The notes under the pieces were generated by a model that saw only the letters and a program-made list of their open reading frames with translations, was not told the DNA's origin and searched no databases. Both the position numbers and the translations under genes were made by a program. Positions 1 to 55,648 of a DNA stretch of 55,648 bases are shown in pieces; the stretch's first letter is position 1, and each line of letters starts with the position of its first letter. The stretch covers positions 1 to 55,648 of the forward strand of contig JAFIGC010000021.1 of assembly GCA_020831635.1 (NCBI GenBank), given 5' to 3'. Source of the stretch: Verrucomicrobiota bacterium (GTDB lineage: Bacteria; Verrucomicrobiota; Kiritimatiellia; SS1-B-03-39; UBA6053).

Positions 1-1
1 A

Positions 2-211
2 CCCACGCCAGAGCCCACCCCAACCCCTACACCCGAGCCAACACCAACTCCTACACCGGAGCCAACGCCCGAACCCACCCCAACCCCGGAGTTGGATTCG
101 GAAGCCGATTCGGCAACACCAACGGAATCCAAACCCATCCCCTTCCTCCTCGTAACTCTTTTGATTTTGGCCATCACCTTCTTGTTGATCCGAAAAATAG
201 ACGCTGGGTAA
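2..211 (+). CDS. C-terminal fragment of a Pro/Thr/Glu-repeat membrane-anchored protein (5' end outside window)
   Basis: The frame is open from the window edge to the TAA at 209-211. The visible 69 residues begin with about 30 residues of PTPEPTPTP-type repeats. A short acidic Ser/Asp stretch follows, then a hydrophobic segment (about 20 residues, IPFLLVTLLILAITFLL) and the basic end RKIDAG. This looks like a low-complexity wall- or envelope-spanning stalk with a C-terminal transmembrane anchor, cytoplasmic end basic. The function of the missing N-terminal part cannot be known from here. The DNA repeat is as regular as the protein repeat, so copy-number variation is likely. Direction and frame are secure because the other frames break or give no sensible C-terminus. 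Confidence 0.7.
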   Translation, partial: PTPEPTPTPTPEPTPTPTPEPTPEPTPTPELDSEADSATPTESKPIPFLLVTLLILAITFLLIRKIDAG

Positions 212-222
212 GAAGTGCTGAA

Positions 223-285
223 TTCGGAGTTCGGAGTTCGGAGTGAAGGGGAATGTAGAATGACGAGTGACGAATGTCGAGTGGT
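223..285. repeat. Heptamer microsatellites in the intergenic gap 212-427
   Basis: Three perfect TTCGGAG heptamers lie at 223-243. A second, degenerate heptamer series follows at 251-285: GAATGTA, GAATGAC, GAGTGAC, GAATGTC, GAGTGGT. No gene was found in the 212-427 gap. The same style of 7-base repeat (CAACAAG) recurs at 16256-16283. Function unknown; slippage-prone filler DNA is the simplest reading. Confidence 0.75.
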
Positions 286-305
286 CAGAAGTGGGGGTGA
301 CATTT

Positions 306-354
306 CGTAATCCTAATCCTAATCCTAATCGTAATCCTAATCCTAATCGTAATC
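306..354. repeat. Hexamer microsatellite C[CG]TAAT x8
   Basis: Eight consecutive hexamers of the form CCTAAT or CGTAAT occupy 306-353, in the order CG, CC, CC, CC, CG, CC, CC, CG at the variable positions. The unit is too short and unspaced to be a CRISPR. It lies between the end of the first gene and the stop of the response-regulator gene (minus strand), so it is downstream of both. Confidence 0.85.
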
Positions 355-427
355 AAAAGCAGTTCGGAGATTACGATTATGAATCCGTGTCCATCCACGG
401 TTGAATTCCCCCAAAGCCGACAAGCGG

Positions 428-1822
428 CTAACTCCCGGCCGGCTCCAGACGGCGGTACAGGGTATTTCGGGTGATGCCGAGAATCTCGGCGGCTTTCTTT
501 TTGTTGCCGTCCACCTGCGCCAATACATGCCGAATGTAACGTTGCTCCACTTCCTCCAGGGAGGGCAACTGATCGCCGGAAAACAATGCCGCCACCGGCA
601 CCGGCGATGGAGAAGACCCGTCCGGCTTCGCGCCGTCCCGGATGCGGGCGGGCAAATGTTCGGGACGAATGCGGGGCGCGTCGCAAAAGGTGACCGCGCG
701 CTCGATGGCATTGCGCAATTCGCGAACGTTGCCGGGATAGGCATGACCGCGCAGGCGCTCCATGGCGGCGGTGGTGAACCCCTGCACGTCCTTTCCCATG
801 CGGGTATTGAACATCACCAAAAAGCGCGAGGCCAGAAAATCAATGTCATCGCCCCGTTCCCGCAGCGGGGGCACATTGAGGGTAAAGGTCTCAAGCCGAT
901 AAAACAAATCCTCGCGTAAATCCCCCTCGCGAACGGCGGCTTCCAGATCCCGGTGAGTGGCGGCCACGATGCGGACATCCACCTGTTCCTCGTGATGTGC
1001 CCCCACGGAACGCACCTTGCCGTCCTGCAAAATCCGCAAGAGCTTGGCCTGAAGCGCCAGTGGCATTTCCGCGATCTCATCCAAAAACAAGGTACCGCCC
1101 TTTGCCTCGCGAAACAAACCCGTCCGCGCCTCTCCCGCTCCTGTAAAGGCCCCGGCCTCGTGTCCGAAAAATTCACTTTCCATCAGCGATTCGGGAATTC
1201 CGGCACAGTTCACGGCAAGAAAGGGTCCGTCCTTGCGCGGGCTGCACGCGTGCAGGGCCCTGGCCACCAGTTCTTTGCCCGATCCGCTTTCCCCGAGCAC
1301 CAGTACCGGCCCATCCGCCGCCGCCGTCTGCTTGATTTGATCGAAGAGCACGCGCATGCCCCGACTGGCGCCGTACATCCCCTGAAAGGTGTCATCCCCC
1401 ACCGCTTCCCGAAAACGCCGCACCTCCTCACGCAGTCGGCGGGTCTCCAAAATTCGTATGATCCGATGAAAAAGATGATCCAAGTCCAGGGGTTTGGTCA
1501 GAAAATCATCCGCCCCCGCCTTCAGGGCCTCCACAGCCTGGCTGACGGTCCCAAATGCGGTAATCATTAAAAAAGAGGCGGGCACATGTCTGGTTTTCAC
1601 TTCCTCCAACAACGCCAATCCGTCCGCGCCCGGCAAACGCAAATCGCTGATCACCAGATCTGGGCCCCACTGATTCAGCAATTTCACCGCCTCCTCGGCC
1701 GATGCCACGCCACGGGTCTTGAAACCCGCCTCGGAGATTTCCTCCACCAACAATTCCGCCAGTCCCTCATGGTCTTCGACCACCAGGACTTTCATGCCTT
1801 TGATACCTTCGTTGACTTTCAT
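428..1822 (-). CDS. NtrC-family sigma-54-dependent response regulator
   Basis: The 464-residue protein has three parts in order. A receiver domain (about 10-122) carries phospho-acceptor Asp60 (VISDLRLPG) and Lys110. A sigma-54 AAA+ domain has Walker A GESGSGKE near 178 and the sigma-54-contacting loop GAFTGA near 224. A Fis-type helix-turn-helix (KKAAEILGITRNTLYRRL) lies at the C-terminus. Start 1822 is chosen because AAGGAGGAG sits 8 bases upstream, inside the kinase gene end; an internal ATG at 1795 is the only close rival. It lies one base after the kinase stop, so the two are an operon and cognate pair. It should activate sigma-54 promoters; the best local candidate is at 3505-3521. The open frame continues upstream of 1822 to 2434, but that part is a shadow of the kinase. 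Confidence 0.95.
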   Translation of the reverse strand: MKVNEGIKGMKVLVVEDHEGLAELLVEEISEAGFKTRGVASAEEAVKLLNQWGPDLVISDLRLPGADGLALLEEVKTRHVPASFLMITAFGTVSQAVEALKAGADDFLTKPLDLDHLFHRIIRILETRRLREEVRRFREAVGDDTFQGMYGASRGMRVLFDQIKQTAAADGPVLVLGESGSGKELVARALHACSPRKDGPFLAVNCAGIPESLMESEFFGHEAGAFTGAGEARTGLFREAKGGTLFLDEIAEMPLALQAKLLRILQDGKVRSVGAHHEEQVDVRIVAATHRDLEAAVREGDLREDLFYRLETFTLNVPPLRERGDDIDFLASRFLVMFNTRMGKDVQGFTTAAMERLRGHAYPGNVRELRNAIERAVTFCDAPRIRPEHLPARIRDGAKPDGSSPSPVPVAALFSGDQLPSLEEVEQRYIRHVLAQVDGNKKKAAEILGITRNTLYRRLEPAGS

Positions 1823-1823
1823 T

Positions 1824-3317
1824 TCAAGACTCCTCCTTTGGGGTGACCGGATCTTTGGGAAGGAACAATTGGAATCGGGTCCCCTTCCCTGGCAAATCTT
1901 CGATTTCCACGCGCCCGCCATGCTCTCCGACGATTCCATGCACCACGGAAAGCCCCAGGCCCGGCCCTTCCCCCACGTTTTTGGTGGTAAAAAAAGGTTC
2001 GAACAGCTTGTCCCGGATGGACGGGTCCACGCCGGTCCCGTCGTCCTCGACGGAAAAAATGACCTCTTCGCCCGCTTCCCGCCAGTCCGCCCGGACTTTC
2101 CCGCCCGGCGCCGCTTGAATCGCATTGCGCAAGAGATTCGACAAGGCCTGCTCCAAACGCACCGGGTCCGCTTTGAGCTGACAATCCTTCTTCCCGTCAA
2201 AATCCAGGGTGGTCTGATTTTCGTGGGCAAAATTTTCCAGCGACGCCACCGCCGCTTCCACCACATCGCCCGCGGAAACCGGTCGTTTGGAAACCTGATG
2301 CCTGCGGCTGAAATCCAACAATTGACGGATGATGCTCTCCATGCGTTGGGTCTCGCGGCGAACATCCGCCCAGCCTTTTTGATCGGATTCCGCAGCCTCT
2401 CCGACCCGCAAGGCCCGCTGACTTTTGGCATCAATCAAACTCAATGGCGTCCCCAACTCGTGGGCAACCCCGGCGGCCAACTCGCCAATCGCGGCCAATT
2501 TTTCGGCATGTCGCAATTTTTCCTCCAAGGCGTGCTGTTGTTGACGCCCCCGGGCCAATTCGCTTTCAGCACGATCGATATCATCCAGCATTCGGTTGAA
2601 ATGTTGGCCCAATTCCGCCAGTTCCAGCGGACCTTCCGGCAAATGGCGATGCGCCCTCTCCCCGGAGGCGATCAAGGACATGCTTTTGCTCAGTCCGTCC
2701 AAATGTTGGCCAAACCCCCGATGATACCCCAACAAAACGATTCCCGTGAGCCCTAAAAAGGCGGTCAGATACAACGCAAACGCGATGAAACGCACCCGTA
2801 TGATTTGCTCCTGGAAATCGGAACGGGGGCGCGTGAGCTGTAGCCAACCGGAAAAATGACCGCCCGCATCCGTCATCGGCACCAAATACGAGTAAACGTG
2901 CTGACCATCCACGCGCCCATATTCCCCGTGACGCTCCCCTTCCGTAACCCGCTGGTCCAGTTCCTCCACGTTTTCGGCGGATTCAGGCTGATCCGGCGTT
3001 GAATCCGAAATCCGTTTGCCATCGGCATCGTATAAATAGGCGCCATAAACTTGGCTCAAATCAAAAGCGGATCGCAGCGCTTCCGCCATCGCCCCCTGAC
3101 GATCCCGCAACAACGCGTGATTCAAAGGCAATTCAATGGCGCGGGCCACGATTTCCAGGTCCTGTTTGAGCCGCATTTCCACTTGACGCTCAAAGGCCCG
3201 CAAACTCCACCATGCCCCCATGGCCGTGACCAACCCCATGGGCACCAGCACATACAGGAGAAGCGCCACCCGCAAATTCATCCGTTTCTTAGAGGCTTTC
3301 CGTCCTCTCCACATCAT
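1824..3317 (-). CDS. Membrane sensor histidine kinase (HydH/ZraS-like architecture)
   Basis: The 497-residue protein has transmembrane helix 1 near 15-38, a periplasmic sensor region of about 140 residues and helix 2 near 177-198. A HAMP-like segment and coiled coil follow. The H-box AAGVAHELGTPLSLI carries phospho-His286, and the HATPase domain shows N-box NLLRNAIQAA, DDGTGVD, and G2 box GEGPGLGLSVVHG. It is expected to sense an envelope signal and phosphorylate the adjacent NtrC-type regulator. The periplasmic part contains no domain that I recognise, so the ligand is unknown. The start has two adjacent ATG codons with a modest GAAGGGA upstream. The neighbouring divergent secreted DUF4168 protein behind a sigma-54 promoter is a plausible regulatory target. 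Confidence 0.94.
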   Translation of the reverse strand: MMWRGRKASKKRMNLRVALLLYVLVPMGLVTAMGAWWSLRAFERQVEMRLKQDLEIVARAIELPLNHALLRDRQGAMAEALRSAFDLSQVYGAYLYDADGKRISDSTPDQPESAENVEELDQRVTEGERHGEYGRVDGQHVYSYLVPMTDAGGHFSGWLQLTRPRSDFQEQIIRVRFIAFALYLTAFLGLTGIVLLGYHRGFGQHLDGLSKSMSLIASGERAHRHLPEGPLELAELGQHFNRMLDDIDRAESELARGRQQQHALEEKLRHAEKLAAIGELAAGVAHELGTPLSLIDAKSQRALRVGEAAESDQKGWADVRRETQRMESIIRQLLDFSRRHQVSKRPVSAGDVVEAAVASLENFAHENQTTLDFDGKKDCQLKADPVRLEQALSNLLRNAIQAAPGGKVRADWREAGEEVIFSVEDDGTGVDPSIRDKLFEPFFTTKNVGEGPGLGLSVVHGIVGEHGGRVEIEDLPGKGTRFQLFLPKDPVTPKEES

Positions 3318-3504
3318 TCTTTTCCCTTCATTTGGAATGGTTTATTTAAGTACATGTAACATATTTACACACAATTTCCCCGCTGTCAACCCACAAATCG
3401 TTTTGCCTCTTTTTTCATTTTTTACGAAACATTCATAGGTATTCAATTGCGTGAAAAGACCTTACAAATACTCACCCTCACAAAATTCCGCGGGACGTCC
3501 CAAC

Positions 3505-3521
3505 TTGGCATGGCGGATGCA
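3505..3521 (+). promoter_or_regulatory. Putative sigma-54 (-24/-12) promoter
   Basis: TTGGCATGGCGGATGCA has GG at 3507-3508 and GC at 3519-3520 with the required 10 intervening bases. It matches TTGGCAC-N5-TTGCA except at two positions. Transcription would start near 3532, about 55 bases before the ATG at 3587. The palindrome GGGACGTCCC (3492-3501) lies just upstream. The rest of the 3318-3586 gap is AT-rich, with no other feature identified. Position between the NtrC-type two-component genes and the DUF4168 gene supports function. Confidence 0.65.
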
Positions 3522-3586
3522 TATAGTGTTTCATCGCTCGAACGAATCGAGTGAAAAAACATGAAAACCCTGAATGGAGATTCAAA

Positions 3587-4438
3587 ATGAAAACGAAATA
3601 TCACACGACACACAATGCCCGCAATCCCCGCTTGAAATGGCTGACCCTATGCTTGGGTGTAGCCACGGCAGGCGCAAGCCTCCCGCTCATGGCCCAAATG
3701 CCCGGCCAGGCGCCGGAACGTCCCCAACCCGGCCAACCGCCCCAACAGGGACAGCCCCCGCAGCAGGGTCAACCTCCTCAAGCTCAGCCCCCGCAACAGG
3801 GCCAGCCTCCCCAGGCCCAACCTCCGCAGGCACAACCCCAGCCCGCTGCGGCGGATGTGGATGAAGCCCAGCTTGAACGGGTTGCGGATGCCTATCACGA
3901 AGTGACGCGCATTCAACAGGAAGCCCAGGCACGCTTGGCGAACGAGCAGGATCCCGAAGTCATTCAACGGGAAACCGCCGCCGTCAACGAACAGATGCTG
4001 GGCGCGGTTGAAAACGCGGGTCTGACCCCCCAACAGTATCAGGAAGTCATTGAAAGCGTAAACCAGAATCCGGAAGTGCGCACCCAGTTTGTGCAGATGG
4101 TTCAGGCACGCAGCCAACAGGCCCAGCCCGAAGGAACTCAACCCCAACAGGCGGCCCCGCAGGCACAGCCGGAACCGGTTGAACTCACCGACACCCAGAT
4201 TGAGAATGCCGCCGAGGCTTATAACGCCATCACGGACCTGAATCAGGAAATCCGCACGGACCTGGAGGGTGAAACCGACCAGGAAGTGATCCAGGAACGG
4301 GTCACCGAAGCGGAACAAGAACAACAACGCATCATCACCGAAGCCGGATTGGACATGAATGAATACAACCAGATCATTCAGACCGTCCAACAGGACCCCG
4401 AACTGATGCAACGCTTCCTCGCCCACGTGGAAGACTAA
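3587..4438 (+). CDS. Secreted protein with Pro/Gln-rich linker and two DUF4168-like domains
   Basis: The 283-residue protein has a signal peptide (RLKWLTLCLGVATAGASLPLMAQ) and then a roughly 40-residue low-complexity stretch of QPPQQGQPPQA units. Two homologous all-alpha blocks follow (about 85-155 and 190-283). Each block shows the DUF4168 pattern: an LE/IE-x2-A-x-AY start, QEAQ or QEIRTDLEGE, then AGL-x5-YN/YQ-x-II-x2-VQQDPE. DUF4168 proteins are exported and of unknown function. A duplicated version with this linker is uncommon in my knowledge. The start is the ATG preceded by GGAGA at 6 bases; an in-frame GTG at 3551 lacks a Shine-Dalgarno site. A sigma-54 promoter lies upstream and a strong terminator follows, so it is probably a single-gene unit under the neighbouring two-component system. 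Confidence 0.85.
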   Translation: MKTKYHTTHNARNPRLKWLTLCLGVATAGASLPLMAQMPGQAPERPQPGQPPQQGQPPQQGQPPQAQPPQQGQPPQAQPPQAQPQPAAADVDEAQLERVADAYHEVTRIQQEAQARLANEQDPEVIQRETAAVNEQMLGAVENAGLTPQQYQEVIESVNQNPEVRTQFVQMVQARSQQAQPEGTQPQQAAPQAQPEPVELTDTQIENAAEAYNAITDLNQEIRTDLEGETDQEVIQERVTEAEQEQQRIITEAGLDMNEYNQIIQTVQQDPELMQRFLAHVED

Positions 4439-4460
4439 TCGAAAAATCATCCCGAACACC

Positions 4461-4493
4461 AAAAAGGCCGGCGCCATGCGCCGGCCTTTTTTT
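4461..4493 (+). terminator. Rho-independent terminator
   Basis: A perfect 9-bp stem GGCCGGCGC / GCGCCGGCC with loop CAT (4466-4486) is followed by seven T. It lies 22 bases after the DUF4168 stop. Confidence 0.92.
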
Positions 4494-4511
4494 CGTCATG
4501 AATCGACCGTG

Positions 4512-4557
4512 TTCCGACGCTCGGAAGGGTTCGAAAATCTTCTTCCGAGCGTCGGAA
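4512..4557. repeat. Pair of phased 15-bp palindromes (31-base period)
   Basis: TTCCGACGCTCGGAA at 4512-4526 and TTCCGAGCGTCGGAA at 4543-4557 start exactly 31 bases apart with a 16-base spacer. The same element and period occur four times at 18266-18373. The pair lies in the gap between the terminator at 4461-4493 and the promoter at 4601. Confidence 0.85.
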
Positions 4558-4600
4558 ATCAATGGGCGGCCTTTTCACCACCCTGGCCATTGATGGGCGC

Positions 4601-4630
4601 TTGACAAAGGAACCAGCACTACGCTAAGAA
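4601..4630 (+). promoter_or_regulatory. Putative housekeeping promoter for the two-gene unit at 4637-6945
   Basis: TTGACA at 4601-4606 is followed by an 18-base spacer and TAAGAA at 4625-4630. The predicted transcription start falls at or next to the ATG at 4637, and no Shine-Dalgarno sequence precedes that ATG. A leaderless or near-leaderless mRNA is therefore likely. Confidence 0.55.
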
Positions 4631-4636
4631 TCTCTC

Positions 4637-5452
4637 ATGAAGACGCTGGCACTGCTTGGTTGGTTGCTGTACATGGTTCCCGCATCGGGTCTTTCCGAGG
4701 AAATGTACACGCGATCCTATTACTGGAATCAGCTCAATCCGGTTTGGGGTTCTGACCTGATTTATAACCCACCGGCCCCGAATGAGGACCCCTTTTCCAT
4801 AACTCGGCGACTTTTGAAGCCAACTGAAATCCGGGACCGCATTCAAAAGGAATTCAATCTTCAATTGCCGGAAGGTTCGGACGTGGAACTGATTCTTGGT
4901 CCGGGTTTTCCCGAAGCCACGATTCGCATGCAAAGTGATGCGGAGGATCACAAACGCTTGCTTGCGGGCCTGATGCGTTTGGGCTGGCTGGACTATCAAA
5001 CCCAGATGGAAATCCGCTGGATATCATTTCCGGCGAATGGACCGGAGGCGGAACTGGAAGACGATGCGCTCATCCAACGCTGGCGGGAGGGCGGGGGAAA
5101 AACCATCGCATCCGCGGGAGCGACGGGGGGCAAAGCGGTGCAAACCCAAGCACATCTTTCGGAGGAGCGGTACAAAGTGGTCACCCGGGAGGTGGATGGC
5201 AACCGCTTCTCTTTGCAGGAAGAGATTAATTCGTTTCAACATGTATTCATGGCTTCGGAATCTCCTCAGAACACGAAAGAGGGAGTTGAAGTGGATCTAC
5301 TTTTCTCTCACGGAGCTTCTAACGACGGGGGCAACGCGATCATGCGCCTTCCACCGGACACGCCACGCATTGTACGGCGGGTTGTTCGCGAAGACCAATT
5401 GATCGTGACGATGGTCACGGTACTCTTGCTGGTGGAGGGTCAATCGCCATGA
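4637..5452 (+). CDS. Secreted protein with a secretin N-domain-like module, function unknown
   Basis: The 271-residue protein starts with a signal peptide (MKTLALLGWLLYMVPASGLS). Residues about 60-110 (RIQKEFNLQLPEGSDVELI, then SDAEDHKRLLAGL) follow the pattern GIxFPEGxxVxL...N/DxxENLxxL seen next to secretin-type modules in Verrucomicrobia. The part after it (YQTQMEIRWISF) resembles the QVEIEARFVEV strand of secretin N-domains, but no secretin pore domain follows. The stop overlaps the next start by four bases (ATGA), so translation of the pair is coupled. The two proteins share module types. A role in the periplasm is inferred, and the exact function is not recognisable. Confidence 0.75.
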   Translation: MKTLALLGWLLYMVPASGLSEEMYTRSYYWNQLNPVWGSDLIYNPPAPNEDPFSITRRLLKPTEIRDRIQKEFNLQLPEGSDVELILGPGFPEATIRMQSDAEDHKRLLAGLMRLGWLDYQTQMEIRWISFPANGPEAELEDDALIQRWREGGGKTIASAGATGGKAVQTQAHLSEERYKVVTREVDGNRFSLQEEINSFQHVFMASESPQNTKEGVEVDLLFSHGASNDGGNAIMRLPPDTPRIVRRVVREDQLIVTMVTVLLLVEGQSP

Positions 5453-6945
5453 AACACTTTGTGTGGGGGGTCATATTGGGTTGTTTTGCCATCTGCTACC
5501 TTACCGCAGGCGAGAACCCCGAGCTTCCCGAAGCGTGGACCCGCTATCTGGCCCGGAGAACCAAAACCCCCCATTCCTTTCAAGTGGAAGCCCGATTGGT
5601 TTCTTTTGATGCCGATGAAATTGAAGGGCTGGAACGCGCCCATGGCGGCCCCCTTCCCGGTAGTGCCTATGTGGAGTTGTGGCAAAAGGGTCGAGGGGAA
5701 CAAATCACGGAGATTCGGTTGCTTTGCCCACCGGGAGGACACACTTCAACGGAGAGCGACCAAAGACACCGATATCCCACGGCCATGGCTTTTGACCCCG
5801 ACAACCCGGATATGCTCATGGAAATCGAGCACGAGGAACGTGCGCTTGGATTTCCCCTTTCGATCTTCGCACATGCATCCACCCCGGAGCATTCGTATTT
5901 AATGGTCATTGCGGAATACACCCGACGACTGCATCCACCCGAAAGCCCTTGGCCCCAACTCGACCGCATGTCGCCCCGGTTCGGGTTCTGGGAGCTGTCT
6001 ACATCCGTGAGCATCCCCAACGGCCAAACCATGACGATTTCGGTATCCTCCGCAAGAGACACGAACCGGCGCAAGGCGTTGCTTTTGACTTCCACGCCCC
6101 TCGACGAAGACTCCGAGCCGATCCTGCCCCCTTCTCGCCAAAAGAACGGGTTCTCCGAAATGCTAGTCTGCACCCAAACCCCGAGAGCTTTGCATTCCCT
6201 CATGGAAAAACCGGTGATTCCTCGAGACCAGATTCCACCGCCCATCGCAAGTGAAGAAGTCCAAGCCTTCTTGAGCAAGAAACACGGCATCACCTTTCCC
6301 GAAGGAACGATGGTGCGGCATCTCCCGGATCATTCCGCAATCTGGATTCGAAATACCCCGGAAAACCTGCGAAAGCTGAAATTGGATTCGTTCTGGAGGG
6401 GACACGATGTCCCCACGCTGGCCACCCAACTCCGGGTAGTGTCAGTGGATGCGGCACGGGTGGATGCCTTGGAACGGAAAAGTGGCTTGCCCTTCAGCAC
6501 CCGCGAGGTCCTCGACTTGTGGAAAGAGGGTCAGGCAAAAACCCTTTGGGTGCAAAGAGTGCAATCATTCAGCTCCCTCAACGCCTTCGTGGACACGGGA
6601 GAGGACCACTTGTTCCCCAAACAAAGCGAGGTCAGAAAAGAAAGGGAAGACACACCGCTGTTTTCGGATTTTGAGCCCCGCAGAACCGGCTGGGTATTGG
6701 ACGTGACCCCCAGAAGTCCGTGGCATGGCCGCACCATTGATCTGATATTGCAACCAAGATGGACCGAGCGGAAGGCGGAAGAGGATGACGACCCCCTGCG
6801 CCCGGTTTTCGTGGAATCGGAAATGAATTCCATCATCCATCTGCAAACCGGGAACCACCAACTCCTGGGTCACACCTCCTCCCCCGACGGAAAAGAACGC
6901 CACTATTGGTTGCTGTGGACGGATCGGTTGCCCACGGGCCAATAA
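5449..6945 (+). CDS. Secreted two-module protein related to the preceding gene
   Basis: The 498-residue protein has a signal peptide (MKHFVWGVILGCFAICYLTAG). Two homologous halves follow. FQVEARLVSFDADEIEGLERAHG with LWQKGRGEQITEIRLL near 40-90 matches LATQLRVVSVDAARVDALERKSG with LWKEGQAKTLWVQRV near 325-375. Between them lies a GITFPEGTMVRHL...RNTPENLRKLK segment like that of the upstream protein. The strand pattern is that of secretin N-domains used alone. Each half carries its own surroundings, so an internal duplication followed by divergence is the simplest history. No catalytic motif is visible. The gene is coupled to 4637-5452 by an ATGA overlap, and its end is only 18 bases from the convergent STAND-like gene. 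Confidence 0.75.
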   Translation: MKHFVWGVILGCFAICYLTAGENPELPEAWTRYLARRTKTPHSFQVEARLVSFDADEIEGLERAHGGPLPGSAYVELWQKGRGEQITEIRLLCPPGGHTSTESDQRHRYPTAMAFDPDNPDMLMEIEHEERALGFPLSIFAHASTPEHSYLMVIAEYTRRLHPPESPWPQLDRMSPRFGFWELSTSVSIPNGQTMTISVSSARDTNRRKALLLTSTPLDEDSEPILPPSRQKNGFSEMLVCTQTPRALHSLMEKPVIPRDQIPPPIASEEVQAFLSKKHGITFPEGTMVRHLPDHSAIWIRNTPENLRKLKLDSFWRGHDVPTLATQLRVVSVDAARVDALERKSGLPFSTREVLDLWKEGQAKTLWVQRVQSFSSLNAFVDTGEDHLFPKQSEVRKEREDTPLFSDFEPRRTGWVLDVTPRSPWHGRTIDLILQPRWTERKAEEDDDPLRPVFVESEMNSIIHLQTGNHQLLGHTSSPDGKERHYWLLWTDRLPTGQ

Positions 6946-6963
6946 TGCTGATACGGATTCAAG

Positions 6964-9900
6964 TTACCCTAATGCCGAAAGCTCCCGCAGGCTTTGGGTG
7001 CCGAAATCAGGGTGACGCTCCAGCAAATCGTCGAAGACATCCAGGACGCTGGCCAAATCCTCCAATCGCTCTTCCCTTTGCAGGCTCTCCGCCAAACGGC
7101 GCAACAATCCTTCAATATCCCTTTTCCGGTGAGCCCACTCCCATGCGCTCACGTCTGACCGGGGAGCCTGGAGGGCGAAATCTTTGGCAACGCGGAGGAT
7201 GCCTTCCGTGAACATGGACAAACGGGCATTCTGGTCAAACAGTTTCGAGAGGGAGGCTGCATGATCACCAGCCATTTGAGAATCCAATAGTCGATTCACA
7301 AAAGCTTGGTTTTTCATCCAAACTGTTTCCGCATGAATCGCAAGCCTCCGCGCCAGATGTTTCCGAACATCCTCATTGGTGTCATTCGCGAAATTGATCG
7401 CCAAATCTTGGAGCCAAATCTCAGCATCGGGATCGTTGAGTTTCTCTAGCACCTCGGAGACCATTGCAGATCTCAAAGCAGCATTCTCATCGATATTCTC
7501 GACCAAGATTTCCAAAGGGATCAACCCATTCAAGGCAAGGGCAAACATCGAATATGCGGCCCATTCCACGAGGTGACCTTTTGTCAAAACCCGGTTGGCA
7601 AGCAACAGAGCTATGGCATCCTCATGATTTTTTTTGGAAACCTTTTCCTCTTGTTGGCAAAGAAACCAAAGTGCTCTCATGGTGCTGGGTTGGCCTCTGA
7701 CCTTCGGATTCCTTCCACATGTCAGAATGATTTCCGTGGCGCGTTTCGGATTTTCCTGAAAACAAGTTGCCGCCAAAATCACCGTGGAAGTCAACACGGC
7801 GGGATCGGCCCGGGACACCAGGCTTTCTGCGATTTCCAAAAGGGGATTTAGTAAATCCTCATGCGTGCCCGCACACACCGCCAGCGCATGAATCGCCCGG
7901 CAATTCGGCATGTTCCAACATACATTCAATAAATCGGGATCGTCGTCATTCGCCCAATCCATGGGCGAGGGGTCGGAAATCGCGATATCCATCAAGCGTT
8001 GATAGATCACCTCCGGCCAGAGGTCCTCCGACCGGGTTTCCACAACCCGGGCCAGTTCCATTTCGCATCCTTCGTGGAGATAAAGCCCGGATTTGATAAG
8101 CCATGGCGCCAGGTCCGGGGTTTCAACCCGGGTCCATTCCTTATATTTTTTAGGGTCAGGGTTTTTGTCTGTAGCTATCGCGTCAATCATTGTGGAAAGG
8201 GCCTCACCGGGAATGTCAGCCAACAGATCTTGAAATTCGTTGCCCAATTGAAAATAGGCCTGCGGATTTTCCAGTGCAAGAGTTCGAAAACTGTCCACTA
8301 AAGCGTCCATGCTTTTGTGACGGACCGTATTCGTTTTCAAGTCAAGGGATCGAATATCGGTTTCCAAGGGGGCATTATGAAAGGCTTTCCGCCACTCATT
8401 CACCGACCATTTGCGCATGACATGCAAAGGGGTGATGTAGCTGGTGCCGAAAAAACGGGGTTCATATGCCTGGGTGTTTGTCTGACCAGTTTCACGCGGA
8501 CCGAATTTGGCTTCCAGTTCCAAATATCGCGCACGGGCCCGGGGGATTTCGTTTCTGACGGACTCAGGAATCGCCCCCAGAAGACGGTGGGAGGTTTTAC
8601 CGACCTGGTTGGGTGAAAATCCATATTTTTTCACCTGCTCCCATCTTTGTTTTTCATCCTTCACCGTCCACGGATCCCGTATGCTTGCAATCCACTCGAC
8701 CAAGGTATCCAAACACACAGTGCTCATTTTCGGAGTGAGCTTCTCAACAAAGCGGTGGATTCCGTGGATGATCACAAAGGAGAATGAATTTCGAATTCCC
8801 ACACGAATCGCTTCCGGGCATCCGATTAGCCAAGTCGCGAAATCATCCGCCAGGGAGGTGTCAATTTCCTTGCCTCCCAACAAGATGCCCGTTTCCAGGA
8901 TTAACTGGATATCGTGTTTGCGCAAAGGTGTGGGTAGAAGTTCCATAAATTCCGCAAAAGTTAATTTTTGGTTCGATAAACCGTGCGCGTTGCAAGCCGC
9001 GAGGCTTCTTATCAGAAGATCCAATTCACTGTTTCGATGAACATCCAAGATGTGTTCATCCCATTTGTAGGTCTGAACATCCAGCGCCTTCCATGCGCCG
9101 GACAGAACCTGAAACACCTCTGCGCCCAGAAAAACAAAGGGCTGAGGCACCTCTTTCAACGCAAGGGTCAATGAACGATGGCGGGAATGAAGCCCTGAAG
9201 AGGCTTTGCCCGCATCCATATGTCGGACATATTTCTCCAGCAAAAGCAAAGCGCGTTTGGGTGCCTCGCGGAAAAGAGCTCGCCAATCGAAAGTATGATT
9301 GGCGGAAAGCATCCATTCGGGCAACTTTTCCCATGTGAGACGAAGCTCAAAGAGTTTGTCTGAATCCTGTTCGGGCTTCTGCCAAAACAGCGACTCGATT
9401 TCCCCTCGCCGCAACAGATCCGGATCCTCTTTGGACCACACGTTCAGGGCCTCCGCAATCTCGTCTCCCAAAATCCCGGACACCGATGCAAACAGGCCCA
9501 CGATCCGATCCCGCTCCATCTTATCCAACGCCTCTCCCTGTTGCAGCGCCCAGTCGATGTATAGCTTCATCCAGCCGGGATGAAGGGCAAAGACTTGGGT
9601 GAGAATGTGTGGGGCATGCGCTTCATCCATCCAGGCGTGAATCCCGTGAAAGTCCCGCTCCTTCGGCTCCAGGATATCCGCCAAGCCCAGCCACATTCCA
9701 CGTTTAACGAGTGGTCGGATCTCTTCGGATCGTTGCACCTCGTTTAACAGGGCCCATCCCTTGCTGGATTCCAAAATCAAGGGGACGGACAGCCTCATGC
9801 GACGGGCATGCAGGAAATGTTGCTCTGCCCTTTTGCCCATAAGTGCCAAAAGTTCATGCAAAGTCCCGCAGTTGCCGAGTTGGGTTGCGATGCAGGCATC

Positions 9901-11484
9901 CACGATTAATTGATGTCTTGGCTCGAAATATAGAATCCCTTCCTGTGAAATTCGGACAAACAGCCCGGCCTTTTCCAGAATCTCCCCGTCCGGGTCCGCC
10001 TGTGCCGAGGAAATTTTTTGCTTGCCAAGCCTTTCCATTTTGGCGACCAGTCTGTCCAGCGCCTCCCGACTTCCGGGCACCTTTTGTGTGCGTAAATTGA
10101 TCCAATACCCTACAAAACCAAGTTGGGTAAACGGGCGGGTACCATCAAAATCCGGTTCGCGGGCAAGGTCCCCCAGCAAACCCAAACATTCGGGATTGCG
10201 GACCCATCGTTGCAAATCCGGACCCAAAACATTCCAAGGTATATGCCAAGTGTTCAGCACCGACTCCACATCCGACACCGGCAATCCGCCGATTTCCACC
10301 TCGTGGTACTTTGCGGTTTCCCGGTTTGCAAACAAGTTCCTCAAACTGGAATCCCGGGTATCCACGGTTCGACAGCCCACCACCAGGGTGAACCCCATCT
10401 CCAAACAGGCCCGACAAAACGCAAAGGCCATCCCTTTTAGTTTTTCCACGTCTCCCCCGGCAAGTTCCATCGAATCCCATTGGTCCACGATCACCACCAG
10501 AGGGTTGCGGTAAACTCGCTTCAAGGTTTCGGGTTGCAGGGCGTTTGAATGTCCGCCGATATCCGTTGCCCGTGTCAGCAGGACGTTCATGGATTTTTCC
10601 TTCGCCAGTTCTTTGGCAACGGAAGCCAGCACATGACTCTTCCCAGTGCCGGGGGCTCCGTGTACCAGCATTTGGGTTCCCCACTCTTCGCGCAAGACCC
10701 GGATCATTTCAGTCGTTTCCTGACGTTCAATTTCAATGGGCAATGCCTTTTTCGCCTCCAGAATGTCCAACGAATTTGCCGTCTGTTTTGCGACATCCCC
10801 AAGGACGGCATGGGCATCCACTTTCTTCCACTGGATTCCAGGGGATCTTTCTTTCAGCAGCAATTTCAAATCATTCACGCCCAATTCCCTTCCCAACACT
10901 TCCTTTTCCGGCATCGCCTGTAAGGCGTTCCACAAAATGGATTCCGAACCTTTTTCGACCAAGAGATTGGCGAACCTGCGTAAATTGGACTCCGTAGGCA
11001 TCGGCTGAATCTCGATTTTTGCCAAAAGGCTTTTTCCAACTTCGATGGAGTCAAAGCCCAGGATCTCAAGGACCTTTTCTTCGGAAGAAGTCAATGGCAT
11101 CCCTCTGTCATTCCCCTGTGCCCGTGACAATAAGGGGGTTAGCCCCTCAAAATGGGTGTTGTCCGAACAAAAAACATACGAATCCGCAGGATCCACTCGA
11201 TCCAGAAGCTGAGCCCGAATGTAGTCTTTGATGGAACGGGTGTTGCTTCCTTTCACGCCCAAATCGGACGGTTTCCATGGCCCGGTGGATTTGGTTTTGC
11301 ATTGAATGGCGATTCGCTTCCCCTCTTCCATCACCCACAAATCCACTCCTTGGGCGTCAAAGCCCTCCTGTTCCCATGCCTCCCATTGCACCCGGTCCAC
11401 ACTACCCGACAACAGGTGCAGCCATTGCTGACAGACCACGCGCTTTTCCGCAGCGTTACCGATTTTAGACCAGATCCCGTTCAC
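6964..11484 (-). CDS. Avs-like protein: Cap4/PD-(D/E)XK nuclease, STAND-type NTPase, long helical C-terminus
   Basis: With the GTG start the protein has 1506 residues. The N-terminus (1-155) looks like a DUF4297/Cap4-type nuclease: Asp48 in GVDLWV and Gln61-Cys-Lys63 in IAIQCKTK form the D...QxK core, then comes the conserved SYVFCSDN strand. The NTPase follows, with Walker A GAPGTGKS (276-283), Walker B VVIVDQWD (330-337), a VVGCR strand (368-372) and a STAND-like RNPECLGLLGDL helix. About 1000 residues of helical, HEAT/TPR-like sequence complete it, the usual ligand-sensing part of Avs proteins. This layout matches antiviral STAND effectors that degrade DNA on recognising a phage protein. 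The start at GTG 11484 has GGAGGA 10 bases upstream and overlaps the preceding stop as GTGA. An in-frame GTG at 11523 adds 13 residues but lacks such a site. The family assignment is mine by motif; the target is unknown. Confidence 0.82.
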   Translation of the reverse strand: MNGIWSKIGNAAEKRVVCQQWLHLLSGSVDRVQWEAWEQEGFDAQGVDLWVMEEGKRIAIQCKTKSTGPWKPSDLGVKGSNTRSIKDYIRAQLLDRVDPADSYVFCSDNTHFEGLTPLLSRAQGNDRGMPLTSSEEKVLEILGFDSIEVGKSLLAKIEIQPMPTESNLRRFANLLVEKGSESILWNALQAMPEKEVLGRELGVNDLKLLLKERSPGIQWKKVDAHAVLGDVAKQTANSLDILEAKKALPIEIERQETTEMIRVLREEWGTQMLVHGAPGTGKSHVLASVAKELAKEKSMNVLLTRATDIGGHSNALQPETLKRVYRNPLVVIVDQWDSMELAGGDVEKLKGMAFAFCRACLEMGFTLVVGCRTVDTRDSSLRNLFANRETAKYHEVEIGGLPVSDVESVLNTWHIPWNVLGPDLQRWVRNPECLGLLGDLAREPDFDGTRPFTQLGFVGYWINLRTQKVPGSREALDRLVAKMERLGKQKISSAQADPDGEILEKAGLFVRISQEGILYFEPRHQLIVDACIATQLGNCGTLHELLALMGKRAEQHFLHARRMRLSVPLILESSKGWALLNEVQRSEEIRPLVKRGMWLGLADILEPKERDFHGIHAWMDEAHAPHILTQVFALHPGWMKLYIDWALQQGEALDKMERDRIVGLFASVSGILGDEIAEALNVWSKEDPDLLRRGEIESLFWQKPEQDSDKLFELRLTWEKLPEWMLSANHTFDWRALFREAPKRALLLLEKYVRHMDAGKASSGLHSRHRSLTLALKEVPQPFVFLGAEVFQVLSGAWKALDVQTYKWDEHILDVHRNSELDLLIRSLAACNAHGLSNQKLTFAEFMELLPTPLRKHDIQLILETGILLGGKEIDTSLADDFATWLIGCPEAIRVGIRNSFSFVIIHGIHRFVEKLTPKMSTVCLDTLVEWIASIRDPWTVKDEKQRWEQVKKYGFSPNQVGKTSHRLLGAIPESVRNEIPRARARYLELEAKFGPRETGQTNTQAYEPRFFGTSYITPLHVMRKWSVNEWRKAFHNAPLETDIRSLDLKTNTVRHKSMDALVDSFRTLALENPQAYFQLGNEFQDLLADIPGEALSTMIDAIATDKNPDPKKYKEWTRVETPDLAPWLIKSGLYLHEGCEMELARVVETRSEDLWPEVIYQRLMDIAISDPSPMDWANDDDPDLLNVCWNMPNCRAIHALAVCAGTHEDLLNPLLEIAESLVSRADPAVLTSTVILAATCFQENPKRATEIILTCGRNPKVRGQPSTMRALWFLCQQEEKVSKKNHEDAIALLLANRVLTKGHLVEWAAYSMFALALNGLIPLEILVENIDENAALRSAMVSEVLEKLNDPDAEIWLQDLAINFANDTNEDVRKHLARRLAIHAETVWMKNQAFVNRLLDSQMAGDHAASLSKLFDQNARLSMFTEGILRVAKDFALQAPRSDVSAWEWAHRKRDIEGLLRRLAESLQREERLEDLASVLDVFDDLLERHPDFGTQSLRELSALG

Positions 11485-12674
11485 AGGGCCGCTTCCTCCA
11501 TCATTTCCGGAATTTGTTTCCACGGCACAAAGGTCACGTCCTCCAATTTTCGGCGCTCATGTCCCCCATACACCACAAACCCATCAGATATGCGCACCTC
11601 TTTCCCCCCGGCATTCAACGCCTTGAGTTTGCTGAGCCCCGAGCGTGTTTTCAACTTCGGTGTCAGTCCCGCCTTCATCTCAAAGGGAACCAAGGTCGCC
11701 CCCTTGTCCATTAAAATGTCCACCTCAATGCCGTCACTTGAGCGCCAAAACCATAAATCGGGACGTTTGGCCCGGTTGCGGTGCCACTTGAGGATTTCGC
11801 CATATGTCCAAGATTCCACCAGCCCCCCCCACTGCGGAGATTGCGTGAGTTGCTGCACGTTATCGATGTGCAAAAGTCGACAGGCCAGCCCCGTGTCCAA
11901 AAAATGGAGCTTGGGACGTTTGTTCAACCGCTTGCCGAAATTACGGTGATGTGGCCGCAACAAACGGATGAGGTAGGTCATTTCGAGCACATTCAGCCAT
12001 GCGCTTGCGGTCATGGGGTCTATTTCCGCCGTCTGGGCAAGATCCGCCTTGTTCACCAGTTGCCCGCTCAAGCTGGCGCAATGGCGGATGAACACATCAA
12101 ACCGGGTTCGGTCTTTCAAGGCCAGGACGCTCTGCACGTCCCGCCCCACGTAAGTGGCCAGATAATTGTCCAGCCATTCCCCCGCGTCCATCTCGCGGTT
12201 CTCATCGTACAAAGGAGGATATCCTCCTCTCAGAACGGCTTCCGCGAGTGTGTTCGGTTCCCGCGGCGTCCCACGAAGCTCTTCAAGGGAAAAAGGCAAC
12301 AACTCCAGTATCGCCACCCTGCCCGCCAAAGATTGACTGATCATCTTGTTCAGGTCCAGTTGCTGGGAGCCTGTCACCACCCACCTCCCCATTTTTCCGA
12401 TTTCATCCACGCGAACCTGCAGATAATTGAAAATTTCAGGAACGTGCTGGGCCTCGTCCAAGATGGCGCCATCCGGATAATGTGAAAGAAACCCCACCGG
12501 ATCCTGTCTGAATGCGGCCTGCTCAAACGGACTTTCAAAATTCACGTAACGCAGGTCCGCACATGCCGATCTGGCCAAGGTGGTTTTTCCGGATTGACGG
12601 GGTCCGGTGATCATCAAAACCGGATACCCTTTGCGTAAACGCTCGACTTGGTTATATAGAATTCTCGTAATCAT
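11481..12674 (-). CDS. AAA ATPase with DUF4143 C-terminal domain
   Basis: The 397-residue protein has an N-terminal AAA_14-type ATPase with Walker A TGPRQSGKTT (23-32) and Walker B AILDEAQ (70-76), and a VVTGSQ sensor. A DUF4143 C-terminal half shows the restriction-fold-like signature GIEVDILMD...VPFEMKAG near 310-335. Such proteins are common, often horizontally moved, and mostly of unknown role; links to toxin-antitoxin and DNA metabolism have been proposed. Here it is the first gene of a two-gene unit and overlaps the Avs-like gene by GTGA, which argues for shared function. An almost perfect 18-bp inverted repeat touches its start codon and may be an autoregulatory operator. Confidence 0.88.
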   Translation of the reverse strand: MITRILYNQVERLRKGYPVLMITGPRQSGKTTLARSACADLRYVNFESPFEQAAFRQDPVGFLSHYPDGAILDEAQHVPEIFNYLQVRVDEIGKMGRWVVTGSQQLDLNKMISQSLAGRVAILELLPFSLEELRGTPREPNTLAEAVLRGGYPPLYDENREMDAGEWLDNYLATYVGRDVQSVLALKDRTRFDVFIRHCASLSGQLVNKADLAQTAEIDPMTASAWLNVLEMTYLIRLLRPHHRNFGKRLNKRPKLHFLDTGLACRLLHIDNVQQLTQSPQWGGLVESWTYGEILKWHRNRAKRPDLWFWRSSDGIEVDILMDKGATLVPFEMKAGLTPKLKTRSGLSKLKALNAGGKEVRISDGFVVYGGHERRKLEDVTFVPWKQIPEMMEEAAL

Positions 12675-12710
12675 CTTGCAAAGATAGAGTTCAACTCTAC
12701 TTTTGCAAGA
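12674..12710 (-). promoter_or_regulatory. Near-perfect 18-bp inverted repeat abutting the ATPase start codon
   Basis: The left arm TCTTGCAAAGATAGAGTT (12674-12691) and right arm AACTCTACTTTTGCAAGA (12693-12710) are separated by one base and differ at two positions. In the mRNA it would form a hairpin directly in front of, and touching, the initiation codon. In DNA it is a typical dimeric-repressor site. No obvious Shine-Dalgarno sequence is present, so the hairpin may set translation level. Confidence 0.7.
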
Positions 12711-12768
12711 TTATTCGTATTTTCAATAAACGCTCCAGCCAGGCCTTGGTTTTTACATCGGATCGGTC

Positions 12769-12838
12769 GGCTCTGTCTGATCCGCCGGATCAAACGGATC
12801 GACCGGAGCATCCGAAAGCGTAAATTCCGGACAGAGCC
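12769..12838. repeat. Widely spaced inverted repeat in the gap 12711-12898
   Basis: GGCTCTGTC at 12769-12777 is the reverse complement of GACAGAGCC at 12830-12838. Between them are several GATC-centred short palindromes (GATCCGCCGGATC and similar). No coding sequence was found in the gap. It may be a degenerate hairpin element. Confidence 0.5.
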
Positions 12839-12840
12839 AC

Positions 12841-12870
12841 AAAAAAACTCCCCGGCCCGAGCCGGGGAGT
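12841..12870 (-). terminator. Rho-independent terminator of the PEP-CTERM gene
   Basis: Read on the minus strand, ACTCCCCGGC-TCGG-GCCGGGGAGT (12870-12847) is followed by a run of T (12847-12841). It lies about 30 bases past the stop at 12899. The perfect 10-bp stem makes this a strong terminator. Confidence 0.9.
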
Positions 12871-12898
12871 CGTTTCATTTCGCGTGAATGCGTTAGGC

Positions 12899-13738
12899 TC
12901 AGCCCCGCAATTTCCGGCGGAGAACACGGGCCATCAAGCCCATGCCCAAGCCGAACAGCATCAGGGTGGAGGGTTCGGGAATCACGTTGAACCCCACCCC
13001 CACTTGGCCGGTGGGCGCACCGGAACCATAGGTTCCGCCCACGCCATCGATATCAAAGACCAGATTGTACTGACCGAATTCGGAAAAGCCGAAGTTCCGG
13101 TGCACGTGGGCATAATTTCCAAACTCCGCCGTGTTGTTTCCGTCCACGGTTTCAATCATGGGCACAGGATTGTTCACGCCATCCCAATTGAGGAGAACAA
13201 AATTGGGCGAACCCAAATCCGACAAAGGGTTGCCGTTGTAGGTGGACGCTCCCAAATTCAGGGTAAAATTGAAACTGTCGAACTGTTGCACGGTACCGGA
13301 ACCAAAGTCTTCCCGCAAGCGGGTGCGAATCCCAAGGTCGGGGGTGGACCCATCGGACAAAAACGGAGACCCGGAGGCACTCGTCAGCCAATAGTTGTTT
13401 CCGTTAACTTTTTGTTGCGTGGTGGTGTTTACATTGACGGTCAAACTGGAAAACGAGTAGTCTCCCGTATCGCCATTCTGAGCGGGTACCACATTTCCCA
13501 CGATTCCGGTATATCCACCAAAGGGACTGGTCAACCCGGTGGCATCCACGGTGGTGGGCTCCCCGGTGGTTCCCTTGGCCCGAAACACGGAATGCCAAGT
13601 TTCCGTCTCACTCTCGTAATAAAAGGTAAGGTCCGCGCCTCCGCCACCGTTGTAAACGATGTCTTGCGCCTGCATGGGCACCATGGTCCATGCCGCGGCC
13701 AATGCCGTAAGGAGTCCTGTTCGTGTGTTTTTCTTCAT
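12899..13738 (-). CDS. PEP-CTERM sorting-domain surface protein
   Basis: The 279-residue protein has a signal peptide (KNTRTGLLTALAAAWTMVPMQAQ). An Asn/Gly/Thr-rich beta-type body follows, and the C-terminal tripartite sorting signal is IPEPSTLMLFGLGMGLMARVLRRK: PEP motif, hydrophobic segment, basic tail. Such proteins are processed by exosortase. The exosortase is not in this window. A segment near 230-250 (HVHRNFGFSEFGQYNLVFDIDG) resembles the H-x-NW-x-F-x3-G-x-Y-x-L-x-F block of actinobacterial-type surface-anchored repeats and of the protein at 17167. AGGA precedes the ATG at a usable distance. It has its own promoter (13814-13841) and terminator, so it is a single-gene unit. Confidence 0.93.
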   Translation of the reverse strand: MKKNTRTGLLTALAAAWTMVPMQAQDIVYNGGGGADLTFYYESETETWHSVFRAKGTTGEPTTVDATGLTSPFGGYTGIVGNVVPAQNGDTGDYSFSSLTVNVNTTTQQKVNGNNYWLTSASGSPFLSDGSTPDLGIRTRLREDFGSGTVQQFDSFNFTLNLGASTYNGNPLSDLGSPNFVLLNWDGVNNPVPMIETVDGNNTAEFGNYAHVHRNFGFSEFGQYNLVFDIDGVGGTYGSGAPTGQVGVGFNVIPEPSTLMLFGLGMGLMARVLRRKLRG

Positions 13739-13813
13739 CTTGTTCCTGCTTTTTGGTTGTGGGTTGAAAAATTGCGGGTATTCGAATGGATGTCTTCCAT
13801 ATAACGATAATGA

Positions 13814-13841
13814 ATTATCAACATTAAAACCGCTTTGTCAA
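13814..13841 (-). promoter_or_regulatory. Sigma-70-type promoter for the PEP-CTERM gene
   Basis: On the minus strand, TTGACA (13841-13836) is followed by a 16-base spacer and GATAAT (13819-13814). Transcription would start near 13807, about 70 bases before the ATG at 13738. The start of the divergent gene at 13861 lies just behind the -35 element. Confidence 0.7.
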
Positions 13842-13860
13842 CCCTCGACCCCGTTTTTTT

Positions 13861-16242
13861 ATGAACACCTCGGCCCCCACCGATCCCATTCCCCCCCCAA
13901 CAGACCCCAGAAATCCGAAATCCGCCCGGCAGTTGATCTCGGTGCTCTGTTTTTTCAGTGGCGCCCTCGCCTTGGCCCAGCAGTTGTTGTGGACCCGGCG
14001 GATGGTGGACCTCCTGGGCGCCAGCGCCGGTTCCGCCGCCCGCGTGGTCGGCTGTTTCTTTTTGGGCTTGGCCCTCGGGGCCGCCGGGGGCGCTTTGCTC
14101 GCGGCCAAAACCCATCGCCCCTGGTGGTGGACCGGCATGGCCGAACTGGGCATTGCCCTGCTCTGCCTCCCCATGGTGTTTTTGCCCTGGTGGGCAGACG
14201 GACTTTGGCCCTGGCTGGGACCGGATCGATTGCTTGGCTGGCAGGGCGGCTCCCTGAAAACCCTCCTCTCCGTTCTGCTGGTACTCCCCCCGGCTTCGAT
14301 GATGGGCTTTTTTCTCCCCTTGGCAGTGGCCGGATGGCCCGGAGGGGCATCCCGTCGCGATCCCGAACCCCATCAAGACCCAGGTCTCTGGCTCTATGCC
14401 CTCAACACGCTCGGTGCCGTGGCCGGCGTTTTCCTCACCATGGGCCCCTTGTTGCGACACTTTGGCATGATCGGCGCCATGATGGCGGTGATTGTCGGGA
14501 ACGTGATATCCGCCCTGTGTTACTTTCTTCTGGATCGAAAACACCGCCCCGAAACCGCGCCGCAACCAGAAACACAACCCCGGACCATCGGACGTCCTCC
14601 GACCCGCTTCCTCTGGATTTCCGCCCTCTCCGGCGCATTGGTGATTGGCGTGGAAATCATCGCCATGACCGCCATCCAGTGGGTCGCTCCCCTGTCGTTT
14701 TTCGCACCGGGCGCCATCCTCGGGGTTTTCATCGCTTTGTTGGCAATTTCCGCTTTTGCCGTGGAAACCGGACTCATGGGACGCGCTCCCCACGAAAACT
14801 TGCTCGTGGCCGTGGCCCTGGCCTCAGGGGTGCTGTTGGCGCTGGCGCCATTGCTCTTTCATGTCTTCGCACCCCTCTTTCCCGCCGGCGCCCCCAGCGC
14901 CTCCATGGGATTCTTTGCCGTGAAGCTGGGACTGTTTAGCCTCGGCGTCTTCGGACCCGCCGTACTGGCCGCAGGCCTGTGGTTTCCGTTGGTGGCGGCC
15001 ATCAGCGGCGCCGAAGCGGACAGCTCCGCCCGCCTCCGCTGGGGCTGGTTGCTGGCCGCCAACGGTCTCGGAGGGCTGTTGGGTGCGGAACTGACCCTCC
15101 GCGTGCTCATGCCCGCCTTCGGCCCTTTTCCCGCCATGGGTCTTCTCGGCTTCGCCTACCTCATCGCCGCCTGGGTCATGAGTCCTCCAAAAGCTCCCAT
15201 CCAGATGAAAGCCGCAATTTGGGGCTCCATTGGGCTCGTGACCCTCCTCATGAATACCCTCTTGCCCACGCTCCCCACCGTCAACCCCGCTTTCGCGAAT
15301 CGGGTCGTGGACGAATCCCACGGACGCGAGGGAAGTTTCGCCATTCTCGACGCCCCCGCCATGGGACGCGCCATTCTCATGCAAAACCAGTATGTTCTCG
15401 GCTCCAGTCGGGCCGTGTACGAACAAGAGCGTCAGGCCCACCTGCCCCTTTTGCTACATCCCGCCCCCCAACGCGTGGGGTTCATCGGCGCGGGCACCGG
15501 CATTTCCCCCGGCGGCGCCCTCGCCCATGAAGCCGTGGCAGAACTGACCGCCGCCGAAATCTCTTCCGCCGTGGTCCGAGCCGCCGCCCAATGGTTTCAC
15601 GTGGAAAACCGCGGCATCTCCACCCATCCGACCGCCCGCATCGTCGTCGAAGACGGCCGCACCTGGGTGGCGGCCCACCGCGACCATTTCGACGTCCTCG
15701 TTTCGGATTTGTTTTTACCTTGGGGACCCGGCGAAGGACGTCTCTACACGCGCGAACACTTTACCGCCGCTCGCGAAAGCCTCCGATCAGATGGCCTCTT
15801 CTGCCTCTGGCTTCCCCTCTATCAACTCACCGAACCCCAATTGCAGCTCATCCTCGACACTTTTCTGGACGTGTTCGGGGAAGCACTCATTGTAAAACGC
15901 GAATCCAGCGACGTCAGCCCCGTCCTCGGACTCCTCGCCTGGAAAGACGCCCCTCCCGAGACCAGCGCGCTCCTGCAAACCCTCGAAATCCGCATGGCCG
16001 CCGATGGCCATCGCTTGGAAGACCCCGAAATGAACCGCGTTGAAGCCGTTCAGGCCCTGTGGCTCGGACGCGTCCGCCAAGAAGGAACCCCACCCGTCAA
16101 TACCCTCGGCAACCTTGCCGTGGAATTACAGGCCGGGAGAACACGCATTCTCGACGGTGAAAACGCACCCTATCTGGTCGGTCAACGACTCAAAACCTGG
16201 CGGGAAAATATGGAATTTTCAAACAGGCAATTCAAACAATAA
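13861..16242 (+). CDS. Membrane protein fused to a spermidine synthase-like methyltransferase fold
   Basis: The 793-residue protein begins with about 12 transmembrane helices (residues 25-480), opening with FFSGALALAQQLLWTRRM, which is typical of fused membrane-spermidine synthase homologs. The C-terminal half (about 510-750) is a Rossmann-type fold: RVGFIGAGTGISPGGAL is the glycine-rich nucleotide or dcSAM loop, LTAAEISSAVV the acidic turn, IVVEDGRTWV and FDVLVSDLFLPWG the later strands. The canonical catalytic Asp of spermidine synthase appears replaced (VSDLFLPWGPGE), so aminopropyl transfer is not assured. The ATG has no Shine-Dalgarno site but a poly-T directly before it. No partner gene suggests its substrate. 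Confidence 0.85.
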   Translation: MNTSAPTDPIPPPTDPRNPKSARQLISVLCFFSGALALAQQLLWTRRMVDLLGASAGSAARVVGCFFLGLALGAAGGALLAAKTHRPWWWTGMAELGIALLCLPMVFLPWWADGLWPWLGPDRLLGWQGGSLKTLLSVLLVLPPASMMGFFLPLAVAGWPGGASRRDPEPHQDPGLWLYALNTLGAVAGVFLTMGPLLRHFGMIGAMMAVIVGNVISALCYFLLDRKHRPETAPQPETQPRTIGRPPTRFLWISALSGALVIGVEIIAMTAIQWVAPLSFFAPGAILGVFIALLAISAFAVETGLMGRAPHENLLVAVALASGVLLALAPLLFHVFAPLFPAGAPSASMGFFAVKLGLFSLGVFGPAVLAAGLWFPLVAAISGAEADSSARLRWGWLLAANGLGGLLGAELTLRVLMPAFGPFPAMGLLGFAYLIAAWVMSPPKAPIQMKAAIWGSIGLVTLLMNTLLPTLPTVNPAFANRVVDESHGREGSFAILDAPAMGRAILMQNQYVLGSSRAVYEQERQAHLPLLLHPAPQRVGFIGAGTGISPGGALAHEAVAELTAAEISSAVVRAAAQWFHVENRGISTHPTARIVVEDGRTWVAAHRDHFDVLVSDLFLPWGPGEGRLYTREHFTAARESLRSDGLFCLWLPLYQLTEPQLQLILDTFLDVFGEALIVKRESSDVSPVLGLLAWKDAPPETSALLQTLEIRMAADGHRLEDPEMNRVEAVQALWLGRVRQEGTPPVNTLGNLAVELQAGRTRILDGENAPYLVGQRLKTWRENMEFSNRQFKQ

Positions 16243-16255
16243 AACCAGCAACCCA

Positions 16256-16283
16256 CAACAAGCAACAAGCAACAAGCAACAAG
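16256..16283. repeat. CAACAAG heptamer x4
   Basis: Four perfect head-to-tail CAACAAG units lie inside a longer low-complexity ACCAGCAACC-like stretch (16244-16317). The stretch fills the gap between the convergent genes ending at 16242 and 16318. Confidence 0.85.
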
Positions 16284-16317
16284 TAACCCTCAACCAGCAA
16301 CCAACAACCCAAAACCC

Positions 16318-17082
16318 TCACCGCGGTGCGTTGTTGGCTTCGCCCGGATTCCGTCCGCCTTCAATCCACTCTTTCAGAGTCACGGCCTGCAAACTCCGCA
16401 CCCCGCCGTCCGCATACAAATAATTGGATTCCCCGCGCAAACGCGTGGCGTGCCGCCCTCCCCGCCGAAACCGGTCCGCTTCCACATCCGATAAAAACCG
16501 GTTCCAAGACGTCCACTGGCCCGCATGCGTGTGATCATTTGTCGCCCCGGTTCCCCGGTTGTCCGAAGCAATCACAGCCAAAAATGTATTCGAAGGATTG
16601 TCGATGAGACTCAAATCCCCAATGCTGCCCTCCAGCACCTGACCAAAGGGATCGGTGCGGGTGTCGAAAATCAGATCGTTCGCCAAATAGCTCGTTCCCC
16701 CGCGGGCCAAACGTTCCGCGCCCTTGGGGTCCATCGGACAAATCCGGATCGTATCCATTTCCCCCAAATATGGGGCCAACACCGTCACCCAAGCCTCCTC
16801 CGCCCCGGCGGAATGCCGGGTGGGTGGCAAACGTCCCCGATTTTCCATTGCGTAGTTGATCACGCCCAACCCGATCTGGCGCATGTTGGACATGCATTGG
16901 GCGCGCCGGGCCGTTAACATGGCCCTGGACACCCCCGAAGAAATCATCGTTGCCAACAAGGCGATGATGGCGATCACCACCAGCATTTCAATCAGGGTAA
17001 ATCCCGCCGAAGCCCGGCGAACCGGGCGGCGCGGGCGGAGTTTCCGCCGTTGGAATGGAGAGTTGGATAAAGGCTTTTGCAT
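16318..17082 (-). CDS. Type II secretion/type IV pilus-like pseudopilin (prepilin N-methylation, H-X9-DG type)
   Basis: The 254-residue protein has a long basic leader ending in ASAGFTLIEMLVVIAIIALL. This is the prepilin peptidase site: cleavage after Gly, methylated Phe, Glu at +5, and the hydrophobic stem. The globular part contains CMSNMRQIGLGVINYAMENRGRLPP. Near the C-terminus, HATRLRGESNYLYADGGV is the His-X9-DG-like signature of the pseudopilin family greatly expanded in Verrucomicrobia, Planctomycetes and Lentisphaerae. The leader of about 26 residues with two RR clusters is normal for this family. It is a single gene; no secretion machinery is near. The role is probably in a surface or secretion filament, with the exact substrate unknown. 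Confidence 0.93.
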   Translation of the reverse strand: MQKPLSNSPFQRRKLRPRRPVRRASAGFTLIEMLVVIAIIALLATMISSGVSRAMLTARRAQCMSNMRQIGLGVINYAMENRGRLPPTRHSAGAEEAWVTVLAPYLGEMDTIRICPMDPKGAERLARGGTSYLANDLIFDTRTDPFGQVLEGSIGDLSLIDNPSNTFLAVIASDNRGTGATNDHTHAGQWTSWNRFLSDVEADRFRRGGRHATRLRGESNYLYADGGVRSLQAVTLKEWIEGGRNPGEANNAPR

Positions 17083-17090
17083 GATTCTCT

Positions 17091-17118
17091 TTGAAAAATC
17101 CTCAATACCTTATATGAT
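17091..17118 (+). promoter_or_regulatory. Sigma-70-type promoter for the surface protein at 17167
   Basis: TTGAAA (17091-17096), a 16-base spacer and TATGAT (17113-17118) match the housekeeping consensus well. The start would be near 17125, giving a leader of about 40 bases. It overlaps the upstream region of the divergent pseudopilin gene. Confidence 0.6.
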
Positions 17119-17166
17119 GATTTCAGTTTATCAATATCAAGTGTTGAATTAATCCTTGCCCTCTTC

Positions 17167-18249
17167 ATGAAACGCATCACCTTCATCCTTCCCTTTATCT
17201 GCTTACTTTCCGTGACTCTCCATGCACAGTGGGACTACCGCGCCTACACGGATGGACACGTGGACATCGGCCCAAGGCTGGAGGAAGGTCAGTTGAAAGG
17301 CTTTTGGAAAAATGACGGCGCCACGATCGACGGACAAATTTCCGCCCCCGACTTCCCCGCCCATGGGGTCCGCGCCCTTGCCATTTTTGATGAAAACACC
17401 CCGCCCCTGAACCGGCCCGCCGGATCGCAGTGGGACTTCTTAGGGGTTGCTCCGGGCGAACCCATATACATCCTCCCCTCGAGTGGCACACCGAACACCG
17501 TCCCCTATTTGGGGTTCTCAACGGAAGATCCTTCCTTGGGATCCTATGATGAAGTCCATGTAACCTTACAATCGATGACAGGCCCGGATGGAGGGGTCTT
17601 CTCCCTTTATGTGTTCTCTATTTCCACGGGCACCAGCAATGTGTATATGAATACATCGGAAAATGATTATCCCGCCGGGACGCTGGAACTGGATGTCGGA
17701 GATCATGAACATTACAATTGGGCTTTTTCGAAATTGGGGACTTATGACCTGACCTTTCTCTTTGAAATCCTGAAAAATGGCGAAATCATTCACGCCGGAA
17801 CCGACACTTTCCGCGTTCAGGTCACTGAAGGCGGCGGATACACCGACTATGAACAATGGCGCATCACCCATTTCCGCCCCGAGGAAATTCCCGACGACGC
17901 CATTGCCGGTCCCGAAGCGGATCCCCATAATCTCGGCATACGCAACGAACAGGTGTACGCCTTCGGTTTCGACCCGAGCATCGAACTCCTGCAACTCTCA
18001 CACGAAGGCGAAAGCGTTCCCGGCATCCGCTTCCACCAACGAACCGGCAGCGAGGATCTCAACATCAGCGTGCAAACTGCCACGGATCTCATCGAAGACG
18101 ACTGGACAAACGCCGCCGCGGTCCTGGAGGAACAAAACCGCATCTTTCACGATCCCGGTCTCGAACGCAGAATCTATCGGCTTCAAACGCCGCCCGCGGG
18201 CACCACGTTTTTCAGAGCCCACGCCGAAAGCGTCACGCCAGAAAATTAA
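17167..18249 (+). CDS. Secreted surface protein with choice-of-anchor M-like domain
   Basis: The 360-residue protein has a signal peptide (MKRITFILPFICLLSVTLHAQ). Near 27-50 it reads YTDGHVDIGPRLEEGQL. The GHVDIG block and the later HEHYNWAFSKLGTYDLTFLFE (about 180-200) fit the choice-of-anchor M family and its H-x-NW-x-F-GTYxLTF repeat. No PEP-CTERM or LPXTG anchor is visible at the end, so retention in the envelope is uncertain. The last 140 residues (YEQWRITHF onwards, with VPGIRFHQRTGSEDLNISVQTATDL) look like the C-terminal module common at the ends of verrucomicrobial secreted proteins. It is monocistronic, followed by the phased palindrome array. Confidence 0.8.
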   Translation: MKRITFILPFICLLSVTLHAQWDYRAYTDGHVDIGPRLEEGQLKGFWKNDGATIDGQISAPDFPAHGVRALAIFDENTPPLNRPAGSQWDFLGVAPGEPIYILPSSGTPNTVPYLGFSTEDPSLGSYDEVHVTLQSMTGPDGGVFSLYVFSISTGTSNVYMNTSENDYPAGTLELDVGDHEHYNWAFSKLGTYDLTFLFEILKNGEIIHAGTDTFRVQVTEGGGYTDYEQWRITHFRPEEIPDDAIAGPEADPHNLGIRNEQVYAFGFDPSIELLQLSHEGESVPGIRFHQRTGSEDLNISVQTATDLIEDDWTNAAAVLEEQNRIFHDPGLERRIYRLQTPPAGTTFFRAHAESVTPEN

Positions 18250-18265
18250 ATGCCGACCCCACGTC

Positions 18266-18373
18266 TTCCGACCGTCGGAAACATTTTTTCGGGACCTTCC
18301 GAACGTCGGAAAAATTTTGGCGCGAGCTTCCGAGCGTCGGAAACTTTTTTTCGAGACCTTCCGAGCCTCGGAA
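18266..18373. repeat. Four phased 15-bp palindromes, exact 31-base period
   Basis: TTCCGANCNTCGGAA copies start at 18266, 18297, 18328 and 18359, always 31 bases apart, with 16-base spacers. Spacers 1 and 3 are nearly identical (ACATTTTTTCGGGACC and ACTTTTTTTCGAGACC) and contain T-runs. The array fills the gap between convergent genes (surface protein and Rieske ferredoxin). It could act as a bidirectional terminator or as a protein-binding array with sites on one helical face. Confidence 0.9.
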
Positions 18374-18384
18374 ACCGCTGATTT

Positions 18385-18696
18385 TCAAATCTCGACGAGG
18401 ATTTTATCGTCCTCGACTTTGACCGGGTAGGATTCGATGGGTTTGACGGCGGGCAAACAGAGATTTTTGCCGGAACGAATATCGAAACAGGCCCCGTGAA
18501 GCGGACACATGAGTTCGTAGTCCTCCAAATCGCCATTGATCAGGGACACCTTTTGGTGACTGCACCAAACTTCGACGGCATAATAGGAGCCATCTTCGTG
18601 CTTGAACAGGGCCACTTGCACGTCGTCACTGAGTTCGCAGAATTTGCGGTCGGTCCCGGAAAATTCCGAAACCTCCGCGGCTTGAATCCATGCCAT
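18385..18696 (-). CDS. Rieske [2Fe-2S] ferredoxin of the SUF operon
   Basis: The 103-residue protein contains the Rieske ligand pairs CSH and CPLH (WCSHQ near 44 and CPLHG near 64) with the usual spacing. The N-terminus (WIQAAEVSEF) and C-terminal strand pattern fit small NirD or biphenyl-dioxygenase-type ferredoxins. The gene starts 2 bases after the sufD stop, so it is the last gene of the suf operon. In other bacteria a Rieske protein is sometimes present in suf clusters, where an electron-supply role during cluster assembly is assumed. The start at 18696 gives a normal family length. No transmembrane anchor is present, so it is cytosolic. Confidence 0.93.
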   Translation of the reverse strand: MAWIQAAEVSEFSGTDRKFCELSDDVQVALFKHEDGSYYAVEVWCSHQKVSLINGDLEDYELMCPLHGACFDIRSGKNLCLPAVKPIESYPVKVEDDKILVEI

Positions 18697-18698
18697 GT

Positions 18699-20027
18699 TC
18701 AGTCCCGTGCAAACGGATTGAGCTTTTCTTCGATGACTTCGTGCAGGCGGTCGCGCATGACTTCGAAGGGGACGCGTTCGATGACTTCTTCGAAGAAACC
18801 CAGCACCAACATGCGGCGGGCTTCGGGTTCGGAAATCCCGCGAGAACGCAGGTAATAGAGCTGCTCGGGATCAAGGTTGCCCATGGTGGCGCCGTGACTG
18901 CAGGCGAGTTCGTCGGCGTCGATCACGAGACTGGGAATGGAGTCGGCCCGGGATCCGGGATCGAGCACCAGGTTGTTGTTGGTTTGGTAGGCGTCCACGC
19001 CGATGCAATCCTTGAGGGCGCGGATGATGCCTTGGTAAACGGAGTAGCCTTTGTCTTTGACCGCGCCCTTGTAGAGCATGTTGGAATAGGTGTCGGGGGC
19101 GGAATGGAACTGCAGGGTCTTTTGGTCGAAATGCTGTTTGCGGTCCGCGAAAAACAATCCGCCCAAATACGCGCTGGCGTTGGGCTCGCACACGTTGCAG
19201 CCGACGGTCATTTTGCTGACCACGCCGCCGAGGGTCATGCTGAAGAGGTCGACCTTGGCATCGCGTTGGACGCGGGCCCAATCTTCGCCAATGTGAATGC
19301 CGACATTCCCCCAATCTTGGAGGGAGACGAGTTTGACGTTGGCGTTGGGCGCCAAATGAAATTCGCGGCAACTGATGCAAAGGGTGGACACCCCGTCGGG
19401 CGAGGTGAATTGCTCGGCCAGGGCGAATTCGGCCCCGGTTTCGGCGGTGACCAACAAACGCGGCAGCAAGGCAGTGCCTTCGCGGTCATTGTGATACCGC
19501 AACAAAATCCCCTTGGGCAAATTGGCGTTTTTGGCGACGTGAATGTGGAAGCCGACGTTCCAGAAGGCGCCGTTGAGTTCGAAAAATTTGCGAGGCTCTT
19601 CGGAGCGAATGGCGGTGCCCAGGTGTTGCTCGATTCTGGAGGTGTGGTCCAAGGCGGCCTGTTGCAGGGTTTGCACAGTGACTTTGCCGCCGGTGACGTC
19701 GGCCCGGTCCTCGATGGCGATGCCGTCGGGGGTGACGGAGATGACGACGTCATAATGCTCGTCCACGGGGCGGGCATTGTAGGCGATGGCTTCGCGGGGA
19801 ATGTCCAGCCGGGTGAACGATCCGAATTTGAATTTTTTCGGATCCAGCCGGCGGTATTCCTCGTGGAAAGCCTCGGGGTTCTGAATTTGGGTGTAGGCTT
19901 CGAAGGCGGCGGTGCGCTTGGCTTGCAACAACGCGGGTTCGCCGGAACGGGCGGTTTCCAATACGTTTTCGTTGAAGCCGGGCAAGAGCGCCGGTTCGGT
20001 TGCGGGGGGAAGTGCGAGTGTGGGCAT
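18699..20027 (-). CDS. sufD: Fe-S cluster assembly scaffold protein SufD
   Basis: The 442-residue protein carries the SufBD core: a right-handed beta-helix region, [36 protein letters not shown] in the last 100 residues, and the C-terminal helix pair. The N-terminus (PGFNENVLETARSGEPALLQAKRTAAFEAY) is the SufD helical domain rather than SufB. It partners with SufB and SufC in the SufBC2D complex that builds clusters in the cytosol. AAGGAG lies 11 bases before the ATG. It sits 29 bases downstream of sufB and 2 bases before the Rieske gene. Confidence 0.96.
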   Translation of the reverse strand: MPTLALPPATEPALLPGFNENVLETARSGEPALLQAKRTAAFEAYTQIQNPEAFHEEYRRLDPKKFKFGSFTRLDIPREAIAYNARPVDEHYDVVISVTPDGIAIEDRADVTGGKVTVQTLQQAALDHTSRIEQHLGTAIRSEEPRKFFELNGAFWNVGFHIHVAKNANLPKGILLRYHNDREGTALLPRLLVTAETGAEFALAEQFTSPDGVSTLCISCREFHLAPNANVKLVSLQDWGNVGIHIGEDWARVQRDAKVDLFSMTLGGVVSKMTVGCNVCEPNASAYLGGLFFADRKQHFDQKTLQFHSAPDTYSNMLYKGAVKDKGYSVYQGIIRALKDCIGVDAYQTNNNLVLDPGSRADSIPSLVIDADELACSHGATMGNLDPEQLYYLRSRGISEPEARRMLVLGFFEEVIERVPFEVMRDRLHEVIEEKLNPFARD

Positions 20028-20056
20028 GTGAAATGGTTCTCCTTGCGGGGGATCGA

Positions 20057-21487
20057 TCAGCCGATGCTGCCTTCGAGTTTGATCTCGAGCAGCTTCACGG
20101 CCTCGACGGAAAATTCGAGGGGTAAATGTTTGAAAACGTCTTTGCAGAATCCGCGCACCACCAGGGAGGCGGCGTCTTCTTCGGAAATCCCGCGACTCCG
20201 CAGGTAGAAGAGCTGGTCTTCGCTGATGGACGACGTGGTGGCTTCGTGGGCGATCACGGCGGTTTCATCGGCGGACTCGATGTACGGGAAGGTGTTGGCA
20301 CTGCATTCCCGGCCAATCAGCAGCGAATCGCAGGCGGAATGGTTGCGGGCGTTGGTGGCGCCGGGCAGCACTTCCACGAGTCCGCGGTAGTTGTTGGAGG
20401 ACTGGTCCGCGGAAATGCCTTTGGACACAATGGTGCTGGAGGTGTTTTTCCCCACGTGCACCATCTTGCTGCCGGTGTCGGCCTGCATCATTTTGTTGGT
20501 CAGGGCGACACTGTAAAATTCGCCGGAGGAATGATCCCCCATGAGCACGCAGCCGGGGTACTTCCAGGTGATGGACGCGCCCACCTCGACCTGGGTCCAG
20601 GAAATCTTGCTGTGGTGTCCTTTGCACAGGCCTCGCTTGGTGACGAAGTTGTAGATGCCGCCCTTGCCGTTTTCGTCCCCGGCGTACCAGTTCTGCACGG
20701 TGGAATATTTGACTTCGGCGTTGTCGAGGGCCACGATTTCGACCACGGCGGCATGCAACTGGTTGGTGTCGCGGGCCGGGGCGGTGCAGCCTTCGAGATA
20801 GGAGCAGTAGCCGTCGTCCTCACAGATGATGAGGGTACGCTCGAACTGCCCGGTGTTGGCGGCGTTGATGCGGAAGTAGGTGGACAATTCCACCGGACAC
20901 CGCACGCCCTTGGGGATGTAACAGAAGGAGCCGTCGGTGAACACCGCAGAGTTGAGGGCCGCGTAAAAGTTGTCCCCGGGCGGCACCACGGTACCGAGAT
21001 AGGCTTTGACGAGGTCGGGGTGTTTCCGGATCGCATCGGAGATGCTGCAAAAAATGATGCCTTCTTCTTCCAGAAGTTCCTGATGGGTGGTCCCCACGGA
21101 AACCGAATCGAAAACCACGTCCATGGCCACCCCGGCAAGGGATTCTCGCTCGTTGAGGGGGATGCCGAGACGCTCGAAGGTTTTGATCAGTTCGGGGTCC
21201 ATCTCTTCGCCTTCCGCCTGTTTCTTGGGCGCGGAAAAGTAATGGATCTCCTGATAATCGATCTCGGGGTAATCGAGGTACGCCCAGCGCGGGGATTTCA
21301 TCTTCAACCAGCGCCGATAGGCCTTGAGACGCCATTCCAGCATCCATTCGGGCTCCTCTTTTTTGGCGGAGATGACGCGAATGACATCTTCACTCAATCC
21401 TTTCGGAATGGTGTCCTGTTCAATGTCGGTGTAAAAACCGTATTTGTAGTCTTGGGCGAGTTTGCTGTCGGTATCAAGTTCGGGCAT
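20057..21487 (-). CDS. sufB: Fe-S cluster assembly scaffold protein SufB
   Basis: The 476-residue protein has typical SufB features: [34 protein letters not shown] at the N-terminus, [27 protein letters not shown] and [36 protein letters not shown] near the end. SufB is the main scaffold that receives sulfur and assembles the cluster with SufC and SufD. The expected length is 470-490 residues. AAGGAGG lies 6 bases before the ATG, so the start is secure. Gaps are 33 bases from sufC and 29 to sufD. No cysteine desulfurase (SufS) or sulfur-transfer protein (SufE/SufU) gene is next to it. Confidence 0.98.
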
Positions 21488-21520
21488 GGGAAGCCTCCTT
21501 TTAAAGATCTGTCATTCGGG

Positions 21521-22276
21521 TTATGCGGTGGCGGCGGTTTCCTCGCGCACCCAGTCATAACCCTTTTCTTCGAGTTTGGTGACCAATTCGGGTCCACCGG
21601 ACATGACCACGCGGCCATCCATGAGAATGTGGAGCCGATCCGGGGCAATGTGGGTGAGAATGCGCTCGTAATGGGTGATCACCAGCAGGCCCATGTCGGC
21701 GCCGCGCATTTTGTTGACGCCTTTGGCCACGATCTGCAAGGCGTCAATGTCCAAACCGGAGTCGGTCTCGTCCATGATCACCATGCCGGGCTTGAACATC
21801 ATCATCTGCAAAATTTCCATGCGCTTCTTTTCGCCGCCGGAAAAGCCTTCGTTGAGGCCGCGGTTGGCGAAGGCGGGCTCCATCTCCAGGAAGGCCATGT
21901 TTTCGCGCATTTCTTTCAAAAACGGCCCCGCCGGGGCTTTGCCTTCGGGATGCCGGGCATCCATGGCTTTTTTCAGAAAATTGGAGATGCTCACCCCGGG
22001 AACGGCCACGGGATATTGGAAACAGAGGAAAAGCCCGGCCTTGGCGCGCTCTTCGGGGTCCATTTCCAAAATGCTTTCGCCATCCAATACGATGTCCCCT
22101 TCGGTCACTTCGTAGTCGGGATGCCCCATGATTACGCTGGAGAGGGTGCTTTTTCCGGAACCGTTAGGTCCCATCAAGGCGTGGACTTCGCCTTTGTTGA
22201 TTTCGAGGTTCACGCCCTTGAGGATGGAAATGCCATCGATTTCGGCGTGCAGGTTTTTGATTTCAAGATCTGCCAT
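21521..22276 (-). CDS. sufC: Fe-S cluster assembly ATPase SufC
   Basis: The 251-residue ABC-type ATPase has Walker [10 protein letters not shown] near 36, signature [11 protein letters not shown] near 144, and Walker [17 protein letters not shown] near 164. The DSGLD D-loop variant is typical of SufC. A switch histidine follows in [10 protein letters not shown]. It powers conformational change of the SufBD scaffold and stays cytosolic. The length is normal for the family. The gene lies 58 bases after the SufT-like gene and 33 bases before sufB in the suf operon. Confidence 0.98.
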
Positions 22277-22334
22277 GTTCGGTTGCTCCGTATAATTGGT
22301 GGTTGGTTATAAGTTTTGAAAGTTGTTTATCGGT

Positions 22335-22649
22335 TCAAAGATCGAATCCCAGGTCCAGCTTGGCTTCGTCGCTCATGCGCTCGGGACTCCAGGGGGGCTG
22401 CCACACCAGCTCAATCTGCACGTCCTCCGCGCCGGCCGCCAGGGCGGATTCACGCACGTCATGAATGATCATGGGACCAAAGGGACATGCGGGCGAGGTG
22501 AGGGTCATTTCAATTCCCACGTCCTTCTCGCCGGTCACGTTGACCCCATAGATGAGCCCCAAATCCACGATGTTGTATTGGATTTCGGGGTCGATGACAT
22601 TCTTGAGCAGTTCATACACTTTGTCAGACGTCAGGGTGGTTTCGCTCAT
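22335..22649 (-). CDS. SufT-like/MIP18 (DUF59) metal-sulfur cluster assembly factor
   Basis: The 104-residue protein is a single DUF59 domain: VYELLKNVIDPEIQYNIVDLGLIYGVNV, MTLTSPACPFGPMIIHDV and the C-terminal ELVWQPPWSPERMSDEAKLDLGF. The conserved Cys in SPACP is present. Such proteins help mature or deliver Fe-S clusters and are routinely found in suf clusters. Its start overlaps the stop of the Rrf2 regulator gene by four bases (ATGA), so translation is coupled. It is shorter than SufT of Staphylococcus and matches the compact bacterial form. Confidence 0.93.
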   Translation of the reverse strand: MSETTLTSDKVYELLKNVIDPEIQYNIVDLGLIYGVNVTGEKDVGIEMTLTSPACPFGPMIIHDVRESALAAGAEDVQIELVWQPPWSPERMSDEAKLDLGFDL

Positions 22650-23098
22650 CCGGTGGCCTCCAGGCTGTTTTGGGGGGAAGATTGGGGAAAATCAAGCGGG
22701 TTCAGGACTTCGCTCAGCCGCATTTCGTGCACCCGCTCCACGACATTGCGCTCCACTTCGTGGGTGAGCCCTTGTACGTAACAGGCGGGAAACGCGGTCA
22801 AAATGGTGTGGGTATCCCGTTTTTTGGGTGTGCGTACCCCGTCCACCGCATTCATGACATCCCCCAAGGTGATGTCCCGCAGGGAGCGGTGCAATTCGTA
22901 TCCACCCTGCACCCCTTGGACGGAGGTCAAAACCCCGGCGCGCCCCAAACGTTGAAGCACTTTGCCCAAATGTTGCTCGGGAATGCCATAGCGTAGCGAC
23001 AGTTCACGCGTGGTCACGCGTGTACCCGGCAAGGCCACGCGGTCCAAGTGAAACATCGCCACCAAGGCGTATTGTACTTTTTTTCCGAGTTTGAGCAT
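22646..23098 (-). CDS. Rrf2-family transcription regulator of the suf operon, lacking two of three cluster cysteines
   Basis: With the start at 23098 the protein has 150 residues and the usual Rrf2 beginning MLKLGKKVQYALVAM. A winged helix follows (TTRELSLRYGIPEQHLGKVLQRLGRAGVLTSVQGVQGGYEL). Only one cysteine is present (FPACYVQG), whereas IscR-type sensors use three closely spaced cysteines. So a standard [2Fe-2S] site is doubtful, although a cluster shared across the dimer with other ligands remains possible. As the first suf gene, it probably autoregulates the operon. An upstream in-frame ATG at 23146 would add 16 residues not seen in the family. The stop overlaps the SufT-like start (ATGA). 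Confidence 0.9.
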   Translation of the reverse strand: MLKLGKKVQYALVAMFHLDRVALPGTRVTTRELSLRYGIPEQHLGKVLQRLGRAGVLTSVQGVQGGYELHRSLRDITLGDVMNAVDGVRTPKKRDTHTILTAFPACYVQGLTHEVERNVVERVHEMRLSEVLNPLDFPQSSPQNSLEATG

Positions 23099-23195
23099 GT
23101 GAGAAAAGGACTTCCTATGGGTTAACTGGTTTGCTATATGGTTCATCTATACCGGAAAGTCAAACCCAGAAACCCGACTTTTTTATTCCGGTTTC

Positions 23196-23223
23196 ACACT
23201 ACCCCCTTTTTTGGATCTGTCAA
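23196..23223 (-). promoter_or_regulatory. Putative promoter of the suf operon
   Basis: On the minus strand, TTGACA (23223-23218) is followed by 16 bases and TAGTGT (23201-23196). The leader then contains the inverted pair CCGGAATAAAAAAGTC and GACTTTCCGG, which share CCGGAA and AAGTC ends. This may be the regulator's site. The -35 is perfect and the -10 is poor, as expected for a regulated promoter. Confidence 0.5.
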
Positions 23224-23309
23224 TCCTTGGTCGTTTTTCGGACTTTGACCTGATTTCGTGAGATTCGAGTGTCTAAACGAAATAAAAGGACAAATCGGAC
23301 ATTTTTTTC

Positions 23310-23338
23310 TTAACCTGATGGGCAAAATTGTGTAAAAT
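23310..23338 (+). promoter_or_regulatory. Putative promoter of the lacI-queC-kinase gene string
   Basis: TTAACC (23310-23315) is followed by a 17-base spacer and TAAAAT (23333-23338). The start would be near 23345, with a leader of about 30 bases before the GTG at 23374. Confidence 0.5.
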
Positions 23339-23373
23339 CATAATGTCATTCGAAAACTACATTGAGGTGAAGT

Positions 23374-24393
23374 GTGGAAGAAAAAAATACGGTGAGCGGG
23401 GATCGAATTGATCAATCCGAAAACGGGCGTGTCACGATTTTTGACGTGGCGGAAAAAGCGGGGGTATCCTTTGTTTCCGTTTCGCGGGTGTTCAATGAAC
23501 ATCCGAACGTCAGTCTGAAAATGCGGGAAAAGGTGCTCCAAGCCGCAAGGGAAATGGGGTATCAACCTCGTTTGGTCTGCAAGCATAACTTGATTGCGGT
23601 GCTGATGAACTCCCGGGAAGCCCTGACCGGACGTTGCGACAAGTCCCATTTGTGCGGAAAAATCTTCCAGGCGGCGGCCAGGCGTAATTTTCTCATGGAA
23701 GTGATCACCTTGGATCGGTTGGACATGTTGACCCAACACTTGGTAGACGGGGTGATTGAGTTGGACCCCCACGCCAATGCCTTGCACAAGTTCCCGGAAC
23801 TCCTTCATGTCCCCATGGTCTTGACCCACGGCCAGGCCGATCAGCCCTTGTGGGCGTCCGTGATGATTGATTACGACCACGAGGGAGAAATGGGCATCGC
23901 TTCTTTGGTGTCCAAGGGACACAAAAAGATCGCGGTATTGGTCGAGAGCATGAAACTTGTCTCCACCATGCAAAGGATTCGGGGAATCAGAAAGTTTCTA
24001 CGGAATAAATCAATTCCTTTGGACGACGTCACTTTTCTCGATTTGGAGATCCATGACATTCCCAAGGCATGCGAACAGGTGCGCACGGGTGCACATACAG
24101 GGCTTTTGAACCTCTCCAACGAACACACCCCCACGCTGGTGGATCACCTGTTCAACGTCCTGAAAATGGACCTGCCCAAAGCACTTTCACTGGTCACGCT
24201 GGACAACACATGCTTTAGCGAGCATTATCATCCCAGAATCAGCTCCATCATTCAGCCTTTGGATGAACTGGCGGAAACCGCCATGGGCGAGTTGGAAAAC
24301 CTGATCCAAAATCGAACCACACAACGAAACATTTTGCTAAAAAGCCGATATCATGAGCGAAACACCTGTCGTAAACCCACCCTCTCCGGATAG
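23374..24393 (+). CDS. LacI-family transcriptional regulator
   Basis: The 339-residue protein has the LacI headpiece at about 20-75: VTIFDVAEKAGVSFVSVSRVFN with the hinge helix VLQAAREMGYQPR. A periplasmic-binding-protein-like sensor follows (IAVLMNS, VDGVIELD, PMVLTHG, GHKKIAVLVES). The C-terminal part is compact, and the effector cannot be inferred. The start is GTG with GAGGTGA directly before it; no nearby ATG fits better. The end overlaps queC by 41 bases. This is unusual company for a LacI regulator, since no sugar genes are adjacent, so it may act elsewhere. Confidence 0.93.
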   Translation: MEEKNTVSGDRIDQSENGRVTIFDVAEKAGVSFVSVSRVFNEHPNVSLKMREKVLQAAREMGYQPRLVCKHNLIAVLMNSREALTGRCDKSHLCGKIFQAAARRNFLMEVITLDRLDMLTQHLVDGVIELDPHANALHKFPELLHVPMVLTHGQADQPLWASVMIDYDHEGEMGIASLVSKGHKKIAVLVESMKLVSTMQRIRGIRKFLRNKSIPLDDVTFLDLEIHDIPKACEQVRTGAHTGLLNLSNEHTPTLVDHLFNVLKMDLPKALSLVTLDNTCFSEHYHPRISSIIQPLDELAETAMGELENLIQNRTTQRNILLKSRYHERNTCRKPTLSG

Positions 24394-25114
24394 GACGCCT
24401 CGGGCATCCGCCCCCCTTGCGGTGGTCTTGGTCAGTGGCGGTTTGGACAGTTGCGTCACCGCAGCCATGGCCGCGCAAACCCATCGCCTGGCGTTTTTAC
24501 ACCTCAATTACGGCCAACGCACGGAAAACCGCGAACGGCAATCGTTCAATGAACTGGCCCGGGCCTTCGCGGCTTCCCCACTGTTGGACGTGCATGTGGA
24601 ACACCTCGCCGGCATCGGGGGCAGCAGCCTCACGGATGCGAACATGCCCGTCACCTCGGCGGACCTCGACCACGAGGGCATCCCCAGCAGCTACGTGCCT
24701 TTCCGGAACGCCAATATCCTCGCGATCGCCGTGAGCTGGGCGGAAGTGATTGGCGCAACCGCGATTTTCATTGGCGCCGTAGCCGAGGACAGCTCGGGGT
24801 ATCCCGATTGTCGCCCGGAATTTTTCGAAGCGTTCCAGCAAGTCATCCGAACGGGAACCAAACCGGAAACCGAGATCCGCATCCACACCCCGATCATTCA
24901 CTTGAAAAAATCGGAAATCATTCAAAAAGGAATTGACCTGGGCGCACCCTTGGAGAAGACTTGGTCCTGCTATCAATCCGAAGACCGGGCCTGCGGCGTC
25001 TGCGACAGTTGCGCCCTGCGCCTGCGGGGCTTTCAGCAACTGGGCGTGGAAGATCCCATTCCCTACGCGCAACGCCCCCGATATTTTCACACCCATCCCC
25101 ATTCGCCCTCCTGA
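24353..25114 (+). CDS. queC: 7-cyano-7-deazaguanine synthase QueC
   Basis: The 253-residue enzyme forms preQ0 from 7-carboxy-7-deazaguanine, ammonia and ATP in queuosine biosynthesis. The ATP-pyrophosphatase P-loop SGGLDS is at 28-33. LNYGQRT, SYVPFRNANILAIA and GAVAEDSSGYPDCRPEF are family blocks. Zinc-binding cysteines occur in WSCYQSEDRACGVCDSC near 207-221. The first 20 residues are a Pro-rich extension. No other queuosine gene (queD, queE) is near. The gene starts inside the end of the lacI gene and is followed 27 bases later by the small FmdB-like gene. Confidence 0.97.
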   Translation: MSETPVVNPPSPDRTPRASAPLAVVLVSGGLDSCVTAAMAAQTHRLAFLHLNYGQRTENRERQSFNELARAFAASPLLDVHVEHLAGIGGSSLTDANMPVTSADLDHEGIPSSYVPFRNANILAIAVSWAEVIGATAIFIGAVAEDSSGYPDCRPEFFEAFQQVIRTGTKPETEIRIHTPIIHLKKSEIIQKGIDLGAPLEKTWSCYQSEDRACGVCDSCALRLRGFQQLGVEDPIPYAQRPRYFHTHPHSPS

Positions 25115-25141
25115 AAAACCCATTAAGCAATCATTTTCCCC

Positions 25142-25429
25142 ATGCCTGTATATGTGTACGAAGAAATTGAATCCGGCGCGCAATTCGAAGTGGTCCAGTC
25201 CATGCGCGAAGCGCCGCTCTCCACCCATCCCGAAACCGGACGCCCGGTGCGGCGGGTGATCCTGCCCCCCAACCTCGGCACGAAGCATACCACGGGCAAG
25301 GAAAAAAAGATGCTGGACAATCGTAATGTCGAAAAAGCGGGCTTCACCAAGTACGAGCGCGACAAATCGACGGGCACCTACCACCGTGTGGCCGGCAACA
25401 AAGGCCCGGAAAGCTTCCGCAAGGAGTAA
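25142..25429 (+). CDS. FmdB-like small protein without zinc-ribbon cysteines
   Basis: The 95-residue protein begins MPVYVYEEIESGAQFEVVQSMREAP, closely following the FmdB/CxxC regulatory protein start MPIYEYxCxxCGxxFEVxQ. The cysteines are absent, and the second CxxC is replaced by THPETGRPVRRV. So zinc binding is lost while the fold may remain. The C-terminal half (KKMLDNRNVEKAGFTKYERDKSTGTYHRVAGN) is well ordered in sequence and could bind nucleic acid or protein. It lies between queC and a GGCT-like gene in a tight same-strand run. Function unknown. Confidence 0.75.
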   Translation: MPVYVYEEIESGAQFEVVQSMREAPLSTHPETGRPVRRVILPPNLGTKHTTGKEKKMLDNRNVEKAGFTKYERDKSTGTYHRVAGNKGPESFRKE

Positions 25430-25435
25430 CCCCGC

Positions 25436-25816
25436 ATGGAGCATGTTTTCGCCTACGGAACCTTGCAATTTCCCGACTTGATGCGGCGGCTGCTGGGACG
25501 CCTTCCGACTTCGCGCCCGGCGCTTTTGCACGGATACGCCCGCTATGCGGTCCGGAACGAGGATTTTCCCGGATTGGTGCCCGAAGCCGGTTCCCTCACC
25601 GACGGCCTGCTTTTCGAGAATTTGAATGCGAACGAACTGGCGCGCTTGGACAAATACGAGTCGGAAATGTACGACCGTCTCCGCCTGAAGGTGCATCTGG
25701 CGGTCGGGGAAACTTGCGAAGCGAACGTTTACGTGGTATCTCCCCAATATCGACACCTCCTCAGCGATTCTCCCTGGGACCTGAAATCATGCCCCCCTCC
25801 CCCAAACATCAATTAA
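25436..25816 (+). CDS. Gamma-glutamylcyclotransferase (AIG2-like) family protein
   Basis: The 126-residue protein has the family opening FAYGTLQFPDLMRRLLGR. The YGTL loop binds substrate. The LDKYESEMYDRLRLKV segment places the acid/base Glu in YE. GGCT-like enzymes cyclise gamma-glutamyl amines or peptides to 5-oxoproline; which substrate is used here cannot be read from sequence. It starts 6 bases after the FmdB-like stop. Its last 28 bases overlap the start of the kinase gene, suggesting translational coupling. Confidence 0.88.
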   Translation: MEHVFAYGTLQFPDLMRRLLGRLPTSRPALLHGYARYAVRNEDFPGLVPEAGSLTDGLLFENLNANELARLDKYESEMYDRLRLKVHLAVGETCEANVYVVSPQYRHLLSDSPWDLKSCPPPPNIN

Positions 25817-26901
25817 GCACCGAACACCTGCGACTGCCTGTCACCGACAAGGACCTCCCGCGTCACATTGTCAACGGCTACATGCGTTACGACAATTTCA
25901 AGAAGTACAGCGAGGGCGGCTCGGCCATTCTGGAGCAGTGCCTGGATAAAAATCTGGGACGCACCGTGCTCATGAAACGCCTTCATCCGCACCTTCAGGA
26001 GCAGGAAACCGAACGAAAACGCTTTCTCCGGGAAGCGCGGGTCACCGCCCTGATCCAACACCCCGGCACCGTGCCCGTCTATGAAATCAGCCGCGACAAT
26101 CAGGGCGCCATCTACTTCACCATGAAAAAGGTGGAGGGCGAAAACATGCGCGAAATCCTGTTGGGCATCGTCGCGCGCGACCCCTATTATCGTGAAAAAT
26201 ACCCCCTGAAGGCCATGGTGGAAATTTTGATTCAAGTCGGCCAGGCCGTGGCCTTCGCCCACACCCGCGGGGTCATTCACCGCGATCTCAAGCCCGCGAA
26301 CATTCTCGTCGGCGGCTTCGGGGAGGTCATGATCCTGGACTGGGGCCTCGCCAAGGTCTGGAACGCGGAAGACACCGAACACGGCGACATTCCCGAACAG
26401 GATCACATCAGCCTCGAACTGACCCGGGCGGGCAACCGTTGCGGAACTCCTCTCTACATGTCTCCGGAACAAGCTTCGGGCAAAACCGACAAAGTGGATG
26501 TGCGCAGCGACATCTACTCCCTCGGCAGCATTCTCTATGAAGTCCTCACCCATGAAAACCTCGTCTGGGGAACCAACAAGGAGGACGTGCTCGAAAAAAT
26601 CAGGGACATGGACCCCGTGCAACCCCGAAAACGCGCCCCCCAACTCAACATCCCCTTCGAATTGGACTCCATTTGCATGAAAGCCATTCAAAGGGATCCC
26701 GCAAAACGCTACCAAAACCTCATGGACATGGTGGACGACCTCAAAGCCTACCTCCTCCATGAAACCGTCAAAGCCCATCACTACTCCGCATGGCAAAGAT
26801 TCATCAATTGGGAACAACGCCATACCCTCCTCACCGTCAGCCTGGGATCCATACTCCTCGGCATCCTCATCTCCGTTATTTTCCAACTCGCAATTTTATG
26901 A
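25789..26901 (+). CDS. Membrane-anchored Hanks-type Ser/Thr protein kinase
   Basis: The 370-residue kinase shows a degenerate Gly loop (YSEGGSAIL near 40), Lys63 in VLMKRLH, catalytic HRDLKPAN (164-171, Asp166) and the metal-binding motif as DWG (184-186) instead of DFG. GTPLYMSPEQA (activation segment end) and SDIYSLGSILYEVL follow. The DWG variant is common in Verrucomicrobia and Planctomycetes. One transmembrane helix of about 22 residues ends the protein, so the kinase domain is cytosolic with almost nothing outside. That makes an extracellular sensor role unlikely. The start is the ATG 28 bases inside the GGCT-like gene. An earlier in-frame ATG at 25714 would only add shadow sequence. 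Confidence 0.93.
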   Translation: MPPSPKHQLSTEHLRLPVTDKDLPRHIVNGYMRYDNFKKYSEGGSAILEQCLDKNLGRTVLMKRLHPHLQEQETERKRFLREARVTALIQHPGTVPVYEISRDNQGAIYFTMKKVEGENMREILLGIVARDPYYREKYPLKAMVEILIQVGQAVAFAHTRGVIHRDLKPANILVGGFGEVMILDWGLAKVWNAEDTEHGDIPEQDHISLELTRAGNRCGTPLYMSPEQASGKTDKVDVRSDIYSLGSILYEVLTHENLVWGTNKEDVLEKIRDMDPVQPRKRAPQLNIPFELDSICMKAIQRDPAKRYQNLMDMVDDLKAYLLHETVKAHHYSAWQRFINWEQRHTLLTVSLGSILLGILISVIFQLAIL

Positions 26902-27041
26902 CATTTTTGTATTCTTGAAATTTACAGAGTACATTATTGTTGCATATTTAGAAAATCCCGTCCCGAACCCAAGAACTTAAATTTACGCATTCCATTCACT
27001 GCGAATGGTTTGCAAATGATATTCAAACAATCCTTTCAAGT

Positions 27042-27057
27042 TGGCATATTGATTGCT
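27042..27057 (+). promoter_or_regulatory. Putative sigma-54 promoter of the glutamine synthetase gene
   Basis: TGGCATATTGATTGCT matches TGGCAC-N5-TTGCW except C to T at one position. GG (27043-27044) and GC (27055-27056) are 10 bases apart as required. Transcription would begin near 27068, giving a leader of about 84 bases with AAGGAGAG before the ATG. The 26902-27041 stretch is AT-rich and holds no gene. Nitrogen-regulated sigma-54 control of glutamine synthetase is well known. Confidence 0.72.
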
Positions 27058-27151
27058 ATTTAAATAATCCGAACACGTACGAACAAAATGCCTCCATCCC
27101 GGAGAACATTTTGCGAACCTAGAACCCACCTCCCAAGGAGAGAAGCATAAC

Positions 27152-28156
27152 ATGGCAAAAACAAAACTCGAATACCTCTGGCTGGACGGATACAAACCCA
27201 CCCAGTCCATCCGGTCCAAAACCAAAATCGTAAAAGATTTCGGCGGCACATTGGAAGAATGTCCGATGTGGTCCTTTGACGGCAGTTCCACCCAACAAGC
27301 CGAAGGCAATTCTTCGGACTGCCTGATGAAACCCGTGGCAATTTTCCCCGACCCCCAGCGCAAAAACGCTTTCCTGGTCATGACCGAAGTGCTGAATCCC
27401 GACGGCAGCGCCCACGAATCCAACGGACGCGCCCTGATTGACGACGACGACGACGATTTCTGGTTTGGCTTTGAGCAGGAGTATTTCCTGTGGAATCCGG
27501 AAACCAGCCGTCCGCTCGGCTTCCCCGTCGGCGGCTACCCCGCGCCCCAGGGCCCCTATTACTGCTCCGTGGGCGCCAAAAACGCCTTTGGACGCGAGTT
27601 GATCGAAGAGCATCTGGACGCATGTTTGGAAGCCGGCATCAACGTCGAAGGCATCAACGCCGAAGTCGCGACCGGTCAGTGGGAATTCCAGATTTTTTCC
27701 AAAGGCGCGAAAGATGCCGGGGATCAACTCTGGGTGGCCCGTTACCTCTTGGAGCGAATCGGTGAAAAATACGGTTTGTCCATCGAATGGCATCCCAAGC
27801 CCCTCGGCCCCACCGACTGGAACGGTTCCGGCATGCACGCGAACTTCTCCAACTCCGTGTTGCGCGAATGTGGCAGCAAAGAGACCTACGAGGAAATCTG
27901 CTCCAAATTCGGCTCCACCATTGGACGTCACATCTCCGTATACGGACACGACAACGACAAACGCCTCACCGGTTTGCACGAAACCCAAAGCATCGACAAG
28001 TTCAGCTATGGCGTTTCCGACCGCGGCGCCTCGATCCGCATCCCCATCGCCACCGTCGAAAACGGATGGAAGGGATGGCTCGAAGACCGTCGTCCCGCCT
28101 CCAATGCAGACCCCTACAAAGTTGCCGCCGCGATTATCAGCACCGTCAAAAGCTAA
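27152..28156 (+). CDS. Glutamine synthetase type II (GSII, eukaryote-like)
   Basis: The 334-residue enzyme joins glutamate and ammonia with ATP. It is the short GSII form, not the 450-residue GSI. Visible motifs are MWSFDGSSTQQAEGNSSD (substrate loop), FGFEQEYFLW (metal ligands), GQWEFQI, NGSGMHANFS (ATP and glutamate) and SDRGASIRIP. The run IDDDDDDFWFG precedes the catalytic Glu block. GSII is typical of eukaryotes and scattered in bacteria, so transfer is likely in its history. AAGGAGAG lies upstream of the ATG. A sigma-54-type promoter (27042-27057) and a terminator (28181-28210) frame it as a single-gene unit under nitrogen control. Confidence 0.97.
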   Translation: MAKTKLEYLWLDGYKPTQSIRSKTKIVKDFGGTLEECPMWSFDGSSTQQAEGNSSDCLMKPVAIFPDPQRKNAFLVMTEVLNPDGSAHESNGRALIDDDDDDFWFGFEQEYFLWNPETSRPLGFPVGGYPAPQGPYYCSVGAKNAFGRELIEEHLDACLEAGINVEGINAEVATGQWEFQIFSKGAKDAGDQLWVARYLLERIGEKYGLSIEWHPKPLGPTDWNGSGMHANFSNSVLRECGSKETYEEICSKFGSTIGRHISVYGHDNDKRLTGLHETQSIDKFSYGVSDRGASIRIPIATVENGWKGWLEDRRPASNADPYKVAAAIISTVKS

Positions 28157-28180
28157 GCGACGCATCCATATGTACCCTGA

Positions 28181-28210
28181 AAAGACTCCCCGCCCGGGGA
28201 GTCTTTTTTT
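28181..28210 (+). terminator. Rho-independent terminator of the glutamine synthetase gene
   Basis: GACTCCCC (28184-28191), loop GCCC, GGGGAGTC (28196-28203) form an 8-bp stem, extended by A/T pairs, followed by seven T. It lies 27 bases after the stop. Its stem sequence resembles that of the terminator at 12841-12870. Confidence 0.93.
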
Positions 28211-28254
28211 GTAAATTTGTTCGAAAAGCTTGTGCAGGGCCGGAGATTTAACGT

Positions 28255-29088
28255 ATGCTTTGCCTTATGTTCAACCCAGCCAAAATCATGTGTGCCCCAA
28301 CGAAACTCTTCGCCCTCCTTGTCGGTCTCAGCTTACAAGCCGAGGAAACCGCTTCCATAAGATTTTTCGCACCACCCGTTCGCGGAATTCTCACCGAAGG
28401 CAGCGAATGGGAATCGCTCCCCACCCGCTTGCAAGTGGGGGCGGAACCCAATGCCCAGTCCGTATCACTGCATCGCAATGGATACAGCCGGGAGATCCAA
28501 GTCCCCAAAGGACGGCCTTTGCCCCTTTACACATCCGCGCCCGGATCGGAAGATTCCCTTCGCTCACTGGGGGAATTGAGCCCCATCCCCGAAGAATGGG
28601 ATCGGGTCATCGTCCTTCTGGCATCGGGAATTTCCGAAAATGCGGAACAAATCGACCACGAGCTGATTGATTTCTCCAAAGCCTCCGTCCCCATTGGCTC
28701 CCACACCTTTCAAAACAACCTCGACAACCCGGTCGAAGTGCGCGCTGAAACCGACAAACTCTTTGTAGAGCCTGGCAAGCGCGTCACATGGGAAGGCGAA
28801 TCGGATCGTGTACGCGTCAATTTAGTGGAAATCGATGGCTCCAGAGGAAGGCGATTCACGGGAGCCGTCCATGGCAGCCCCCAACATGGAACCCTTCATT
28901 TGATCCAAAAAAATCCCCGGTCTCCCCGCCGCATCAACTTCACCTCCCTCTCCATGGAAGCGCCCGTCCCCGAAGAACCCGAAGCCCCACCCTCCGAGGA
29001 TACGGAAGAACCGCGTCCCGAAGACGCGGAAGCATCGCCCACCGAAGAAACGGAAGAACCACTTCACGAAGAAACCGAAGATCCATAA
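28255..29088 (+). CDS. Secreted protein with acidic Pro/Glu-rich tail, function unknown
   Basis: The 277-residue protein has an N-terminal hydrophobic segment (KLFALLVGLSLQAEE) that looks like a signal peptide with a long N-region. The middle domain (about 35-235) has beta-type composition, with SIRFFAPPVRGILTEG and VIVLLASGISENAEQIDHELIDFS. The last 45 residues are a PVPEEPEAPPSEDTEEP-type low-complexity acidic tail made of imperfect EE/TEEP repeats. I do not recognise the family. GGAG lies 9 bases before the ATG at 28255; two further in-frame ATGs within 12 codons are possible. It is convergent with purC, the REP cluster lying between them. Confidence 0.7.
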   Translation: MLCLMFNPAKIMCAPTKLFALLVGLSLQAEETASIRFFAPPVRGILTEGSEWESLPTRLQVGAEPNAQSVSLHRNGYSREIQVPKGRPLPLYTSAPGSEDSLRSLGELSPIPEEWDRVIVLLASGISENAEQIDHELIDFSKASVPIGSHTFQNNLDNPVEVRAETDKLFVEPGKRVTWEGESDRVRVNLVEIDGSRGRRFTGAVHGSPQHGTLHLIQKNPRSPRRINFTSLSMEAPVPEEPEAPPSEDTEEPRPEDAEASPTEETEEPLHEETEDP

Positions 29089-29114
29089 TCCTTCAGCCGA
29101 AGTCCCCCAAATTT

Positions 29115-29265
29115 CGGGGCCTGTCCCCGTTTCCGACTTATCGGGGTCTGTCCCCGTTTTTTCCGCGGCATCTGCCGGGGCCTGTCCCCGTTTCCGACTA
29201 AATTTCGGGGTCTGTCCCCGTTTTTCCGCGGCATCGGCATCTGCCGGTGCCGGGGCCTGTCCCCG
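29115..29265. repeat. REP cluster: five CGGGGYCTGTCCCCG palindromes
   Basis: Copies lie at 29115-29129, 29142-29156, 29176-29190, 29206-29220 and 29251-29265, all in one orientation, alternating CCTGT and TCTGT in the centre. Two flank types alternate (TTTCCGACT and TTTTTTCCGCGGCATC). The cluster fills the gap between convergent genes, a classical REP location, and begins 8 bases past the purC stop. Confidence 0.9.
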
Positions 29266-29273
29266 TTTTTTCA

Positions 29274-30158
29274 TCAGGAGATTAGCAATGCGGCGGCTTC
29301 CTGGTATTTTTCCAGTGTCCGGCGCACAACGTTATCCGGAAGCGTGACGGGAGTTTTCTTGTCAAAGGCAATGGACTCAAGGTAATTGCGGACAAATTGC
29401 TTGTCGAAGCTGGGTTGATCCCGACCGGGTGCATACCCCGACGCAGGCCAAAAACGCGAACTGTCGGGTGTCAGGATTTCATCCGCCAAGGTAACCTGAC
29501 CCGTTTCGTCCACCCCAAATTCAAATTTGGTGTCCGCAAGCAGAATCCCTTTGCTTGCCGCATAATCCCGGGCGGTTTCATATAAATCCAAGGCCATGGT
29601 CTTGACTCTCTCGCCATACTCGGCCCCCAGGATATCATCCGCTTCTTTAGGACTGATGTTGAGATCATGGTCACCGGCCTCGGCTTTGGTGCTGGGCGTG
29701 TACAGCGGATGTGGCAGTTTTTCACATTGGCGAAGCCCCGGAGGAAGCTTCAACCCGCAAACCGTCCCGTCCTTTTGGTAGGACGCCCAGCCCGACCCGG
29801 CCAAATACCCTCGGACAATTGCCTCCACCGGGAGGATGGTCAATCGCCGTACCAACATCGATCTCCCGGCCAATTGCGCCTTGTATTTGCGGACGGAAGC
29901 GGGCATTTCGTCAAAATTCGCGGTGACAAAATGATGGGGCGTCCGATTCCCCAGCCATTCGAACCAAAAACAACTGATCCGGGTCAACAGGATCCCCTTG
30001 CCCGGCACGCCGTTTTCCATGATCACGTCAAAAGCGCTAATCCGGTCGGTGGCAACGAACAACAAATGGTCCGCGTCCACTTCATAGACATCGCGAACCT
30101 TGCCTCGTGCCAAAAGTTTCAAATCGGGACAATGGGTTTCCAAAACAAGAGGGTTCAT
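29274..30158 (-). CDS. purC: Phosphoribosylaminoimidazole-succinocarboxamide synthase (SAICAR synthetase)
   Basis: The 294-residue enzyme couples CAIR and aspartate with ATP in purine synthesis. Motifs are LLARGKVRDVYEVD, LLFVATDRISAFDVIM, VRRLTILPVEAIVRGYLAGSGW and ADTKFEFGVDETG with LADEILTPDSSRFWPA. The length around 295 residues fits the long single-domain form. The ATG at 30158 is taken; an in-frame TTG at 30170 adds four residues and has no better ribosome site. It is isolated from other pur genes. The REP cluster follows the stop directly. Confidence 0.97.
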   Translation of the reverse strand: MNPLVLETHCPDLKLLARGKVRDVYEVDADHLLFVATDRISAFDVIMENGVPGKGILLTRISCFWFEWLGNRTPHHFVTANFDEMPASVRKYKAQLAGRSMLVRRLTILPVEAIVRGYLAGSGWASYQKDGTVCGLKLPPGLRQCEKLPHPLYTPSTKAEAGDHDLNISPKEADDILGAEYGERVKTMALDLYETARDYAASKGILLADTKFEFGVDETGQVTLADEILTPDSSRFWPASGYAPGRDQPSFDKQFVRNYLESIAFDKKTPVTLPDNVVRRTLEKYQEAAALLIS

Positions 30159-30188
30159 ATGAAGTTCCAATGGGGTGGGGGTATGAGA

Positions 30189-30731
30189 TTAAAAGTGAAA
30201 AGCTTTGTTGGACCAGCTCAGGGCGGTGCGGATAATGGGACGCTCTTCTTCGACTTTGCGGCGGATTTTCAACACTTGCCTGCGGTAGAGTTCCATGACA
30301 TGTTCCAGGTTTTCGCCCATTTGATGGCTCTCAAACAGCTCCGGCTCCCTGGAGCCAAAATCCAAACCCGATTGCACGGGACCTGACATCACGGGAAATC
30401 CGACGTTGATACCCGTCAGCAAAAGACGATTCGGGTCCCTGCCATCCACGTTGCATCCATCCAGATACCAAGTGGGGGAGTCCGAATGCGTATCCAGATG
30501 TAAAAGACGGGCGACCTTCACTTCTTTGCGAAAAAGATCTTGGATATCGCCAAGACCAACGCCAAAGGTCCGCAACGCCGTACACTTTGTCAGGAAATCG
30601 ATATACCCGCGTTTGTAATATTTCGGTGGCTCGGGTTTGTATAATTCCAGGGCACTCTGAATTTGCCCCAGATACACATGGTTTTTACCGATCACCTTGC
30701 AAACGTCTTGCAAACTGTGTTTGACCGCCAT
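30189..30731 (-). CDS. MerR-like helix-turn-helix protein, unknown role
   Basis: The 180-residue protein has an N-terminal MerR-like winged helix: SLQDVCKVIGKNHVYLGQIQSALELYKPEPPKYYKRGYIDFLTKCTALRTFGVGLGDIQDLFRKE. It resembles the MerR pattern of helix, wing and LR-x-LGV-x-L-x-I-x-LF. The C-terminal half includes a LTGINVGFPVMSGPVQSGLDFG stretch and a charged helix near the end. I cannot name the effector. Its ATG overlaps the upstream stop by one base (TGATG), with GGAGGGG just ahead, so it is translationally coupled to the membrane protein gene. Confidence 0.7.
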   Translation of the reverse strand: MAVKHSLQDVCKVIGKNHVYLGQIQSALELYKPEPPKYYKRGYIDFLTKCTALRTFGVGLGDIQDLFRKEVKVARLLHLDTHSDSPTWYLDGCNVDGRDPNRLLLTGINVGFPVMSGPVQSGLDFGSREPELFESHQMGENLEHVMELYRRQVLKIRRKVEEERPIIRTALSWSNKAFHF

Positions 30732-31198
30732 CAGGCCCCTCCCCCAGGTAATACCGAAAGCACAACCGCCAATACGTAACTGGTCAAGCCCAATACCAAA
30801 ATACAAGCCGCCAAATGATAGCGTCGAGTGCGGAGGTTTCGCAATGCAACCAGCGCGACCAGCGTTTCCTCGGGATCATCCCCACAAACGTATCGGGTCG
30901 CCCAACGCAACTTCAAAGGACCGGATAGAATCATAATCGCAGAAAAAACCGCCAAGGTAAGCCCTACACTCAGAAAAATAGCGGGCATTCGGCCTGCGGA
31001 CGCGATTCGGTGGCCACTGAAGCCGGAGATAGTCAAACAAAGGGTCACCAGACTCAACAACATGGCGGAGCGGGCTTGGAGCACGTTGAAATTGCCAATC
31101 ACCCGATCCAGAAGTTGTGCGGAGTTATCCAAGCCAAGCACCCGGCGCATGTATTGCACTTCTTCTCTCGGGGATAGGATCTGAAAGGAATCATCCAT
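30731..31198 (-). CDS. Small membrane protein with three predicted helices
   Basis: With ATG 31198 the protein has 155 residues. A soluble start (MDDSFQILSPREEVQYMRRVLGLDNSAQLLDRVIGNFNVLQ) is followed by hydrophobic segments AMLLSLVTLCLTISGF, AIFLSVGLTLAVFSAIMIL and YHLAACILVLGLTSYVLAVVL. A charged cytoplasmic segment (DDPEETLVALVALRNLRTRRYH) lies between the second and third. The arrangement is loosely like small effector membrane proteins of signalling systems, but I see no decisive motif. A longer start at 31279 would run into the upstream EVE gene. It is followed by the coupled MerR-like gene, and the two probably act together. Confidence 0.65.
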   Translation of the reverse strand: MDDSFQILSPREEVQYMRRVLGLDNSAQLLDRVIGNFNVLQARSAMLLSLVTLCLTISGFSGHRIASAGRMPAIFLSVGLTLAVFSAIMILSGPLKLRWATRYVCGDDPEETLVALVALRNLRTRRYHLAACILVLGLTSYVLAVVLSVLPGGGA

Positions 31199-31242
31199 AA
31201 CAGGCTCATAACGGGATTCTGCCGCAAGGCAAGCTTGTGCAA

Positions 31243-31728
31243 TCAGGAAGGAATGGTTTTCAATCCACCCCGTTTGCAAAGATAGCGGAAATGGTTGGCA
31301 TCCACCGGCTGAATGCTCAGCCGTTGTCCCCGGCGGGTCACCAACATCCCCTCCAAATTTTCATCCCGTTTCATCTCCTCCAAGGTGACCATTTCCGGCA
31401 GCTTGGCCACGAACCGAACCTGACGTTGAATCCATCGCGGATCTTCGGGATCGGATTTCGGATCGAAATAAGCGCTGTTTTCATCAAAGGCCAACCGATC
31501 GGGTTCGGGTCCCGAGTCGATTTTCATCACCCCCACGATTCCGGGAGGCTTTGCATTGCTGTGGTAGAAAAAAGCCAAATCCCCCTCTTTCATATCATCC
31601 CGCAGAAAATTTCGAGCCTGATAATTCCGAATGCCATTCCAAGGTTCACGCCCGTCGCGCTCCAAATCATCGATCGAATACGCGTCCGGCTCGCTCTTCA
31701 TCAGCCAATAATGTTTTTTCTTTGCCAT
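31243..31728 (-). CDS. EVE domain-containing protein
   Basis: The 161-residue protein is a complete EVE domain of the thymocyte nuclear protein 1 type: YWLMKSEPDAYSIDDLERDG, PWNGIRNYQARNFLRDDMKEGDLAFFYHSN, PGIVGVMKI and the WIQRQVRF block. EVE domains belong to the PUA-like fold and read modified bases in DNA or RNA; many partner restriction or defence systems. Here no modification-dependent nuclease is adjacent, so the housekeeping RNA-binding role is equally possible. It heads a minus-strand run that includes the membrane and MerR-like genes. Confidence 0.94.
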   Translation of the reverse strand: MAKKKHYWLMKSEPDAYSIDDLERDGREPWNGIRNYQARNFLRDDMKEGDLAFFYHSNAKPPGIVGVMKIDSGPEPDRLAFDENSAYFDPKSDPEDPRWIQRQVRFVAKLPEMVTLEEMKRDENLEGMLVTRRGQRLSIQPVDANHFRYLCKRGGLKTIPS

Positions 31729-31756
31729 GCCGGATCCCTACCCAATGATTTTCGTT

Positions 31757-31773
31757 CTGAAAAGCATTTTCAG
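31757..31773. repeat. Palindrome CTGAAAAGCATTTTCAG in the gap after the RAYT gene
   Basis: A perfect 7-bp inverted repeat with a 3-base loop lies 22 bases after the RAYT stop (minus strand) and upstream of the EVE gene start. It may be a weak terminator or operator. Confidence 0.5.
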
Positions 31774-31795
31774 GACCCACCCCAAATTTTAAAAG

Positions 31796-32809
31796 TCAAG
31801 TACTCCCGGCGGGCATATTCAAAACGATCAGGCCCAAGGCTTCATCCACTTCCCCCGGCTTGATTTCGCGTTTCAAGTGATTGCGCTCTCGATGCTGTTT
31901 TGCGAAACCTTCTACGAAAATCCGGGTTCCCAGCACCATTCCCGTGCTCAAATAGTGCAAGCGGAGTTTCATCTGCTTGCCGAGGGGTGTTTTCCCTCTC
32001 ATCTTTAACACCGCATTCACCTCTTCATCCGAAAGGGACGCACGCGTCTCCGCCTTTTTCCCCGGCCGATAAGCGCCCTCCACAAAGAGTGCCACTCGAT
32101 ACGCTTCCAATGCTTTGCCCGGTTGTTCCGAAAGATTCTCATGCCCCAACAACTCGAACAAACGTTTGAAGCCAAACATTGACCGTGGGTCGCCCCCCGC
32201 GTTCATGCCATACCCACAATACCGGTACTTCGCCGGATCCCGGCTCAACCCGGCGCGTACCGGATTTAAATCAATGTAAGAGGCAACTTTCAACAGAATG
32301 CCGGGCACTTCTTGGACAACCGTACTGTGAAACCGTTCCTCCCAAAGCGGTCCCTTCCGTTCATGCCGTTCGTTGTAATCCTGACTGATCCGCTGTTTGA
32401 AATCTTTCACAAAAGCGCTCAAATCATACATGCGGGAACGAACGGCCTCGCATTTTTCATGCATGCGAGGCAAATCCCCCGAACGCCGCAATCGATCGAT
32501 TTCCCACAAAAATTGAGCACCGCGGGATCTTTTGCAAGTAGGCTTGCCGGGCAAATAATCCAAACGCCTTGCCAACTCCTTTTCATCCAGCGATTTACAG
32601 GAAGGTTTGGACGGCACTTCGACCAACAAATGGAAGTGATTTCCCATGATCGCATGCGTCAGCACCGTGATCCCGGCAAAGTCCGCAAGTTGATACAGCC
32701 AAATGCGGATGCGTTCCTTTTCGGTTTCATCGAAAATCAGTTTCCGTTCAATCACACGCGAAGTGACGTGATACACGCCTCCCTCCCGCAGAATTCTTGC
32801 TTTTCTCAT
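31796..32809 (-). CDS. REP-associated tyrosine transposase (RAYT, Y1/HUH family)
   Basis: The 337-residue protein is a Transposase_17-type HUH enzyme. GGVYHVTSRVI is the opening strand, GNHFHLLVEVP near 60-70 is the HUH metal-binding motif, and the catalytic tyrosine is expected in the helix VKDFKQRISQDYNERHERKGPLW. EERFHS and YIDLNPVRAGL are family blocks. RAYTs cut and join single-stranded REP palindromes and occur as single domesticated copies rather than as an IS with ends. The C-terminal 110 residues are an extension with further basic helices. The ATG at 32809 has GGAG upstream; MELCLM at 32824 does not. REP copies lie upstream at 32928-33010 and elsewhere in the window, as expected for its substrate. 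Confidence 0.92.
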   Translation of the reverse strand: MRKARILREGGVYHVTSRVIERKLIFDETEKERIRIWLYQLADFAGITVLTHAIMGNHFHLLVEVPSKPSCKSLDEKELARRLDYLPGKPTCKRSRGAQFLWEIDRLRRSGDLPRMHEKCEAVRSRMYDLSAFVKDFKQRISQDYNERHERKGPLWEERFHSTVVQEVPGILLKVASYIDLNPVRAGLSRDPAKYRYCGYGMNAGGDPRSMFGFKRLFELLGHENLSEQPGKALEAYRVALFVEGAYRPGKKAETRASLSDEEVNAVLKMRGKTPLGKQMKLRLHYLSTGMVLGTRIFVEGFAKQHRERNHLKREIKPGEVDEALGLIVLNMPAGST

Positions 32810-32927
32810 CAGACACAGCTCCATTCAAGGGTTTCATGGATCACCCAAAACGGCAATCCTTACCCCCATACACCCAACAGAAACCTGATTTTCCGCGATT
32901 TTCAGAAAAAAAAATCCGAAAAAAAAC

Positions 32928-33010
32928 GGGGACAGGCCCCGAACATCCATTTTCGATTTTCGGGGCCTGTCCCCGTTTATCATCCGCAAGTGAGCGGGGT
33001 CTGTCCCCGT
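32928..33010. repeat. REP cluster upstream of the RAYT gene (three copies, one inverted)
   Basis: CGGGGACAGGCCCCG at 32928-32942 is in inverse orientation to CGGGGCCTGTCCCCG at 32962-32976 and CGGGGTCTGTCCCCG at 32996-33010. The opposed pair is BIME-like. The last copy touches the stop codon of the algH-type gene. The cluster is 118 bases upstream of the RAYT start. Confidence 0.9.
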
Positions 33011-33571
33011 TTAATTTTTTCCCCAGGTTTTTGGAAAATGGCCGCGGAACGCTTGCCAGCGATGGTCTCCCCGATGGTAAAGTTCCCAGAGCCCTTGGCT
33101 CTGATCGTGGTTGACCATGATTTCGTCAGATGGCGTGCGTTGCCAATCTTCCTGTTGGCATTCCACCTGAAGTTGTCCTGACGTCCAGCCCGAATAGCCG
33201 ATGTAAGCGCGCAGCCACCCCGTCCCGCTATCCAAGGCTTCCCGGATCTGGCTGGCGGCTGGATTGATTTCGCAGCGGAGCCGATGATCGTCGGATTCCC
33301 GGAGGAACAAGACCAACATGAATTGATCCGCTTGCACGGGTCCCCCAAAATACAGGGGCAGGGGTTTGAGAAATTTGGGCAAACCGGGTTCGTTGACAAT
33401 GTCACCCAAGGTTTTGCCCAAGGGACGGTTGAGGATAAAGCCCATCGCCCCCTCCAGGCCCACCTCATGCAGGAAAACCAAACTCCGGGCGAAATTGGGG
33501 TCGAGCAAAAGCGGCCCGGCGACGAGCACGTCCCCGGCGGAAGGCATGGAAAAAGATTCGGTTTCTTTCAT
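33011..33571 (-). CDS. YqgE/AlgH family protein (UPF0301)
   Basis: The 186-residue protein shows the family blocks GDVLVAGPLLLDPNFARSLVFLHEVGLEGAMGFILNRPLGK, LYFGGPVQADQFMLV, AYIGYSGWTSGQLQVE and the VNHDQ/W segments near the end. AlgH was named for alginate regulation in Pseudomonas, but its biochemical role is unresolved. The C-terminus ends with FPKTWGKN, and the stop abuts a REP copy, so a REP may have modified the end. A good promoter with extended -10 lies upstream (33584-33611). Confidence 0.94.
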   Translation of the reverse strand: MKETESFSMPSAGDVLVAGPLLLDPNFARSLVFLHEVGLEGAMGFILNRPLGKTLGDIVNEPGLPKFLKPLPLYFGGPVQADQFMLVLFLRESDDHRLRCEINPAASQIREALDSGTGWLRAYIGYSGWTSGQLQVECQQEDWQRTPSDEIMVNHDQSQGLWELYHRGDHRWQAFRGHFPKTWGKN

Positions 33572-33583
33572 ATGTCGAATTCT

Positions 33584-33611
33584 ATCATACCAGATGCCCG
33601 TGAGAGTTCAA
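33584..33611 (-). promoter_or_regulatory. Sigma-70 promoter with extended -10 for the AlgH-type gene
   Basis: On the minus strand, TTGAAC (33611-33606), a 16-base spacer ending TGG, and TATGAT (33589-33584) form a strong promoter. The -10 arm CTATCATAC (33582-33590) is mirrored by GTATGATAG at 33641-33649. The mirrored copy can serve as the -10 of the divergent aguB gene. Confidence 0.68.
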
Positions 33612-33660
33612 CTCCCTTGCGCTTGACTCTTTTGATCATTGTATGATAGCACACAACCCA

Positions 33661-34530
33661 ATGAACACTTTACGTATTGCTTGCCTACAATCCAGTGCCC
33701 GGGAAACCGCGGATGCCGCCTGTGACCGCACGGAAAAGATGATCCGCGAAGCCGCCGCCAAGGGGGCGCAAATCCTTTGCACCCAGGAACTGTTCACCAC
33801 CCCCTATTTTTGCAGAACCCAGGATCCAGGACTTTTCGATCTCGCCGAACCCATCCCGGGACCCTCCACGTCCCGCCTGCAAAGCCTCGCCAAGGAACTG
33901 GGCGCGGTCCTTGTTCTTTCCCTTTTCGAACGTCGCACCGCCGGAATTTATCACAATACCGCCGCCATTGTGGATGCGGACGGATCTTTGCTGGGACGCT
34001 ATCGGAAAATGCATATTCCCCAAGACCCCGGCTTCGAGGAAAAATTTTATTTCACCCCCGGCGATCTTGGCTTTCGCGCCTGGGACACCGCCTTCGGACG
34101 CATCGGCGTGATCATTTGCTGGGACCAATGGTATCCCGAATCCGCCCGCCTCACGGCCATGCACGGCGCGGAAATCATTTTCTGCCCCACGGCCATCGGT
34201 TGGCTGCCCGAAGAAAAACCCACCCTGGGCGAAGCCCAACGCAATGCCTGGTTGCGCGTGCAACAGGGACACGCCGTCGCCAACGGCTGCTACTACGCCG
34301 CGATTAACCGCGTGGGCACGGAAGGCGCCACCGAATTTTGGGGCAACAGTTTTGTGTCCGATTACACCGGCACCTTGATCGCCGAGGGCTCGAATTCCTC
34401 CGAAGAAGTTCTGATCGCCGACTGTGATCTCAGGGCTTTGGAGGACCACCGGCGAATGTGGCCCTTTTTCCGAGACCGTCGCATTGATGCCTATGGCGAT
34501 CTCACCCAACGATTTCTGGAGAATTCATGA
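33661..34530 (+). CDS. aguB: N-carbamoylputrescine amidase
   Basis: The 289-residue nitrilase-superfamily enzyme hydrolyses N-carbamoylputrescine to putrescine. The catalytic triad is visible: Glu in LCTQELF, Lys in YRKMHIP, Cys in VIICWDQWYPE. The motifs FYFTPGD, TAIGWLPEEKP, GCYYAAINRVG and FWGNSFVSDYTG are characteristic of AguB rather than general amidases. An agmatine deiminase gene (aguA) is not in the window. The ATG at 33661 gives the family-typical MNTLRIACLQSS start; an ATG six codons earlier is possible. The stop overlaps the CPBP protease start (ATGA). Confidence 0.93.
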   Translation: MNTLRIACLQSSARETADAACDRTEKMIREAAAKGAQILCTQELFTTPYFCRTQDPGLFDLAEPIPGPSTSRLQSLAKELGAVLVLSLFERRTAGIYHNTAAIVDADGSLLGRYRKMHIPQDPGFEEKFYFTPGDLGFRAWDTAFGRIGVIICWDQWYPESARLTAMHGAEIIFCPTAIGWLPEEKPTLGEAQRNAWLRVQQGHAVANGCYYAAINRVGTEGATEFWGNSFVSDYTGTLIAEGSNSSEEVLIADCDLRALEDHRRMWPFFRDRRIDAYGDLTQRFLENS

Positions 34531-35264
34531 GCGACATCCCCCTCACCTCACCTCCCGCCCCCGAAGCATTGGACCACAACAAGGACGCCTGGATTCCCCA
34601 TGTCGTCCCCTTTGTGGCCTGGATCTTTTTCATGGGCATCCTCGGCGATCCGGCGGGCTGGAAATACGCGGTGCGTTCGTTCGTCTGCCTGGCCTTGTTT
34701 CTGTATATGCGACCCTGGCGTTTCAACTACCCCCGACTCAATTTGCGCAATCTGCCCGCCGCCATTGGCATCGGCTTTTTCGTTTTCGCGTTCTGGGTAT
34801 TTCCCCAAACCGATTTTTTCGCCCGTTTCGAGGGCTTGCACCGATTCTACATGACCGTGGGCGTGCAAATGCCTTGGGAACTCAGCCCACCCTTGGAACG
34901 CGTGCGCTACGCCCCCGATTTGGAAGGATGGTTTTTCGCCCTCACCCGACTGGCCGGCTCGGCGCTGGTGATCGCCCTCATCGAAGAATTTTTCTGGCGA
35001 AGCTGGCTGTATCGTTGGGTTCAAAAAGAGGATTTCCTCTCGGTGGACCCCGGACATTTCGACCGGAAAGCGTTTTGGATCACCGCCGCCATGTTCGCCA
35101 GCATTCATAACGAATGGTTCGTGGGACTGCTCTGCGGCATTGTCTACGGTTGGTTTTACATCAAAACCCGGGACATTTGGGCGGTCTGCATCGCCCACGC
35201 CATCACCAACGGCGTGCTGGGCATCTACGTGCTGTGGAGCGGCAAATACGAATTCTGGGCCTGA
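34527..35264 (+). CDS. CPBP-family intramembrane protease, PEP-CTERM-associated CAAX-like type
   Basis: The 245-residue membrane protein carries the CPBP/Abi motifs. EEFFWRSWLYRW (about 153-164) supplies the glutamates, FASIHNEWFVGLLCG the first histidine region, and CIAHAITNGVLGIYVLWSG the second histidine/asparagine. About seven hydrophobic segments are present. The end (AITNGVLGIYVL...KYEFW) matches the CAAX-protease-like family found in genomes with exosortase/PEP-CTERM systems, consistent with the PEP-CTERM protein at 12899. It probably cleaves or processes membrane proteins. The start overlaps aguB (ATGA), a coupling without evident functional link. Confidence 0.88.
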   Translation: MSDIPLTSPPAPEALDHNKDAWIPHVVPFVAWIFFMGILGDPAGWKYAVRSFVCLALFLYMRPWRFNYPRLNLRNLPAAIGIGFFVFAFWVFPQTDFFARFEGLHRFYMTVGVQMPWELSPPLERVRYAPDLEGWFFALTRLAGSALVIALIEEFFWRSWLYRWVQKEDFLSVDPGHFDRKAFWITAAMFASIHNEWFVGLLCGIVYGWFYIKTRDIWAVCIAHAITNGVLGIYVLWSGKYEFWA

Positions 35265-35267
35265 TCC

Positions 35268-37220
35268 TCAGTAATATCCGCCCCGCTCCACCCGCAGGAT
35301 GCCTTCGGGCAATTCGGTGACAAACCGGGACGGCTCGTAATACACCACCCCGCCATCGCGTTGACGGCGAACATTGGGCACGCAAAAATACAGATGATCC
35401 TTGGCCCGGGTTGCGGCAACATAAAAAAGACGACGCTCCTCCGACTCTCCCCCGCCATCCGACTCCTCCAATGCCCGACCCGAGGGGAACATGCCATCCA
35501 CGCACCACAGCACCAACACCACGGGATGTTCCAAGCCCTTGGCCTGGTGAATCGTCCCCAACCGAACCGCGTCCTGATCGGATTCATCGCGGGTATTGCT
35601 TTCGTCCAAGTTGGTTTGCAACGCCAACTCGCTCATAAAGCCTTCCAAACTCTCGAACTGACCGCAATAATCGATCATCCCGTGGATGTCCTCCACCCGA
35701 TTGGAATAATTGTCGAAATTATCCACGGCATACTCGTCGTAAAAAGCCTTCAAAAACAGAAAAATCAACTCTCCCGGATTTCGGGTCAATTCCTCGCGTT
35801 CCGCCTGCTCCAACATCTCGTGAATCGGTTCCCAAAACGCTTTTCCGCGCTTCGGAACCGCTTCTCGCAACCGCTTCCGATCTTCGGAAAGCAGGGGATC
35901 GAATTTCCGACTCAATTTTGCCCACAAATTCGAGGCCCCTTTGGCCCCCACGCCGGGCAGCAAACAAATCAGTCGCGCAAACGCAAGCTCATCGCGTGGA
36001 TTGAGGACCAAACGCGGCAGGCAGAGCATGTCCTTGATGTGGGCCTGCTCAAAAAAACGCACCCCCGAGGTAATGACATGGGGAATGCCCTCGCGATTGA
36101 GTTCGAGTTGCATCTCCATGGCATGAAAATGGGCGCGGTACAGGATGGCGAAATCCGAATACCGATACCCGGCTCTGCGAAGAGTGCGAATGGCATTGAC
36201 CACGTAGCGGGCCTGATGTCCCCCATCGGACAACCGCGCGAACACTGGCGTGGGACCACCGGAACGGACGGCGCGGAGTTCTTTCTGGAACTGTTCCGGA
36301 TTTCCAGCGATGCACTTGTTGGCCACCGCCAACACGCCCGGCACGGAGCGGTAATTGGTGACCAGTTCGTATTTCACCGCCCCCGGGAAATCGCGTTCAA
36401 AATGGAGAATATTGCGGAAATCGGCCCCGCGCCACCCATAAATGCTTTGAAAATCGTCCCCCACCACCAAAAGATTGCCGGTGCCGCCCGAAAGCAATTT
36501 CACGAAGTCGGCCTGAACGGGATTCGTATCCTGATATTCGTCCACCATCACGTATCGGAATTTGTGTTGATAGTATTCGCGCGGCCCTTCATTTTCATCC
36601 AGTACCCGGACGGCGTTCAGCAGCAGATCGTCAAAATCCATGACATTGAGCGTCTGTTTGCGTTCGGTATACGCGTCGTGGACCTTGAGAATACTCTCGA
36701 CATCCGTATTGAAATTTTCAAACCGGTCGGCGATCAAATCACACGGGTCCACATCCTTGTTGGCGGCCAAAGAAAAGAGGCTGAGCAACACCTGGGGCTT
36801 GGGAAATTGATCGTTTCCCTTGAGGCCCAGTTCCTCGTAAATGGTTTTGCAGAGAGTTTTCTGATCGTCGGAATCGAGAATGCCAAAATCATTCCGATAC
36901 CCCACGAGGGCGGCATGTTGACGCAAAATGCGGTTGGCAACGTGGTGGAAAGTTCCCCCCCACATGCCGAGCAGATTTTCAGCGCCCACATTCAACCGGG
37001 CCCGCTCCATCATTTCCTTCGCAGCCTTGTTCGTAAAGGTCAGCAAGAGAATGTTTTCCCCGCGCACGCCTTTTTCCTGAACCAGCCAGGCGACGCGATA
37101 AATGAGGGTGCGGGTCTTGCCCGTACCCGCGGCGGCAATGACCAACACGGGACCATCGGGGGCTTGAACGGCGGCGAGTTGTTCTTCGTTGAGTTCGGCG
37201 GAAAAATTAACGGGGTTCAT
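35268..37220 (-). CDS. UvrD/Rep/PcrA-type superfamily 1 DNA helicase
   Basis: The 650-residue helicase has motif I IAAAGTGKTRTL near 35, motif Ia LLLTFTNKAAKEM, motif II MVDEYQDTNP, motif III VVGDDFQSIYGWRGAD, motif IV LVTNYRSVPGVL, motif V TIHQAKGLEHPVV and motif VI LFYVAATRAKD. It is a 3' to 5' helicase for repair or replication restart. The length is slightly below that of UvrD/PcrA, as the C-terminal tail is short. The start at 37220 overlaps the Nudix stop (ATGA) with AAAGGA ahead. It is the last gene of a four-gene coupled operon. Confidence 0.95.
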   Translation of the reverse strand: MNPVNFSAELNEEQLAAVQAPDGPVLVIAAAGTGKTRTLIYRVAWLVQEKGVRGENILLLTFTNKAAKEMMERARLNVGAENLLGMWGGTFHHVANRILRQHAALVGYRNDFGILDSDDQKTLCKTIYEELGLKGNDQFPKPQVLLSLFSLAANKDVDPCDLIADRFENFNTDVESILKVHDAYTERKQTLNVMDFDDLLLNAVRVLDENEGPREYYQHKFRYVMVDEYQDTNPVQADFVKLLSGGTGNLLVVGDDFQSIYGWRGADFRNILHFERDFPGAVKYELVTNYRSVPGVLAVANKCIAGNPEQFQKELRAVRSGGPTPVFARLSDGGHQARYVVNAIRTLRRAGYRYSDFAILYRAHFHAMEMQLELNREGIPHVITSGVRFFEQAHIKDMLCLPRLVLNPRDELAFARLICLLPGVGAKGASNLWAKLSRKFDPLLSEDRKRLREAVPKRGKAFWEPIHEMLEQAEREELTRNPGELIFLFLKAFYDEYAVDNFDNYSNRVEDIHGMIDYCGQFESLEGFMSELALQTNLDESNTRDESDQDAVRLGTIHQAKGLEHPVVLVLWCVDGMFPSGRALEESDGGGESEERRLFYVAATRAKDHLYFCVPNVRRQRDGGVVYYEPSRFVTELPEGILRVERGGYY

Positions 37221-37756
37221 GCGAGTCCTTTCCGGGTGGCCAACATCCACGCGACCATGGTTTTGGCATCGGGCAATTCGTTTTCCTCCATGGCCCCCCT
37301 GAGTTCCGCGTCACTGAATTCCACCACCTCGACCCGTTCATCGTGGTCCAGGCGATTTGCGCCGGGATCGGCGGAAATTTCAGCGAAATACAGGTATACG
37401 GTTTCGTCGGTGTATCCGGGCGAAGCAAAGGCCCGGCCCAAGGGAATCAATTTTTCAACGAGGTGACCGGTTTCTTCCTCCAGTTCCCTGCGGATCGCGG
37501 CCTCCGGTTCTTCGCCGGGTTCTCTCATGCCGGCGACGATTTCGGTTACCTCGCAGTCCACGGCTTTGCGGAATTGGCGGACAAGCACCCAAGTGCCACA
37601 GGGTTTTCGGGCCAATGCGCCCACCCCGCCGGCGTGCCGGACGATGTCGCGTTTGCTGTGGCTCCCGTCTCCGAGGCGCACGTCCTGCCGTTCGACGCGA
37701 AAAACGAAACCCTCCAGCAGGGTTTCGGATGTCAATGTGGTTTCATATAGGCTCAT
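37217..37756 (-). CDS. Nudix hydrolase, ADP-ribose pyrophosphatase-like
   Basis: The 179-residue protein has a complete Nudix box GMREPGEEPEAAIRRELEEETG, with the catalytic glutamates in REL-EEE-TG. The preceding GGVGALARKPCGTWVLVRQFRKAV and later GRAFASPGYTDETVYLYFAEI fit the ADP-sugar pyrophosphatase group (NudF-like). It cleaves ADP-ribose or related sugars to AMP and sugar phosphate. The start overlaps the ligase stop by ATGA and the stop overlaps the helicase start by ATGA. Confidence 0.93.
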   Translation of the reverse strand: MSLYETTLTSETLLEGFVFRVERQDVRLGDGSHSKRDIVRHAGGVGALARKPCGTWVLVRQFRKAVDCEVTEIVAGMREPGEEPEAAIRRELEEETGHLVEKLIPLGRAFASPGYTDETVYLYFAEISADPGANRLDHDERVEVVEFSDAELRGAMEENELPDAKTMVAWMLATRKGLA

Positions 37757-39246
37757 GCGGGCTTATTGCCACAAAGTTCGTCGGAAAGCAAACGCCGATC
37801 CGGTTTGAGTCCGGCGGATTCCGGCAATTCACGAAATTCGACGGGAATCATGTACCCGGGCAAAAATTTCCGCAGGGCCTGTCCCCATACGCCGGGCGTG
37901 AAATCTGTTTTGGGCAAATCCAGCCAGGCCACGGGACGATGCCCGAATTCGGGATCGGGTTTGGGCGTGACCACCACGGTACTGGCCCCGGTAATTTCAA
38001 GAAGATGGCGTTCGATTTCCTCGGGTTGGATATTTTCGCCCCCGGAAATGAAACGATTGTCTTTGCGTCCGGTGACCACGAGGTGTTGGTTTTCCAGTTT
38101 GCCAAGATCACCGGTATGATACCATCCTTCGTCATCCACAATGGGGACGATTTCACCTTCCTGGTAGAGACCCAACGCCAGGGTGTGTCCCCGCACCAGA
38201 ATTTCTCCGTCGGGGGCCATGCGAATGTTTCGGTGGGGCAGAATCATGCCATCTGTTTCACGGCGCAAGTCCGGATCGTCATTCCGGGCCACCGTGGTGA
38301 CTTGTGAGGCGGTTTCGGTCATACCATAGGTGGCGTGCACTGGAAATCCATGGTCCAGGGCGCGGGCCACCAAATCCCGGGGAATCGGCGCGCCCCCCAA
38401 AAGAATGGTGTGAAGCTGTTTGGCCAACTCGGCGGCCTTCTCGTGTCGCATGAGTCGAATCAACTGGGTCGGCACCAGAGAGAGGTGGGTAACCCGATTT
38501 TCGAGCATCGTCCGTACGGGGTCTGTCCCCGTTTTCGTCGTCGTCTTTTCGGGGCCTGTCCCCGTTTTTTCCAGAGGTTTTTCGGGGCCTGTCCCCGTTT
38601 CGGAGACCACCGCCGCGCCGGCGAGCAGGCACCGGAAAAGCACGCCGATCCCGCCGACATGGTACAGCGGGAGGGTGAGAATCCAACGATGGGTGTGGTT
38701 GAGGGGTAAATGGCGGTTGGCGCCCAAGGCGGAATAATAATGGGCTTCGAGGCTGTGGACCACGGCTTTGGGATGGCCACTGCTCCCGGTGGTGTAAATG
38801 CAAGTGGCGGGGCGTTCTAAATCGAGCTCCAACGGGCCGCGGTCGGGCGCACCCAACATGGTGACGTCACAAAGATTGGAAATCCGAAAGCAGGGAATCC
38901 CTGGCAAAATGGGCTCGGCGGTGTCGTCAATGATTTGCAGTTTCGGGGACAGGCCCCGTGCGCGTTCCTTCAATGTGGCCTGGGGCAGCCGGGTATTCAG
39001 GGGACAGGCCACGGCGCCGGCGCGGAAAATTGCAAACAACAAAGGCAACCAACGCCACTGGGTGGCGGCGGCAATGACCACGCGATCGCCCGGCTGTATC
39101 TTCGCGTCTTGAGTGAATTGACGATGGATATCGCGGGCGGCCACGTTCATCGCCGGAAACATGTGCGCGGTGCCGTCCTCAAACCAAGCGGGCTGTTGGG
39201 GGGCAATGTGGGCGATGTCCTGCAAAGGACAACGGATGGTGCTCAT
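37753..39246 (-). CDS. AMP-forming acyl-CoA synthetase, MenE (o-succinylbenzoate-CoA ligase)-like, with REP insertion
   Basis: The 497-residue enzyme has the ANL motifs YTTGSSGHPKAVVHS (A3, near 151), YGMTETASQ (A5), GWYHTGDLG (A7), GRKDNRFISGGENIQPEEIE (A8) and the C-terminal PVEFRELPES...LKPDRR with the catalytic Lys region. MenE in menaquinone synthesis is the closest match, but no other men gene is near. Residues 216-245 (ETGTGPEKPLEKTGTGPEK and TTTKTGTDP) are translated from three tandem REP units (38517-38597), and RGLSP at 97-101 from a fourth (38944-38958). The start at 39246 overlaps the mgtE stop (ATGA). Activity despite the insert is plausible because it falls in a surface loop between motifs. 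Confidence 0.85.
   Translation of the reverse strand: MSTIRCPLQDIAHIAPQQPAWFEDGTAHMFPAMNVAARDIHRQFTQDAKIQPGDRVVIAAATQWRWLPLLFAIFRAGAVACPLNTRLPQATLKERARGLSPKLQIIDDTAEPILPGIPCFRISNLCDVTMLGAPDRGPLELDLERPATCIYTTGSSGHPKAVVHSLEAHYYSALGANRHLPLNHTHRWILTLPLYHVGGIGVLFRCLLAGAAVVSETGTGPEKPLEKTGTGPEKTTTKTGTDPVRTMLENRVTHLSLVPTQLIRLMRHEKAAELAKQLHTILLGGAPIPRDLVARALDHGFPVHATYGMTETASQVTTVARNDDPDLRRETDGMILPHRNIRMAPDGEILVRGHTLALGLYQEGEIVPIVDDEGWYHTGDLGKLENQHLVVTGRKDNRFISGGENIQPEEIERHLLEITGASTVVVTPKPDPEFGHRPVAWLDLPKTDFTPGVWGQALRKFLPGYMIPVEFRELPESAGLKPDRRLLSDELCGNKPA
38517..38597. repeat. Three REP units inside the MenE-like gene
   Basis: CGGGGTCTGTCCCCG at 38517-38531, CGGGGCCTGTCCCCG at 38550-38564 and again at 38583-38597, spaced exactly 33 bases apart. 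Each unit plus spacer (33 bases, 11 codons) keeps the frame of the ligase on the minus strand, giving an 11-residue protein repeat (TGTGPEK plus linker). Confidence 0.93.
38944..38958. repeat. Single REP unit inside the MenE-like gene, inverse orientation
   Basis: CGGGGACAGGCCCCG on the plus strand reads CGG GGC CTG TCC CCG in the ligase frame (residues RGLSP, 97-101). It is an exact unit match and opposite in orientation to the triple insert. Confidence 0.75.
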
Positions 39247-40841
39247 GACAAATACGGCCCGAACATGAGCCCACAAATCGAGAAGAAAATAAACACGCCG
39301 CTGATATCCACGCACGTCGTGAGGGCGGGACTCGCCACCAAGGCGGGGTCCACCTTGAACCAGGAGGCGGCCAAAGGCAGAAAAGCGCCGAGCAGCGTGG
39401 AACTGACCACTTGCAAGGCCAAGGCCAGGGAAACCGTAATCCCGATGTACGTGAGGCTCATACGCCTTTCAATCTCCGGTATACGAAACTCCGAAACCCC
39501 TTGATAAGTCGCCGAGCCGTCTTCGGCCACGCGCTTGAGGAAAATTTCGTCTCCCCCGATCACGGCGCTTCGTTGTTCATCTTCCAAATGCGCAATGGAA
39601 AAATTCAAGGGAAGCCATGTGTCTTCACCGCCACGCAAATAAAAATCATCGGACTCCAGGTGATCGGCCAAAACCGTTTTGGAGGCATCCCGGGCTCCGA
39701 AAAACATCACCCGTCCAAAGGCCACGAAAGAAAGGGCGAAGGCCAGTAAAAGGGCAATGCGGGCCTCTTTGAACAGCACCCGAAGCAAATCTTTGGGTTT
39801 GATTTCCTGCATGGCCAGGGCCCGAACCACCAATGTGGCCGATTGACTGCCCGTGTTGCCGCCGGTGTCCGCCAGCATGGGAATGAAAATGGCCAGCAGG
39901 GGCAAAAATTGGATCAAACTTTCGTTTTCCTGAATAATCATCCCCGAAAAAAGTCCGAAAAGTGCAAGAGGCAGGATCCAGACCACCCGATTTTTGAAAT
40001 GATTCCAGACGGGCGTGGACATGTATTCGCGAGTGGAGTGGGAACCCCCGATCGCCATCAGGCGTTCGACGTCTTCCTGTTGCTCCTGCCGCAAAATGTC
40101 GATGGCGTCGTCGTGGGTCACGATACCGACAAGCACATTGTCCCCGCTCACCACGGGAATCGCCAATAAGTCGAATTTTTCGATCTTCCGGGCCACTTCC
40201 TCTTGGTCGTCATTGACATTCACCGCGAAAATATCGTCGGCCATGATTTCCGAAACCAATTGCTCCGGCTTGGAAAGAATCAGCTTCCGCAAGGATACGA
40301 GACCCTGAAGCTGATGGCGTTCATTGATGACGTAGATATAATAAATCGTTTCCTTGCCGGGGGCCTGGGTGCGAATGAATTTCAAGGCCTCGCCGACGCT
40401 CTGGGTCGGACGCAACACCGCGTAGTCGGTGGTCATTACCGAGCCCGCCGTCCCCTCCTCGTAGGAGGCCAAACGCCGAATGTCTTCCCGTTCCGCCTTG
40501 GCCACCAGAGGCAGGATTTCCTCGCGCACCTTCTCGTCCAGCTCCATCACCAAGTCGGCGCGTTCGTCCGATTCCATTTCCTCCAACAACTTCGCCATTT
40601 CCCCGCGGCGTTCGCCTCCGGCCAGTTCCACCTGCAAGTCCAAATCAAAGTGCGGAAAAATACCGGCCCGTTTTTCCACGCTGATCAAGTGAAGCACGTT
40701 CCAGATTTCGTTGAGATCCAGATCCTGCAAGGCATCTGCAACCGTGGCCGGGTGATGGTTCTCGCAATAATCGCGCAAAGATTCTTTCTCGCCGGCGGCG
40801 ATCAAAGTTTGCAAGTCTATGTTTTCAGGTTCCAAATCCAT
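39243..40841 (-). CDS. mgtE: MgtE-type magnesium transporter with enlarged membrane domain
   Basis: The 532-residue protein has the MgtE N-domain (helical repeats, EEMESDERADLVMEL), two CBS domains (ADDIFAVNVNDDQEEVARKIEKFDLLAIPVV) and a membrane part with PMLADTGGNTGSQSATLVVRALA. The last is the conserved pore-lining segment. It imports Mg2+ and is gated by cytosolic Mg2+ binding to the N and CBS domains. Typical length is about 450; here about 80 extra residues (about 385-470, soluble, LADHLESDDFYLRGGEDTWLPL) lie between membrane helices. It is the first gene of the operon with the ligase, Nudix and helicase genes, joined by ATGA. The gap 40842-41009 has no clear promoter. Confidence 0.92.
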   Translation of the reverse strand: MDLEPENIDLQTLIAAGEKESLRDYCENHHPATVADALQDLDLNEIWNVLHLISVEKRAGIFPHFDLDLQVELAGGERRGEMAKLLEEMESDERADLVMELDEKVREEILPLVAKAEREDIRRLASYEEGTAGSVMTTDYAVLRPTQSVGEALKFIRTQAPGKETIYYIYVINERHQLQGLVSLRKLILSKPEQLVSEIMADDIFAVNVNDDQEEVARKIEKFDLLAIPVVSGDNVLVGIVTHDDAIDILRQEQQEDVERLMAIGGSHSTREYMSTPVWNHFKNRVVWILPLALFGLFSGMIIQENESLIQFLPLLAIFIPMLADTGGNTGSQSATLVVRALAMQEIKPKDLLRVLFKEARIALLLAFALSFVAFGRVMFFGARDASKTVLADHLESDDFYLRGGEDTWLPLNFSIAHLEDEQRSAVIGGDEIFLKRVAEDGSATYQGVSEFRIPEIERRMSLTYIGITVSLALALQVVSSTLLGAFLPLAASWFKVDPALVASPALTTCVDISGVFIFFSICGLMFGPYLS

Positions 40842-41009
40842 GCCGACAACTTACAGGGATGTGCCAAAGATGGCAAGCATGGGCTTGTTTGAATTGTATT
40901 CGATCCGATAAAAAACGCATTTTCACGAACGAATCATGGTTTTATGGTTGCCAGAATCCAAACATGTCGTAAAAATACCCTTGTCAATGAAACGCAACCT
41001 GAAAGCGAA

Positions 41010-41381
41010 ATGACAAACAAACACGATTCCATACGCGTGGAAAACACTTATCACTGGCCCGCCGACGGCGAAAGCCGTCCCTGGACGGAATTCTGGGTGA
41101 CCACCTTCAGCGCCCCCGTCGGCAACGCCCGCAGCGCCTCCATCCTCTTCAGCATCAATGATGGTCGGGATTGGACGCACCGTCCCATGCAAAAAGCCTG
41201 CGTCCTCGGCGAAGATGACGTTTGGCACGTCAACCTCGGCACCTTCCCGGCCGGCACCCGCATCCGCTATGCCGTGGAAGTGGTGGACGCCAAAGGGGAA
41301 TCCGTCTGGGACAACCGCCACAACAAGGATTATCACGCCGTCATCGGCGCCGCCCAAGATCTGGCCGGCAGCCGGGCCTGA
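41010..41381 (+). CDS. Stand-alone carbohydrate-binding module (CBM25/53-like)
   Basis: The 123-residue protein consists almost entirely of one beta-sandwich module: WTEFWVTTFSAPVGNARSASILFSINDGRDWTHRPMQ and FPAGTRIRYAVEVVDAKGESVWDNRHNKDY. The SVWDNxxxxDY end is the signature of starch-binding CBM25/53-type modules. No catalytic domain and no signal peptide are visible from this start, so it may act in the cytosol on stored glucan. The ATG at 41010 is chosen; an ATG at 40944 adds 22 residues of weak character. It converges with the regulator gene ending at 41395. Confidence 0.78.
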   Translation: MTNKHDSIRVENTYHWPADGESRPWTEFWVTTFSAPVGNARSASILFSINDGRDWTHRPMQKACVLGEDDVWHVNLGTFPAGTRIRYAVEVVDAKGESVWDNRHNKDYHAVIGAAQDLAGSRA

Positions 41382-41394
41382 TTCCCCGTTTGCC

Positions 41395-41925
41395 TCAGGT
41401 CAAAAGCTTCAACGCCAAGGGGATGGCCTTGCTTTGTTCCGTGTTGGACAGCTTGTCCATCAACGTCGAAATCATTTCCACGAATTCCGTCAAATTTTCC
41501 ATTTGCGTGTGGAATTCCTGGCATTCCGGACAGGATACGCCCTCGGTTTTCCGGGCGCAATCCCGCAAGACACCCAAGGCCGTGTCAATTTCACGGCGTT
41601 TGCGTTCGCGGGTAATGGTGCAAAACATGCGCCAAATATCCTTTTCCGCCTCGAAATACTCCTTGCGGTCCCCTTTTTTAAACACGCTTTTGACGATGCC
41701 CCAGTTGACAAGCTCCTTGAGGTTTCCATGGGCGTTTCCGCGACTGATGCCCAGCTCCTCCATGATTTGGTCCGTGAACATGGGTTCGGGACTTACCAAC
41801 AGCAACGCGTGAATTTGGGCCATGGTTCTGTTGATGCCCCAAGAGGAACTGATGGCTCCCCATTGAGACACAAATTCATCCCGAACGGCGTGAAACTCAG
41901 TATCTGATTTGCAGGAGGTGGTCAT
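41395..41925 (-). CDS. GbsR/MarR-type transcriptional regulator
   Basis: The 176-residue protein begins MTTSCKSDTEFHAVRDEFVSQWGAISSSWGINRTMAQIHALLL. This GbsR-type winged-helix start carries a helix-turn-helix in FTDQIMEELGISRGNAHGNLKELVNWGIV. A charged dimerisation region with SCPECQEFHTQMENL (Cys-x2-Cys) follows; the cysteine pair could make it redox- or metal-responsive. The open frame continues upstream to 42063, but only from 41925 does it look like the family. It is 46 bases downstream of the heme A synthase gene on the same strand and may regulate that respiratory gene. Confidence 0.9.
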   Translation of the reverse strand: MTTSCKSDTEFHAVRDEFVSQWGAISSSWGINRTMAQIHALLLVSPEPMFTDQIMEELGISRGNAHGNLKELVNWGIVKSVFKKGDRKEYFEAEKDIWRMFCTITRERKRREIDTALGVLRDCARKTEGVSCPECQEFHTQMENLTEFVEMISTLMDKLSNTEQSKAIPLALKLLT

Positions 41926-41971
41926 CCGAGAGCATAGGGCATTCCCGCGAAAGTACAAACGGGAAAGCGGT

Positions 41972-43057
41972 TTAGATCTCGCGCAGGTGATCCGGCTCGA
42001 ACAATTCGTGCACCACCAGCACCGTACTGCCCAACAACAAACAGGCCACAACCTGATGGGCAACGGCGGCCACCATGTTCACCCCGGACACCAAGGTATA
42101 CAGTCCCAGCAAAAACTGGATCGCGCCGCAAATCAGGAGCAAATTGAAGCCCATTTTCTGGCGGACCATGAGGCGATGGGTTTGCGCGAAGACCCACAGT
42201 CCGATCAACCCCGCCAACACCAACAGCCCCAAGTGTCGATGAATGAATTGCACCGTTGCCGGGTTGCTCACCAAATTCATCATCATGGGACGGTAGTCCC
42301 ACCCGCCCGCCGGGAAAAACCTGTTCCCCATCAGCGGCCAAGTGTTGTACATATACCCCGCACGCAAACCGGCGGTGAACGCCCCATACACGATTTGCAA
42401 AACCAACAGACACAAAAACACGATGCTGAAAGTCCGCAAGCGACTGATGGACTGATAATTGGTTTTGCGGTGGGTCCAAAAGGGATGGAGATCCAACACC
42501 AACCACAGCAAGTACGAAAACAGCAACAACGCCATGCACAAATGCGCGGCCAAGCGGAAATGACTGACATACGGACGGTCCACCAACCCGCTTTTCACCA
42601 TGTACCAACCCAGCAGTCCTTGGCCGCCGCCCAACAACAGCCCCACCCCCAGCTTCCAGACCATCGACCCCTTGATTTTGCCACGAATCAAAAAGATGAA
42701 AAAGGGAACGGCATAAGCCAAACCAATGAAACGCCCGAGGGAGCGATGAACAAACTCCCAAAAATAGATTTCCCGGAAATCCGAGAGCGTCATCTCCCCT
42801 TCCCTGCTGATTTTTTCGTATTGGGGCGTGGCTTTGTATTTTTCGAATTCCTCCATCCAGCGTTCCTCCGTCAGCGGCGGCAACGTGCCCGACACCGGTT
42901 CCCAGTTCACGATAGACAAGCCCGATTCGGTCAGCCGGGTAATCCCCCCCACGGCCACCATGATGATAATCAGGGTACAAACCAGCCAAAGCCAATAGGC
43001 AACGAGCGAACGGGAAGGGTCATGCGTGGGAGGTGCGAGAGATTTCATAGGGCGCAT
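41972..43057 (-). CDS. ctaA: Heme A synthase (CtaA/COX15 family)
   Basis: The 361-residue enzyme oxidises heme O to heme A for cytochrome oxidase. Eight hydrophobic segments are seen. The four heme-ligand histidines occur in EFVHRSLGR, RLAAHLCMA, FIHRHLGLL and VAHQVVACLL. GGITRLTESGLSIVNWEPVSGTLPP is the family N-terminal signature. No cysteine pair of the short Bacillus type is present, in keeping with the COX15-like type. ATG 43057 is given; ATG 43048 is an alternative, supported by a TTGTTA-17-TAAAGT promoter whose start would fall near 43051. No oxidase gene is adjacent. Confidence 0.95.
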   Translation of the reverse strand: MRPMKSLAPPTHDPSRSLVAYWLWLVCTLIIIMVAVGGITRLTESGLSIVNWEPVSGTLPPLTEERWMEEFEKYKATPQYEKISREGEMTLSDFREIYFWEFVHRSLGRFIGLAYAVPFFIFLIRGKIKGSMVWKLGVGLLLGGGQGLLGWYMVKSGLVDRPYVSHFRLAAHLCMALLLFSYLLWLVLDLHPFWTHRKTNYQSISRLRTFSIVFLCLLVLQIVYGAFTAGLRAGYMYNTWPLMGNRFFPAGGWDYRPMMMNLVSNPATVQFIHRHLGLLVLAGLIGLWVFAQTHRLMVRQKMGFNLLLICGAIQFLLGLYTLVSGVNMVAAVAHQVVACLLLGSTVLVVHELFEPDHLREI

Positions 43058-43126
43058 ACTTTAATTGCAGAATACAAAAATAACAAGCGCATTGACCGAT
43101 ACGATTCCGGGGATAGGTTGGCGGCC

Positions 43127-44551
43127 ATGTCCGACCCCGTCTCCATCCCCCTCAACCCCCTCAAAAACGAGCCCATCTCCCGATTGGTGCGGCAAATTTC
43201 CACGCCCGTGAGCATCGGCATGTTTTTTCAAACCATGTACAATGTGGTGGATACTTGGGCGGCGGGACGGCTTTCCACCGAGGCCCTGGCCGCCCTCACC
43301 GCCTCGTTTCCTGTGTTTTTCCTCATCATCGCCGTCGCCCACGGCTGTCAAGCGGCTGCCAGCGCCCTCATCAGCCACGCCTTGGGAGCGGATGACGAAG
43401 AAACCGCCCGCGAATTGGCGGGACAAAGCCTGTTTTTCGCGACGTGGATGAGCCTGGCAGTGGGTGCCATCGGTTGGGGCCTGTCCCCGCAATTGTTCGA
43501 CTGGCTGGGGATCGTCGGCGAGACCCGCGAGCTGGGCATTCAATACGTGCGCACCATCTTTTGGGCCACGCCCTGCTTTGTCATCGGGGGCACTTTTCAT
43601 GCCATGCTCAGCGCCCGCGGCAATACCCGCCCTTTCCGCAACGCCCTGATCGCGGGATTTTTTCTCAACATCATTTTCGACCTCTGGTTCGTGTTCGGCG
43701 GATGGGGCCTGTCCCCGATGGGATTCGCGGGAATCGCCCGGGCCACGGTCCTCATCCAAATGGGCGTGCTCTTGTATTATTGGTACATGGCCGTGAAGGC
43801 GGGCTTCATTCCCCCCAGCGGATTCGCGCACTTGCACCCCCGCTGGCGGGCGCAGCGCCGGCTGATGGGACAGGGATTTCCGGCCCTGCTCAACATGCTC
43901 ACCATCGCGGCGGGCATTTTCATCCACACCCATTTCGCCGGAAAAGTGGGCACCGAAGTCCTCGCCGCCTTCGGCACCGGCATGAGAATCGAGCAAATCG
44001 CCCTCCTGCCCATCATCGGACTCAACACCGCCGCCATGACCTTGGCCGGCCACAGCTATGGGGCCGGACGTTTGGACCGCTTGCGCGAAACCGTTTTCGT
44101 TTGCATGCGCACCGGCACCGTCCTCTACCTGATCGGCGCCCCCATTGTCGCCGGTTTCGCCCCCTTTTGGATGAGCCGATTCTCCCAAGACCCCGAAGTC
44201 ATCGCCATCGGCGCCACCTTCCTGCGCTTTGCCATGGCCACCATGTATTCCTTCGTCATCCTCTTTATCTCCACCTCCGTTTTACAGGGACTTCAACGCC
44301 CGCACTTCGCCATTTGGTTGGGACTCTACCGACAATTTCTGGCCCCGTTGCTGCTCATCCCCATTCTCATGGCCCGCTTCGAGCGTCCCGAAATCGGCAT
44401 CTGGTGGGGCGTGCTCATTTCCACATGGTCCGGAGCCCTCATCGCCGCCCTCTTCCTCATGTGGACCTGGCGGAGCCTGAAAAAAGAATTCGCTGGAAAA
44501 AATGAAAAAATCGCGGAAAATCCGGAACTCATTGGGTGTAAGGAGGCATGA
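43127..44551 (+). CDS. MATE-family multidrug/toxin efflux transporter
   Basis: The 474-residue protein has about 12 transmembrane helices and two homologous halves. The MATE pattern is clear in STPVSIGMFFQTMYNVVDTWAAGRLSTEALAALTASFPVF and in the second half in EVLAAFGTGMRIEQIALLPIIGLNTAAMTLAGHSYGAG. It probably exports cationic drugs with Na+ or H+. A long open frame reaching back to 41909 precedes the true ATG at 43127 and is a shadow of ctaA. Two identical 15-base REP-core segments at 43475 and 43703 each encode WGLSP. The stop overlaps the DUF2851 start (ATGA). Confidence 0.94.
   Translation: MSDPVSIPLNPLKNEPISRLVRQISTPVSIGMFFQTMYNVVDTWAAGRLSTEALAALTASFPVFFLIIAVAHGCQAAASALISHALGADDEETARELAGQSLFFATWMSLAVGAIGWGLSPQLFDWLGIVGETRELGIQYVRTIFWATPCFVIGGTFHAMLSARGNTRPFRNALIAGFFLNIIFDLWFVFGGWGLSPMGFAGIARATVLIQMGVLLYYWYMAVKAGFIPPSGFAHLHPRWRAQRRLMGQGFPALLNMLTIAAGIFIHTHFAGKVGTEVLAAFGTGMRIEQIALLPIIGLNTAAMTLAGHSYGAGRLDRLRETVFVCMRTGTVLYLIGAPIVAGFAPFWMSRFSQDPEVIAIGATFLRFAMATMYSFVILFISTSVLQGLQRPHFAIWLGLYRQFLAPLLLIPILMARFERPEIGIWWGVLISTWSGALIAALFLMWTWRSLKKEFAGKNEKIAENPELIGCKEA
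43475..43717. repeat. Two identical REP-core 15-mers in the MATE gene
   Basis: TGGGGCCTGTCCCCG occurs at 43475-43489 and 43703-43717, in the same frame (W-G-L-S-P). It matches the REP unit in 14 of 15 bases. The two copies lie in topologically comparable loop ends of the first half of the transporter. Confidence 0.7.
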
Positions 44552-45933
44552 ACACGCTCATCACCCCATCCCATTATCGATTCACCGCCACCGACCGCTT
44601 CCCGCTTTCGGGCGAATACCGCAAACATCTCCCCGCCCACGGCGGCAAAATCCGCGAACCGGAACCGGCCCTGCAAGACGCCTTCAGCGAACGCCACCTG
44701 CACTGCGTTTGGTTCGACGACCGCCTCCGTCCCGAAACCCTGGCCACCGCCCGCGGCGAAAGCGTCAAGGTCATCCGTCCCGGACGCTGGAACTTCGAAG
44801 CCGGACCCGATTTCCTCGACGCGGAATGGATCGTGGGCGGACGCCGGGTACGCGGCGACGTCGAAATCCACATTCGCCCCATGGACTGGCGTCATCACGA
44901 ACACCACAACGACCCCCGTTATCAAAACGTACGCCTCCACGTCACCTACGAAACCGGCACCCTCCCCCCCGGTTCCCTGCCCGCCGACTGCGAAGAAGTC
45001 TCCATCAAAGCCGACCTCGACGCCCGCTCGCATTTCTTTTTCGACAGCATCGACACCAAAGCCTACCCCTTCGAAGTCGAAGGCGGCCTCTCGACCCTGC
45101 GGATGATGTGCGAGGGCATGGATGAGGAGAAGCGGGGCGGACTCCTGGATGCCGCCGGACAAGAGCGACTTCGCCGCAAGACCCTGCGCATGGCCCGCGT
45201 CATTCAATCCCTCGGCCCCGAAGAAGCCCTCTACCAAGCCGTGATGCGCGCCCTCGGATACAAACACAACGCCGACGCCTTCGAAGAAACCGCCCGCAAC
45301 CTGCCCCTGCACGAATTGCGCGTCAATTGCGGAGAGGATGCCGAGGCCGCCTACGCCCTCCTGACCGGGGTCGCGGATTTGCTGCCCCACGACGAAGAAG
45401 CCGCCGGCTTCCCCCCTTGGGCCGACGTCGGCAAACTCTGGAAAATCTGGTGGCGCCGCCGGGAAAATTTTGCCGGACGTACCCTCGCGGCCGACATCTG
45501 GCGACTGGACGCCTGCCGCCCCGGCAACCACCCCTTGCGCCGCCTTCAGGCCGCCGCCGAAATTTTCACCGAAAGCCCTCCTTTCGAGCAAGCCATTCAG
45601 CCCAAGGCCGACGAGCCCCCGAAAAAATGGGTGCGCCGCTGCAAAGTCCGCCTGCAAGTGCGCGAACCCGGCGAACCCACCACCGCCATGCGCCTGGTGG
45701 GACCCGAACGGGCCGCCGCCATCCTCGTCAACGCCATCCTCCCCTGGCGGGCGGTGATGATCCCGGAGGAACTCCCCCTCGACCTCCTCCACGCCCTGCC
45801 CCGCGAACCCGGCAACGCCATCGCCCGCCGGGCCGCCCACGCCCTCTTCGGACCCGATCACCACCCCCGCCTCTGGCGTGACACCCTCCGCAAACAAGGC
45901 CTCCTGCAATTTCACGAGGATTTCGGGCTGTAG
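44548..45933 (+). CDS. DUF2851 family protein
   Basis: The 461-residue protein fits DUF2851: FSERHLHCVWFDDRLRPETLATARGESVKVIRPGRWNFEAGPDFLDAEWIVGGRRVRGDVEIHIRPMDWRHHEHHNDPRYQNVRLHVTYE in the first 140 residues. Its GPDF, GDVEIH, DW-x2-H and Y-x-NV-x-LHV blocks look like a metal- or nucleic-acid-binding core. Helical domains with many charged residues follow. The family is widespread in Bacteroidetes and Verrucomicrobia, and its function is not established. The gene is translationally coupled to the MATE gene by ATGA. Its stop codon lies inside the short palindrome GGGCTGTAGCCC. Confidence 0.92.
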   Translation: MNTLITPSHYRFTATDRFPLSGEYRKHLPAHGGKIREPEPALQDAFSERHLHCVWFDDRLRPETLATARGESVKVIRPGRWNFEAGPDFLDAEWIVGGRRVRGDVEIHIRPMDWRHHEHHNDPRYQNVRLHVTYETGTLPPGSLPADCEEVSIKADLDARSHFFFDSIDTKAYPFEVEGGLSTLRMMCEGMDEEKRGGLLDAAGQERLRRKTLRMARVIQSLGPEEALYQAVMRALGYKHNADAFEETARNLPLHELRVNCGEDAEAAYALLTGVADLLPHDEEAAGFPPWADVGKLWKIWWRRRENFAGRTLAADIWRLDACRPGNHPLRRLQAAAEIFTESPPFEQAIQPKADEPPKKWVRRCKVRLQVREPGEPTTAMRLVGPERAAAILVNAILPWRAVMIPEELPLDLLHALPREPGNAIARRAAHALFGPDHHPRLWRDTLRKQGLLQFHEDFGL

Positions 45934-45950
45934 CCCCCCCCGGAAAAAGC

Positions 45951-46700
45951 CTACAGTGTTTTCAAAAACCGATCCATGATTCCATCCTTGGACAAATAGT
46001 CGCCAACCGGATGTACATTCAGCAACGGATAAACGTGATTCAAAGCCTCGTATTTCATGGGTAAATCCAAATAACATACACCCCAAAGCTGTGCGATGAA
46101 CATTTGGTAGAGTCTCCATTGTCGGGGCAAGCAAATTTCCACCACCTCTTTTTTCTTTGCGTCCACCTTTGTTTCAGCCATGATCACGGGGAGTCCCAAA
46201 AACCGTCCCACGCCATAGGCTCCATCCACAACTCGCTGATGGGCCCACACTTGAATGATGCGCTCACGCGTACTCGTTTTGACTGGCACGTGAAATTTCG
46301 GTTTTTGCGTGCCCAAATCAAAAATAAGGTCCGTCGGCAAATCGCAATCCTCATCCATATTCATCACAGGCAAGCGCGTTTTCGCCTTGCAACCGAGATG
46401 TGCGGAAAACACAAGCCGAATGAAAAACTCGAAAAACGTGCCCGGCGTTTTCTGGTCATTGGGATTTCGCAGATCATTTGCGCAACAAAACACGATCGCA
46501 GCCGTGTATACGGTTCGCGTCAATTGAAACGATGAAATGTCGTGGGCAAAAGGGTTTCGTAAAATTTCCACCAGATTTCCCAACGTTTCCTCTTCATCCA
46601 GAAAGAGGTCTGAATTTACCGCGCGACTGTGTTTTGCGCCGGATTGAAACGCAAAATATTGTTTTTGCCTCAATTTAGTATATTTGTACAGTATGGCCAC
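45951..46700 (-). CDS. Candidate type II restriction endonuclease, divergent partner of the 5mC methyltransferase
   Basis: The 249-residue protein (GTG start) shows a PD-(D/E)XK-like core: Glu91 in TFFEFFIR, Asp124 in LPTDLIFDLG, and Lys141 in FHVPVKTSTRERIIQVWAHQR. The DLIFDLG...PVKTSTRERIIQ-x-WAHQR stretch resembles the active-site neighbourhood of several type II restriction enzymes. I cannot name an isoschizomer. Its start overlaps the methyltransferase start head-to-head. Alternative TTG at 46673 would shorten it by nine residues and clear the overlap. The role as nuclease is inferred from motif plus partner. Confidence 0.72.
   Translation of the reverse strand: MAILYKYTKLRQKQYFAFQSGAKHSRAVNSDLFLDEEETLGNLVEILRNPFAHDISSFQLTRTVYTAAIVFCCANDLRNPNDQKTPGTFFEFFIRLVFSAHLGCKAKTRLPVMNMDEDCDLPTDLIFDLGTQKPKFHVPVKTSTRERIIQVWAHQRVVDGAYGVGRFLGLPVIMAETKVDAKKKEVVEICLPRQWRLYQMFIAQLWGVCYLDLPMKYEALNHVYPLLNVHPVGDYLSKDGIMDRFLKTL
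46679..46684 (+). promoter_or_regulatory. Possible -10 element for the methyltransferase gene
   Basis: TATATT is placed nine bases before the ATG at 46693, so the mRNA would begin at or beside the ATG (leaderless). The -35 region is weak (AATATTGTT at 46655-46663 at non-ideal spacing). The same stretch is the coding start of the divergent gene. Confidence 0.35.
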
Positions 46701-47856
46701 GGAACTCTATCATCAAATCGAAACGCAAGTACGCGATCAATTCAAAACCATGCCCAAGCCGTTTACTTACGTCGAGGGCTTTTCCGGGCCAGGCGGCATG
46801 TCCTTGGGCTTGCAAAGAGCCGGCTTTCAACTCAAATATGCCTTTGATATTTCCGAAAAAGCCGTTTCCACGCACAATGCCAATCTTGGTAACCATGCGG
46901 AAGTCAAGGATGCCCGGGAAGTGGATGGATTTACCCTGATGGATCAATGGGGCATCCAACCCAAGGATTTGGATTTATTTGCAGGAGGACCTCCCTGCCA
47001 AGGCTTTTCCAAACAGAAACGCGGCGCACACTTGGGGGACAAACGCAATGATCTCGTTTTGGAATACATACGTCTGGTAAAAGAATTTGAACCCAAGTTC
47101 TTTTTCTTTGAAAACGTTGCGGTATTCGGCCAAAAAAGGGGGCGGGAGTTTCTGCACAAAATGCACGAGGAACTCCATGACTATCAAATCAACGCCTTTT
47201 TTTTGAATTCCGCCAATTTTGGTTTGGCCCAAACCCGACAACGCTTTGTCGTGGTGGGCAAACACATCGACGTGGCCGCCTCGTTTGTTTTGCCCGAAAA
47301 AGTGGTGGACCAATGGCAAACCTTGCGAGATGTCATTGGCGATCTTCCCGAGCCGCCGTCCGACTTCACTTGTCACCCTCATTTTTTCAACCATCAGAAC
47401 GCCAAAGTGACGGATCTGAACGTCCACAGATTTTCGCATGTGCCTCCCGGAGGCGGGTGGCGTGACATCCCATTTGATTTGCGAATGGCTTGCCACAAAA
47501 GGGTGGACATTCGCTCAGGAGGATGGCCGGATGTGTTTGGCCGCCTGCAATGGGACGGCCAATGTCCAACCATTACTGGTGGGTTTGACAGTTTCACACG
47601 AGGAAGATACGGTCATCCCGAAGCCAATCGACCGCTTACCCCGAGAGAGGCGGCCCGATTGCAGGGCTTCCCCGATGAATTCAATTTTCATGGCACCCGC
47701 GGGGATATTCGCAGTCAAATCGGGAATGCGGTCCCACCGCCATTGGCGGAAACCGTAGGCATTTGCATTGCCAGAAGCCTGCTTTGTCACTACGGCTTCA
47801 TTTCAGATACCTTCCCGCAAGAAGTGTTGTTTGAAAAATCCGAAAGCATTTATTAA
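46693..47856 (+). CDS. DNA (cytosine-5)-methyltransferase
   Basis: The 387-residue enzyme has all diagnostic motifs: I VEGFSGPGGMSLGLQRAGF (28-45), IV AGGPPCQGFS with catalytic Cys102, VI FFFENV, VIII QTRQRFVVVG and X GNAVPPPLAE. The target-recognition region between VIII and IX is about 110 residues and gives no specificity by eye. The ATG at 46693 is taken; a TTG at 46684 is possible. Paired with the divergent candidate endonuclease it forms a likely type II restriction-modification system. Confidence 0.96.
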   Translation: MATELYHQIETQVRDQFKTMPKPFTYVEGFSGPGGMSLGLQRAGFQLKYAFDISEKAVSTHNANLGNHAEVKDAREVDGFTLMDQWGIQPKDLDLFAGGPPCQGFSKQKRGAHLGDKRNDLVLEYIRLVKEFEPKFFFFENVAVFGQKRGREFLHKMHEELHDYQINAFFLNSANFGLAQTRQRFVVVGKHIDVAASFVLPEKVVDQWQTLRDVIGDLPEPPSDFTCHPHFFNHQNAKVTDLNVHRFSHVPPGGGWRDIPFDLRMACHKRVDIRSGGWPDVFGRLQWDGQCPTITGGFDSFTRGRYGHPEANRPLTPREAARLQGFPDEFNFHGTRGDIRSQIGNAVPPPLAETVGICIARSLLCHYGFISDTFPQEVLFEKSESIY

Positions 47857-47871
47857 TTCCTGAACCCTTGC

Positions 47872-48717
47872 TTACGCGCTTTTCAATATTTTGCTTAATC
47901 GTTTGTTGATCTTGTCCCGGTTGAAAGCCTTGGGATCAAAGTCCGCATTCATCCACTCCAAGTAGTCCTCGTGTTCAGGATCGTTGCTGTCTGCAAGCGC
48001 CTCCAGCATACGGGAGTAGCCCCAAACTCCGCCACAGTCTTCCGGGGGAGAGGCCATGGCGCCGTCAAACACGTGAAAGAAAGGGTCGCCTTTACTGGCT
48101 TTCCCCAGGGAAACGACATCATGGATCCAGCTATCGCCAAAGTCGTATTCATACATGATTCTCGACCCTTTCCGCGGAAAAAAATCGGAGACGGTAAAGT
48201 CTTCTTCGTCCAAAAGCTCAAACCCGAAATCATCCATGGGTTCGCCGTAAAGCTTCTTTTTATGGATGAACTGGTGCATATGGTCATTGTCCCAGTCCAT
48301 GACAATCTGAATGACCCGATGCAAGTCCCCCAAAGTCAGCCCATCCGGGATGCACAATTCCCGCCAAATCTCGGGATCGCTGTAGCGGAGGGAAATTCGT
48401 ATCCGCGTTCCACCGGTTTTGTTTTCTTTTTTCCGTTCGGATGGCATGGCGCTCGACGGCGATGCAGCCCCTTCTTGGAACAAATACTTGAACAACAACT
48501 CCGATCTCTTCAGACCCTCATCGGTAAACACAACGGATTTCGCCTTCCCTTTCGGGTTGGAGATCCACCCTTTTTGGTACAGGCGGTCCAAGACCTCCCA
48601 GCTCTGTCCTTTCCAAGCCCGGGTGGATACTCCATCATGATGGGCGGTCAGTTGCAAAATCGCCAGTACCGCGTCATCAATTTTCTCTTCGTTGACCTTC
48701 TCTTCGTTGATTTTCAT
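47872..48717 (-). CDS. DUF6429 plus pRiA4b ORF-3-like fusion protein
   Basis: The 281-residue protein has two parts. Residues 1-80 (EEKIDDAVLAILQLTAHHDG, WKGQSWEVLDRLYQKGWISNPKGKAKSVVFTDEGLKRSELLF) look like DUF6429, a small winged-helix-like domain. Residues about 105-270 are a pRiA4b ORF-3-like domain: RIRISLRYSDPEIWRELCIPDGLTLGDLHRVIQIVMDWDNDHMHQF, YEYDFGDSWIHDVV, PPEDCGGVWGY. The function of both is unknown; pRiA4b-type proteins are common near mobile and plasmid DNA. A short duplicated stretch (VNEEK/INEEK) opens the protein. AAAAGGAGG precedes the ATG, so the start is secure. It converges with the methyltransferase gene. Confidence 0.9.
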   Translation of the reverse strand: MKINEEKVNEEKIDDAVLAILQLTAHHDGVSTRAWKGQSWEVLDRLYQKGWISNPKGKAKSVVFTDEGLKRSELLFKYLFQEGAASPSSAMPSERKKENKTGGTRIRISLRYSDPEIWRELCIPDGLTLGDLHRVIQIVMDWDNDHMHQFIHKKKLYGEPMDDFGFELLDEEDFTVSDFFPRKGSRIMYEYDFGDSWIHDVVSLGKASKGDPFFHVFDGAMASPPEDCGGVWGYSRMLEALADSNDPEHEDYLEWMNADFDPKAFNRDKINKRLSKILKSA

Positions 48718-48794
48718 GGCCTCCTTTTAGATTATTTTCAATGCTTCAATCCAGCCCAAAATGCATGGAATCATCTCCCCATCAACCCTCGCTT

Positions 48795-48835
48795 GGATGG
48801 GCGCTCTTTCGGGGGGACGAAAAAGAGCGTCCATC
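48795..48835. repeat. Long imperfect inverted repeat (hairpin) in the gap 48718-48966
   Basis: GGATGGGCGCTCTTTCG (48795-48811) pairs with CGAAAAAGAGCGTCCATCC (48818-48835) with one mismatch and a 2-base bulge. The gap holds no gene. The hairpin separates the divergent pRiA4b and ychF genes and may shield one transcript from the other. Confidence 0.6.
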
Positions 48836-48966
48836 CGTGGTTCCACATTCCGAAACCAAAAGCGGTATTTTCTTTTCCTGGCCGAAAAAACCCATAGACA
48901 GGGGGAATTCACTCAATTTCCCCATCGGATTCACTCCCTTGGGGTCCACAACCTCGGAGTCAAGAT

Positions 48967-50061
48967 ATGGAAGCAGGCATCGTCGGATTGCCCAACGTCG
49001 GAAAAAGCACACTGTTCAACGCCCTCACGGAAGCGGGGGCGGAAGCGAGCAACTACCCCTTTTGCACCATTGAGCCCAATATCGGCATCGTCAACGTGCC
49101 CGATCCCAATTTGGAGGTGTTGCAAAAGCACATCCCCACCGAAAAAGTCATTCCCGCAACCACCAAAATCGTGGACATTGCCGGATTGGTGAAAGGCGCC
49201 TCGGAAGGCGCGGGGTTGGGCAATAAATTTCTCACCCATATCCGCGAAACCGACGCGATTCTGCAGGTGGTCCGCTGCTTTGCCGATGACGACGTGACCC
49301 ACGTGGACGGGTCCGTGGATGCCATCCGCGACGTGGAGACCATTGAAACCGAGCTGATGCTCGCCGATTTGCAATCCGTCGAAAACGCCCTGCAAAAATC
49401 GAAGAAACAGTCCCGAAGCGGCGACGCAACCGCCCAGCGCTACATGGCCCTGCTGGAAAAATGCCTGGACTGCCTGTCCGAGGGCAAACCCATTCGTTCC
49501 CTGAATATCAACGACCCCGAAGATCTCAAACTCTTGCGCAGCCTCTCTCCCCTCAGTGCCAAACGCGTCCTCTACATTGCCAACGTCAACGAAGAGGACA
49601 TGACCGCGGGCGGCAACCCGGAAATGGAGAAGCTCAAGGCCTATGCCGCCGAACGCAACAGCGAAGTCATCCCCGTTTGCGCCAAAATCGAAGCCGAACT
49701 TTCCGAGCTTCCCCTCGAAGAACGCCAGGAAATGTTGGAATCGCTCGGCATGACCGAACCGGCCCTGCACACCATCATCCGGGGCGTTTACGCATTGTTG
49801 GGTCTGCAAAGTTATTACACCGCCGGCCCCAAGGAAATCCGGGCATGGACCATTCGGCACGGGTTCAACGCCCCCCAGGCCGCGGGCGTGATCCATGGCG
49901 ATTTCGAGCGCGGATTCATTCGCGCCAACATTTACAGCATCGCGGATATGCTGACCCATGGAAGCGAGCACGCCATCAAAGAAGCGGGCAAACTCAGGGT
50001 GGAAGGCAAGGAATATGTCATGAAGCCCGGCGATGTTTGTCATTTTCTATTCAACGTGTGA
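48967..50061 (+). CDS. ychF: Redox-regulated ATPase YchF (OLA1-like)
   Basis: The 364-residue Obg-related NTPase has G1 GLPNVGKST, switch region [14 protein letters not shown]3 [16 protein letters not shown], the G4-like NVNEED in place of NKxD (explaining ATP over GTP) and the C-terminal TGS-like domain ([38 protein letters not shown]). It binds ribosomes and responds to oxidative stress. GGAG 7 bases ahead of the ATG fixes the start. Length matches the family of about 363 residues. It is followed by the Wza-like gene after 60 bases, with its own promoter. Confidence 0.97.
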
Positions 50062-50063
50062 CC

Positions 50064-50092
50064 TTGACAAACGGTCTAATCAAAATTAGACT
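50064..50092 (+). promoter_or_regulatory. Sigma-70 promoter with embedded operator for the Wza-like gene
   Basis: TTGACA (50064-50069), a 17-base spacer and TAGACT (50087-50092). The inverted repeat GTCTAAT-CAAA-ATTAGAC (50074-50091) overlaps spacer and -10 and would block RNA polymerase if bound. The regulator is unknown. Confidence 0.65.
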
Positions 50093-50121
50093 ACAGATCA
50101 TTTTGCAACCAGGTATCCTTT

Positions 50122-50862
50122 ATGAACAAAATCCATTTTTTCGGACTGATCGTATCTCTTTCGCTGACCCAACTTTTTGCCGACCCCATTCCCGAAGGGG
50201 AAGCACCCGCTCGCGTCCGCATTGGCATCGCCGAAACCGAAATGGATGAGGATGAAGCGAATTTAACCGCCGAAGAGCAGGCCGCCATCCAATTGGCCCT
50301 GCAAGGCGGAGGCATCACCGCCGCCGCGGGCAACATGATTCGTTCCGGCATGACCATTACCGTCAACGTTTTGGTCCAGGGACGTTCGGAAATCAGGACC
50401 GATGTGCAACGCATCAATGAGAGTGGGCGCATCGCCCTGCCGCTGATTGAAAACGTCGTTGTCGCCAACCAAAGCATGGAACAAATCGAAGCTCAACTCA
50501 CCGAGCTTTACAGCCAATATTTCCGCAACCCCCACGTGATCGTCGAATACGTGGGCAGCACCACCGATCCGTACATGTCCCCCTGGGGTTATGTGACCAT
50601 GATTGGTCGCGTGGGCAGCGAAGGTCCGATCGCCATCCCCCCCACTCGCAACATGACCCTCTCCGGCGCCATCAAATCCGCCGGCGGTCTGGGATCGAGC
50701 GCCAACGCCACTTCCATATCCGTTTTCCGCCCCAATCTGGAAGAAAACCGCGTTCGCAGAATTTCCGTGGATCTCCGCAGCGTCGGACGCCGCGGCAATC
50801 ACGAAGAAGACATCCTGCTGAAAGCGGGCGACGTGGTCTTCGTGCCAGAACGCATTTTCTGA
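50122..50862 (+). CDS. Wza-type polysaccharide export protein
   Basis: The 246-residue protein has a signal peptide (MNKIHFFGLIVSLSLTQLFAD). An acidic linker is followed by the polysaccharide export domain (MIRSGMTITVNVLVQGRSEIRTDVQRINESGRIALPLIENVVVANQSMEQIEAQLTELYSQYFRNPHVIVEYV). An SLBB-like domain (WGYVTMIGRVGSEGPIAIPPTRNMTLSGAIKSAGGLGSSANATSISVFR) ends KAGDVVFVPERIF. Wza-type proteins form the outer-membrane pore for exopolysaccharide. No lipobox cysteine is seen, so lipidation is unlikely. No glycosyltransferases or Wzc are adjacent; the main cluster must be elsewhere. Its stop and the convergent AddA-like stop sit in one small palindrome. Confidence 0.92.
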   Translation: MNKIHFFGLIVSLSLTQLFADPIPEGEAPARVRIGIAETEMDEDEANLTAEEQAAIQLALQGGGITAAAGNMIRSGMTITVNVLVQGRSEIRTDVQRINESGRIALPLIENVVVANQSMEQIEAQLTELYSQYFRNPHVIVEYVGSTTDPYMSPWGYVTMIGRVGSEGPIAIPPTRNMTLSGAIKSAGGLGSSANATSISVFRPNLEENRVRRISVDLRSVGRRGNHEEDILLKAGDVVFVPERIF

Positions 50863-50874
50863 TTCAGTCAGAAA
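50856..50874. repeat. Palindrome spanning both convergent stop codons
   Basis: TTTCTGA-TTCAG-TCAGAAA (7-bp arms) holds the TGA of the Wza-like gene and the stop of the AddA-like gene on the other strand. Only five bases separate the genes, so this may be the only termination signal, though it lacks a T-run. Confidence 0.5.
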
Positions 50875-53800
50875 GTTCTGTCAATTTCCCGGGTTTCACC
50901 GGTTCGGGTGAACAAGAGCTGACAGCGGATGTTTTCCGGGGGAATGGCCAGAATGTCCGCGAGCACCTTGCGATAGAGTTGCATTTGCGGCGCGTAATGG
51001 TCCACGGTGGCCTCGTCGCTTTTCCGATTGGTTTTATAGTCCTGAATCCAGGCCGCGTTTTCAAAGAGCACCACCCGGTCGAAAATCCCGGTAATCCACC
51101 CTTCCTCCAAAACGCTTTCAAAGTGTTTTTCCCGCCAAAGGTCGCGCACCCCCGCTGGCTTTCGCAACGCCGGGAAATCGGCAAAAGCCCGCCGGACCTG
51201 TTCGGCGGCGGCACTGTCGTCCGGTTCGCCGCAACGCGCGAGAAATTCATCCAAGCTTTCATCATCCGCCCACGCCATTTGCTCAAGCAACCCATGCACG
51301 CGGCTGCCCAATTCGCGTCCGTCCTCGGGAATCAACTGGTACACGCGCCCCAATTCCCGTTCGGTTTGATCCGCCTGAGACGGTTCCAGCCTGGGGACGA
51401 TTTTCTGGCCTGCACGCATTCCCAAGGATTGGACGGGTAACGCGGCTTCCTCCATTTTGGCTTTTTTTGGGGGGAGGACGGGCGTACCGGTGGCATACAA
51501 TACCCGCGCCCCTTCCGGAGATTGAACACCAAGCGCAGGCGCCGAATCCGGCACGCGGTCACGAATCCAATTGGCGGTCACGGTCAACTTCCCTTTGGCC
51601 TTGGGCGCCTCGGGCAAGATGACGTGCAGACCCTGCTTGGCCCGGGTCAGGGCCACATAAAGATTGCAGAGATTTTCGTACGCGCTTTCGGCTTCCAGCC
51701 TGGCCTGCACTTCCTCCAGCCCGCCGGTCTGCGTGCAAACCGCCTTGGGCGGAAAATCCAACACCCAATCGGGCACCTCCCCGGTGGCGGAGGTGGCCAG
51801 CTTTTTGTGGTCCAGGCGAACAAAATTGCTCCCCGCGTCCACGGGCAAAAACACCAAGTCAAAGCCAAGGCCTTTGCTTTGATGAATGGTCATGATGCGG
51901 ATCACCCCGGCGGCCTGATGTTCCTTGAGCCGATACCCCTCCACAAAGGAGAGAAACCGATCCACCGACACCGTGTCCAACTCGTCAAATTCACGCGCCG
52001 CCTCCACCAGCTTTTCAATTCGGAACCGCGCGAAGTCGGCGTCCGCCTCCAAGGGGAGACTTTTGGCCAATCCATGCAAGGTGTACGCGAACCCCCGCTC
52101 ATGCAGGGATTGCAAAACCTCGAAAGGCTTGACCTCGAAGGACCCCATGGCCAAAAATTGACGGCTGAAGGCATCCGCGGGATGGGCGGCATATTTCAGG
52201 GCCGCCAATAGCAGTTCCACCGCCGTGTCCGTGCGCAGGGGACTCTGACCCTCCAGGGCCACCGCGAAACCGCGGCTGCGCAGGGCGTCGGCCAATTCCG
52301 CGCCGCTGGAATTGGACCGGGTCAGTATCGCGGTTTCCAAAGAAGGATCTTGCTCCCGAAGAATCGCTTCGATGACATCCACGGCCTCGGTTTCTTCCTT
52401 GTCCAATATTTCCACCACCTGCGCAAAACCGGGCAGGTCGCGGTTGCGCTCGGCGGCGGTGTGACAACGATACTCCCGATTCCAATGCGCGCTGGCGCCG
52501 GCGGGAAAATCATCTCCCTCCGGAATGGCCTCCATGAGCAGGTTCACAAGCGCCAGCACCGGCGCTGCGGAGCGTTGGGAGGTTTCCATGTGCACGTTTT
52601 CGATCACCGGATACCGCGCCAGAATTTCCTCGAACAGATCCGCGTTACCACCCCGCCAGGCGTAAATGGCTTGTTTGACATCCCCCACCTGAAAATACCC
52701 CCGCCGACCCTCCGCGTCCTGCAGAACCTCCTCCACAAAGGGTTCGATGGCCCGCCATTGCAAGGTGCTGGTATCCTGAAATTCGTCCAAAAGCCAATGG
52801 TCCACCTGACCATCCAGACGAAACGCGAGTTCCCCCGGCGTAAGGTGGTTGAAGCCATTCATGAGCGCGCAAGCGTCCTCGAAAGTAATGCGTCCACGTG
52901 GCAGGACGTTTTTGCGGTATTGGTCCTCAAAGCGATGCAACAAACGATAAAGCCCCTTGGTTTGGGTAAAAGCCCGTTCCAGTTCCAACCCCGCCGGATG
53001 CCGCAGAAGCAACCGCAGTCCCCTCCAAAGATTTTCCGGAAGCGGGACCTCCTTTTTGCGGTAGGTTACCTCCGGGGAATCCCCGTCCAACAAACGGGCA
53101 ACCAGCGTCGATTTGGGATAATCCTTGCTCCAGGAACTGCCCTGATTGTAATCGGCCGCCGCATGAATAATGCCCTCGATGCCCGCCCGAACTTGGTCGT
53201 GTTCAATTCCCGGCAATTCCGCCAGCAGACTCGCCCTGAGCAGTTCGCGTTCCGAGTCGGGAATCGACCGGGGCAGACCCGAAATCAGCAATGGACCCGG
53301 GTGATCCCATGCGCTTTCATCGGGATGGAGCAGATAGACGGCGCGATGGTCCTGCACGAAATTCAGCAACTTTCGGTCAAAGGCCTTTTCCGAAAGACCG
53401 TGGGTAGCCTGTTCAAAGGCATGGAGAAACGCCTGTTCCGCGTCCGGTTGCAAACGTCCGGGACGAAACAGACGGTCCACCACCTGTTCATGCAAAAAGC
53501 GGGCTTCGGGACCTTGGCCGTCCAAAAGCGAAAACTCGGCGGGCAGTTGCATTTCCACGGCGGCCGCGGAGAGCATTTGCGCGATGCGCGAATCCAGTGT
53601 ACCGATCCGCAGCCGGTTCATATGGGCCAGCATGGCCCGCAGATTTTCCATGAAGCCCTCCCGCGAATGCGTCAAACCCATGTGAGCCGACGTGGCCCGG
53701 GCCTTTTCCTCATCGCCCGCCGCCTCCCGCAAATAGCGGACTATCTCATCGAAAATCTCCCCCGCCGCCTTACGGGAAAAGGTATAAGCCCCGATCCGAT

Positions 53801-53912
53801 CCGGAGACACCCCCATGGCCAGCAGACGCAAAACCCGGTGGGCCAATTGAAACGTCTTGCCACTGCCCGCACTGGCGGAGATGGAAAGATAAGGCGTGAA
53901 GGAAGGTTGCAT
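50868..53912 (-). CDS. AddA/RecB-like helicase-nuclease
   Basis: The 1014-residue protein is a UvrD-type helicase with a C-terminal nuclease. Motif I is SASAGSGKTFQLAHR, motif Ia is GAYTFSRKAAGEI, motif II LLDEFQDTSTLQW, motif III QVGDVKQAIYAWRGGNADLF, motif V RIMTIHQSKGLGFDLVFLP and motif VI ALTRAKQGLHVI. The C-terminal WITGIFDRVVLFENAAWIQDYKTNRKSD is a RecB-nuclease core (D...QDYK). It degrades or processes double-strand ends for recombination and defence against linear DNA. No AddB-like gene lies on either side; it would have to be elsewhere. ATG 53912 fits the family start; a GTG at 53942 is possible. Confidence 0.9.
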   Translation of the reverse strand: MQPSFTPYLSISASAGSGKTFQLAHRVLRLLAMGVSPDRIGAYTFSRKAAGEIFDEIVRYLREAAGDEEKARATSAHMGLTHSREGFMENLRAMLAHMNRLRIGTLDSRIAQMLSAAAVEMQLPAEFSLLDGQGPEARFLHEQVVDRLFRPGRLQPDAEQAFLHAFEQATHGLSEKAFDRKLLNFVQDHRAVYLLHPDESAWDHPGPLLISGLPRSIPDSERELLRASLLAELPGIEHDQVRAGIEGIIHAAADYNQGSSWSKDYPKSTLVARLLDGDSPEVTYRKKEVPLPENLWRGLRLLLRHPAGLELERAFTQTKGLYRLLHRFEDQYRKNVLPRGRITFEDACALMNGFNHLTPGELAFRLDGQVDHWLLDEFQDTSTLQWRAIEPFVEEVLQDAEGRRGYFQVGDVKQAIYAWRGGNADLFEEILARYPVIENVHMETSQRSAAPVLALVNLLMEAIPEGDDFPAGASAHWNREYRCHTAAERNRDLPGFAQVVEILDKEETEAVDVIEAILREQDPSLETAILTRSNSSGAELADALRSRGFAVALEGQSPLRTDTAVELLLAALKYAAHPADAFSRQFLAMGSFEVKPFEVLQSLHERGFAYTLHGLAKSLPLEADADFARFRIEKLVEAAREFDELDTVSVDRFLSFVEGYRLKEHQAAGVIRIMTIHQSKGLGFDLVFLPVDAGSNFVRLDHKKLATSATGEVPDWVLDFPPKAVCTQTGGLEEVQARLEAESAYENLCNLYVALTRAKQGLHVILPEAPKAKGKLTVTANWIRDRVPDSAPALGVQSPEGARVLYATGTPVLPPKKAKMEEAALPVQSLGMRAGQKIVPRLEPSQADQTERELGRVYQLIPEDGRELGSRVHGLLEQMAWADDESLDEFLARCGEPDDSAAAEQVRRAFADFPALRKPAGVRDLWREKHFESVLEEGWITGIFDRVVLFENAAWIQDYKTNRKSDEATVDHYAPQMQLYRKVLADILAIPPENIRCQLLFTRTGETREIDRTF

Positions 53913-54254
53913 AAGGATCGGAATTCGGGTGAAGTGCCTCACAGCCTGCCCGGAAATTCAGGCCCTGTCAACATTCGCGGGACATGATTTCATCCGTGTG
54001 ATTCACATTCGAGTGACCGAGCGGTTTCTGTATTAGGGGGAGTCCTGCCGCACCCAAATTCTGTCACAGGCAAAACATTGCGAATCGGGGGGTGTTGTTT
54101 ATGATCCAACTTGTACACGGAACGCTCTCCAACACACATGCCTGTCAAAACGTTTCTTGACGTTTTTTCTTGCGGTTGCTCCTGGTTTCAGGAATATGAA
54201 AAAAACAACAGTTAATGTAATATAAAGTTGGCGATAAACGAAAGGAGACGATAC
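53913..54254. other. Non-coding gap at the edge of the AT-rich segment
   Basis: No gene, tRNA or clear repeat was found in this stretch of about 340 bases. Base composition shifts from GC-rich to AT-rich toward the right end. Possible promoter elements for the gene at 54255 lie in TTAATGTAATATAAAG (54209-54224). It may be the left border of an acquired island, but no attachment-site duplication was seen. Confidence 0.4.
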
Positions 54255-54668
54255 ATGAGGCTCGACGAAATCCGCGCAATAATTGATAACTCAAGCAGTG
54301 ATGACTGGCACAAAGCTGCCAAAGCAACGACCATATTCATACCTGACATTGACATCTCGTTAGACTGGAACGAAACCATTAACCCGAACTTCACAGAACC
54401 TTGGCACAATTGCCTACATGACCCCTCGGCATCATCTGTGTCGGTCGTTCTGCGACATAACGGCGCACCGGTTGACCGATGGACATTCGTCGTTGTAGAT
54501 GGCGGACGCTACATGATGCCCCTTCCTGCACCATCAGCCAGTGGAGGATATGAGCTACCAGCCTCGATCATACCGATTGGAAACCTCATCTTTGATCTAT
54601 ATCATCCGGGCGGTGCGAGCAACAACCTATCAGCCCTCCTCAACAAATGTAGTATTTCGGTCGTGTGA
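54255..54668 (+). CDS. Unrecognised protein in AT-rich segment
   Basis: The 137-residue protein begins MRLDEIRAIIDNSSSDDWHKAAKATTIFIPDIDISLDW. It has Trp-rich and Pro-rich beta-type segments (NPNFTEPWHNCLHD, VSVVLRHNGAPVDRWTFVVVDGGRYMMPLPAPSASGGYELPASIIPIGNLIFDLY). I do not recognise a domain. AAAGGAGA is six bases before the ATG, an excellent ribosome site; a TTG at 54228 in the same frame is inferior. DNA composition and codon use are visibly more AT-rich than the left part of the window, so acquisition is likely. The next gene follows after about 20 bases on the same strand. Confidence 0.7.
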   Translation: MRLDEIRAIIDNSSSDDWHKAAKATTIFIPDIDISLDWNETINPNFTEPWHNCLHDPSASSVSVVLRHNGAPVDRWTFVVVDGGRYMMPLPAPSASGGYELPASIIPIGNLIFDLYHPGGASNNLSALLNKCSISVV

Positions 54669-54692
54669 GGCAGAGCCAAAAAAATAAATGTG

Positions 54693-55211
54693 ATGAATAT
54701 ATTCAATCAGATATTCGGCGGCAGTAAGGATTGGCCAGATCCGATCAAGAAAGCTGACCCGCTTAACGGCATCTCAAACTGTAAGACCACTCTCGTAAAA
54801 ACCTTGGGAATGGCGTCGGTTGTTACTTCCATGACCCTCATGGAGCAATTTCCTGAGTTTGTCGAGGTGTTGAAAAGGAGCCAAAGCGCGGACACAGACT
54901 GGGACTTTTTTTTCATAGCAGGTGGCGCAGGAATGGTAACCCTTTCCTCTGGAACCTCTGAAGCTCTCAGAAAGGATATTTTTGACGATCTGACGCTTCT
55001 CAACGAACGCCTGACACACGCAATCTCAGATCTTAACCAGTTCCTTGAGGGTAAGGATGGCAGAACAAAGAACCCAATAAACGCGGTAGGCCTCTGGATA
55101 CTGTGGAATGTGGGCGGTCAACAACCAACATACGAGGAAAGCAAGAGACTGGTTCCCGCCATCGGAGGAATGCTGGCAGGCATAGCCAGAGAAAGTGTCA
55201 ATGATGCATAG
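54693..55211 (+). CDS. Unrecognised protein in AT-rich segment
   Basis: The 172-residue protein (ATG; a GTG one codon earlier is possible) reads MNIFNQIFGGSKDWPDPIKKADPLNGISNCKTTLVKTLGMASVVTSMTLMEQFPEFVEVLKRSQ. A hydrophobic stretch (WDFFFIAGGAGMVTLSSG) suggests partial burial or membrane contact, but not a secure transmembrane helix. It ends in helical sequence (ESKRLVPAIGGMLAGIARESVNDA). No family known to me. It probably forms a small operon with its neighbours. Confidence 0.65.
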   Translation: MNIFNQIFGGSKDWPDPIKKADPLNGISNCKTTLVKTLGMASVVTSMTLMEQFPEFVEVLKRSQSADTDWDFFFIAGGAGMVTLSSGTSEALRKDIFDDLTLLNERLTHAISDLNQFLEGKDGRTKNPINAVGLWILWNVGGQQPTYEESKRLVPAIGGMLAGIARESVNDA

Positions 55212-55316
55212 AGTCTTTAGAATTTGCCGGCCACACCTTGCACACCTACAAAATGGGCCGCGCGGACGCTTCTAAGCCTGAGACTCACGAGTGACGTAGG
55301 CAGAAAGGCACGAGTG

Positions 55317-55625
55317 ATGATGGATGCTAATCAACGGAAAAAATTCACCCAAACGCTTCGGAGGCGCTATCGAAGCTACGTCACTGTTGAGGCCTTGGGC
55401 CAGTTGCGCGTGTCAGTCGAAAAGCGACTCAACCGACTCGCAAGCATGCTACGTGATCTACAAAGAAAGGAGGTCGCATCTGAAAATTCCGTGAAAGCCC
55501 TTCCACAGCTTGCATCGACACTCTTCGGTGTTGAAGAGGACATCAAACGGATTGGTGCCTCGAAGCTGGAGTTCAGCATTGAGAAGGAAATTATTAATTC
55601 TACTTTGTTAAATCAATTAAGATAG
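55317..55625 (+). CDS. Small coiled-coil protein in AT-rich segment
   Basis: The 102-residue protein (MMDANQRKKFTQTLRRRYRSYVTVEALGQLRVSVEKRLNRLASMLRDLQRKEVASENSVKALPQLAS...) is helical and basic, with heptad-like spacing across RVSVEKRLNRLASMLRDLQRKE. AAAGG lies upstream of ATG 55317; ATG 55320 and GTG 55314 are also possible. The open frame extends back to 55224 without a ribosome site. It follows the preceding gene by about 105 bases, and 23 bases remain to the window edge. Function unknown. Confidence 0.65.
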   Translation: MMDANQRKKFTQTLRRRYRSYVTVEALGQLRVSVEKRLNRLASMLRDLQRKEVASENSVKALPQLASTLFGVEEDIKRIGASKLEFSIEKEIINSTLLNQLR

Positions 55626-55648
55626 CATCTTCCCTATACCGAGGTCGT

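Follow-up and report, generated by a model that had tools for sequence, protein, structure and literature searches.

The gene considered here encodes a menE-like ligase and carries palindromic REP units within its reading frame, which raises the questions of how such a repeat can enter the coding sequence of an enzyme and whether this gene is an exception among the places where the repeat is found. To our knowledge, the mechanism of REP movement is unsettled and these repeats are treated as intergenic passengers. In the genome studied here most copies are genic, and a sister species and congeners are available to polarise the events, which allows the movement step to be followed at the level of single bases. 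The window (the whole stretch of DNA analysed) comprises 55,648 nucleotides from a Verrucomicrobiota bacterium (source genome, G000), and it was compared with a sister species (G003), two congeners (G002 and G004) and more distant members of the family.

Repeat units in the menE-like gene

The features of the gene are the following:

37753..39246, minus strand: menE-like o-succinylbenzoate-CoA ligase gene (vitamin K2 pathway), which carries the repeats; ATG at 39246-39244
38583..38597, plus strand: REP unit A, exact core, one of two inserted units, TGTGPEK in the minus-strand reading; missing in G002 and G004
38550..38564, plus strand: REP unit B, exact core, TGTGPEK; the array of G003 is one unit shorter (two units 33 bp apart)
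38517..38531, plus strand: REP unit C (T type), TGTDPVR over ancestral GRDP/GQDP (codon alignment with G003, G002 and G004)
38944..38958, minus strand: single in-place unit, RGLSP over ancestral RRLDP; exact core common to G003, no indel relative to G002 and G004
37873..37887, plus strand: near-match, 13-mer core with one mismatch (two in the 15-mer), encoding WGQAL

By comparison of sequences, the host is a real menE-like ligase gene. It has orthologs in 11 of the 11 family genomes, scores 154.9 bits with the AMP-binding domain PF00501, and reaches 329.2 bits with the menE model TIGR01923 (cut-off 330.15) in two stretches, the better of which starts at residue 242, after most of the insert. 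Relative to the sister ortholog, dN is 0.061 and dS 0.482 (dN/dS about 0.13). Translation probably begins at the ATG at 39246-39244, a codon that overlaps the stop of the mgtE-like gene upstream.

The original prediction had described three units at 33-bp spacing that encode a peptide repeat in frame, and this description is accurate: all three are exact copies of CGGGG(T/C)CTGTCCCCG, with starts 33 bp apart (33, 33), and they read TGTGPEK, TGTGPEK and TGTDPVR. The unit at 38517 is CGGGGTCTGTCCCCG, those at 38550 and 38583 are CGGGGCCTGTCCCCG, and the unit at 38944 lies in the reverse orientation. The 15-mer pattern with up to two mismatches is found 30 times in the window, against 1.06 matches expected from shuffles. 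The near-match at 37873-37887 reads WGQAL, opposite WEQAL in the sister and WNRSL in a congener in the protein alignment, and could be a precursor or a decayed site.

The sister ortholog (90% protein identity) has two array units instead of three, and PXAS01000203.1 (PVC group bacterium T3Sed10_216) contains the same menE ortholog as G003. The congeners (56-61% identity in menE) have no array units, with GQDP and GRDP opposite the GTDP of unit C. From FRC to THL, G004 has 31 residues, G003 has 42 and the source genome has 52, a net gain of 11 residues in the sister and 21 in the source genome. The in-frame insertion that had been proposed is thus real, at less than the 30 residues first given: because the third unit (GTDP) overlies the ancestral GRDP/GQDP, the net insertion relative to the repeat-free congeners is 21. 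The fourth unit (38944-38958) is exact and codes RGLSP, as had been noted, but it is not inserted sequence, since it lies over the ancestral RRLDP with the length unchanged.

It had also been argued that the insert derives from the repeat, a claim that would fall if close homologs without REPs carried the same residues. Neither G002 and G004 nor the seven more distant family members have them, and because exact cores are numerous here and in the sister and number 0-3 elsewhere in the family, the insert is confined to genomes that bear the repeat family. Its position is also the expected one: residues 216-242 of the ligase (27 residues) align opposite 4 residues of E. coli MenE 6nj0, and from this alignment to a solved MenE the insert appears to fall at a short stretch or loop of other MenE proteins. 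Most likely, it has no function of its own. An AlphaFold2 model of the ligase (four-row alignment) had a mean pLDDT of 33 and was not used.

A predominantly intragenic family

The repeat family is defined by the core CGGGGYCTGTCCCCG, which together with T-rich flanks extends over about 23 bp and forms a palindrome whose 5-bp arms (CGGGG/CCCCG) enclose a loop that is conserved and asymmetric (Y at position 5, T at position 9). The source genome contains 92 exact 13-mer cores, against 2 for a reversed-pattern control, at a density of about 15 per Mb. There are 67 in the sister and 0-3 in nine other family members (three each in G002 and G004), with 0-2 for the reversed-pattern control.

Genic status was called from the flanks of all 92 sites with a custom 3-periodic coding model; the source assembly is fragmented (308 contigs). 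About 73 of the 92 cores (~79%) are intragenic, in all six phases, which is not the predominantly intergenic location expected of an extragenic REP. The same method, applied with smaller training sets to five other genomes of the class that share the core, called only 21 of 79 sampled sites genic (Fisher p 4e-12), so the intragenic majority is a property of the lineage and not of the motif. The view of menE as an exception in an extragenic family is therefore not supported, and the larger finding is that menE is typical of the hosts of this repeat.

Among the other host ORFs, 41 of 49 have Pfam domains. They include genes for repair, recombination and helicase functions (a DinG/XPD-like helicase with four cores, Mfd, photolyase, DNA polymerase I (polA), methylpurine-DNA glycosylase, a SNF2 helicase and XerD), as well as ComEC, seryl-tRNA synthetase (serS), an RsmB-type methyltransferase, a porphobilinogen deaminase/HemD fusion, RibD, type III pantothenate kinase, TamB, MatE, isochorismate synthase and others (Pfam). 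The repair and recombination hosts (L009, L015, L031, L075, L081, L099 and L110) echo a remark made in 2013 on REPs in repair genes. Two core-bearing genes belong to menaquinone synthesis, the isochorismate synthase gene (L109:907-2958; G000:C262:47154) and menE in the window, which may be a coincidence.

Two genomes of another family of the same class (G090 and G188; L234-L251) have 94 and 76 cores, mostly with A at the free position (GGGGACTGTCCCC) and mainly outside genes in the sampled stretches; this is a separate expansion of the same core. A gene of G002 (G002:C473 and G002:C520; L145, L147) is 82-84% identical to its counterpart in the source genome (G000:C184; L100), where 55-65% is usual, and has a core at the same place; no G003 ortholog of it was found. 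It reflects either transfer or mis-binned contigs.

Acquisition without change of length

Genic segments were aligned with the sister and the two congeners. Of the sites that could be compared, 33 of 48 relative to G002 and 41 of 56 relative to G004 (~70%) have no indel within 15 nt of the core. Change is raised at positions -5 to -1, 4 to 8 (the loop) and 13 to 17, so that about 23 bp, the core together with its T-rich flanks, are involved. The match to the REP flank consensus is 0.49-0.51 in the source genome, 0.31-0.34 in the outgroups and 0.21-0.31 at shifted control positions, and solo genic cores show the same flank profile as the arrays, less sharply. Because the arms of the core stand at background divergence from the outgroups, the target sites must already have partly matched the core. 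Where both outgroups agree, change per core position is 0.31 against a background of about 0.25, a small excess. Most copies were thus acquired without length change, at sites that were already partly core-like.

In the helicase, two adjacent cores turned RSLP...RNLAP into RGLSP...RGLSP with no change of length, and other in-place examples are RELTP to RGLSP and, in seryl-tRNA synthetase, WGAPNE to WGQAPE. A few sites are native in the outgroups, with little or no residue change (polA GRGQAP, xerD ERGLSP and acetyl-CoA hydrolase LRGLSP). Two in-place units lie in another gene of the window:

43475..43489, plus strand: in-place unit in the MatE-family transporter gene, GWGLSP over ancestral GWFSAP
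43703..43717, plus strand: second in-place unit in the same gene, GGWGLSP over GGFGLP

These two cores are 228 bp apart, and both are present in the sister and neither in the congeners. Among the sites compared between the sisters, no clean gain after their split was found.

Arrays, clusters and conservation between the sisters

Five genes carry arrays made up of one in-place unit and further units that were added, usually 33-35 bp apart, with the total length in frame. The counts here and in the sister, which the assembly of this fragmented genome may affect, are 3 and 2 in menE, 5 and 2 in a flavin amine oxidoreductase gene (C82), 3 and 4 in an HTH regulator (C52), 1 and 3 in ComEC (C167) and 1 and 2 in a DNA glycosylase (C176). 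Array copy number therefore varies between the sisters, whereas single in-place cores are mostly common to both. In the ComEC-like gene of the source genome (L095:2-2179; G000:C167:4259) an in-frame RGQAPKN array has one exact and one degenerate unit, and in that of the sister (L069; G003:C269) there are three exact units at 33 bp.

The usual period of the arrays is 33 bp. In C82 the steps are 34, 34, 35 and 35 and the frame is kept only in their sum of 138 bp; these steps, and an intergenic array with a 34-bp period (32927/32961/32995), speak against selection for keeping the frame as the general cause of the 33-bp period. The menE array did not grow by plain tandem duplication, because the linkers differ between units. 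Cores are also grouped over longer distances: of 64 genic clusters, 22 lie within 1 kb of another (1.35 expected), and 10 genes have at least two separate clusters, against 0.4 in simulations (maximum 5 in 5000 runs).

At 52 in-place sites compared between the sisters, the twelve fixed core positions differ by 3.0% (19/624), the free position by 19% and the flanks by 15-16%, so that core divergence is about five times below that of the flanks. The sites were picked as exact in the source genome, which brings the fair expectation for the core to about half the flank rate, and even so the observed value falls well short of it. This points to either selection on the motif or re-homogenisation of the copies.

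Two transposases associated with the repeat

The window also contains a transposase gene with units close to it:

31799..32824, minus strand: RAYT/TIRYT-type, IS200-like single-strand Y1 transposase; PF01797 at 40 bits (cut-off 23); 81% ortholog only in G003
32927..33009, no single strand: three units directly upstream of the transposase, an inverted pair (32927 minus, 32961 plus) and 32995 plus
29115..29265, plus strand: five-unit intergenic array on the far side of the transposase region

The sister (C297) keeps the transposase and the inverted pair at the same place. Directly upstream of a second RAYT (G000:C232; G003:C114), which shares about 50% identity with the first, lie T-type units. 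The RAYTs of other family members reach at most about 49% identity over short stretches and at most 42% over long ones, so close forms of the two RAYT-type transposases, each accompanied by matching units upstream, are limited to the two species rich in repeats. Every core contains GGGGACAG, which fits the GGGGWSAS terminal-repeat motif of TIRYT genes. GTAG at the foot of the hairpin, as in the GTAG-type REP superfamily, was not found; the flanks are T-rich and then have C before the core and G after it.

How the repeat may have spread

Our favoured, as yet unproven, explanation is that the repeat is the REP/TIR-type palindrome of the two RAYT/TIRYT-type Y1 transposases and that near-matching DNA was probably overwritten with it by templated copying. 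The transposase would release short REP single strands, or local template switching at a nearby unit would produce them; at the replication fork they would pair through microhomology with near-matching DNA and be copied in, replacing sequence instead of inserting it. Such in-place edits would give only a pentapeptide change and survive, since none of the six frames of the core contains a stop codon. Arrays would grow afterwards by addition of units, those out of frame being lost. Copying of a REP strand onto near-matching DNA would explain the flank signal, the local clustering and the tie to the RAYT genes. In experiments, short single strands are known to replace sequence with no change of length, a process named short-patch double illegitimate recombination (SPDIR). 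More tentatively, the palindrome, linked to its transposase, may spread by overwriting near-matching coding DNA in a length-neutral way, a natural recombineering-like process by which a mobile repeat would edit proteins throughout a genome and insert nothing.

Four points weigh against copying. None of the sites is a clean gain since the sisters diverged, so that no copying event was seen directly; the small excess of change in the core (0.31 versus about 0.25) could also be produced by point mutation in a few steps; the core is more conserved than its flanks (0.030 versus 0.15), unlike the pure decay of inert copies; and the window transposase scores 64.7 bits with the NCBIfam model of REP-associated tyrosine transposases (NF047646), below its cut-off of 80.

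The main rival, which we regard as unlikely though worth weighing, is drive or selection at the level of the motif, in which the 13-bp core with AT-rich flanks would be a recognised DNA signal (uptake-sequence-like or a chromosome-organising site), created by point mutations at near-match sites and kept by biased recombination or selection. The in-place, mostly coding location at pre-adapted sites agrees with it, as do the roughly five-fold lower divergence of the core, which the free position does not share, and the excess of cores with up to one mismatch (181 against 50 for the control, beside 92 against 2 exact ones); a precedent is given by the uptake sequences of H. influenzae, of which 65% lie in ORFs and for which mismatched forms are expected (PMC1939737). 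It is less easily reconciled with strong clustering within genes in place of spread, with only 15 copies per Mb, with the tandem arrays and direct association with RAYT genes, and with abundance only in genomes that have the two RAYTs. The asymmetry of the loop is also unlike a dimer site, and a symmetric protein-binding palindrome was disfavoured on this account.

Ordinary REP insertion, as in Rickettsia palindromic elements, would leave surviving in-frame units, the in-place appearance then resulting from compensating deletions or loose alignment. This is true of the added units of the five arrays (11 residues in the menE of the sister, 21 here) and has a known precedent (PMC3733652), but as an account of the family it is improbable, since some 70% of the comparable sites have no indel within 15 nt relative to two outgroups and it is hard to credit that deletions restored the exact length at dozens of sites. 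Chance occurrence of common peptides (RGLSP, RGQAP and others) in GC-rich genes, which the sites native in the outgroups might suggest, has a negligible probability as a general explanation and is refuted by the 0-3 exact cores of relatives of like gene content and the 2 of the reversed-pattern control.

If templated copying in place is true, a selfish repeat alters proteins genome-wide without frameshifts, and RAYT-type systems would act by replacement as well as insertion. By this unproven mechanism, a mobile DNA repeat would have been rewriting working proteins, in most cases through the replacement of about 20 bases with gene length unchanged and in a few genes through in-frame arrays.

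Comparison with known systems

Like Rickettsia palindromic elements, the present repeat is palindromic and translated inside functional genes; those elements are described as insertions, some of them longer, and the contrast is one of description only. We know of no length-neutral replacement among them. The DNA uptake sequences of Pasteurellaceae and Neisseriaceae (PMC1939737) are likewise short in-place motifs, often in coding DNA, but they have hundreds to thousands of copies, are non-palindromic and have neither a transposase nor tandem arrays, whereas the present core occurs at about 15 per Mb, locally clustered and beside RAYT genes, and does not qualify as an uptake sequence.

A literature search on the core strings returned no paper, and no report of a mostly intragenic REP family or of length-neutral acquisition was found in the literature searched, outside which many subscription papers fall. 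The closest likeness is to the REPs and TIRs of RAYT/TIRYT genes (REPtrons and TIRtrons; PMC3733652, PMC8266576), which also occur singly, in inverted pairs and in clusters next to a Y1 transposase gene; in the published descriptions those families lie mostly between genes and their intragenic units are insertions, whereas the present one is about 79% intragenic and mostly length-neutral. Intragenic REPs, including those of the PVC bacterium Opitutus terrae and those in DNA repair genes, were reported in 2013 together with TIRs of the GGGGWSAS type (PMC3733652). As in O. terrae, many genes are affected here, repair genes among them, and arrays encode extra residues. The REPs of O. terrae and other species are, however, described as inserts, more than half of which encode 20-30 residues, whereas those described here mostly cause in-place pentapeptide changes, and unlike the 2013 cases the events were polarised with a sister species and two congeners. 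In this comparison, the intragenic majority and the length-neutral acquisition of the repeat look new.
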